Virus record (IMG/VR): IMGVR_UViG_3300036857_000081
Location: 1 to 30,500 of that record
Source: a virus
Direction: 5' to 3' (one strand)
DNA: 30,500 bases
The notes under the pieces are model-generated. The model had not been told where the DNA came from and searched no databases. It saw only the letters and a program-made list of their open reading frames with translations. Shown in pieces: positions 1 through 30,500 of this stretch. The position numbers and the translations under genes are program-made. Within the stretch, counting starts at the first letter, position 1. Every line of letters begins with the position of its first letter.

Positions 1-307
1 GGTTCTGCCCGGCCAGCGTGGTCGAGCTTTCGACACCCGCCTTGGCCGCCAGGGCCGTGCGTGGATCAGCGGCAACCAGCGCGTTGAACTTCAGCGGATC
101 ATAGCGGCCGGTCGCGGGATCGATGGCGCCCTGATAGGCTTCGCCGAGTGCCTGCTGCGCCTGCTGCTCGCGCAGCCCCATGACCTGGCGCGCCACGCCG
201 ATGCCGCTGGAAAACGCCGCCAGCGGGTTGACGATTTGCGGATTGGCGATCTGGCTGAGCACATTGCCCGCCCGGATCGATTGGCCGAGACTGTCGAAAT
301 CAGCCAT
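1..307 (-). CDS. Partial internal virion (DNA ejection) protein, N-terminal part
   Basis: The first 102 codons of a gene that runs off the left edge; ATG at 307. The start follows the upstream stop by 14 bases, with an AAGGA ribosome site between. The visible protein begins MADFDSLGQSIRAGN and has an Ala/Gln-rich helical stretch (REQQAQQALGEAYQ) followed by an 'AIDPATGRYDPLKFNALVA' segment. This N-terminal pattern is common in podovirus proteins packaged in the head and ejected with the DNA (P22 gp7/gp16/gp20 role). Its place as the next gene after another ejection-type protein supports this. The function is inferred from pattern and position; the C-terminal part cannot be seen. Confidence 0.75.
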   Translation of the reverse strand, partial: MADFDSLGQSIRAGNVLSQIANPQIVNPLAAFSSGIGVARQVMGLREQQAQQALGEAYQGAIDPATGRYDPLKFNALVAADPRTALAAKAGVESSTTLAGQN

Positions 308-321
308 TTCGCTTCAATCCT

Positions 322-1116
322 TCACGAACCGTGGTTCGTCACTTGCGAGGCAGTGAGCGTGTCGGCATTGGTGAAACCGCCGGTCGTGCCGCTGCTCGGC
401 TTCAGCGCATTTTGCAGCGCGTTGTAGGCCAGATAGTTGTTGATCCCGCCGGTCAGCGCATTGGATGCGCCGGTGAAGCCTGCGGCATTCGCCAGCCCGG
501 CCTGGGTCGTATAGTTGCCCGCCGCATTCGCCGCCGCGGTGCCCGCGACCCCGGTCTGCGCCGCGGCGTTCTCGCCCAGGGTCGCCACCCCCGCCAGCCG
601 GTTGTACTGATTGGTCAGGTTCGCCTGCTGGCCGGTGTTCAGGTTCAGAATGTCGCTGAACCGCTGCTGCGCATTGGCGAACTGGTTCTGATACGTGCTG
701 TCGGCTAGTCCCGTGGCGTAGGTCGCCGCGCCCTTCAGAGCCGCGCCCGACACCCCGAGCCCGCGCGCCGCGGCCGCGCTCTGCGTCGCCTTCAGCCCCT
801 GCGACAGATTGAATTGATAGCCTGGTGTCTTCTCCAGTTGCTCCTGCGTCATGTTCATCGGCAGGTTCGCCTCGGCCATCGCGAGATAGTTGGTGCCGCC
901 ACCGTAGGGGCCTGACTTCGCCAAGGTGGTGAGATCGCCCAGCACCGACTGGCCGGCGGTGTTGTACGGCAGCAGATCGGCGCGCGTCTGTAGATACTGC
1001 TCGTGCTGAAGCTCGGCCGCCTTTTCAGCCGCCTTCGCCGCCTGCGAGCCGCCGATGATGCTGCCAGCAGCCCCGGCAATGCCGCCGATGACCGAACTGA
1101 TACCGCCGTCAGGCAT
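322..1116 (-). CDS. Internal virion / DNA transfer protein
   Basis: 264 aa, ATG at 1116 with GGAG eight bases upstream. The N-terminus is Gly/Ala-rich and hydrophobic (GGIAGAAGSIIGG, about residues 8-20), then a charged helix (QAAKAAEKAAELQHEQ) leading to a DLLPYNTAGQ motif. The rest is Ala/Asn/Gln-rich and predicted helical, with LGVSGAALKGAATYATGLADSTYQNQ-type sequence split by short turns. This arrangement is typical of podovirus proteins often annotated as 'DNA transfer protein', which are packaged in the capsid and help DNA cross the cell envelope. It lies in the late operon after the fibre genes and before another ejection-type protein, as in P22-like phages. Family recognised by pattern; no catalytic motif is visible. 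Confidence 0.75.
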   Translation of the reverse strand: MPDGGISSVIGGIAGAAGSIIGGSQAAKAAEKAAELQHEQYLQTRADLLPYNTAGQSVLGDLTTLAKSGPYGGGTNYLAMAEANLPMNMTQEQLEKTPGYQFNLSQGLKATQSAAAARGLGVSGAALKGAATYATGLADSTYQNQFANAQQRFSDILNLNTGQQANLTNQYNRLAGVATLGENAAAQTGVAGTAAANAAGNYTTQAGLANAAGFTGASNALTGGINNYLAYNALQNALKPSSGTTGGFTNADTLTASQVTNHGS

Positions 1117-1119
1117 TGA

Positions 1120-1428
1120 CTATCTCCAGCGCACGTAGATCGGCCGCTCAACACCATCGGTGCAAGTGACCGCTCCGTCGAATTCAAAGCCCATCAGCTC
1201 GCAGAACCTGCCGAATTTTTCCGGGTCATCGCCATGCGGCGTGTGCGATACGGCAAAGATCGGACCGCCGTGCAACGCGAACAGCGCATCCCAATCGCGC
1301 CGCAGCGCGCGGCAGGTCGCGACGCTCCAGGCGCCGAGGATGCGGCAATGCGCCCAGGTCACGTCCAGGTGCTGCTCGAGGCCGATGCGGTATCCGGCGC
1401 GCCGCACCACCGGGACGACGACGGACAA
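1120..1428 (-). CDS. Small GNAT-fold-like internal protein (T7 gp13/DUF2833-like?)
   Basis: 102 aa if started at TTG 1428; GTG codons six and seven positions later are alternatives. It lies in the same reading frame as the upstream gene, separated only by TGA and one GCT codon, and lacks a good ribosome site. The C-terminal half (GGPIFAVSHTPHGDDPEKF, then FCELMGFEFDG) resembles the acetyltransferase-like fold of small podovirus head proteins related to T7 gp13, where a 'KF..LMGF' helix-strand unit recurs. The protein is shorter than T7 gp13. Its position between fibre genes and ejection proteins suits an internal or assembly role. Coding is likely; function is tentative. Confidence 0.6.
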   Translation of the reverse strand: MSVVVPVVRRAGYRIGLEQHLDVTWAHCRILGAWSVATCRALRRDWDALFALHGGPIFAVSHTPHGDDPEKFGRFCELMGFEFDGAVTCTDGVERPIYVRWR

Positions 1429-1431
1429 AGC

Positions 1432-1722
1432 TCACGCGCGCCAGACGACGCGGGCCACCACGTCGGCATCGCCCACCACCGGCTGCACGCTGTAGGCCTG
1501 CGGCAGGTTCGGGATCACCCCGCGCAGAAACGCGTCGAGGTAGTTCCTGCTGATCGGCCACACCAGTTCGAGCGGTGCGGTGCTGCCGCGTGGCGCGCCT
1601 GGTCCGGGCCGGCGCAGTGACGCGTGCTCTGGTTTCAGGTCGGCCGCGTGCGCGGCGATCCAGGCTTGCAGATCGGCCGCGGCGATCGAGACGGTGACGG
1701 TGTTGTGCGTGGTGGTGTCCAT
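1432..1722 (-). CDS. Hypothetical late protein
   Basis: 96 aa, ATG at 1722, eight bases after the stop of the upstream fibre gene, with GAGG as ribosome site. It begins MDTTTHNTVTVSIAAADLQAW, followed by a Pro/Arg-rich middle and a C-terminal part with PISRNYLDAFLRGVIPNLPQAY and VQPVVGDADVVARVVW, suggesting helix and strand elements. I do not recognise the family. It is in frame with the downstream gene, separated by a single TGA, so the pair could derive from one gene or be joined by occasional readthrough. Its place suggests a small virion or assembly protein. Confidence 0.65.
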   Translation of the reverse strand: MDTTTHNTVTVSIAAADLQAWIAAHAADLKPEHASLRRPGPGAPRGSTAPLELVWPISRNYLDAFLRGVIPNLPQAYSVQPVVGDADVVARVVWRA

Positions 1723-1730
1723 GGGGCGCC

Positions 1731-3224
1731 TCAGAGGATGGGAATGGCGAAGATCAGCCCATAGGCCGACAGCGTGTTCACCGCGAAGCTTGCCTGCGCC
1801 ACGAGATGATAGGTCGCGCCGCCGGCGAGGTCGGTGATCGCCATGCCGGTGATCGCGATGTCCTCGCCAATCGTGGAGAACACCGCGCCGGCCAGATACT
1901 GATTGGCGAACGAGCCGGGATCTGTCGCCATCGTGTCTGCCGTGGTCGAGAGCGAGCCGGCGGCGCGGGTGACCGTGGTCGCCGCGTTGCCGGTGAAGTA
2001 GACGGCGCCGAAGATCGCCCACTTGCCGGCGGCGAGTGTGAGCGTGGTCACATCCTTCGCAGTGGCGGTGGTCAACGCGACCGCCGAGCCGGAGGCGACG
2101 GATGCCTGCTGGCGGGTGTTGGCGCCGGAGGCGACGAGGCAGTTATTGTCGAGCCACACCGCGTTGGAGACGCCGGGATCAGAGGTGGGCAGGTTGAAGA
2201 TGGTCAGGTTGCCGTTGACGCCGCTACCGCCGCCTTGCCCGATGTCCAGTTCAATCGAGCCACCGTTGCCGTCGGTTGCATTGCCGGCGGCCAGAGTGAC
2301 GCCCCCGCCGTTGCCGCTGCTGGCGCCACCGTTGCCGGCGTCGAACTCGACATAGCCGCCGTTGCCGGTGTCACCGGCGGCGCCGGCCGCGCCAACGAGG
2401 GCACCACCGCCACCGGCTGCCGCGCCGCTGCCGGCCGTTATACTTACCGTGCCTCCAGCGCCGTCCGATGGCGCCGAACCGGCCTGTACGAAGACAGCCC
2501 CGCCGTTGCCGCTAGTAACACCGCCGCTCCCACCGCCCAAGAAAGCCTGACCGCCGTTGCCGGTGTCACCGCCGTCCCCTGCCTGGGCGCCAGTGACGCC
2601 GCCGGAGCCGAGGCCGTCACCCCTCCCACTTATCCAAACGGCGGCTATGCCATCATTGTTGCTGCCACTCGGCGCATCCAGCGGGTTTGCGCTGATTAAA
2701 TCGAACCAGTCGGCGAACAGCGTGTAGAGCTGCGCCAACGTCATGCCGGTGGTGGCGGCAGCCTCGACCACCGCCAGCTTCTCCGTCCCGTCCGGCGGCA
2801 GCGTCAGGTTGAACGCGGGCAGCGCGCTGATCTTCGCGCCGATCGTGCCCGACTCGAGCAGCACCGCCGCCGCCGCGTTGTTGGTCACCGAGCCGGATGG
2901 ACTGTAGGCAAAGTCGCCATTCGGCGGGATCACCTGCTGCTGCACAATCCGATGCGTGCCGCCATTGTTCAGCCGCAGCGTCACCGTGTGGTCCACTGTG
3001 TCGTTGTTGTGCAGCCGCACCTCTTTGACCTGCCGCGCCAGCGCCGCCGCCGGGGCGGCAACCACGGTCACCGCCGTGGTGCCGTTGGTCACCCCATCAT
3101 GCTCGCCGAGCGCGAACGAAGTGACCGCGACATCGGCATAGGCCGTCACGAAGTCGCATTCGGTGGTGGCTGTCACCTCACCGAGCACGATTTCCAGGCT
3201 CTGCGTTGTCGAGACCAGGTTCAC
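1731..3224 (-). CDS. Fibre/adhesin with glycine-rich solenoid and C-terminal jelly-roll-like domain
   Basis: 497 aa with GTG start at 3224, four bases after the upstream stop; no ATG is suitably placed. Three parts are visible. Residues about 1-110 match a domain common in phage structural proteins (VSTTQSLEIVLGEV...TNGTTAVTVVAAPAA...HNNDTVDHTVTLRLNNGG). Residues about 210-360 are a run of 15-17-residue units, each a short strand such as TVSITAG, YVEFDAG, GVTLAAG or SIELDIG followed by a glycine-rich turn (DTGNGG, SSGNGG, DGNGG); this suggests a beta-solenoid or polyglycine II sandwich like that of T4-type gp38 adhesins. The C-terminal ~130 residues resemble TNF/C1q-like receptor-binding tips (LTLAAGKWAIFGAVYF...SAYGLIFAIPIL). 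A host-recognition role is likely. Confidence 0.75.
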   Translation of the reverse strand: MNLVSTTQSLEIVLGEVTATTECDFVTAYADVAVTSFALGEHDGVTNGTTAVTVVAAPAAALARQVKEVRLHNNDTVDHTVTLRLNNGGTHRIVQQQVIPPNGDFAYSPSGSVTNNAAAAVLLESGTIGAKISALPAFNLTLPPDGTEKLAVVEAAATTGMTLAQLYTLFADWFDLISANPLDAPSGSNNDGIAAVWISGRGDGLGSGGVTGAQAGDGGDTGNGGQAFLGGGSGGVTSGNGGAVFVQAGSAPSDGAGGTVSITAGSGAAAGGGGALVGAAGAAGDTGNGGYVEFDAGNGGASSGNGGGVTLAAGNATDGNGGSIELDIGQGGGSGVNGNLTIFNLPTSDPGVSNAVWLDNNCLVASGANTRQQASVASGSAVALTTATAKDVTTLTLAAGKWAIFGAVYFTGNAATTVTRAAGSLSTTADTMATDPGSFANQYLAGAVFSTIGEDIAITGMAITDLAGGATYHLVAQASFAVNTLSAYGLIFAIPIL

Positions 3225-3228
3225 CGCG

Positions 3229-3609
3229 TCACAGTTTCCAATAGATTTCCGCCAGCAGCCGCAGATCGCCATCGATCCGCGCGCCGACCTCATCGGCCCC
3301 CGCAGCGTAGATCGCCGCCTGGCGGGCAATCGCCTCATTCGCCACCGCACTCACCCGCGCCGCGGTCTCCGCCGCGATCGAGGCGGACAGCGTCGTATCA
3401 GCCGCCCGCAGATCGGCCTCAGCGGTCTCCGCGCGGCTGATCTCGTGTGCCAGGCCGGCCGCCGTCGTATCGGACGAGGTGCCGACCGCATTGCCGGTGC
3501 GCGCCCAGAGCGCCTGGAAAAAGGCGCGGCCGACCTCGGTCATAGTGCCGGTGGCGGGATCCACGATCGGCCCGGCGGGGAACGGTGCGAGGAGGGGAGA
3601 AACGGCCAT
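3229..3609 (-). CDS. Small fibre-associated protein with coiled coil
   Basis: 126 aa, ATG at 3609 overlapping the upstream stop as TGATG, so probably translated by coupling. The N-terminus (SPLLAPFPAGPIVDPATG, then EVGRAFFQALWARTG) is a short head found in many small phage fibre-assembly proteins. Residues about 50-126 form an Ala/Glu/Arg-rich heptad region (AETAEADLRAADTTLSAS, AAETAARVSAVANEAIARQ), suggesting a trimeric coiled coil. It sits between two larger adhesin genes and may be a fibre stem or chaperone-like part. No enzymatic motif is seen. Confidence 0.7.
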   Translation of the reverse strand: MAVSPLLAPFPAGPIVDPATGTMTEVGRAFFQALWARTGNAVGTSSDTTAAGLAHEISRAETAEADLRAADTTLSASIAAETAARVSAVANEAIARQAAIYAAGADEVGARIDGDLRLLAEIYWKL

Positions 3610-4454
3610 CAGTAGCCGATCGCGTACCACTGGACGGTGACAGTCGGCACCGCGCCGCCGGATGAGTCGACCACCTGTCCGCTGAAGCCGAACTTGTCGC
3701 CCATCGGATAGACCGCGACCGAAATGTTGTCAGTGACGCCCGTGAGGCGGATGCCGGAGAGACCGAAGGCGGTGCCGTCCGCCACCACAGCGGCATAGAC
3801 GGTATCGGTCGCGAACGGGGTCGCATAGGTGACGGTGATCATGCCGAGACCGTCGCTCGTGGCGGTGCCAGCGCGCACGCCGCCGGAGAGCGCCGCGATG
3901 GCCGCGGCATTGGCCGCCTCCGCGGCTTCGGCCCGTGCGGTCTCAGCGGCGATCGCCGCGCTCAGTGCGGTGTCCTGGGTCGCGCGCGTCGTGCCTTCGG
4001 CGAGGATTTCCGCCTGCAGCGTGGTGTCGGTGCTGAGCCGGGTTGCCGCCTCAGCGTCGATGTTGGTCTGCAGCGTCGCCTCGGCCGCCTCCGCCCGCGT
4101 CGCCTCCGCCGCAATCGCCGCCGTCACGCCCATCGCGTCGCGCGCATCGGCCAGGGTCGCGGCATCGCACACCGGCGCCATCGCCAGCGACACCAGGCTG
4201 TCCGTCACCTGATCCCAGATCGTGTTCCCGTCGGCGTCCTTCAGGATCGAGCGATAGGCGCCATCGCCGACCACGATGCACCGACCCGCGGCGTCGAGGA
4301 TGACCGGATTGGTGTTGAGCACCGTCGCGTCGGAGTCCGACCACGTGTTCTTTCGCGTGGTGGTGCCAACGACGAAAAAGTCGATCGAGCCGCCGGCATA
4401 GGGGTGACCGTCGGCATCGGAGAATTGCAGGACGGCGGAGGGAACCAGCGGCAT
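3609..4454 (-). CDS. Tail fibre/tailspike-type protein, paralogue of next gene upstream
   Basis: 281 aa, ATG at 4454 overlapping the upstream stop (TGATG). Residues about 8-80 carry a virion-binding head domain of the tailspike N-terminal type: DADGHPYAGG, GTTTRKNTWSD, TVLNTNPVILDAAGRC, then GDGAYRSILKDADGN. Next comes an Ala/Glu-rich coiled-coil stem (EAEATRAEAAEATLQ...AETARAEAAEAANAAAIAA). The C-terminal ~85 residues (GLGMITVTYATPFATDTVYA ... VTVQWYAIGY) resemble compact C-terminal domains of gp53-like fibres. It is a clear tandem paralogue of the 4454-5458 gene, sharing head, stem and DAMG linker but with a diverged tip, so the pair may extend host range. Confidence 0.8.
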   Translation of the reverse strand: MPLVPSAVLQFSDADGHPYAGGSIDFFVVGTTTRKNTWSDSDATVLNTNPVILDAAGRCIVVGDGAYRSILKDADGNTIWDQVTDSLVSLAMAPVCDAATLADARDAMGVTAAIAAEATRAEAAEATLQTNIDAEAATRLSTDTTLQAEILAEGTTRATQDTALSAAIAAETARAEAAEAANAAAIAALSGGVRAGTATSDGLGMITVTYATPFATDTVYAAVVADGTAFGLSGIRLTGVTDNISVAVYPMGDKFGFSGQVVDSSGGAVPTVTVQWYAIGY

Positions 4455-5458
4455 CAGCCCACGGCCATCCACTGAAACGGCACGCCGACCGCCGGCGAGC
4501 CGGGTGCCGCCGCCTGCCCGCACCAGAAATCCGCGCCGTTGGTGTCGGCATGGCCAACGAAGGTGAAATCTAGCAGCCCGGCCGAGAACGTCGTGGCGAA
4601 CACCACCGGATCACCCGCATAGGGCGTGCCGAAGGTGACCCGCACATGGCCGCCAGCGCCGGAGGTCGCCACCCCGGTCTCGATCCGGTGCGTCGCGGCG
4701 AGCCCGGCTTCCGCGGCTTCGGCCCGCGCCGTCTCCGCCGCAATGGCCGCCGCGTTGGCAGCCTCAGCCGCCGTTGCACGTGAAACCTCGGCTGTGAGGT
4801 TGGTGGTCAGCGTGCCCTCAGCCGCCTCCGCCCGTGCCGTCTCGGTGGCGTCCGCCGTGGCGCGTGTCGTGGCCTCGGCATTGAGCAGCGTGGTGATGCC
4901 CATCGCGTCGCGCGCCTCGGCGAGCGTCGCGGCACCGACCACCGGGATCATCGCCGCACTGACCAAGGTCGAGGTCGGCTGGTCGAACACCAGATTGCCA
5001 TCAGCGTCGTGTAGCACCGCGCGATATAGCCCATCGCCCCAGACGATGCAGCGCCCGGCCGCGTCGAGCACGATCGGGTTGGTGTTCAGCACGGTCTGGT
5101 TGGGATCCTGCCAGGTGTCCTTCGGTGTGGTGGTGCCGTTGACATAGAGCGCGAGCTGGCCGCCGGCATAGGGATGGCCATTGGCGTCCATGAACTGCAA
5201 TTCGGGGGTGCTCAGCAGGGCCAATTTGATACGATCCGAGACGAAAAAAATGGCTTCGGCCAGCACCTGCGCGCCGGCGGCTCGCACAACGCCGCCGAAG
5301 TTGGCAACAAGCGGCTCAGCCAGAACTTGCGCTGACGCAGCCCGCGAGGCCGGGATAGCGAATGCGGCCTCGCTGATGACCTGTGCCGCCGCAGCGCGCG
5401 GGTCACTTGCGCCAGCAAGCGATTCAGCAAGGGTCTGGGCGGCACGGGCGGCGGTCAC
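4454..5458 (-). CDS. Tail fibre/tailspike-type protein with N-terminal RAAxAQVLAE repeats
   Basis: 334 aa, GTG at 5458 overlapping the upstream stop (GTGA). The first ~75 residues hold repeats of about 18 residues: RAAAAQVISEAAFA, RAASAQVLAEPLVA and RAAGAQVLAEAIFF, with a degenerate first copy. This looks like a variant of the 'R-S/T-Q-x-VEVL' strand repeats found in phage structural proteins. It is followed by the tailspike-like head domain (DANGHPYAGG ... GTTTPKDTWQD ... NTNPIVLDAAGRC), an Ala/Glu coiled-coil stem, and a tip (GHVRVTFGTPYAGDPVVFA ... VGVPFQWMAVG) similar in plan to the downstream paralogue. A role in virion attachment and receptor contact is likely; the receptor cannot be inferred. 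Confidence 0.8.
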   Translation of the reverse strand: MTAARAAQTLAESLAGASDPRAAAAQVISEAAFAIPASRAASAQVLAEPLVANFGGVVRAAGAQVLAEAIFFVSDRIKLALLSTPELQFMDANGHPYAGGQLALYVNGTTTPKDTWQDPNQTVLNTNPIVLDAAGRCIVWGDGLYRAVLHDADGNLVFDQPTSTLVSAAMIPVVGAATLAEARDAMGITTLLNAEATTRATADATETARAEAAEGTLTTNLTAEVSRATAAEAANAAAIAAETARAEAAEAGLAATHRIETGVATSGAGGHVRVTFGTPYAGDPVVFATTFSAGLLDFTFVGHADTNGADFWCGQAAAPGSPAVGVPFQWMAVG

Positions 5459-6519
5459 GCGGCAACTTGGTAGCCGGCCTTGATGGCGTTGACGGCGGTC
5501 GCCGTCCACTGCGCCGACGTGTGCGGGTCGGTCTCATACATCTTGCTGAGCTGCGCCGCGGTTTCCGACAGCACGGTGGTCGTCCCGACATCGGTGGTAG
5601 CGCCAGACTTCAATACCGATGCGCCGGAGCGCGCGCCCGCGTCGTTCTTGTAGACCAGCGGCTTCAGGTTCACCCCGTAGACGGTGCTGCCAGTGGTGAT
5701 GTCCTGCATTTCGAACGTGTCGCGGTCGCTGACATTCGAGGATGCGTTGTAATCGGTGAACGGCACCGGCGGGACACTCGCCGCATTCTGCCAGTTGGTG
5801 CCGAGCCCGGTCGGCGTGAACGCCACCGCATCGTTGGCCGTCGGATATAGCGATTGCACCCGCACATCGCCGAGAAAGGTATTCCACGGCGCGCCCCCGC
5901 TATCGTCGCACAAATACCAATGCTGGGTGTCAAAGTTCGTGCTGGTGCCGCTGTCTGACTGCAAGCCATAGCGGCGCATCGTCGCCGCTGCCGACCCGCG
6001 CGTGTTGACGCCAGTGAGGTTCAGCACCGTGGTGCCGTTCACCTTGACCACGACCGAGCCAGCCGACGCATCAATCACCCCGCCGATCTCGACGTATTGC
6101 CAGCCCTGCACCGGCATCACCAGCGCCGATGATGAGCCAAGCACCGTGCCGCCGGTGTAATCGGTGGTCGACAGCGTGCGCCCACGAAGCGCGGTCACAC
6201 TACCATCGGTGTTGAAGCGAACGGCGAACTGATTGACGAACGAGGTATCGCAGAACAGATAGCAGGGGTTGCCCCCAACGCCATTCAGCCGGGTGCGGGC
6301 GCCGAAGAAAAACGCAGAGACGCCAGCGGGTGCCAAGCGCAAGATCGCCGAGGTTGAGTTCCAGAAGGTCAGATAGGGGTCGCCGTAGGTTCCGCTGGAA
6401 TGGATCGAAGGGTTGAATTGCCCAATCCCGCCACCAGCAGGAAATCCCAGCGCGTTGTAGGTGACAAAATCCTGGAACGAGGTGGAAAGCCCAAACCCTT
6501 CGCTGTCGATCAGTGCCAT
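5455..6519 (-). CDS. ConA-like lectin/glucanase-fold structural protein
   Basis: 354 aa, ATG at 6519, three bases after the upstream stop. Residues about 1-230 read as a jelly-roll lectin: strands such as SVTALRGRTL, then QGWQYVEIGGVIDASAGSVV and KVNGTTVLNLTGVNTRG, and later QHWYLCDD. Phrases like 'WQYVEIGG...GSVVVKVNG' mark concanavalin-like/laminin G-like domains in phage structural proteins. The C-terminal ~120 residues (GDVRVQSLYPTANDAV, FTDYNASSNVSDRD, YGVNLKPLVYKNDAG) match the usual follow-on module of such proteins. It probably binds surface carbohydrate or decorates the tail. No glycoside hydrolase catalytic motif could be recognised. Confidence 0.75.
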   Translation of the reverse strand: MALIDSEGFGLSTSFQDFVTYNALGFPAGGGIGQFNPSIHSSGTYGDPYLTFWNSTSAILRLAPAGVSAFFFGARTRLNGVGGNPCYLFCDTSFVNQFAVRFNTDGSVTALRGRTLSTTDYTGGTVLGSSSALVMPVQGWQYVEIGGVIDASAGSVVVKVNGTTVLNLTGVNTRGSAAATMRRYGLQSDSGTSTNFDTQHWYLCDDSGGAPWNTFLGDVRVQSLYPTANDAVAFTPTGLGTNWQNAASVPPVPFTDYNASSNVSDRDTFEMQDITTGSTVYGVNLKPLVYKNDAGARSGASVLKSGATTDVGTTTVLSETAAQLSKMYETDPHTSAQWTATAVNAIKAGYQVAA

Positions 6520-6522
6520 ATC

Positions 6523-7965
6523 TCAGCTTTCCGCCGGTGATGCATCGACCCAGGCGCCCTGCAGCGCCGTGCGCGTCGGCGACGACCAGGACACGCGAAA
6601 CACCCGATCCCGCGCCATCCCGAGCCTCTGGAACTGAACCGACGTGCGATATTCACCGACCCCGCCGATGTCCTGGCTGATCGGATTGCCATAGCTCCGG
6701 CCCCGGTCATCGCTCCAGTCAAGCCACACGGTCGGCAGCGTCAGGCCCGATGGCGTCGCAGGCTCGTTGCCCACTTCTACGTCGAGCAGCACCTGGCGGT
6801 AGTAGACGCGCCGCCCATCCGCCAGCAGATGCGGAAATGCTCTGACCCGCTTCACCGGCCCGTCGAAGTCTGTATATACGCTCGGATCGAGCGCATACAG
6901 ATTGCCATTCTGCCAGTCGCCGAGCACGATCTGGCCGCGACAGAGCCAGGCGCAGTTGCCGCGGTGGCGATGCTCGCGCCCGTTGGTGTCGATCCAGGCC
7001 AGTTCGCTCCACAGCCCCGTCGAGATGTCGAACGCCCAGGTTTTCGAGACGGTCGGGAATGTCAGCACATAGAAGCCGTGGCCGGCGAACTGATACGAGT
7101 AGCCGATCGCATCGGAGATCGTCGCGTAACCGGCAATTTCTGCCTCGATGGCGAACGTCGAAATGCGCGTAACCTCGGTGCCGGCGCCTTTCAGGACGAT
7201 GCCTTCGCCTTGCCGGTCCTGCGACAGCCAAAATACTGAATTGTCGATCTGGGCCACGCTGTATTTCGCAGCGCAGCCATGGTCGATCAGTACATTCGGC
7301 CAGCTTTCGAACGGAAAGTCGGGCTTGCCGGAATTGAAGAAAATCTCGGTGGTGCGCTCGCCGAGCAGCCAGATGTTCCGCTTAGCGACCATCAGCGTCA
7401 CCAGATTGTCGCCGTATGCCTCCTTGTTGGCGAACCACAGCGGATCGAACGTCGTGGCGAGGCTATCCGATGACTCGAACTGCGGCGTGCCGGGCACGTT
7501 GAACAGCAGGTAGGTGTCGAGGAAATCCACCCGATCGCCGCCCGCAAAGCTGCCGGTGGGATCGCTGATCTGCGCGAAGGCGTCGGTCGAGAGCGTCACC
7601 TTCCAACCGAGCGCGGTGCCATCGACCACGACCAATTCGATGCCGTTGTCGGCCATGCTGACCGGGTTCGTGGGACCGAGCGTGATGTCGCCGAGATGCG
7701 TGCCGGACCAGTCGGCATTGACGCGATAGACGCCCCTGCCGGCAACCGCATAGACGTTGCCGTTGGTGGCCTGGCGGATCCCGCGCACCGGCGCTTCGGG
7801 CAGCGTGTTGAGCAGACGAAGGCCCGGCGTGGGGTAATAGGCGAAGCGCGCCGGCTCGCCCTGGATGTCCGGCAGCGGCTCGGCATAGAGGTTCAGCATG
7901 CGCTGGGCGGAGGCGATGACCGAGCGCGCCTGATAGGCGCCGCCGGAAAGCGCGATGCGGCTCAT
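6523..7965 (-). CDS. P22 gp10-like tail accessory / packaged DNA stabilisation protein
   Basis: 480 aa, ATG at 7965, one base after the upstream stop; P22 gp10 is of similar length. The N-terminus MSRIALSGGAYQARSVIASA, QRMLNLYAEPLPD and YYPTPGLRLL is diagnostic for the family. Further conserved blocks are RQATNGNVYAVAG, ADNGIELVVVDG, DFLDTYLLFNVPGT, ERTTEIFFNSG, DHGCAAKYSVAQ, GHGFYVLTFP and EHRHRGNCA. In P22 this protein closes the portal channel after packaging and forms the tail hub with gp4 and gp26. Here a glycine-rich fibre gene lies between gp4-like and gp10-like genes, a local insertion. Family assignment is strong. Confidence 0.93.
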   Translation of the reverse strand: MSRIALSGGAYQARSVIASAQRMLNLYAEPLPDIQGEPARFAYYPTPGLRLLNTLPEAPVRGIRQATNGNVYAVAGRGVYRVNADWSGTHLGDITLGPTNPVSMADNGIELVVVDGTALGWKVTLSTDAFAQISDPTGSFAGGDRVDFLDTYLLFNVPGTPQFESSDSLATTFDPLWFANKEAYGDNLVTLMVAKRNIWLLGERTTEIFFNSGKPDFPFESWPNVLIDHGCAAKYSVAQIDNSVFWLSQDRQGEGIVLKGAGTEVTRISTFAIEAEIAGYATISDAIGYSYQFAGHGFYVLTFPTVSKTWAFDISTGLWSELAWIDTNGREHRHRGNCAWLCRGQIVLGDWQNGNLYALDPSVYTDFDGPVKRVRAFPHLLADGRRVYYRQVLLDVEVGNEPATPSGLTLPTVWLDWSDDRGRSYGNPISQDIGGVGEYRTSVQFQRLGMARDRVFRVSWSSPTRTALQGAWVDASPAES

Positions 7966-7966
7966 G

Positions 7967-9898
7967 TCACCAAGCCCACACGAACACAGTGCCATCAGCG
8001 CCAGCGCCGCCGTTGCCGCCGGTCGTCGTGCCACCGCCGCCACCGCCACCGCCGCCACCAGGCACTCCCCCAGCGCCGCCGGCGCCGCCAGTGCCGGCGT
8101 TGTTGCCGCCACCACCGCCACCACCAGTGCCGGCCTTGGTGCTGTCGCCCGTGGTGCCGGCCGTGCCAGCACTACCGCCCGCACCGCCACCTGCACCGCC
8201 GCCACCGCCGGTCGCGACCCACGCCCCGACGTTGCCACCGTCGCCGCCAGCAGTATGTGTGCCGGGATTGCCGTTGTTCACTGAGCCGCCGCCGCCGCCG
8301 CCGCCGCTGGCATACAGGGAAATTCCGCCCTTGGCACCAGCAGCGGCAGACTGCGTGCCGCCGCCCGCTCCACCGCCATATTCGGCATTGTTCCCCACGC
8401 CACCTGCGGCGCAGCCACCGCCCTGCCCTCCCGTGCCAGCGACATTCGCCGTAGCGGGATAACCGCCGGCCGAAGCGCCGGTGGTGCCAGTATTGCCGGC
8501 CCCAGCCGTGCCAGCCCCGGAACCACCGGAGAGCGCCGATGCGAGACCGCCGCCCCCCCCGCCGCCGCCATAGGCGGTCAGATAAGCGCCGAACGTCGAG
8601 TTGCCGCCGACCTGTCCGTTCGACCCCGTGCCGGATGATCCGCCAGCGCCGCCCGTCGTGCCGCCAGCGCCGACCGTCACTGTTACTGTGCTGGTTAGAT
8701 CGCTCGCTCGAAACATGGCAGACGCGAGCGAGCCACCACCGCCGCCAGAACCACCGACACGGTTGTTGCTCACTGCGTTGCCGTCGCCACCGCCGCCCTT
8801 ACCACCACCGCCTATGGCGACGACGTAGACCGCTACGCAGCCGGCCGGTTTGTTCCACGTCGATGAGCCCGCCGCCGTGTAGCTGTTCAGGGTGACGCCG
8901 CTGGTCGTGCCAGCGATGCTTTGGAACGAAGGTGGAGTGCCGGCGCCATTGGAGATCAGCGCCTGTCCCGCTGAGCCGAGACTGGCGAGCGTCGCGGGGG
9001 CCGCGCCCGCGCCACCACCGACAACGACAGCATTCGCCGTCAGCGCTGCCGATGAGGCAAGCGTACCGGAAGCGGTAAAAGCGAGCACGCCGCCTGAGGT
9101 GCCGGAGGCAAGCCCGGTGCCTCCCGAGGCCACAGCAAGCGTCCCACCCAGCGTAATGGTGCCGGTGGAGGTGATCGGACCACCGCTCGTGGTTAGCCCG
9201 GTCGATCCGCCGGAGAGACCGACGCTGCTGACCGAGCCGCCGGAGCCGTTGGACGCCGCGGTAATCCGCCCCTTGGCGTCCACCGTCAGATTGGTGTTGG
9301 TGTAGCTGCCGGGCGTGACCGCCGTGCTCGCAAGCGTCGTCGCCACAGCACCAGCGGATGTCGTGACATCGCCCGTAAGCGCCGGCATGCGCCCCGCCGG
9401 CAACGTGCCAGAACCGATATTAGCGGCGTTCGTCGTGTCGGTCGTCGCGCTCGCGGCAAAGGCAACGCCGCCAGTTTTCGAGACGGTCGGATTGGGATAG
9501 CTGCCGGTGAGATCGCCACCAGCCGCCCCGGTTGGCGCTGCGCCGGTGATCGCCACCGACGAGGCTGCGGTCAGCCGCCCCTGGGCATCGACAGTGAATT
9601 TCCCGACATGCGTGTCGTCGCCGTAGCTGCCCGCCGACACCGCGGTATTGGCGAGGCTGACCGTGCCGGTGGTGGTGATCGGCCCGCCCGACAGGCCGGT
9701 GCCGGTGGCCACCGAAGCGACGCTGCCCGGCGTGAAGGTGAGCGCGTCCGTCACATCGCCCGAAGTCAGCGTGACCGCGCCTGAGCGCGTGTTGAACGTC
9801 GTGACGCCCGTTACGAGGTCCACCGTGGCCGGCGGATAGACAAAATCCTCGTCCGGCGGCTCCGGCGTCACGCCCGGCGGGTAAACGTAGTCGGGCAT
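7967..9898 (-). CDS. Tail fibre with glycine-rich C-terminal domain
   Basis: 643 aa, ATG at 9898 overlapping the upstream stop (TGATG); two GTG codons just before are less likely. It starts with a short Pro/Tyr-rich head ([20 protein letters not shown]), then a fibre motif ([20 protein letters not shown]). Shaft repeats follow, for example [11 protein letters not shown] and [11 protein letters not shown], and a [12 protein letters not shown] element. From about residue 345 ([20 protein letters not shown]) the protein becomes an extremely glycine-rich C-terminal domain, as in many phage fibres. The coding strand has a run of eight G at 8553-8560 within this domain, a possible slippage site. 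Its location between the gp4-like and gp10-like genes suggests a tail-attached fibre. Confidence 0.8.
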
Positions 9899-10626
9899 CA
9901 CCACAGCCCGCTGTTGAAGGCGGTGCTGCCGGAGGCCGCCACACTGCCCGATCCACCGCTCGCGCCGACACCGGCCGGCATCATCGCCTGCGACACCCGC
10001 GTATTCGCCATGCGCAGCGTGTTCATCGCCTGGCGCATCGCCATGACATGCGCCGGCCGCGGGTCCAGCCCGTAGTTCATCGCCAGCCGCACCGCGAGCG
10101 AGTAGATCAGCGCCTCGAGATACTCCGGCGGCAGGTTCAGCTCATCGGTCAGGTTGACGTAGATCGGCAGCGGCGCGGTGAACAGGACGTGCAGCTCATA
10201 GGCGCCCGCCGGCGGGATCGGCCAGAATTTCAGCAGCCCGTCCGGCCACGTCGCGTCATAGAACACCGCCTGGGGAAAGGTGCTCAGGTTCTTCAGGGTG
10301 ATCTGCGCGTAGTCCTCATAGCTGTCGATCACCGTCAGCCGGATGTCCGGCGGATTGTCGTTGCTGCCGAGCAGCCGGACATAGGCGGCATGCACCCGAT
10401 CGGGACGGATCGGGCCGATGGTGTAGGAGGCAGCGCCGGTCGAGGTGATCGCCAGATCGACCTCGTTCGGCACCAGCCAGCGCTTGCGCTGCCAGCCCGC
10501 GAGCATCGCGCGCAGCAGCACCAGCGCATCGGTGAAGTCTTCCGCCAGCGGCGTCTGACCAACGCCGTTCACGCCGCTCGTGCGCAGCGCGAAGGTGATC
10601 AGATCGCCGACGGTCTCGATCGCCAT
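9898..10626 (-). CDS. P22 gp4-like head-tail connector / tail accessory protein
   Basis: 242 aa, ATG at 10626, three bases after the upstream stop. The N-terminus [17 protein letters not shown], then [21 protein letters not shown], is the helical pattern of the P22 gp4 and tail-completion families, which bind the portal and extend the DNA channel. The middle ([19 protein letters not shown] ... [20 protein letters not shown]) is a beta-rich insert, and [20 protein letters not shown] followed by ALNYG-like sequence is the conserved C-terminal helix. It is longer than P22 gp4 (166 aa). Placed after coat and before gp10-like, as expected. Confidence 0.8.
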
Positions 10627-10629
10627 GGG

Positions 10630-10983
10630 TTACGGCGTCGGCGCGGGGGCGGGTGGCGTCGCCAGGCTGTCGAGGCTGGCTTTCACCGCATCCAGCGCCG
10701 CTTTCTGCGCGTTGATCGCGTCGACCTGCGCCTGGGTGATCGTGGATCCCGGCGACAACTCGCTTTGCAGCGTGGAAATCTGCTGCGCCACGGCGGACAC
10801 ATCGGCCGCGATCTCGGCGATGTCGTCCTTGATGCCGGCAAGTGCCGCGTCAAGCTGTTCGGACAGGCTCTGGCTCATGATGCGTAGCTCCCTTCTGAGG
10901 TGGTGGATGTCGGCGTACAGCGTTTCGAAGCCGGCGCGCACGAGCCCGGCCAGCTCCGCGTAGACGGAGGGGGAAAGCGCCAT
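10630..10983 (-). CDS. Small coiled-coil structural protein
   Basis: 117 aa from ATG 10983 (TGATG overlap with the upstream gene). A second ATG at 10878 has a much better ribosome site (AGAAGGGAG) and would give an 82-aa product MSQSLSEQLDAALAG; both could be made. The body is a heptad-rich coiled coil (IKDDIAEIAADVSAVAQQIS ... QAQVDAINAQKAALDAVKAS), ending in a Pro/Ala tail. Similar small coiled-coil proteins lie near coat and connector genes in many phages, but their role is unclear. A head fibre or decoration role is only a guess. Confidence 0.65.
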   Translation of the reverse strand: MALSPSVYAELAGLVRAGFETLYADIHHLRRELRIMSQSLSEQLDAALAGIKDDIAEIAADVSAVAQQISTLQSELSPGSTITQAQVDAINAQKAALDAVKASLDSLATPPAPAPTP

Positions 10984-11255
10984 CAGCTCGAGGTCACGGT
11001 TTCCCAGTCCGAGCCGGTATAGACGCAGAGCTTGTTCAACGTGCTGTCATAGACGACCATGCCAGCGGCCGGCGATGTGATGGCGTTTTTCTGCGTCGTG
11101 GTGCGCGACCATGGCGCGAGCGTGCCGGTCATGGTGCCACCAGCCAGTGGCAGCGCCGCGTCGGCTGTCGTCTTCAGGTTGGTGATGTTGGTGTCGATCA
11201 CCTTGGCATCGACCAGGCCGACACCGCCGCCAAGTGCCGTGGTTGTCGTCGTCAT
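10983..11255 (-). CDS. Small fibre-like structural protein
   Basis: 90 aa, ATG at 11255 with TAGGAG upstream. It contains the phage fibre motif LPLAGGTMTGTL (about residues 36-47) and a C-terminal module GMVVYDSTLNKLCVYTGSDWE, both common at the ends of phage fibre and head-fibre proteins. It is the first gene after coat, so a capsid decoration or head fibre is plausible. The 136-base gap to coat holds only GC-rich weak hairpins such as GGGGATTTCCCC, with no clear U-tract terminator. Confidence 0.7.
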   Translation of the reverse strand: MTTTTTALGGGVGLVDAKVIDTNITNLKTTADAALPLAGGTMTGTLAPWSRTTTQKNAITSPAAGMVVYDSTLNKLCVYTGSDWETVTSS

Positions 11256-11391
11256 GCGCGATAGCTCCTATGCGAAGAGGTGGCCCGTTCCTTACCCGGA
11301 TGCACACGGGCCAACATGCGAGACCGCGGGGAGGCGGTTGGGGATGGACCAGGGGAAATCCCCGCCCCGCCGCGCCGGTTGGGGAGGCGAC

Positions 11392-12597
11392 TCAGTTAGC
11401 CCACTGACGCACCGCGAGCTGCGGACGAATGGCCTTGCAGCCCCACAGCACGTCGAGACGGCATGGCAGGTAGTCAGTGTTGATGTCGTACTGGCGCACC
11501 AGACGGATGGAGATGCCGTCCTTGACCGCGCGGGAGGCCATATCGACACCACCCGGCATCACCAGATCGGCCGTCGCGAACGTGAAGGCGTCCGGGTGAT
11601 AGGTCAGCGACTGGCCCACCGCGGCGCTTGCTGTGCCGATGAAGGTAATCGCGTCGTTGGCGGTCGGCAGCTTGGAGAGGTTGTCGCGCGCGCCGTGCGG
11701 CGAGGCGAAGTTGATCGAGGGGAACACCGACCAGGTTTGCGAGCCAGCACCACCGGCATCGGCTGTGAGCACGAACGGCTGCAACACGCCGGTGTCGACC
11801 TTGGTCTCCGGATGCAGCCGGTTGACGCCCGCGATGGTGAAAATCTCGCCATGCAGCGCGGTGCCGGTGCCGGTTTTCACCGCCAGCGTCGTGTCGCCCG
11901 TGGTGCTGGTGGTGTTGACTGCGTAGTTGACCGCCGCCGAGCGGGTAAATGACGAGAGGTGGGTATTCTCCGCGAACTCGAAGCCTGCGGTGGAGCCCAT
12001 CACGCCATCGACGTATTGGCTGGCGATCTGCGTCGACTGCTGGAACAGGCCCTTCAGGCTGTCCACCATATCGACGTTATCCTGCGTATTGATGCGCGCC
12101 ATCCATTGCTTGGATTGCGGTGCGAGGTTGTCGAGCAGGATTTTGCGGCCAGACAAGAAATTCTTGAAGGTCTGCGCGGAGCCCTGCCCGTTGACCACGT
12201 TCGACACGTCGAGCGCCATCGCGAGCGCGCGGCTTTCGATGTTGGCGGCGATCACCGCCACCGCCGGCTCGATGTAGCGCGCGGCGAAGTCATCGATCTT
12301 CAGCGTGAGGTCGGTGGTGGAGAACGAAATATCCACGCCGGAGACGTTGGTCACCGCCAGCGAGGTGTTGAGTTCCACCGTGTTCTGCGGCGCCAGCGTC
12401 ATGTTGGTGCGCACGGTGTATTGGTTCGGCAGCCGGATGCGCAGGGTGTCGCCGATCTTCGCGCCGACGCGGGCGAAGCTGTCGTCGTACTGGCGGTTTA
12501 TACTTCCAATGAAGTTCAGCTTTTGGTGGAGGATGACCAGCGCTTTTGCGGTGATCATGTCGGGAGTGAGGAGGGTATTACTGGCGGTCGTCGCCAT
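11392..12597 (-). CDS. Major capsid protein, P22 coat-type
   Basis: 401 aa, ATG at 12597 with AAGGA upstream. It matches the P22 gp5 coat family: N-terminal helix NTLLTPDMITAKALVILHQ, then INRQYDDSFARVGAKIGDTL and IRLPNQYTVRTNM, a strand-rich region (LKIDDFAARYIEPAVAVIAA), VVNGQGSAQTFKNF, and a C-terminal VRQYDINTDYLPCRLDVLWG block. It forms the icosahedral shell on the scaffold and matures by expansion. P22 coat is about 430 residues. The scaffold gene lies two genes upstream, as expected. Its leader contains a strong stem-loop, annotated separately. Confidence 0.93.
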   Translation of the reverse strand: MATTASNTLLTPDMITAKALVILHQKLNFIGSINRQYDDSFARVGAKIGDTLRIRLPNQYTVRTNMTLAPQNTVELNTSLAVTNVSGVDISFSTTDLTLKIDDFAARYIEPAVAVIAANIESRALAMALDVSNVVNGQGSAQTFKNFLSGRKILLDNLAPQSKQWMARINTQDNVDMVDSLKGLFQQSTQIASQYVDGVMGSTAGFEFAENTHLSSFTRSAAVNYAVNTTSTTGDTTLAVKTGTGTALHGEIFTIAGVNRLHPETKVDTGVLQPFVLTADAGGAGSQTWSVFPSINFASPHGARDNLSKLPTANDAITFIGTASAAVGQSLTYHPDAFTFATADLVMPGGVDMASRAVKDGISIRLVRQYDINTDYLPCRLDVLWGCKAIRPQLAVRQWAN

Positions 12598-12672
12598 GGC
12601 GGTGTTTCCTTGCGGACAGATGGGGAGAAAAGCCCCTCACCCGGCGGGTTCTCGGGGCGGTTCCACCGGGTC

Positions 12673-12694
12673 CCCAATCGACCTGTCGATTGGG
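12673..12694 (-). promoter_or_regulatory. Strong stem-loop in the leader of the coat gene
   Basis: An 8-bp stem CCCAATCG/CGATTGGG around the loop ACCTGT; extended pairing to 10 bp is possible if the loop shrinks to two bases. It lies about 75 bases before the coat start codon. There is no U-run on either strand, so a simple terminator is unlikely. It could be an RNA processing or stabilising element for high coat expression, or a leaky attenuator. The 143 bases between the coat start and position 12,741 otherwise hold nothing recognised. Confidence 0.45.
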
Positions 12695-12740
12695 ATCCCG
12701 TCCGTCTGTCGCGAAAGGAAAAAGTCGCAGCGAGCAGCGG

Positions 12741-12875
12741 TCAGGCACGGCGCGCGGGGATTGACCGCCCCGGACGGTTCAGGCGCGCTGGCATTTTCGC
12801 AGGCCGCCAGCGCAGATCAGGATCGGAACAACCCGGCGCATCCATCATGCTCGGATGCACCGAAATCGTCGGCAT
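12741..12875 (-). CDS. Possible very small protein
   Basis: A 44-codon frame, ATG at 12875, beginning MPTISVHPSMMDAPGCSD and ending in a basic Pro/Arg tail. It is included because the start lies five bases after the stop of the upstream gene and has GAGGT as a well-spaced ribosome site. The sequence resembles no family I know and could be non-coding. Confidence 0.3.
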   Translation of the reverse strand: MPTISVHPSMMDAPGCSDPDLRWRPAKMPARLNRPGRSIPARRA

Positions 12876-12880
12876 CCGCG

Positions 12881-13132
12881 TTACCTCGACGCTGGGCTGT
12901 GCCGCAGCGCGTTGGCCGGAAACGGCGGCTTCGGCGGTGTGCTGGGCGGCACTGGCGGCGGCTCCGCCTCCACCCGACACTCGCGCTCGTCGAGCAGCCC
13001 GCGCAGCCGATCACACTCCGCGCGCAGCCGGTCGCACTGCGCCACCAGGCCGTTCCATTCGTCGACCGTCGGCCGGCGAGACAGCTCGGCGATCAGGTCC
13101 AGCCAGTTCTGCGGCGCCTCAGTCTCGCTCAT
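12881..13132 (-). CDS. Small coiled-coil protein after scaffold
   Basis: 83 aa, ATG at 13132 overlapping the scaffold stop (ATGA). It starts MSETEAPQNWLDLIAELSRR and has a short Leu/Arg heptad coiled coil with cysteines (GLVAQCDRLRAECDRLRGLL), followed by a Pro-rich tail (PPPVPPSTPPKPPF). No known family is recognised. Coupling to scaffold suggests a role in head assembly, but that is inference. Confidence 0.65.
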   Translation of the reverse strand: MSETEAPQNWLDLIAELSRRPTVDEWNGLVAQCDRLRAECDRLRGLLDERECRVEAEPPPVPPSTPPKPPFPANALRHSPASR

Positions 13133-13878
13133 CGTGCCTGCCTCCGCTGCTCCAGCGCTTGGCGGGTGTAGAAATCCACCAGTTGCTGCGAGCCGGCCCG
13201 ATACTCGTTGAACTCCGGCTGGGTACGGCCCGTCACCGGCCGGATCGGCGCCGGCGCCCGGCTCACCGTCACCGGCGGAGCGGCCGGCTTGGCCTCCAGC
13301 TTGGCGGCATATTGGCCGAGCGCGATGGCCCGCGCCCGTTCCGTCTTCAGCGCGGCGATGCGCTCCAACTCGTCCGGTTCGTCGGCCAGGCTCGCCGCCA
13401 CCTTGGCGCCGTCCTTCATCTCCACGAGGAGTTCGGCGAACTGGGGGTCAGCGCCCATTGCCATGAGGCTGGAGCAGCGTTCGGTCCAGTCCGGATATTG
13501 CTCCCGCCCGGCGTCGTGGAACGCCTGTACGCGCTCCTGTGTCCGTTCCTGGGCCACCTGCTTGCGGGCCTCCTCCCGGACCAGCGCCTGGGTCTCGGCA
13601 TCGAGCACCTTGGGGGCCTCGCCGCGGGCGGCCGCGTCATGCTGGGCAAGGCGTGCGGCCAGCTCATCACGCTCGCGGGCGGCTTGGGCAAGCCGGGCCG
13701 TGAGCCGCGAGATGCGCTTGGCGGCGGGATCCTGCTCGTCGCCCTTGGCCGCCTCCGGTGCCGGCTCCGGCTCGGGTGACGGCGCGGGCTGCTCCTGCGG
13801 CTGCTCCGGCTCTGGCGCGGGCGGCGGGTCGGCTGTGGGGGCTTCGGTTGGCGGGGCAAGATCGGGATTGTCAGACAT
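13129..13878 (-). CDS. Scaffolding protein
   Basis: 249 aa, ATG at 13878. The N-terminal ~45 residues are Pro/Glu/Ala-rich and disordered (EPEQPQEQPAPSPEPEPAPE), followed by long charged helices (RISRLTARLAQAARERDELA ... ETQALVREEARKQVAQERTQ) and a conserved FHDAGREQYPDW segment. The C-terminus is basic (NEYRAGSQQLVDFYTRQ, then EQRRQAR), as expected of the coat-binding tail of a P22-type scaffold. P22 gp8 has 303 residues. It lies between portal and coat, the standard position, and should be released from the procapsid during packaging. Confidence 0.85.
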   Translation of the reverse strand: MSDNPDLAPPTEAPTADPPPAPEPEQPQEQPAPSPEPEPAPEAAKGDEQDPAAKRISRLTARLAQAARERDELAARLAQHDAAARGEAPKVLDAETQALVREEARKQVAQERTQERVQAFHDAGREQYPDWTERCSSLMAMGADPQFAELLVEMKDGAKVAASLADEPDELERIAALKTERARAIALGQYAAKLEAKPAAPPVTVSRAPAPIRPVTGRTQPEFNEYRAGSQQLVDFYTRQALEQRRQAR

Positions 13879-13968
13879 GGCCTTGATTGTGGGTTGTGGC
13901 GCGCCGGAAGGATCGGCGCTATGTTCCCAGAACCGACGGGCTGGTTGTGGCCAACCCGCCGGCTCCGG

Positions 13969-14043
13969 TTAGGCTAGGAAGCGGATTTCGATGACGACCG
14001 TCATCCGCTTCTTTGCCCACCGGAAGAACACACGGATTCGCAT
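13969..14043 (-). CDS. Candidate 24-residue basic micropeptide
   Basis: ATG at 14043, TAA at 13971-13969; the product MRIRVFFRWAKKRMTVVIEI ends in RFLA. GGGAGG sits eight bases before the ATG, the best ribosome site in this part of the operon, although the surrounding ~275 bases between scaffold and the upstream gene hold no other convincing gene. The peptide is short, basic and hydrophobic. An inverted repeat (GAAGCGGAT ... ATCCGCTTC, 13,978-14,011) overlaps its 3' end. It could be a membrane-active peptide, a leader peptide controlling scaffold expression, or chance. Confidence 0.45.
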   Translation of the reverse strand: MRIRVFFRWAKKRMTVVIEIRFLA

Positions 14044-14153
14044 CCTTGTGTCCTCCCGTGCGGCCGTTGCCCTGAACGGGCACCATGCCCGCTCTCGCAG
14101 GCATCGGCCGCACCACGAAAGTTAGCACAGAAGCGGCGGAATTCATTGCAGTT

Positions 14154-14399
14154 TCAGTCAGTCACATGATGTGGCGGGGCGCTGGCGGGCCACGTCCACG
14201 ACGTGGGGCCGGGCTCGTCATACTCAGGGGTGTCCTTGGCCAGCGTGCCGGTGGTGACAGCCCGATCGACCTCGCGCTGTGCGAGCTGGTAGCGCAGCTC
14301 CTCGATCTTGGCCGCGGCGTCCTCCAGCAGTTGGTTGGTGTTGGAGGTGAAGCTGCCCTCGGCGATGGCCCAGCGCAGCCGCTCGACGATGTCGGTCAT
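14154..14399 (-). CDS. Small hypothetical phage protein
   Basis: 81 aa, ATG at 14399 overlapping the portal stop (ATGA). It begins MTDIVERLRWAIAEG and has a second helix LLEDAAAKIEELRYQLAQRE. The 'MTDIVERLR ... I-E-L-R' pattern is frequent in small phage proteins of unknown function. The C-terminus is Pro/Trp/His-containing and probably disordered. Its role is unknown. Confidence 0.75.
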   Translation of the reverse strand: MTDIVERLRWAIAEGSFTSNTNQLLEDAAAKIEELRYQLAQREVDRAVTTGTLAKDTPEYDEPGPTSWTWPASAPPHHVTD

Positions 14400-16573
14400 T
14401 GCACCGGCCCTGCCTGCCCGTTGGCCGGCGGCGGCGGCGCCATCTGCTGCTGCAAGCCGCTCTCAATGGCCGCGTGCTGCTGCAACACCGGGTGCAGCTC
14501 AGTCTGAAGCATATCCTGCACCATCTGCCGCACGATGACCTGCAAACTCATCGGATCGATGTTGCCGACCGCCGCCAGCCGCCGCGTCTCAGCATCATAG
14601 TCCTTGATCGCGATTTCGCTGCCCTTGTCCTTGAGCTGCTCGTTCAGCCGCGCCACTTCGCCCTGCAACGTCGCCACCTTGGCGTCGGCCTGTTGCAGAA
14701 TCTGCTGCGCGTTCTGATGCGTCTGCTGCAACGCCTGCTGCAACTGCGCGACCTGCGGGTCCGGCCCAGGCTTGTATTGCGGCGGCAGCCCGCGCTTCAG
14801 CCGGTCGGCCAGTTGATCAGCGCCCGGAAAGTCGGAATTCTGCGCCCAGAAATCACCCACCACCTGAAACGCCGCCGGGTTCTGCGCCATAATCTGGGCG
14901 AAAGCATTGGCCGCCTCCTGCCGTTGCGTGCCGAACGACGGCCCGACATCGGCCTCCACGTCATACCGCCCGACATTCGGGTTGAAGATCACCTGCGGGT
15001 TGGGCTGGCTCGGATCCTCGGTCGCGCTCTGCGCCTGCTCCGGCGTCAGTTGGGCCACCGAGCCGTCCGGCTGCACCTGATCGAAGCGATGGGCATCGGG
15101 CGAATTGACCACCATCGCCACATCGTTCTCCGACCCGTCCTCCGCCATGACTTTCATGACGCGGTTCACGTCGTAAACCTTGGGGATCAGGTCGAGCAGG
15201 ATGCGGCCAACCTGCCTGATGCCCTTCGCCTGATTGTCGATGAAGTGGTAGGTAGCATTGTCGCCCTGCCGCTGGCGCTGCTGAATGGCCACACCGGATC
15301 GCTCATTCGACGGCATGCCGAGTTCGGCCTGATATTGGCCCGTCACGCTCATCAGGTCGTTGCGCGCGATCTGCAAGCCCTCGATGTATGCTTGGGCCAT
15401 GACCGGCGGCTGTTCGCGCCGCGGCGGAGCAATCGGCTGGCCGCTGTCGTCAATGTCGTTGTACGGCAGGAAGCTGTGGTTCTTGGTGTTGGCCGTGTTC
15501 CAGTAGGTCTCATACCCCTCAACCGCGCGGCCCGGCAGCGTCCAGGGCGCCTTGGACTGCAACGCCACCTGCTCCACCGCAGCGGAGGCCCAGTAGTTGT
15601 AGATACGCTGGGCGTCGATCTGCGCCCGCGTGTGGCCCTTGCGGTCCATCGTGCCATCGATCACCGTCTCCTCGCCGATGAACGGCACGATCGGGATATA
15701 TTTGCCCGGCCAGACCTTGCGCTCCTCGACGCGATCACCGACCAGGCGGAACCACTCGATCAGCGGCACCGAGATGTCACGCGACTGCACGATCTGCTGG
15801 CGTTGCAGCTCGCCCATATCATCGTCGCCGAGATCGCTCTCGCGCATCTGGCGGCCGTCCATCAGCAAGTGCAGCTTGTCGTTGTCGGTGTTCCGCCGCC
15901 AGTATTCCGCTTCGCGCACGTGATCCTTGTCGTTCCAACCGTCGCTGTGATCGAGCGCGGCCGGCGGCGGCATATCGCCCTTGCCGTGCTCCTCCTCCCA
16001 GCGGTCGCGCGGGATGTCGACGAACACGAAGGCAAAATTCATGTCCGCCTTGTCGTAATCCTTGGCATCGGGATCGATGTAGACCGTCTTGGGATCAGCC
16101 ACGCGCTTGATGAAAATCTCCTGATCGAAGCTGTCCTCGTCGGCGTAGTCAGTCACCACCCGCACATAGCCGATGCCGCTCTCGACCTGATGGAAGATCG
16201 CGGTGGAATAGGCGTCGATCGCCTTCGACTGATACTCGATGCGGCGGATGATGCCGGAGAACACCTGGGCCGCCTCGTAGGTGGCGCGCCCGCCGGTCGG
16301 CGTCACCTTGATCTGCGCTTTGTTCTGCCGCGCATCGTTGATGATCTGGAGATTGTGCTGGCGGACCATGTTGTGGGTCAGCGACGGCCGATCACCGCGC
16401 GCATTGCGCACCGAGCTGTCCCACTGCCAGTTGTTCAGCGCGTCACCGGCGGCGAATTTGGTGTCGTGCTCGGCATTGGAGCGGGCGTGCGATTCCCATT
16501 CCACGCAGCGCTCGAAGCGCGCCTTGGCTTCGCGGAGGATCGCAGCATCACCGGCGGTCGGACGTTTGCTCAT
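14396..16573 (-). CDS. Portal protein, P22 gp1-like
   Basis: 725 aa, the same length as P22 gp1; ATG at 16573 overlaps the upstream stop (ATGA). Conserved blocks include RPSLTHNMVRQHNLQIINDA, QNKAQIKVTPTGG, IEYQSKAIDAYSTAIFHQVE, GIGYVRVVTDY, DPKTVYIDPDAKDYDKADM and IPIVPFIGEE, which define this portal family. The C-terminal ~130 residues are Gln-rich and helical (QVAQLQQALQQTHQNAQQIL), matching the barrel helix of P22. The dodecamer forms the DNA entry vertex. A long open frame on the opposite strand is a composition shadow. Confidence 0.93.
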   Translation of the reverse strand: MSKRPTAGDAAILREAKARFERCVEWESHARSNAEHDTKFAAGDALNNWQWDSSVRNARGDRPSLTHNMVRQHNLQIINDARQNKAQIKVTPTGGRATYEAAQVFSGIIRRIEYQSKAIDAYSTAIFHQVESGIGYVRVVTDYADEDSFDQEIFIKRVADPKTVYIDPDAKDYDKADMNFAFVFVDIPRDRWEEEHGKGDMPPPAALDHSDGWNDKDHVREAEYWRRNTDNDKLHLLMDGRQMRESDLGDDDMGELQRQQIVQSRDISVPLIEWFRLVGDRVEERKVWPGKYIPIVPFIGEETVIDGTMDRKGHTRAQIDAQRIYNYWASAAVEQVALQSKAPWTLPGRAVEGYETYWNTANTKNHSFLPYNDIDDSGQPIAPPRREQPPVMAQAYIEGLQIARNDLMSVTGQYQAELGMPSNERSGVAIQQRQRQGDNATYHFIDNQAKGIRQVGRILLDLIPKVYDVNRVMKVMAEDGSENDVAMVVNSPDAHRFDQVQPDGSVAQLTPEQAQSATEDPSQPNPQVIFNPNVGRYDVEADVGPSFGTQRQEAANAFAQIMAQNPAAFQVVGDFWAQNSDFPGADQLADRLKRGLPPQYKPGPDPQVAQLQQALQQTHQNAQQILQQADAKVATLQGEVARLNEQLKDKGSEIAIKDYDAETRRLAAVGNIDPMSLQVIVRQMVQDMLQTELHPVLQQHAAIESGLQQQMAPPPPANGQAGPVQ

Positions 16574-16782
16574 CGCAGCAGCGCCGGCCAACGCCAGCCC
16601 TCCGGACCAATCATGACCAACAGCAGCTTGATCAGCAGCAGGCAAAACACCACGATGATCACCACGCGCGCCACGGTGCGAACCGGCTCCGGCATCGGAA
16701 TGGTGTCGATCACGTAGAGCAGCAGCCACACGATGCAGCCGAGGATGGCGAGATAGATCGCTAGGTCGATCAGCGCGATCAT
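16570..16782 (-). CDS. Small two-helix membrane protein
   Basis: 70 aa, ATG at 16782, overlapping neighbours on both sides (ATGA each). Two hydrophobic segments are clear: residues about 3-26 (LIDLAIYLAILGCIVWLLLY) and about 37-60 (TVARVVIIVVFCLLLIKLLL), joined by IPMPEPVR. The layout resembles small Thivi_2564-like membrane proteins found in phages of alpha- and gammaproteobacteria. A holin-like or membrane-modifying function is possible, but no lysis enzyme is adjacent. Confidence 0.75.
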   Translation of the reverse strand: MIALIDLAIYLAILGCIVWLLLYVIDTIPMPEPVRTVARVVIIVVFCLLLIKLLLVMIGPEGWRWPALLR

Positions 16783-17204
16783 GGCTCGGTTCGCTCGTAG
16801 CAGAGGTAATGGCTCGGCCGCGGCAGCATCGCGCCGGTCAGCGCGCAGCTCGCTTGGTCGGGAAACTCGACCCGCGGCCAGACGAATTGCAGCGGTTGGG
16901 GCGGCGTGGTGTCGAGCGCGGCGGCCAACAGCCACACGCCGGCCAGCGAGCGCAACGGCGCCAATGTGATCATGCCGGCACGACGCGGCGGCTGCGGGCG
17001 CTTCGCCGCCGTGTTCGGCCTGATCCAGTGCGGCCACCGCTCGACGCCTTGCTCGCTGCGCAACCGGGCGAGCTTCTGGTTGATCGCGCTGCGCGATCGG
17101 TTCAGCGCCGCGGCGCACGCACCGAGCGATTGGCGTTCGACGGTCCAGACGCGATGCAGATGCGCCACGTCCGCCTCGTCCCATGGCCGGTCGCCCGCTC
17201 TCAT
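16779..17204 (-). CDS. HTH protein fused to a hydrophobic Cys-containing C-terminal domain
   Basis: 141 aa, ATG at 17204 (ATGA overlap). Residues 8-55 (WDEADVAHLHRVWTVERQSL ... RSRSAINQKLARLR) look like a Myb/GcrA-type DNA-binding fold: W-E-V-L-W spacing then a recognition helix. After a basic linker, residues from Met78 (MITLAPLRSLAGVWLLAAAL) read like a signal peptide or TM helix, then a short domain with two cysteines (DQASCALTGAMLPRPSHYLC). The halves look like two separate small proteins in one frame. An internal start at 16973 has no good ribosome site. It may be a real fusion, a lost stop, or two overlapping products. Confidence 0.65.
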   Translation of the reverse strand: MRAGDRPWDEADVAHLHRVWTVERQSLGACAAALNRSRSAINQKLARLRSEQGVERWPHWIRPNTAAKRPQPPRRAGMITLAPLRSLAGVWLLAAALDTTPPQPLQFVWPRVEFPDQASCALTGAMLPRPSHYLCYERTEP

Positions 17205-17386
17205 GTGCGGTCCTCGCGGCAGGTCCAGCCGTCCATCTCCAGCGGTGCCCACAGCAGGGCGGGCCAGCAGAACTGCTCGATCGCGTGGTCGCGGTTGTGC
17301 GCCGCATAGGCCGCGATCGGCTCGCCGTCCTCGGCGCGCACCACGAAGCGGCGCATGCCGTCCGGCAGCGGCTCGGTTCGCGTCAT
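17201..17386 (-). CDS. Small hypothetical protein after terminase
   Basis: 61 aa, ATG at 17386 overlapping the terminase stop (ATGA) and its own stop overlapping the next ATG. It begins MTRTEPLPDGMRRFVVRAED and continues AAYAAHNRDHAIEQFCWPAL with a GWTCRED end, a compact alpha/beta pattern seen in small phage proteins. No family is recognised. Confidence 0.7.
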   Translation of the reverse strand: MTRTEPLPDGMRRFVVRAEDGEPIAAYAAHNRDHAIEQFCWPALLWAPLEMDGWTCREDRT

Positions 17387-18693
17387 GCAGTCATCCACGC
17401 CTGGTTGCCGCGCTCGGTGTTGAGCCGGACGCGCGGCGTTTCTGGCTGCGCCTTCGGCTTCTCGTCGCGCACACCCAGCGCGAGATAGCGCGCCGCATCG
17501 GCGCCGTGGCTCGCGAAGTCATGCACCGGCGATGCCCGCCAGGTCTGTGCCGCCTCGTTCCACTCGCGTCGGTAATGCCGCAGCGCCTTGATCCCATTGG
17601 CGCAGCGCTCGGCATCGAACCAGCACTTCGGCAGGATCATGCGCACCGCGTTGATGCCGTCGGCCACCGAATGCTGCTCGACCTGGCGCGTTGGCCGCAC
17701 GCCCAGCGCATGCAGCGTCTCGGTGCGAGACCGACCGCTGCCCAGCTCGCGCACCGCGGCGTCATGCGGTAGCAGATGTTTTTCGTAGGCATACGGTTTC
17801 GATTGCAACAACCTGACATAGTGATCGAGGCCCACGCCGCTGTCCTCGATGTAGTCGATCAATCGCCACTGACCGCCGCGGGTGATCTGCGCGCACCAGA
17901 TGGCGGTGGCATCGTCAATGCCGAGATCCCAGGCGGTCCACACCTTCAGCGCCGGATCGTGTGGCACAGCGGTGATGCGGCCCTCAGTCTCAGCGTCGTT
18001 CAGCAACTTGCCGTAATACGATCCCGAGTTCGGCGCATTGAACGAGCAGCAAAGTTCCTGCTGAAACTCCTCATCGCTCATCTCCTGCTTCAGCCGCTCG
18101 ATCGCTTCATCGGAGAGCGCGCCGGTTTTCGTGTAGTCGAGCAGGTAGGACGAATAGCCGGCTGTGACACGCGCCCGGTCGTACGCCGCCTGTAGCAGAC
18201 CGCGGCCTTTCGGCGTGCCGGAGCGCACCAGCGTGCCGGAGCGATCCGCCAACATCGGCTCGATCACGAGCGGCACCATTGTCTGTGGCGTATCGTCAAA
18301 CTCGTCGATGATCACTTCGTCGCCGTAGCCGCCGCGCCAACTATCGGGTTTGTCCGCGCCGCCCGCCTGCCAGGTGCCACCATTCGGCAGCCGGATCGCC
18401 ATCTCAGACTTGCGTATCGTCGTGCCCGGAATCGCTTCGGCGGCTTGCACCGCCTGATCCCACAATCCGGTTCGTGTCCACATCACGCTATACGGAAGTA
18501 TATGCACCACGCGCGGCAGTGGTTTTTTTGAGGTGATCGCGACTTTGAGTCCGCGCCAGAGCAATGCGGTTGATTTGCCGGCGCGGCGATGCACGACAGC
18601 GACGATGCGTTTGGCCGGATCGTCGATCAATGGTCTCTGCCAGGCGCGCGGCGCAAACGGCAGTGTGACCTGTTGGCGTCTAGCAGTCGTCAT
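17383..18693 (-). CDS. Terminase large subunit
   Basis: 436 aa, ATG at 18693, overlapping the small-subunit gene by 14 bases. The N-terminal ATPase has Walker A HRRAGKST at residues 35-42 and Walker B VIIDEF at 127-132, followed by GTPKGRG, a coupling motif. The C-terminal nuclease has the RNase H-like acidic motif AWDLGIDDATAIW and a late ASHGADAARYLALG block. It packages DNA into the procapsid and cuts it. The adjacent small gene upstream should supply the recognition subunit. Confidence 0.93.
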   Translation of the reverse strand: MTTARRQQVTLPFAPRAWQRPLIDDPAKRIVAVVHRRAGKSTALLWRGLKVAITSKKPLPRVVHILPYSVMWTRTGLWDQAVQAAEAIPGTTIRKSEMAIRLPNGGTWQAGGADKPDSWRGGYGDEVIIDEFDDTPQTMVPLVIEPMLADRSGTLVRSGTPKGRGLLQAAYDRARVTAGYSSYLLDYTKTGALSDEAIERLKQEMSDEEFQQELCCSFNAPNSGSYYGKLLNDAETEGRITAVPHDPALKVWTAWDLGIDDATAIWCAQITRGGQWRLIDYIEDSGVGLDHYVRLLQSKPYAYEKHLLPHDAAVRELGSGRSRTETLHALGVRPTRQVEQHSVADGINAVRMILPKCWFDAERCANGIKALRHYRREWNEAAQTWRASPVHDFASHGADAARYLALGVRDEKPKAQPETPRVRLNTERGNQAWMTA

Positions 18694-18979
18694 CGGCCTT
18701 GAACGACACAGCAAGCGGTTCGCCGACGATCACAGGCGGCGTTGCATCGGCCCAGCGAAAGTCGACGACCAGCGGACCACCTGCTTCGCCTGTCACCTGC
18801 AACGGCAGCACTTTGCCGAGCAGCGTCATGAATGCTGCGGGGTTCTTGTTCGCCTGGGTTGCGAGGTAGCTTTGGCCGCCGGCGTCATTCAGCGCACCGA
18901 GGATCATCGATTTCACGTCGGCGGTAAGTTGGTTTGGGATGCCCTTGCGGGAGCCGCCGCCTGTCTTTCTGCCTCGCAC
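18680..18979 (-). CDS. Probable terminase small subunit
   Basis: 99 aa, GTG at 18979, nine bases after the upstream stop with GGGA as ribosome site. It begins RGRKTGGGSRKGIPNQLTAD, then helices KSMILGALNDAGGQSYLATQ and NPAAFMTLLGKVLPLQVTGE. The 'GRKxGG-S-KG-PN' basic start and 'FMTLLGKVLP' are common in small proteins directly before TerL. Its end overlaps TerL by 14 bases. The assignment rests on position and pattern; the C-terminal ~40 residues are less typical. Confidence 0.7.
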   Translation of the reverse strand: MRGRKTGGGSRKGIPNQLTADVKSMILGALNDAGGQSYLATQANKNPAAFMTLLGKVLPLQVTGEAGGPLVVDFRWADATPPVIVGEPLAVSFKADDDC

Positions 18980-18988
18980 TTGGTCCCA

Positions 18989-19567
18989 CTATGCGACTAC
19001 CGCGACCATCTCGGGTCGCAGCTCGACCTCGACATGCCCCGCCAAGGCCTCCAGCAGCAGCCGCAACCGGTTCGGCCGGCTCAGCCGCACCACGCCCGCC
19101 CAGCCGGCTAGAGGCCCCTGTAGCACACGCACAGCGGCGCCTGGCGGAGGCAGCGGTTCGTCACGCGGATCATCGACGATGCGACGATCGGAGGTGCGGG
19201 CGATCAGAGCTTCGACGATGCCGTGGGGCACGGGCAGCGGGCGGTCTGTTGTGGTGGTGATCAAGGTCTCGATGCCTCGGCAGCGGTAGATCCGGCGCCA
19301 TTGGTCGCGGCCCGGATCGAACTGCACGAACAAATACCGGCTGAAGAGGGGTTCGATCCGCTCGGTTCGGCGATCGAGATGCAGGGGGAGGAAAACGCAG
19401 AATCCCTTGCCGAGCAGATCGAGTTCGGCGCGGAACTCGCCGGCTGGGTGCGTATGGGCGCAGAACCAGCGATGCGAGCCGCACGGCATAGTGGTCTGAG
19501 TAGGCTGACCCCACATCCGGTTGTGGTTCGTTACCGAATGCGCGGAAAGCGTGTCAAGGGGGGTCAT
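18989..19567 (-). CDS. NusG/RfaH-like transcription elongation (antitermination) factor
   Basis: 192 aa, ATG at 19567 with GGGAGG nine bases upstream; it overlaps the previous gene by 14 bases. Residues about 32-105 form an NGN domain (RWFCAHTHPAGEFRAELDLL, then VFLPLHL, EPLFSRYLFVQFD, WRRIYRCRGIETLI). Residues about 141-192 form a KOW domain (PPGAAVRVLQGPLAGWAGVV ... LLLEALAGHVEVEL). NusG paralogues such as RfaH and LoaP bind paused polymerase and suppress termination in long operons. This gene stands at the head of a late operon of about 19 kb, which fits late antitermination. The first ~30 residues are an unusual extension; Met18 and Met27 are alternative starts. Confidence 0.88.
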   Translation of the reverse strand: MTPLDTLSAHSVTNHNRMWGQPTQTTMPCGSHRWFCAHTHPAGEFRAELDLLGKGFCVFLPLHLDRRTERIEPLFSRYLFVQFDPGRDQWRRIYRCRGIETLITTTTDRPLPVPHGIVEALIARTSDRRIVDDPRDEPLPPPGAAVRVLQGPLAGWAGVVRLSRPNRLRLLLEALAGHVEVELRPEMVAVVA

Positions 19568-19802
19568 GGGCGAGCGCCTCCCTGGCGCGGGCGAGCACGA
19601 GGTGGTCGGGCTCGGGGTGCAACGGGGCAAGACCGTCGTCGGGGTTGGCGTTGAGGCGGCGATGGGCCTCGGCATCGAGGGTGCCGCGGATGTCGCGGAT
19701 GCGATCGCGCACGGCGGCGACCAGGTGGAGCGGCGCGTAGCCGTCCTGCATGGCGGCGAGATCGAGCAGCAGGATCAGCGCGGTGCGCTCGGCTGGGGTC
19801 AT
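19554..19802 (-). CDS. Small hypothetical protein
   Basis: 82 aa, ATG at 19802 overlapping the upstream stop (ATGA). It begins MTPAERTALILLLDLAAMQD, with a helix VAAVRDRIRDIRGTLDAEAH and a C-terminal helix LVLARAREALA. It resembles a small helical bundle; the family is unknown. It shares a transcript with the NusG-like gene, so it may be involved in the late switch. Confidence 0.65.
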   Translation of the reverse strand: MTPAERTALILLLDLAAMQDGYAPLHLVAAVRDRIRDIRGTLDAEAHRRLNANPDDGLAPLHPEPDHLVLARAREALAHDPP

Positions 19803-20008
19803 GTCAGGCTGTCCCGGACCTGGGTGCGGATCGCCTCGAGCATGCGCTCGGCGAACGCCATGCGGGCGTCTGGTGGCACGGCGATCATGGCGGCGATGAG
19901 CAGGCCGGCGACGGCGCCGACGGCGTCGGCGTAGCGTTCGCCTTCGAGCAGGCTGGCGACCTGGAGGATCAGCGGCGCCGTCTCGTGGGGATCGATCTGC
20001 GGGGTCAT
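19799..20008 (-). CDS. Small hypothetical protein
   Basis: 69 aa, ATG at 20008, the first gene after the GCGCCAATTC array. It begins MTPQIDPHETAPLILQVASL and has a hydrophobic stretch VGAVAGLLIAAMIAVPPDAR, then FAERMLEAIRTQVR. The frame stays open upstream through the repeat array, but those codons are only translated repeats. There is no strong ribosome site. Function unknown. Confidence 0.6.
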   Translation of the reverse strand: MTPQIDPHETAPLILQVASLLEGERYADAVGAVAGLLIAAMIAVPPDARMAFAERMLEAIRTQVRDSLT

Positions 20009-20012
20009 GGCT

Positions 20013-20202
20013 GCGCCAATTCCGCGCCATACTCTGCGCCAATTCGGGCTTTGGACCGCGCCAAGCGCAAGGGGCGGGGAGAGCTGCGCCATTTCATTGT
20101 CGCCAATTCCCCCCCTTGAAAGGGGGAATTGGCGCAATTGGCGCACCCCGCCCTTGGCCGGTCCTTCGCCGCGCCAATTCCGCGCCAATTCCGCGCCAAT
20201 TC
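20013..20202. repeat. Array of GCGCCAATTC repeats between early and late genes
   Basis: Direct copies of GCGCCAATTC lie at 20,013, 20,036, 20,171, 20,182 and 20,193; the last three are spaced exactly 11 bp apart. Variants lie at 20,024 (GCGCCAT), 20,086 (GCGCCATTTC) and 20,101 (CGCCAATTC), and inverted copies at 20,126 (GAATTGGCGC) and 20,135 (CAATTGGCGC). The region has no convincing gene. One-turn spacing suggests a cooperative protein-binding array (iterons, an operator, or an RNA element for antitermination). On the minus transcript it lies upstream of the NusG-like gene. Confidence 0.85.
20101..20134. repeat. 13-bp inverted repeat inside the array
   Basis: CGCCAATTCCCCC (20,101-20,113) pairs perfectly with GGGGGAATTGGCG (20,122-20,134) around an 8-base loop CCTTGAAA. 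It is built from two array units facing each other. No U-run follows on either strand, so it is not a standard terminator; a cruciform or RNA hairpin is possible. Confidence 0.8.
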
Positions 20203-20479
20203 AGACATCATGGGCTTGCCCTTCGATCTGCTGCCGAAGGTGGCGGCGAAGTCCTTTGACGGTGACACCAGGGGCTTTGCAGTCATTGCAGAATCGACGT
20301 GGCGACCTGAACCGGAGGGTAGTCGTCACTTCGAAACTGAGCTGACAGCGCGGACACTCGGTTTGCCAGTGGATGATCCTGGCTGGGGTGCCGACCTTCG
20401 TAGTGCAGTCGGTCATCCTGACAGGACGGTATTCCTGGTAATCCCACTCGACGCAGAAACCTGGGGGAAATTCGTTCAT
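20201..20479 (-). CDS. Small zinc-ribbon-like protein
   Basis: 92 aa, ATG at 20479 overlapping the helicase stop (ATGA). Two CxxC pairs (C42/C45 in ECPRCQL and C64/C67 in FCNDCKAPG) suggest a zinc ribbon, preceded by a strand-rich N-terminus (FCVEWDYQEYRPVRM). It follows the helicase gene and may bind nucleic acid in replication or in the early-to-late switch. Its stop lies at the edge of the repeat array. Confidence 0.7.
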   Translation of the reverse strand: MNEFPPGFCVEWDYQEYRPVRMTDCTTKVGTPARIIHWQTECPRCQLSFEVTTTLRFRSPRRFCNDCKAPGVTVKGLRRHLRQQIEGQAHDV

Positions 20480-21684
20480 GGTGTCGGTCTCTTCGTGTCA
20501 TCGACCCGGACGCCGGTCCGATCCTTGCGCTGCTCACTGTCGTGATAGCTCTCTTGGTAGAGCAGGCCGGATTTGAGCCACGCGGCGATCAACCCGGTCG
20601 CCTGTTTCTCGCTGAAACCGAGAACGTCGACGAGCACCTGACCGGCCCACCGATCGTTTTGTTTGCCCCGCCGATGCGCCGCATAGAGCCAGCCGGCGGC
20701 CGGTTGGGCGATGATGTCCAGTACCTCGTTGAGTTGAGCAGGCGTAGCGTTGGCAGCGAGTGACGGCGGTTCCCACGGCACGATGGCGGCCACCTTGTCG
20801 CCATTCGGGTAAATCGGGTCGCTGACGTTACCCAAAGAAACCTGATCGAGCTTGAACCAGCGCGCCTTGGCCGCCGGTGCCATGTTGCGCTTGGCATCGT
20901 CGAGGCGGACGTATTGCCAGCGATCGTCGGGCGGAATGTTGAACGTCTCGCCGTCCTCGGCGCTCATGGTGGCGAGGAGGAGGCCGACACGGGCGCTGTC
21001 GGTCAGAGCCTTGGCGCCGCGGGCGGCGTCGATGCCGGTCGCGTCGCCCTTGCGGACGTGGTGGACCAGCAGGATGGCGCAGCCGGTGGCGCGTGCCACA
21101 CGCCGCCAGGCGGCGGCGGCTTTGACCATCTGGGGATTGCTGTTCTCTTCGAGGGAGTGTGATTCGGCGAACGGATCGCAGACCAGCACGCCGATCTGCT
21201 TTCTGGTGATCTCCTCGATCAGCAGCGTTTCGTCGGGGTAGACGACATTGAAGCCACCGTCGCTGACCGCGGCCATGGTCAGTCCGCGGCCTTCGCCGTC
21301 GTCCATGTAGAGCCGGCCGCGGAGGTCGTCGGGGGGGATTTGGTGGCGCATCATGATGGCGGCGAGTCGCCGCTCCATCTCTTCGAGCGGATCTTCGAGA
21401 TTGAAGATGGCGGCGTTGACCGGGGCGAAGATGTGGTCGCCGAGATACGCCTTGTAGGCGGCGCAGGAGACCGCAATGCCCATGGCGTAGGCGGATTTGC
21501 CGGTGCCGCCGGGGGCTATCAGCACGGTGACATATCCTCGGACGAGCTGCGTGCCATAGAGCCACTGGCGCGGCGGGATGGTGGTGGGATCAGGCAGGCG
21601 CGCTTCATGCAGCACGAGCGGACGTGGCGGCTCCTGCTTGGCCTCGCTGCCTTCATAGAGCGTCCAGATGTTGTCATGGCGCAC
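20476..21684 (-). CDS. RepA/AAA_25-type replicative helicase
   Basis: 402 aa, GTG at 21684, overlapping the upstream gene by 11 bases. The RecA-like core has Walker A APGGTGKS (residues 57-64), Walker B VLVCDP (166-171), and a LVHHVRKG motif like the sensor strand of RSF1010 RepA-type hexameric helicases. FNLEDPLEEMERRL is the catalytic Glu region of that family. The C-terminal ~100 residues (TPAQLNEVLDIIAQPA ... LGFSEKQATGLIAAWLKSGL) look like a winged-helix domain. It probably unwinds phage DNA at replication and may pair with the preceding gene product. Confidence 0.85.
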   Translation of the reverse strand: MRHDNIWTLYEGSEAKQEPPRPLVLHEARLPDPTTIPPRQWLYGTQLVRGYVTVLIAPGGTGKSAYAMGIAVSCAAYKAYLGDHIFAPVNAAIFNLEDPLEEMERRLAAIMMRHQIPPDDLRGRLYMDDGEGRGLTMAAVSDGGFNVVYPDETLLIEEITRKQIGVLVCDPFAESHSLEENSNPQMVKAAAAWRRVARATGCAILLVHHVRKGDATGIDAARGAKALTDSARVGLLLATMSAEDGETFNIPPDDRWQYVRLDDAKRNMAPAAKARWFKLDQVSLGNVSDPIYPNGDKVAAIVPWEPPSLAANATPAQLNEVLDIIAQPAAGWLYAAHRRGKQNDRWAGQVLVDVLGFSEKQATGLIAAWLKSGLLYQESYHDSEQRKDRTGVRVDDTKRPTP

Positions 21685-22174
21685 GACGGCGAGCCCGTCG
21701 CGGCCAGGGCAGGGAATACCACACCTCGGTCGTGACGAGGTCTTCGACCTCTCCTTCTGTCAGCGGGAGGTTTTCCTGGCCATTGACGCCATGCGCCTCG
21801 GCGAGCAGGACATTCCGCGGCTGATGCGTGGCGATCAGCGGAGCAACGACCCGCTTGATGCGATGAGCCGTTATGGCGCGTCGCGTCTCCTCGCGGGTCA
21901 CCGCCTGGCCCAGCAGATGCCGCTGAAACCTGATGACGTCGTTGGCCTGGTAGCCGCCAAGATGGCCGCACCGCTCCGCATTGAGCGTGGCATTGATGCA
22001 GGCGGCGTAGGCTTGTTCGAGCGGGAGGACACCGGCGGCGACGGGGCGGCCCATTTCGCTGGCCATGCCGTAGAGCTGGTCGGCGGCGGGGAGTGGCTCG
22101 CCGATGAGGCGGCCATCCCAGCCGTTGGCGCGGGCGATTTCGTCCGCCGCCGCGATCGCGTCATAACCGCTCAC
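21674..22174 (-). CDS. Hypothetical replication-associated protein
   Basis: 166 aa, GTG at 22174 overlapping the nuclease stop (GTGA). It begins VSGYDAIAAADEIARANGWD and includes a helical region EQAYAACINATLNAERCGHL, a basic segment (RFQRHLLGQAVTREETRRAI, TAHRIKRVV) and an acidic C-terminal turn. I recognise no family. It lies directly before the helicase, overlapping its start, so a primase-like or loader role is possible but unproven. Confidence 0.6.
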   Translation of the reverse strand: MSGYDAIAAADEIARANGWDGRLIGEPLPAADQLYGMASEMGRPVAAGVLPLEQAYAACINATLNAERCGHLGGYQANDVIRFQRHLLGQAVTREETRRAITAHRIKRVVAPLIATHQPRNVLLAEAHGVNGQENLPLTEGEVEDLVTTEVWYSLPWPRRARRRAP

Positions 22175-22596
22175 GCACACCCCCTGAGCGGCACACCCCA
22201 GCCGGCGAGCGCGGCCAGCACCTGGGCCAGGCTCTCGCACACCGCGATGCGCAGCCCCGCCGCCTCCAACCTGGGAAACACCTCACGCTGCCCCTCGACC
22301 ATCCGCCGCCCGCCCTTGCGCGTCGGCACCAGGCGCGACCGCGACAGCGTCCCGCCCGGCCGTTTCAGCTCAATCCCATAGGCGTAATGATGGAGCACGA
22401 TCAGATCGGGCCAGCCGCGGGCCACACCGAGGCGCGCGAGCTTCGCCGCCTGCTGGCCGGTCAGGCGCACGTGGCCGATCGGCAGCGTGGTCCACATCGC
22501 CGGCGGCAGCAGCAGGCGGTCGAGCGCGGTCGCCACCATCTCATGGATGTCGGTCTCGTCGGGCCGGTATGGGGTGAGGCGGAGCGCGGCGCTCAT
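22171..22596 (-). CDS. VRR-NUC-type nuclease
   Basis: 141 aa, ATG at 22596 overlapping the methylase stop (ATGA). The PD-(D/E)xK core is clear: RGWPDLIVL with Asp64, then YGIELKRPGG with Glu76 and Lys78, then GQREVFPRLEAAGLRIAV with the Gln that follows the core in VRR-NUC proteins. Length fits stand-alone phage VRR-NUC enzymes (about 100-150 aa), thought to act on branched DNA during replication or packaging. High confidence in fold, lower in exact substrate. Confidence 0.85.
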   Translation of the reverse strand: MSAALRLTPYRPDETDIHEMVATALDRLLLPPAMWTTLPIGHVRLTGQQAAKLARLGVARGWPDLIVLHHYAYGIELKRPGGTLSRSRLVPTRKGGRRMVEGQREVFPRLEAAGLRIAVCESLAQVLAALAGWGVPLRGCA

Positions 22597-23645
22597 TCGG
22601 CCGCCTCCGCGAACAGATCGCGCAGCGGCTGATCGTAGGCATCATCCCAGGAGAACAGGTCCGGCTGTCTGACCGGCAGGCAGGCGGGCGAAAACCAGAT
22701 GCACTCCTTGTCGGTGGTCTGCCCGCCGGAATAGGTCAGCCGCCCGCGATCCCACTGCATCGGATCCCAGCTAGGCAGATCGTAGTCGCCGACGTGGCCG
22801 CAGAGCGCGATGCGGAGATGAGCGTTGTCGCGCGCCCATGCCTCGACCGCATCGGCGACGGACGCCGCGTTGCCGTAGTAGAGCTTTTCGTATGAGCGAT
22901 AGGGCGGATCGAGGAAGATGGCGGTATCAGCACCGCCGAAATGATTGTTGAGGCAGCGTGTCCAGTCACCATGGACAACGCGCACGCGCTCCAGCCGATT
23001 GGCCAGCTTGTGCAGCCAGCGCCAAGCCGCACGACCGGCGGAGGTCAGGAGGGCGTCGCCCATGCCAGCATTGCTGGCGTGCGGCACCTGCCCGACCGCC
23101 TGGATGCCCCTGCCAGCATCGCTGGCGTGCGGCACCTTCCCGACCGCCTGGATGCCCCTGCCAGCAGAGGTGGCGTCGATACCTTCCTGACCGCCTAGAT
23201 GCCTCTCCCAGCATTGCCGGCGTGCGGCACCTGCCCGATCCCACTCGCACCAGCCAGAGCCGATCCAGCAGCACTGTCCCCACAGCCACCAGCCGGCCAC
23301 CTTGGCGTCGCCAGGCCAGTCGCAATTCTGCAATTCGGCGCCAATCCGCTCGCGCTGCGCCATCAACCAGACATGCCGCGCGCCGAGGTCGATATGAGAC
23401 ACCGGATAGTCCGCCCATGCGGCCACGACTGCGGGCTGGTGCCGCACGGCGCGCCAGAAGTTCGCGATGAAGCCGGAGGCATCGCAGATCACCTCCAGCG
23501 CCGCGGGGGTGGGCTTGGCCAGTAACACCGCCGCAGAGCCGCAGAACGGCTCGATGTATTGTGCCGGGGCGCCGAGACGGACCCACACATCGGCGGCCAC
23601 AGACCGCTTGCCGCCGAAATAGGGGAAGGGCGCCAGCAAGCTCAT
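22593..23645 (-). CDS. D12-class DNA adenine methylase (Dam-like)
   Basis: 350 aa, ATG at 23645 overlapping the upstream stop. Motif I is YFGGKRS (FGGK at residues 10-13), IEPFCGSAAVLL follows, and catalytic motif IV is DPPY at residues 246-249 in AIFLDPPYRSYEKLYYG. It transfers a methyl group to adenine N6, likely to protect phage DNA or regulate replication; the target site cannot be read from sequence. Residues about 140-205 are an insert encoded by a 48-bp tandem repeat (GRGIQAVGKVPHASDA, GRGIQAVGQVPHASNA). Comparable 'GRGV-RQLPHLG-AGRG' inserts are, to my knowledge, seen in other phage D12 methylases. Confidence 0.88.
   Translation of the reverse strand: MSLLAPFPYFGGKRSVAADVWVRLGAPAQYIEPFCGSAAVLLAKPTPAALEVICDASGFIANFWRAVRHQPAVVAAWADYPVSHIDLGARHVWLMAQRERIGAELQNCDWPGDAKVAGWWLWGQCCWIGSGWCEWDRAGAARRQCWERHLGGQEGIDATSAGRGIQAVGKVPHASDAGRGIQAVGQVPHASNAGMGDALLTSAGRAAWRWLHKLANRLERVRVVHGDWTRCLNNHFGGADTAIFLDPPYRSYEKLYYGNAASVADAVEAWARDNAHLRIALCGHVGDYDLPSWDPMQWDRGRLTYSGGQTTDKECIWFSPACLPVRQPDLFSWDDAYDQPLRDLFAEAAE
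23064..23240 (-). repeat. 48-bp tandem repeat inside the methylase gene
   Basis: Copies start at 23,064, 23,112, 23,160 and 23,207. The first two are 48 bp and nearly identical (16 codons each); the third is diverged and one base short (47 bp); the fourth is partial. The coding strand therefore reads the partial fourth copy in a different frame (AGAARRQCWERHLGGQ) from the later copies (VPHASDAGRGIQAVG). In the usual frame the fourth copy would meet a TAG. Confidence 0.85.
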
Positions 23646-23872
23646 CCCCGCGCCACCGCCTCACCATGCGCCGAACGCCAGCACGGCACGCACCACCGGC
23701 GCACCGGCCGCCCCCGCACCAGCACGAACAGTTCGCGGATCTCCTCACAACCGGGATCGATCAGCACGGCTGCATCGGGGCAGTGATCGCAGATCAGCGG
23801 GCGAGAGTTATCCACACACTCGCCCGCTGGGGTTGCAGCGCCGGACGTGGCTGTAGGACCTCCTGGGCGCAT
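23642..23872 (-). CDS. Small zinc-ribbon-like early protein
   Basis: 76 aa from ATG 23872; its stop overlaps the methylase ATG. Two Cys pairs, C28/C31 (ICDHCPD) and C61/C64 (RRWCVPCW), suggest a zinc ribbon around a short strand-helix core (CEEIRELFVLVRG). The first ~19 residues are weakly conserved in character, and a GTG at 23,815 is an alternative start. The gene follows cro in the early operon. A hairpin with a DnaA box overlaps its 5' part. Function unknown. Confidence 0.65.
   Translation of the reverse strand: MRPGGPTATSGAATPAGECVDNSRPLICDHCPDAAVLIDPGCEEIRELFVLVRGRPVRRWCVPCWRSAHGEAVARG
23795..23829. promoter_or_regulatory. Hairpin presenting a perfect DnaA box in its loop
   Basis: An 11-bp perfect stem (CAGCGGGCGAG at 23,795 with CTCGCCCGCTG at 23,819) encloses a 13-base loop containing TTATCCACA (23,808-23,816), the consensus DnaA box. 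It lies in the early operon between cro and the methylase, within a coding frame. Hairpins carrying DnaA boxes are known from primosome assembly sites, so a replication start signal is possible. Confidence 0.5.
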
Positions 23873-23957
23873 GCTCCCCCCAAAGTGAGTGATCAGGCGG
23901 TTGCTATTTCCGACACAGGCGTGATTGAGTGAATCCGGTTGTGGATTGGCGGAGCCA

Positions 23958-24164
23958 TCACGTGATCCGAGCGTGCTTCGGCGGCTGCACGAGCGGCAGT
24001 AGCTTTTCAGGTGGGATCTTCAGCGCGCGCGCTATCTGGCTGACACGATTGCCAGGAATGGCGCCAGCACGCTTCCAATCGAGCACCGTGGTCCGGGCCA
24101 CACCCAACCGTTGGGCCAGCAAAACGGTACTGCCCGCGCGCTCGATGAGAGCCTCGACGTTCAT
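23958..24164 (-). CDS. Cro-like / YdaS-type repressor
   Basis: 68 aa, ATG at 24164. An HTH covers residues about 3-55: VEALIERAGSTVLLAQRLGV, then ARTTVLDWKRAGAIPGNRVS and QIARALKIPPEKLLPL. This is the YdaS/Cro pattern, with 'W-R-G-IP' in the recognition region. It is divergent from cI with 126 bases between them, the lambdoid switch layout. There is no ribosome site, and the predicted start of transcription lies only a few bases upstream, so the mRNA may be nearly leaderless. It is the first gene of the leftward early operon. Confidence 0.85.
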   Translation of the reverse strand: MNVEALIERAGSTVLLAQRLGVARTTVLDWKRAGAIPGNRVSQIARALKIPPEKLLPLVQPPKHARIT

Positions 24165-24173
24165 GGCCGGGTA

Positions 24174-24202
24174 ATGTCGATCATTCCGACGCAAGCTGTC
24201 AA
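24174..24202 (-). promoter_or_regulatory. Candidate leftward early promoter
   Basis: On the minus strand TTGACA (24,202-24,197) is a perfect -35 box, followed by a 17-base spacer and a weak -10 (CGACAT; GACATT one base on). The palindrome 24,176-24,190 lies across the spacer and -10, so a repressor bound there would block it. The -10 is poor, so exact placement is uncertain. Confidence 0.45.
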
Positions 24203-24299
24203 GCCGTTTCGGTCTGGTAGCGCGGGCGCTCGCCCCGATTTGGTCGGAAGTTTCAACCACCGGCTTTTTGCATTTCGTCATCTTGTTGACATGCTCGAC
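24176..24299. promoter_or_regulatory. Right operator region: three 15-bp palindromes between cro and cI
   Basis: Three sites share half-site GTYGR, a 5-base spacer and YCRAC: GTCGATCATTCCGAC (24,176-24,190), GTCGGAAGTTTCAAC (24,243-24,257) and GTTGACATGCTCGAC (24,285-24,299). The first covers the leftward promoter; the last covers the cI start codon at 24,291. Site centres are 67 and 42 bp apart. Two further sites of the same form lie at 24,703 and 24,746. Confidence 0.7.
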
Positions 24300-24650
24300 C
24301 CGCGCGCCATTGGTCGCCGCCTCATTGAGCTACGTCGCGCTGCCGGCATTACCCGGCAGGACGATCTGGCGGCGATCTTCAATGTCAGCCGTTCGACGAT
24401 CGCGGGCATCGAGAGCGGCGGCGATCTGCCGGGCCGTGATCTCGCGGTTGCCTTGGCGGATTATTTTAGGGTGCCACTAGATTGGCTTCTCTGCCGAAGA
24501 ACGCCAGTGGGCGGCCCACTTGTCGGCCAGTTCGTCGAACAGCCGAACGAACTCGCATTGCTGCGCTTCTGGCGTAAGCTCTCGGACGAAGACCGCGTGA
24601 GAGCCGTCAAGGTGCTCGAAGCCGCGCTCGGTACCGAGGTCTCCTCCTAG
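24291..24650 (+). CDS. CI-like repressor (short)
   Basis: 119 aa, ATG at 24291. Residues about 7-66 are an HTH_3/XRE fold (IGRRLIELRRAAGITRQDDL, AAIFNVSRSTIAGIESGGD, LAVALADYFRVPLDWLL). The C-terminal ~45 residues (NELALLRFWRKLSDEDRVRA, VKVLEAALG) are helical and probably mediate dimerisation. There is no LexA-like peptidase domain, so RecA-dependent self-cleavage is not expected. There is no ribosome site and the ATG lies inside an operator, so the message may be leaderless and autoregulated. Longer upstream starts cross the operators and the cro gene and are less likely. Confidence 0.85.
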   Translation: MLDPRAIGRRLIELRRAAGITRQDDLAAIFNVSRSTIAGIESGGDLPGRDLAVALADYFRVPLDWLLCRRTPVGGPLVGQFVEQPNELALLRFWRKLSDEDRVRAVKVLEAALGTEVSS

Positions 24651-24702
24651 TCCCACCATCGATCCAGGCGCCAGCAGCAGACCGAACAGCGACCGTCGCC
24701 GC

Positions 24703-24760
24703 GTCGAATAAATCGACATCGCCGCGCTTTGGGCTTGCATAGAGCGTCGGAATATCCGAC
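24703..24760. promoter_or_regulatory. Left operator-like pair before the rightward small-gene operon
   Basis: GTCGAATAAATCGAC (24,703-24,717) and GTCGGAATATCCGAC (24,746-24,760) match the three sites in the cro/cI gap. Their centres are 43 bp apart, almost the same as the 42 bp between two of the cro/cI sites, about four helical turns. This suggests a second CI-controlled region, like lambda OL. Confidence 0.7.
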
Positions 24761-24763
24761 AAT
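24735..24763 (+). promoter_or_regulatory. Candidate rightward promoter overlapping an operator
   Basis: TTGCAT (24,735-24,740), a 17-base spacer, then GACAAT (24,758-24,763). The -35 matches three of six consensus bases and the -10 four of six. The operator at 24,746-24,760 fills the spacer, which is the main support. Confidence 0.35.
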
Positions 24764-25005
24764 GCCTCCGGTTGATCCAGGAGGCTCCGGCGTGACGCTT
24801 CATTCTTCCTTTCCGACCTCCCCGGCAGGGCCCGATCCTCGCGCGAATGTAGCCGAAGCGTCACCGGGCGCGAGCGAAGATACTCCGTCGCAACGTAAGA
24901 CTGCTGTCAATCGAGCATCAAACGCCACAAGCGCTTTGACAGAAATTCCGACACTTAGCGCCCGCAACCATCCCAATCCAGACACCCAAAAAATCGAGGC
25001 AAACC

Positions 25006-25185
25006 ATGCGACGGCCGACGCCGTGGCGACAGGTGACCGTCGCTCTCCAGAACATCAATCGCTACTGCGAGTATATTCTGGCGATTTCGCGCCTGAATAT
25101 TCAGGCGCGGGAATTAACGCTGCTGATCAAGCAGGAGGTGGAAGCCGCCCTGCAACTGAACCGCCGGCCGCGCAACCGCCGCTGA
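25006..25185 (+). CDS. Small helical basic protein
   Basis: 59 aa, ATG at 25006 with GAGG seven bases upstream. The product begins MRRPTPWRQVTVALQNINRY and continues with amphipathic helix CEYILAISRLNIQARELTLL, then a basic end (NRRPRNRR). It is the first well-supported gene of the rightward operon. A 22-bp perfect palindrome lies inside it at 25,088. Its TGA overlaps a CTG that may start the next gene. No family is recognised. Confidence 0.65.
   Translation: MRRPTPWRQVTVALQNINRYCEYILAISRLNIQARELTLLIKQEVEAALQLNRRPRNRR
25088..25109. repeat. Perfect 22-bp palindrome
   Basis: An uninterrupted palindrome centred between 25,098 and 25,099 with core GCGCCTGAATATTCAGGCGC and one more C/G pair outside. 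It lies inside the first small gene. A perfect 11-bp arm with no spacer is unlikely by chance in this length; it could be a dimeric repressor site or a recombination/cruciform site. Confidence 0.75.
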
Positions 25186-25412
25186 CCGCCTGCTACGCGC
25201 GGCTCTACGCCGCCTCAGAGCGCATCGAGCAGACCATCCGCGCCCGCGAGCGCGCCACCATCGCCGAGCTGCGCGCCAGGCCCTGGTCGGCGGGCCGCTA
25301 CCTCGCCGACACCGTTGCCGCGGCGCGCCGCCAGCACAGCGCTTCGATCGCCCGCAGCCGCGCCGAGCGTGACCAACTCGTCGCCGAAACCAACAAGGGG
25401 AAACAGAAATGA
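25182..25412 (+). CDS. Small charged helical protein, non-ATG start
   Basis: 76 aa if started at CTG 25182, which overlaps the previous stop (CTGA). The frame has no ATG nearby; the nearest GTG is about 160 bases upstream, and a much longer version from 24,729 is open but less protein-like. Content is helical and Arg/Ala-rich: TACYARLYAASERIEQTIRA, RERATIAELRARPWSAGRYL, then RSRAERDQLVAETNKGK. It resembles DNA-binding or coiled-coil accessory proteins only generally. Its stop overlaps the next ATG. Confidence 0.5.
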   Translation: MTACYARLYAASERIEQTIRARERATIAELRARPWSAGRYLADTVAAARRQHSASIARSRAERDQLVAETNKGKQK

Positions 25413-25600
25413 GCATCAAGGAATACTGGCTGGATGTCGAGGAGCGGATCCGGCCCGAGTTGTTCGGCACCGAATACCGGTATGGCGTATGGTCCGCGTG
25501 GCCGCGCGACCGCCAGCCGGGCGACCCGGTGGGCGTGGGCGCCACCGAAGATCACGCCATCGCCGATCTGCTGGCTCAGCTCGACGGCGGCCCGGCATGA
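25409..25600 (+). CDS. Small acidic hypothetical protein
   Basis: 63 aa, ATG at 25409 overlapping the previous stop (ATGA). It begins MSIKEYWLDVEERIRPELFG, then TEYRYGVWSAWPRDRQPGDP, and ends in a short helix DHAIADLLAQLDG. It looks like a compact alpha/beta domain with many aromatic and acidic residues. No family is recognised. Small acidic early proteins are often host- or defence-directed in phages, but nothing here proves that. Confidence 0.65.
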   Translation: MSIKEYWLDVEERIRPELFGTEYRYGVWSAWPRDRQPGDPVGVGATEDHAIADLLAQLDGGPA

Positions 25601-25803
25601 GCACCTACAGCGAGCACGCGCAGCGCCGGCTTGACCAAGCGAGCGAGAGCAAGCTGCTCGCGCTGTGGCGCCGGCGCGCAGCCAAGGGCCAATGCCCGAA
25701 CTGCGGCGGCAGCGGCAAGATCCTCTGGGGTGTGGCGGGCGACATGCGGCTCCGCACCCGCCCCTGCGACCTCTGTGCCGGGGAGGCCAGCAATGGCACC
25801 TGA
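25597..25803 (+). CDS. Small DnaJ-type zinc-finger protein
   Basis: 68 aa, ATG at 25597 (ATGA overlap). Residues 33-41 are CPNCGGSGK and 57-61 are CDLCA, two CxxC pairs spaced like half of a DnaJ central zinc finger. The N-terminus is helical and charged (EHAQRRLDQASESKLLALWR). Such single-finger proteins are common in phage early regions; the binding partner is unknown. Confidence 0.7.
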   Translation: MSTYSEHAQRRLDQASESKLLALWRRRAAKGQCPNCGGSGKILWGVAGDMRLRTRPCDLCAGEASNGT

Positions 25804-25963
25804 ACTGATCGCCCGGATCGATAAATTCTGCCTCGAAACCGCGGCACTCGCGCGCGCCGTCGAGGTGATGGCGATCGAGCTGGCGGACCTGCGCGATACC
25901 GCCCGCGCCGCCCTCGGTCTCACGCCGATCGCCGACGAGCGGCAGGGGAGCATCGTCGCATGA
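25793..25963 (+). CDS. Very small helical protein
   Basis: 56 aa, ATG at 25793 with GGAGG six bases upstream, a strong ribosome site that fixes this start inside the end of the previous gene. It begins MAPELIARIDKFCLETAALA, and continues as one long helix ARAVEVMAIELADLRDTARA. Family unknown. Confidence 0.6.
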   Translation: MAPELIARIDKFCLETAALARAVEVMAIELADLRDTARAALGLTPIADERQGSIVA

Positions 25964-26142
25964 AGATCATTCCTGACACTCTGGTGGCCAACATGGTCCG
26001 GCTGCTGGGGCTCGATGCCGGTGACGAGATCGCCCGGCATTTCCTCGCCGCCTGTCTCGAGGAGCAGTACCACCGCGGCCGCTCCGACGCGCTGCACGAG
26101 ATCCGGGGCCAGGTCGCCCGCGTCGAGGGAGACTGGCGATGA
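25960..26142 (+). CDS. Small hypothetical protein
   Basis: 60 aa, ATG at 25960 (ATGA overlap). It begins MKIIPDTLVANMVRLLGLDA, then DEIARHFLAACLEEQYHRGR, with a final helix. Helical throughout, with one Cys. No family is recognised; part of the packed small-gene series. Confidence 0.6.
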   Translation: MKIIPDTLVANMVRLLGLDAGDEIARHFLAACLEEQYHRGRSDALHEIRGQVARVEGDWR

Positions 26143-26366
26143 TCGCCGACGAGCTGCGCTCCATCGCCGCCTACATCCTGCGCCGGTCCGACGCGCTTGC
26201 ACCGCGCGACTGCCTGGAACTCGCGCGTCATCTGACTGAGGTCGCCGCGCGGGCCGACGCGCTGGAGAGCACGCCCGTTCCGGCGCGCCACCGGCGCACA
26301 TTCGTGGGGCTCAGCCTCGCCCCGGTCGCCAGCCCGAGCAACGACGACGGACCATCGGCGGCGTGA
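26139..26366 (+). CDS. Small hypothetical protein
   Basis: 75 aa, ATG at 26139 (ATGA overlap). It begins MIADELRSIAAYILRRSDAL, then CLELARHLTEVAARADALES, a two-helix pattern, with a Pro/Ser-rich tail. Its stop overlaps the next ATG as TGATG. Family unknown. Confidence 0.6.
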   Translation: MIADELRSIAAYILRRSDALAPRDCLELARHLTEVAARADALESTPVPARHRRTFVGLSLAPVASPSNDDGPSAA

Positions 26367-26440
26367 TGCGCGACACCGCGTTCATTCTGGGGCTGCTGTG
26401 CATCTATGGCGTCGCTGTGGCCTGGGTGCTGCTGCCATGA
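26366..26440 (+). CDS. 24-residue membrane peptide
   Basis: ATG at 26366 within the previous stop (TGATG), TGA at 26,438-26,440 overlapping the next ATG. The product MRDTAFILGLLCIYGVAVAW ends in VLLP and is one hydrophobic helix. The exact overlap on both sides supports translation by coupling. It could be a small membrane toxin or regulator of a host membrane protein. Confidence 0.5.
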   Translation: MRDTAFILGLLCIYGVAVAWVLLP

Positions 26441-26940
26441 GCTGGCTGCGCTGCGACGAGTGCGATCGCGCCTGCGACAGCGACGACGATCCGGACGGGT
26501 TCTACGTCGTGGCGCGGCCGGACCAATATATCTGCCAGCGCTGCCGCGAGCGGTATGATTGCGAGGTCGCACCCGATGGAGGCCAACATGGCGATCCTGA
26601 TCGTGCTGATGTTCTTCGCAGTGATCCTCTATGTGGTCGAGATCGCCGGGCCGCAGGCACCACGCATCGAGGCCGAGCGATCAGACATGGAAGAGGAATA
26701 AACATGGCCCACGAGTTCATCGGCACGATCACCGTGCCGCTCGCCGACGACCCCAAGCAGATGGCGTCCGAGGTGGCCGAGATCATGCAGGCATGGTCGA
26801 AGTTGCTGGCGGAGATGCCCCTACAGGTGCAGTCCGCGTTTTCGATCAACGAGACACGTGTCCGGCCGGGCCCGAAGCCCGGCACACCGCGCCCGTCGCG
26901 GGTGCGGAAGTCTGCGAATGGTGAGGTCGCAAATGCCTGA
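26437..26940 (+). CDS. Zinc-ribbon protein, frame open into a downstream gene
   Basis: ATG at 26437 (ATGA overlap). Residues 1-45 are a likely zinc ribbon: C6/C9 (RCDECDRAC) and C33/C36 (YICQRCRERY). After about residue 48 the frame becomes a shadow of the membrane peptide gene at 26,588 and then continues without a stop into the well-supported start at 26,704. The true protein is probably about 50-60 residues, and the missing stop suggests either a small frameshift, a real 167-aa fusion, or loss of the stop. The stated end is simply the next in-frame stop. Confidence 0.45.
   Translation: MSWLRCDECDRACDSDDDPDGFYVVARPDQYICQRCRERYDCEVAPDGGQHGDPDRADVLRSDPLCGRDRRAAGTTHRGRAIRHGRGINMAHEFIGTITVPLADDPKQMASEVAEIMQAWSKLLAEMPLQVQSAFSINETRVRPGPKPGTPRPSRVRKSANGEVANA
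26588..26701 (+). CDS. 37-residue single-helix membrane protein
   Basis: ATG at 26588 with GGAGG five bases upstream, TAA at 26,699-26,701. The product starts MAILIVLMFFAVILYVVEIA, one membrane helix, followed by an acidic tail (RIEAERSDMEEE). The strong ribosome site and textbook helix-plus-tail layout support a real gene, though it is too short for a family call. Confidence 0.6.
   Translation: MAILIVLMFFAVILYVVEIAGPQAPRIEAERSDMEEE
26704..26940 (+). CDS. Small early protein before the recombination module
   Basis: 78 aa, ATG at 26704, three bases after the previous stop, with GAGGA as ribosome site. It begins MAHEFIGTITVPLADDPKQM, a beta-alpha start, then EVAEIMQAWSKLLAEMPLQV, and ends in a basic tail (RPSRVRKSANGEV). 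Its stop overlaps the Sak4-like gene start. It may be a recombination accessory, inferred from position only. Confidence 0.65.
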   Translation: MAHEFIGTITVPLADDPKQMASEVAEIMQAWSKLLAEMPLQVQSAFSINETRVRPGPKPGTPRPSRVRKSANGEVANA

Positions 26941-27847
26941 TGGTAGCGTGACGAAGCGCAAGCCCCGATTGCTCGGCACCACGCCCGAGCTGATCAAGCC
27001 GCGCAAGCCCAAGATCCTGGCCTACGGTGCGTCCGGCGTCGGTAAGACGAAATGGGCGCTCGACTGGCCGCAATGCTACATGCTCGACGTGGAGGGTGGC
27101 GCCACGCAGCCGGAGTATCGCGAGAAGCTGCGCGCGTCCGGCGGCCTCTACCTCGGCCCCGACGATGGCGCGGCGTCGTTCGATGTCGTGCTGGAGCAGG
27201 TCAAGGCGCTCGCCACCGAGACGCATGACCGGAAAACCCTGATCATCGACAGCGTGACGAAGCTGTTCGCCAACGAGATTGCGCGCGAGGCGGAGCGGCT
27301 GACCGAGGCTGGCAAGAAGAACGAGTTTGGCGCCGACAAGAAGCCGGCGGTGAACTACATGCGCCAGCTCGTGGCGTGGCTCACCCGAATGGACATGAAC
27401 GTGATCCTGATCGCAGGTGAGGTCGCCGAGTGGGGCACCGACAACAAGGGCGAGCGGGCGCAGATCGGCTCGACCTTCGATTGCTGGCCGCGCCTCGAGT
27501 ACGAGTTGGACCTCGCCATTCAGGTGGTGAAGCTCGGCAACTCCCGCTACGGCAAGGTGCGCAAGAGCCGCATCGCGACGTTCCCCCAGGCGTCCACCTT
27601 TGAATGGTCCTACGCGGCCTTCACCGCGCTCTATGGCGAGGAGGTGGTCGAGGAGGCATCGGCGCCGGTGGCGTGCGCAACGCCGGAGCAGCTCACCGAG
27701 ATCGAGCGGCTGCTGGCGATCGTCAAGCTGGAGGAGGGCACGGTCGATAAGTGGCTGGCCGCGGCCAACGTCGCAGCGTGGGACGAGATGCCGACCGAGC
27801 GCGCAGCCAAGGCGATCGATTATCTCAAAGGCAAGCTGGCAGCATAG
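26933..27847 (+). CDS. Sak4-like AAA_24/RecA-type ATPase
   Basis: 304 aa, ATG at 26933 with GAGGT six bases upstream; another ATG five codons earlier is possible. Walker A is GASGVGKT (residues 32-39) and Walker B LIID (103-106). YMLDVEGG after the first helix and LIAGEVAEW further on match the AAA_24 family of phage single-strand annealing/recombinase proteins (Sak4 type). These work with an SSB-like partner in phage recombination, and such a gene follows directly. The C-terminal ~70 residues are helical (TPEQLTEIERLLAIVKLEEG). Confidence 0.88.
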   Translation: MPDGSVTKRKPRLLGTTPELIKPRKPKILAYGASGVGKTKWALDWPQCYMLDVEGGATQPEYREKLRASGGLYLGPDDGAASFDVVLEQVKALATETHDRKTLIIDSVTKLFANEIAREAERLTEAGKKNEFGADKKPAVNYMRQLVAWLTRMDMNVILIAGEVAEWGTDNKGERAQIGSTFDCWPRLEYELDLAIQVVKLGNSRYGKVRKSRIATFPQASTFEWSYAAFTALYGEEVVEEASAPVACATPEQLTEIERLLAIVKLEEGTVDKWLAAANVAAWDEMPTERAAKAIDYLKGKLAA

Positions 27848-27856
27848 GAGCAGAAA

Positions 27857-28342
27857 ATGAGAGTGACCCCGATCTCGGAAGAGGAAGCGGAGGCCCAGTC
27901 CGCTAATCTCTGGCCTGAGTCCGAATACGACTACGAGGTCCGCGACGCCAGCGAGGAAACATCGAAGAACACCGGCAACGAGATGATCAAGCTGGAAATC
28001 TGGGTGTTCAACCAGGAGGGCGGCCGCCGCCTGGTGTTCGATTACCTGGTCGGCGGCGAAAAGTCGGCGTGGAAGGTGCGCAAGTTCGCCGCCTCCTGCG
28101 GTCTGCTGCCGCAGTTCGAGAAGGGCGATCTGATTGCACCCGAGATCGTCGGGCGCACCGGGCGGTGCAAGCTCGGCATTCAGCCGGCGAAGGACGGCTA
28201 CCAGGCGAAGAACGTGGTGCGGGATTACATCAAGGCAGCATCAGCGCCTGAGGCCGCGCCGCCGTCGCGTCTGGTGCCCCGGCAGTCATTGTCGCGGGTG
28301 AAGACGCCGGCGGGCGACATCGACGACGAAATTCCGTTCTGA
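27857..28342 (+). CDS. DUF669/SSB-like single-strand DNA-binding protein
   Basis: 161 aa, ATG at 27857 with GGAG upstream. An OB-fold-like core (YDYEVRDASEETSKNTGNEM, IKLEIWVFNQEGGRRLVFDY, LVGGEKSAWKVRKFAASCGL, then GRTGRCKLGI) matches phage DUF669 proteins. The C-terminus is a Pro/Ser linker ending DIDDEIPF, the acidic-hydrophobic tip typical of SSB proteins, which recruits partners. The gene directly follows the Sak4-like ATPase, a common pairing. Confidence 0.87.
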   Translation: MRVTPISEEEAEAQSANLWPESEYDYEVRDASEETSKNTGNEMIKLEIWVFNQEGGRRLVFDYLVGGEKSAWKVRKFAASCGLLPQFEKGDLIAPEIVGRTGRCKLGIQPAKDGYQAKNVVRDYIKAASAPEAAPPSRLVPRQSLSRVKTPAGDIDDEIPF

Positions 28343-28351
28343 GCCGTAACG

Positions 28352-28684
28352 ATGGCTGAGCGCATCCGCCCGCAGGACGTATCCGAAATCACCAGCCTCT
28401 CGGTGCGCAAGGTACAGGAGCTTGCGAAAGCTGGGCAGATACCTGGCGCGGCAAAGCTTGGCGGCATCTGGACGTTCGATCCGGTTCGTGTGCGCGCTTG
28501 GATCAGAGAGCAGGAGCGCGCATGCCTCGCAAGGCCAGCAATCTCTATAAGCGAAACGGCGTATGGTGGGGCCGACTCAAGCTCGCCGGACGAGAGTATC
28601 GACGAAGCCTACGCACAACTGATCCCCGCGAAGCGGCGCGGCGGCTCAAGGGCTGGCGCCTCAAACTCGAACGCGAGGCGGTAG
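28352..28684 (+). CDS. Excisionase-like (MerR-type HTH) protein, overlapping the integrase
   Basis: 110 aa, ATG at 28352. Residues about 8-55 are a small winged helix (QDVSEITSLSVRKVQELAKA, then GAAKLGGIWTFDPVRVRAWI), the pattern of HTH_17 excisionases. The C-terminal ~54 codons overlap the integrase start by 163 bases in another frame, yet the SISETAYGG ... ESIDEAYAQLIPAKRR end resembles tails I associate with this family, so the overlap may be truly dual-coding. It probably directs excision with the integrase. Confidence 0.8.
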   Translation: MAERIRPQDVSEITSLSVRKVQELAKAGQIPGAAKLGGIWTFDPVRVRAWIREQERACLARPAISISETAYGGADSSSPDESIDEAYAQLIPAKRRGGSRAGASNSNARR

Positions 28685-29598
28685 GCTCACCAGACTCCCC
28701 AACCTGGCAGGCCGCCGTCGTCCGATGGGCGCGCGAGGTTCTGCCGCAAGCCGTCAAGCCGAACGTCGCGAAACGCTATCTGGTCAGCATCGGCCAGCTC
28801 GAACGCATCTTCGGATCGCTGCGCGTTGATCAGATCACCGGCCAGCGCATTGCCGAGTATATCGGCCTCCGCAGCTCGGAGGCATCGAACGCCACCGTGC
28901 GGCGCGATCTTACCGCGCTCTCGCGGCTTCTGTCGGCCTGTGTCGCCTGGGGGTGGCGCATCGACAATCCGGCGCGTAGCTATGACCGCAGCATCATCCG
29001 AGAGCGCCGCGACCCGATCTCCCCGCCGGCCGATGACGACGTGGCGAAGCTGATCGCCGCCGCCCCGCCTGGGATGGCGGCCATCCTGCGGCTGCTGGAC
29101 CAGACCGGCATGCGGGAGAACGAGGCAGTGACCCTCGAAGCCGCCGACCTGGACTGCCAGGCGCGCCAGATCCGGTTGCTGCGAACCAAGACCAACCGGC
29201 CGCGGACACTGGACTGGCGGACGCCTGGGGGCGACGCAACGGTCATCCTCGCCGCGGCTCCGACCGAAGGCGCCCTGTTCCGGGCCGGCACCGGGAAGCC
29301 GTATCGGAACTTCGCGGCCAATGCCGTGCAGGTCATGCGGCGGCTGGAGGGCCACGACAAGGCGTTCCGGGCCTTCCGGGTGCACGACCTCCGGCATCGC
29401 TTCGCGATCCGCTGGCTGCGCAATGGTGGCGACATCTACCACCTCTCGCTGCATCTCGGGCACACGTCGCTGAAGACGACGGAGGTCTACCTTGGGCACC
29501 TCACCGCACGGGAACGTGCGGTGGCACAATCCAAGGTGGCAGCCGAGCGGAACCCACAAGTGGCACAAATGGGGGCACAGAGGGACATCGGAGGGTAG
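28522..29598 (+). CDS. Tyrosine integrase
   Basis: 358 aa, ATG at 28522 with AGGAG six bases upstream. The N-terminal domain (NLYKRNGVWWGRLKLAGREY, RRSLRTTD) binds arm sites, residues about 60-155 are a core-binding domain, and the catalytic residues are visible: Arg198 (TGMRENEA), His288/Arg291 (VHDLRH), His314 (HLGHTSLKTT) and the nucleophile Tyr323. It recombines attP with a host tRNA-Ser gene; the attachment site lies 38 bases after its stop. The last residues (VAQMGAQ) are encoded by an arm-like repeat. Confidence 0.93.
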   Translation: MPRKASNLYKRNGVWWGRLKLAGREYRRSLRTTDPREAARRLKGWRLKLEREAVGSPDSPTWQAAVVRWAREVLPQAVKPNVAKRYLVSIGQLERIFGSLRVDQITGQRIAEYIGLRSSEASNATVRRDLTALSRLLSACVAWGWRIDNPARSYDRSIIRERRDPISPPADDDVAKLIAAAPPGMAAILRLLDQTGMRENEAVTLEAADLDCQARQIRLLRTKTNRPRTLDWRTPGGDATVILAAAPTEGALFRAGTGKPYRNFAANAVQVMRRLEGHDKAFRAFRVHDLRHRFAIRWLRNGGDIYHLSLHLGHTSLKTTEVYLGHLTARERAVAQSKVAAERNPQVAQMGAQRDIGG

Positions 29599-29826
29599 AT
29601 TGCTGCGATGCAGAATGTTGGCTAAGTTATTGATCTGGCGGAGGGAGGGGGATTCGAACCCCCGATAGAGGTTGACCCCCTATAACGGTTTAGCAATCCA
29701 TTTTCCATGGCTCTTGAAAGCGGGGAAATACCGTGGATATTGGCTTTTCAGTGATCGCGAGAACCGCGCTGGGCGCGAACACAAGACGAACCTGCGCACA
29801 GCGGTGGCACAAAAGGGGGCACACAG
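29521..29826. repeat. GTGGCACAAA repeats flanking the attachment site
   Basis: GTGGCACAAT (29,521), GTGGCACAAA (29,560) and GTGGCACAAA (29,804) occur in the same orientation on both sides of the core. The last two extend the match: after one differing base, both read GGGGGCACA and agree in 21 of 23 positions. They could be integrase arm-type sites on the P and P' arms. Confidence 0.6.
29636..29696 (-). other. Phage attachment site (attP core): 3' half of tRNA-Ser(GCU)
   Basis: On the minus strand the segment begins at the anticodon loop TTGCTAA (29,696-29,690, anticodon GCT), then has the anticodon stem 3' side, a long variable arm (ATAGGGG...CCTCTAT), the T arm GGGGGTTCGAATCCCCC, acceptor TCCCTCC, discriminator G and CCA. 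Sequence to the right does not supply the 5' half. A long variable arm with a GCT anticodon identifies serine. Phages use such fragments to restore the tRNA after integration. Confidence 0.88.
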
Positions 29827-29827
29827 C

Positions 29828-30034
29828 GTGTATACAAGGATCGTCACCTACCACAACCGGAAGAAGCGGCGCCGGAAGGCCCAGGCCGCGACGAGCGCGG
29901 GCCCGAAGATCGTCACCTCGATCAGCCGAAAGCGGGCGCGGTTCTTGGCCTATGCCCGCGGCAACGCACCGGAGCATGACGGGGCGCGGCCGGGCGATAA
30001 TTCCCGACCGCGCCTCACGCGACATCGTGCCTAG
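29828..30034 (+). CDS. Possible small basic protein beyond attP
   Basis: 68 aa if started at GTG 29828, which has GGGGG eight bases upstream. It begins VYTRIVTYHNRKKRRRKAQA and is very basic, with SRKRARFLAYARGNAP later; it could bind DNA. The frame is open from 29,672, but that part would cross the tRNA half and an arm repeat. Coding is uncertain. Confidence 0.4.
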   Translation: MYTRIVTYHNRKKRRRKAQAATSAGPKIVTSISRKRARFLAYARGNAPEHDGARPGDNSRPRLTRHRA

Positions 30035-30054
30035 GAGAATGTCTGCTGTGATGA

Positions 30055-30076
30055 GCGGACAGGTTACGCTGTCCGC
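30055..30076. terminator. Hairpin between convergent genes
   Basis: GCGGACAG (30,055-30,062) pairs with CTGTCCGC (30,069-30,076) around loop GTTACG, which holds the stop codon of the minus-strand gene. It lies between convergent reading frames, a natural terminator place, but neither strand has a U-run, so termination is uncertain. Confidence 0.4.
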
Positions 30077-30264
30077 ACGACCCCGCATTGATCTGGGTCA
30101 AAATCGTCGCCCCGCAGTTGAGCGCGCAGCCGGCGGCCCTCGACGCTCTCGGCGTACCAGCGGGCGATCTCGTGGTCATACCAGGGCGGCTCATAGCCGA
30201 GGTAGGAGCGCGCCCAGGACAGCGCCGCCGCCCGTTCCAGCGCGGTGATCGCGCCATCAGTCAT
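30064..30264 (-). CDS. Small hypothetical phage protein
   Basis: 66 aa, ATG at 30264, overlapping the end of the upstream 25-codon frame. It begins MTDGAITALERAAALSWARS, then GYEPPWYDHEIARWYAESVE, with an acidic end. The aromatic-rich middle is seen in small phage proteins. It runs towards the attachment site. Family unknown. Confidence 0.65.
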   Translation of the reverse strand: MTDGAITALERAAALSWARSYLGYEPPWYDHEIARWYAESVEGRRLRAQLRGDDFDPDQCGVVRTA

Positions 30265-30334
30265 GAAAGCCGATCGGCCGAGTGACCAAACCACAAAACT
30301 GGTCGAAGCCCGCGGTCGATTGGTTCTCAGGCAT
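30257..30334 (-). CDS. Possible 25-residue peptide
   Basis: ATG at 30334 within the previous gene's end, stop overlapping the next start. The product begins MPENQSTAGFDQFCGLVTRP. AAGGAAG lies six bases before the ATG, and the frame exactly bridges the two neighbours, which supports translational coupling. It could be a real peptide or only a coupling frame. Confidence 0.4.
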   Translation of the reverse strand: MPENQSTAGFDQFCGLVTRPIGFHD

Positions 30335-30500
30335 TCTGATCTTCCTTCCCTGCGATCAGCCTTGCGATGCGCCGGCAGTTCTCCGCGTTGTAGACATTCG
30401 ACCAGTGAGCGGCATCCTCGCCGCCAGTTGGGCGCCTCTCGAAATATGCGGCCGCCTCATGTAGCCAGTTGATAGCGGCGGCCGAAGTGATGGCGGCGGT
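30327..30500 (-). CDS. Partial small phage protein, C-terminal part
   Basis: 57 residues before the stop at 30,329-30,327; the start lies beyond the right edge. Visible sequence includes WLHEAAAYFERRPTGGEDAA, then HWSNVYNAENCRRIARLIAG. The 'YFE-RPTGGED-AHW-NV-NAENCR-IA' pattern is common in small proteins of phages infecting alphaproteobacteria and relatives, of unknown role. It shows that phage genes continue past the attachment site. Confidence 0.75.
   Translation of the reverse strand, partial: TAAITSAAAINWLHEAAAYFERRPTGGEDAAHWSNVYNAENCRRIARLIAGKEDQNA

Follow-up and report, generated by a model that had tools for sequence, protein, structure and literature searches.

A repeat array behind an RSF1010-RepA-like helicase gene is a probable iteron origin of replication in phages and phage-plasmids

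An array of about ten short repeats lies in a window of 30,500 nucleotides, a complete 30.5-kb IMG/VR virus record. We consider that it is most probably a phage replication origin, whose iterons would be recognized by the adjacent RSF1010-RepA-like helicase through that protein's own winged helix. The array has a constant place and a shared architecture in related loci, its unit changes with the sequence of the winged helix, and in one locus a swapped domain is accompanied by the unit of its donor. An iteron origin beside the helicase gene was one of the roles proposed in a preliminary description of the window, and this proposal is now strongly supported, as the array accompanies the helicase across phages and phage-plasmids and the unit co-varies with the DNA-binding domain. 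The record is from a temperate P22-like podovirus: its minus strand encodes portal, coat, scaffold and tail proteins of the P22 type, and its plus strand an integrase.

Results

The repeat array and its neighborhood

The unit GCGCCAATTC has six exact copies in the 30.5-kb record, all of them inside positions 20013-20202 (starts at 20013, 20036, 20126 (inverted), 20171, 20182 and 20193), while 100 dinucleotide shuffles gave a mean of 0.13 copies and a maximum of 1. About five variants lie with them between two genes, namely three one-mismatch copies (20086, 20100 and, inverted, 20135) and two weaker ones identified by eye (20024, GCGCCATACT; 20058, GCGCCAAGCG), so the array of about ten copies described before is real. 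The unit is approximately 10 bp long and is spaced by 11-12 bp around one long stem-loop. Three copies exactly 11 bp apart (20171, 20182, 20193) and a perfect 13-bp inverted repeat (20101-20113 / 20122-20134) are present as had been reported. The description of the stretch as gene-free also holds effectively, since the stop codon of ORF 20201-20479(-) bounds it on one side and the start codon of the following minus-strand ORF (ATG near 20009) on the other; the helicase gene lies on the adjacent side (20476-21684), and the NusG-like gene (PF02357) follows about 450 bp downstream. Neither BLASTN against GenBank phages nor Rfam returned a match for the array region. The coordinates are collected in Table 1.

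Table 1. Features of the array and of the genes around it.
Feature	Position	Strand	Remarks
Terminase large subunit gene	17383-18714		Less than 3 kb from the array
NusG-like protein	18989..19675	-	PF02357, E 1.7e-10; neighbor of the array, not its reader
Distal triplet	20013-20022, 20024-20033 (degenerate), 20036-20045	-	11-12 bp apart
Outer-stem region flanking the hairpin, GGGCGGGG / CCCCGCCC	20056..20166	.	Arm pairing compared within and between loci
Stem-loop	20086..20144	-	Inverted copies 20126-20135 and 20135-20144 opposite direct copies 20086-20095 and 20100-20109
Helicase-proximal triplet (GAATTGGCGC on the minus strand)	20171-20180, 20182-20191, 20193-20202	-	Exactly 11 bp apart
Small ORF, 92 aa, CxxC motifs	20201..20479	-	Between helicase and array
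C-terminal winged-helix domain, residues 296-402	20476..20799	-	Proposed reader of the unit; AlphaFold and co-variation
RSF1010-RepA-like (AAA_25) helicase, 402 aa	20476..21684	-	Pfam AAA_25, E 2.9e-33

The array is found between early-type and late-type genes, 5′ of the next gene in its operon, and the order on the minus strand is helicase, 92-aa ORF, array, short ORF and NusG-like gene. A domain search of the 92-aa ORF gave zinc-finger matches that were all below threshold. This ORF is probably an insertion that lies outside the origin proper, because most relatives have the array immediately behind the helicase gene. A comparable displacement, of about 260-277 bp, is seen in two other loci, L052 and L055, and small genes may thus have been inserted at this place repeatedly. 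Elsewhere in the window, ORF 22593-23645(-) (350 aa) has a D12-type adenine methyltransferase match that covers its first 60-80 residues only; the domain is split or divergent.

The helicase has a predicted C-terminal winged helix

The only sequence match of the helicase in the PDB is RSF1010 RepA (1g8y, E 3.9e-15), over residues 37-279, and the model of the full-length protein has a pLDDT of 89.5. The AlphaFold model of the C-terminal domain (pLDDT 86.8) consists of helices followed by two strands as the wing, so that roughly 100 residues beyond the RepA match are modeled as a winged helix with good confidence. VIA-align matched this domain to a range of winged helices, all with modest Z scores (SAMD1 WH, 7.7; BLM RQC, 6.9; also MepR, BlaI/MecI and DnaD). 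We claim no specific family for it, because many unrelated winged helices score similarly and modestly. A Pfam search found no primase domain on the helicase.

The array follows the helicase gene in related phages and phage-plasmids

An exact search for two units one base apart identified five other viral contigs, all of which carry an array downstream of a homologous helicase gene that ends either just before the array or a few hundred bases before it. A search with a helicase alignment, built from array-bearing loci, gave 80 viral and 18 genome-contig loci, in which the named hosts are mostly Acetobacteraceae and other alphaproteobacteria. Among the close relatives, nearly all show an array behind the stop codon of the helicase gene, with differing words (AATTGGCGCA, AACCGTAGCA, TTGTGGCGCA, AAGTGCTGC and others, more than 20 in total), and the array is not confined to this phage. 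The statement of the preliminary description that no described element has this unit may hold for the sequence as such, but it misses that the unit is lineage-specific and sits on a shared architecture.

Arrays were then scored with no sequence assumed, as any single 8-mer with four or more occurrences in the 300 bp that follow the helicase stop. By this measure, 64 of 85 distinct RepA-like helicase loci have an array, against 72 of 4929 control windows from the same loci. A held-out second scan gave 21 of 27 new loci against 4 of 554 control windows; these 27 loci, mostly with helicases 34-39% identical, had been used to build nothing. The other 21 of the 85 loci have fewer than four copies. 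Among them, the array is displaced or degenerate in the window itself and in L052, L055, L089, L145 and L147, and some relatives are apparently without an array (L037, L051, L076, L077, L080, L101, L148 and L151-L153).

Read in the sense of the helicase gene, the usual layout opens with two or three direct copies at a spacing of 11-12 bp, continues with a hairpin in which one or two inverted copies pair with direct copies, and closes with two or three further direct copies. The hairpin starts about 45-110 bp after the helicase stop, with similar offsets whatever the unit. The array of the window has this layout too, but the 92-aa ORF shifts it by about 270 bp. Different genes come after the array, and the helicase is the constant neighbor. 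Across 18 phage records (approximately 700 kb), 95 copies of the unit fall in the array zones and 11 elsewhere. Arrays near the helicase are also found in Microcystis phage Mae-Yong1326-1 and Rhodoferax phage P26218. At the extreme end of another contig (L131:1-330), GCCGGACA units occur in the usual layout with the upstream gene cut off. The helicase match of L072:5001-6110 (contig G021) contains one in-frame TGA, and may be a decayed copy or contain a recoded or misread codon.

Circular plasmids of PLSDB likewise carry the array after the helicase gene, among them pVL1_6 of Methylobacterium indicum (with a tape-measure gene), plasmid 1 of Rhodoplanes serenus (terminase, portal and NusG) and Microvirga plasmids; two of the plasmids have annotated phage genes. 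In three plasmids a gene for a toprim protein lies directly 5′ of the helicase gene, and the array therefore sits in a replication module. Three circular Methylobacterium and Microvirga plasmids (L144, L145 and L147), of which one has a tape-measure gene, carry the toprim gene, the RepA-like helicase gene and the array in a row, an arrangement that looks like a compact phage-plasmid replicon.

The unit changes with the winged helix

We compared the divergence of the units with that of the two parts of the helicase in partial Mantel tests, after excluding a few loci with unreliable automatic unit calls. The unit is correlated with the C-terminal domain given the ATPase (r 0.348, p 0.0005; reached in 0 of 2000 permutations), although such permutations leave some phylogenetic structure, so that co-evolution and shared ancestry are not fully separated by this test. 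In the reverse control, unit against ATPase given the C-terminal domain, r was -0.10. The strongest co-varying column is residue 387, and the other high columns of the C-terminal domain (385, 386, 345, 347 and 339) belong to the wing and the surroundings of the start of the second helix; columns 97, 270 and 227 of the ATPase also rank high.

Individual loci provide stronger evidence than the Mantel test. On a tree of the ATPase domain, L052 groups with the TTATGGCGC/TTGTGGCGC clade: its ATPase is 78-80% identical to those of phages with TTATGGCGC/TTGTGGCGC-type units, with which its C-terminal domain shares 33-41%. This C-terminal domain is, in turn, 80% identical to those of L079 and L011, to which the ATPase is 55-56% identical, and the unit of L052 is theirs, AATTGGCGC. 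L052 is thus a phage with a swapped C-terminal domain that carries the unit of the donor. Units also differ between sister loci in which the ATPase is better conserved than the C-terminal domain: L018/L079 (90% and 57% identical, respectively), L030/L033 (93% and 68%) and L091/L092 (98% and 79%). The motif RRHPATRW is common to all seven phages of the set with a TTGTGGCG unit, which are spread over two ATPase clades. This joint change of the word and of the DNA-binding tail suggests that the helicase itself locates the place where it starts.

A conserved stem-loop of variable sequence

The hairpin fold of the window has counterparts in 62 other loci, a few of them with poor boundaries (e.g., L024, L040, L047, L057 and L086). 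The outer arms pair with -20.9 kcal/mol within a locus and with -16.5 kcal/mol between loci (permutation p 0.0002), and the stem-loop is therefore kept while its sequence changes. Selection on an RNA would favor G-U pairs; the single mismatches inside the stems are 15 G-T and 19 A-C, which in these small numbers is no G-U excess, and a role as DNA, in a cruciform or a dyad, thus fits better. An RNA structure as the conserved form was rejected on these mismatch counts, even though the outer stems co-vary.

Other roles for the array

The preliminary description had also offered the array as an RNA loading element, on the minus transcript, for the NusG-like factor, which would in this way be recruited to late transcription. 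Transcription of the operon includes the array, which can fold into a strong hairpin, and the NusG-like gene, which lies about 450 bp downstream in the window, is found downstream of the array in 27 loci (a scan with the NusG protein of the window alone gave no relatives, while alignment A2 did). Nevertheless, 40 array loci have no NusG gene in at least 3 kb of available downstream sequence. Loci selected by NusG have the array wherever the helicase is also present, and most of those without the helicase have none; two exceptions, the NusG-bearing phages L117 (2758-3823) and L141 (329-1706), have no RepA-like helicase but short repeats within an ORF that was identified by eye as a putative lambda-O/DnaD-type initiator gene, and these repeats are probably a different type of origin. 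Moreover, in the same 27 loci the unit follows the C-terminal domain of the helicase (partial r 0.46, p 0.0005) and not NusG (partial r -0.02, p 0.56). NusG was rejected as the reader of the array on both co-occurrence and co-variation, and with the stem mismatches also lacking a G-U excess, recruitment of this factor is now disfavored, and we regard it as very unlikely.

A DNA operator, either for a phage regulator or as an autoregulatory site through which the helicase controls the downstream genes, is somewhat less improbable, though still unlikely. The position of the array between early-type and late-type genes, 5′ of the next gene of the operon, would suit such a site, and a helicase that binds DNA might in addition act as a transcriptional repressor where it binds. 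However, the array follows the helicase gene regardless of which gene comes next, and an operator alone leaves the flanking triplets and the long co-varying stem-loop unexplained. As the unit hardly occurs outside the array zones, the late operator proposed earlier is retained as a possible secondary role and not beyond that. The terminase gene lies within 3 kb of the array in the window record, as would be necessary for a packaging (pac) or recombination site near the terminase genes, but the genes after the array vary around a constant helicase and changes of the unit track the helicase domain, and we rate this explanation slightly lower still than that of NusG. Finally, the presence of inverted copies among the repeats is reminiscent of dispersed intergenic elements; a functionless mobile or dispersed repeat of the REP or MITE type is, however, contradicted by the placement statistics, as each genome has one cluster in a fixed place with almost no copies elsewhere and different units share one layout, and it can practically be dismissed.

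Discussion

We infer specific binding of the helicase to the array, loading of the helicase, origin activity and a role of the stem-loop. In such an origin, the added C-terminal winged helix would recognize the 10-bp unit, and the copies that flank the stem-loop, with their phasing of 11-12 bp, would set the places of helicase subunits along the DNA. Extrusion or melting of the stem-loop, with its inverted copies, would provide the single strand for assembly of the ring, and a phage or host primase would prime synthesis. In every lineage, winged helix and unit would be matched to each other, and the two could move as a module. No primase was recognized among the window proteins scanned. The minimum of the cumulative GC skew falls within 300 bp of the array in only 3 of 18 records (L060, L034 and L021), and an AT-rich unwinding element was looked for and not found.

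The oriV of RSF1010 (IncQ) shares with these loci a homologous helicase and the presence of iterons and hairpins at the origin. Its iterons are, however, 20 bp long and accompanied by two ssi hairpins, whereas here a unit of about 10 bp is spaced by 11-12 bp around one long stem-loop, and the match to RepA ends at residue 279 and is followed by a winged helix. In RSF1010, a separate protein, RepC, recognizes the iterons, and RepB′ primes at the ssi stem-loops (PMC4234260). Neither a separate RepC initiator nor a RepB′ primase was recognized among the window proteins scanned, where divergent ones could be missed.

The closest described mechanism is that of the SaPI Rep protein, whose C-terminal domain is stated to recognize iterons directly downstream of its own gene (PMC7581432). 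In both the SaPI Rep/ori and the SCCmec Cch2/ori pairs, short iterons in this position are recognized by an initiator helicase. In contrast to both, the motor here is RSF1010-RepA-like (AAA_25) and not of the SaPI/Cch type, a long stem-loop lies between the iterons, and the carriers are tailed phages and phage-plasmids, mostly alphaproteobacterial where a host is named. In pRN1, a stem-loop 3′ of the gene for a winged-helix replication protein can be essential for replication (PMC4234260). Replicons of the pRN1/BIP-1 type share with these loci a large stem-loop 3′ of the replication gene, a product that combines a helicase with a C-terminal winged helix, and a changing stem sequence on a constant structure (PMC4234260); pRN1 differs in its helicase, which is of the SF3 type and fused to a primase, and in the absence of iterons from its origin, while here iterons flank the stem-loop next to the gene of an AAA_25 helicase. 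The alpha protein of phage P4 is also a multifunctional helicase protein that binds repeats at its own origin via a winged helix (PMC4234260), but it has a Toprim-type primase, and no primase domain was found on the present helicase. In kind, then, the array belongs with the iteron origins, and the combination of a RepA-type helicase with its own winged helix, iterons that flank a stem-loop, and lineage-specific words was not found described. The literature searched, mostly outside subscription journals, contained no description of the array, and an earlier description is possible.

There is, in our estimate, an even chance that these loci represent a widespread form of one-protein initiation, in which the hexameric helicase, of RepA type, would both initiate replication and load itself, and the winged helix and the iteron/stem-loop origin form a swappable, fast-diversifying pair with more than 20 words. 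Such a pair would amount to a natural code between winged-helix residues and 10-bp words, and possibly to incompatibility groups among phages and phage-plasmids. If the array is the origin, a simple rule, to look just 3′ of the RepA-like helicase gene, would locate the replication origin throughout a large and otherwise unstudied group of phages and phage-plasmids. The more than 20 words, together with sister loci that differ in word and domain at once, would be a natural data set of unusual richness on how a winged helix reads DNA. An origin of this kind would also suggest that hexameric helicases like RSF1010 RepA are able to bind the origin themselves as initiators, and that exchange moves origin and reader together, as one module.
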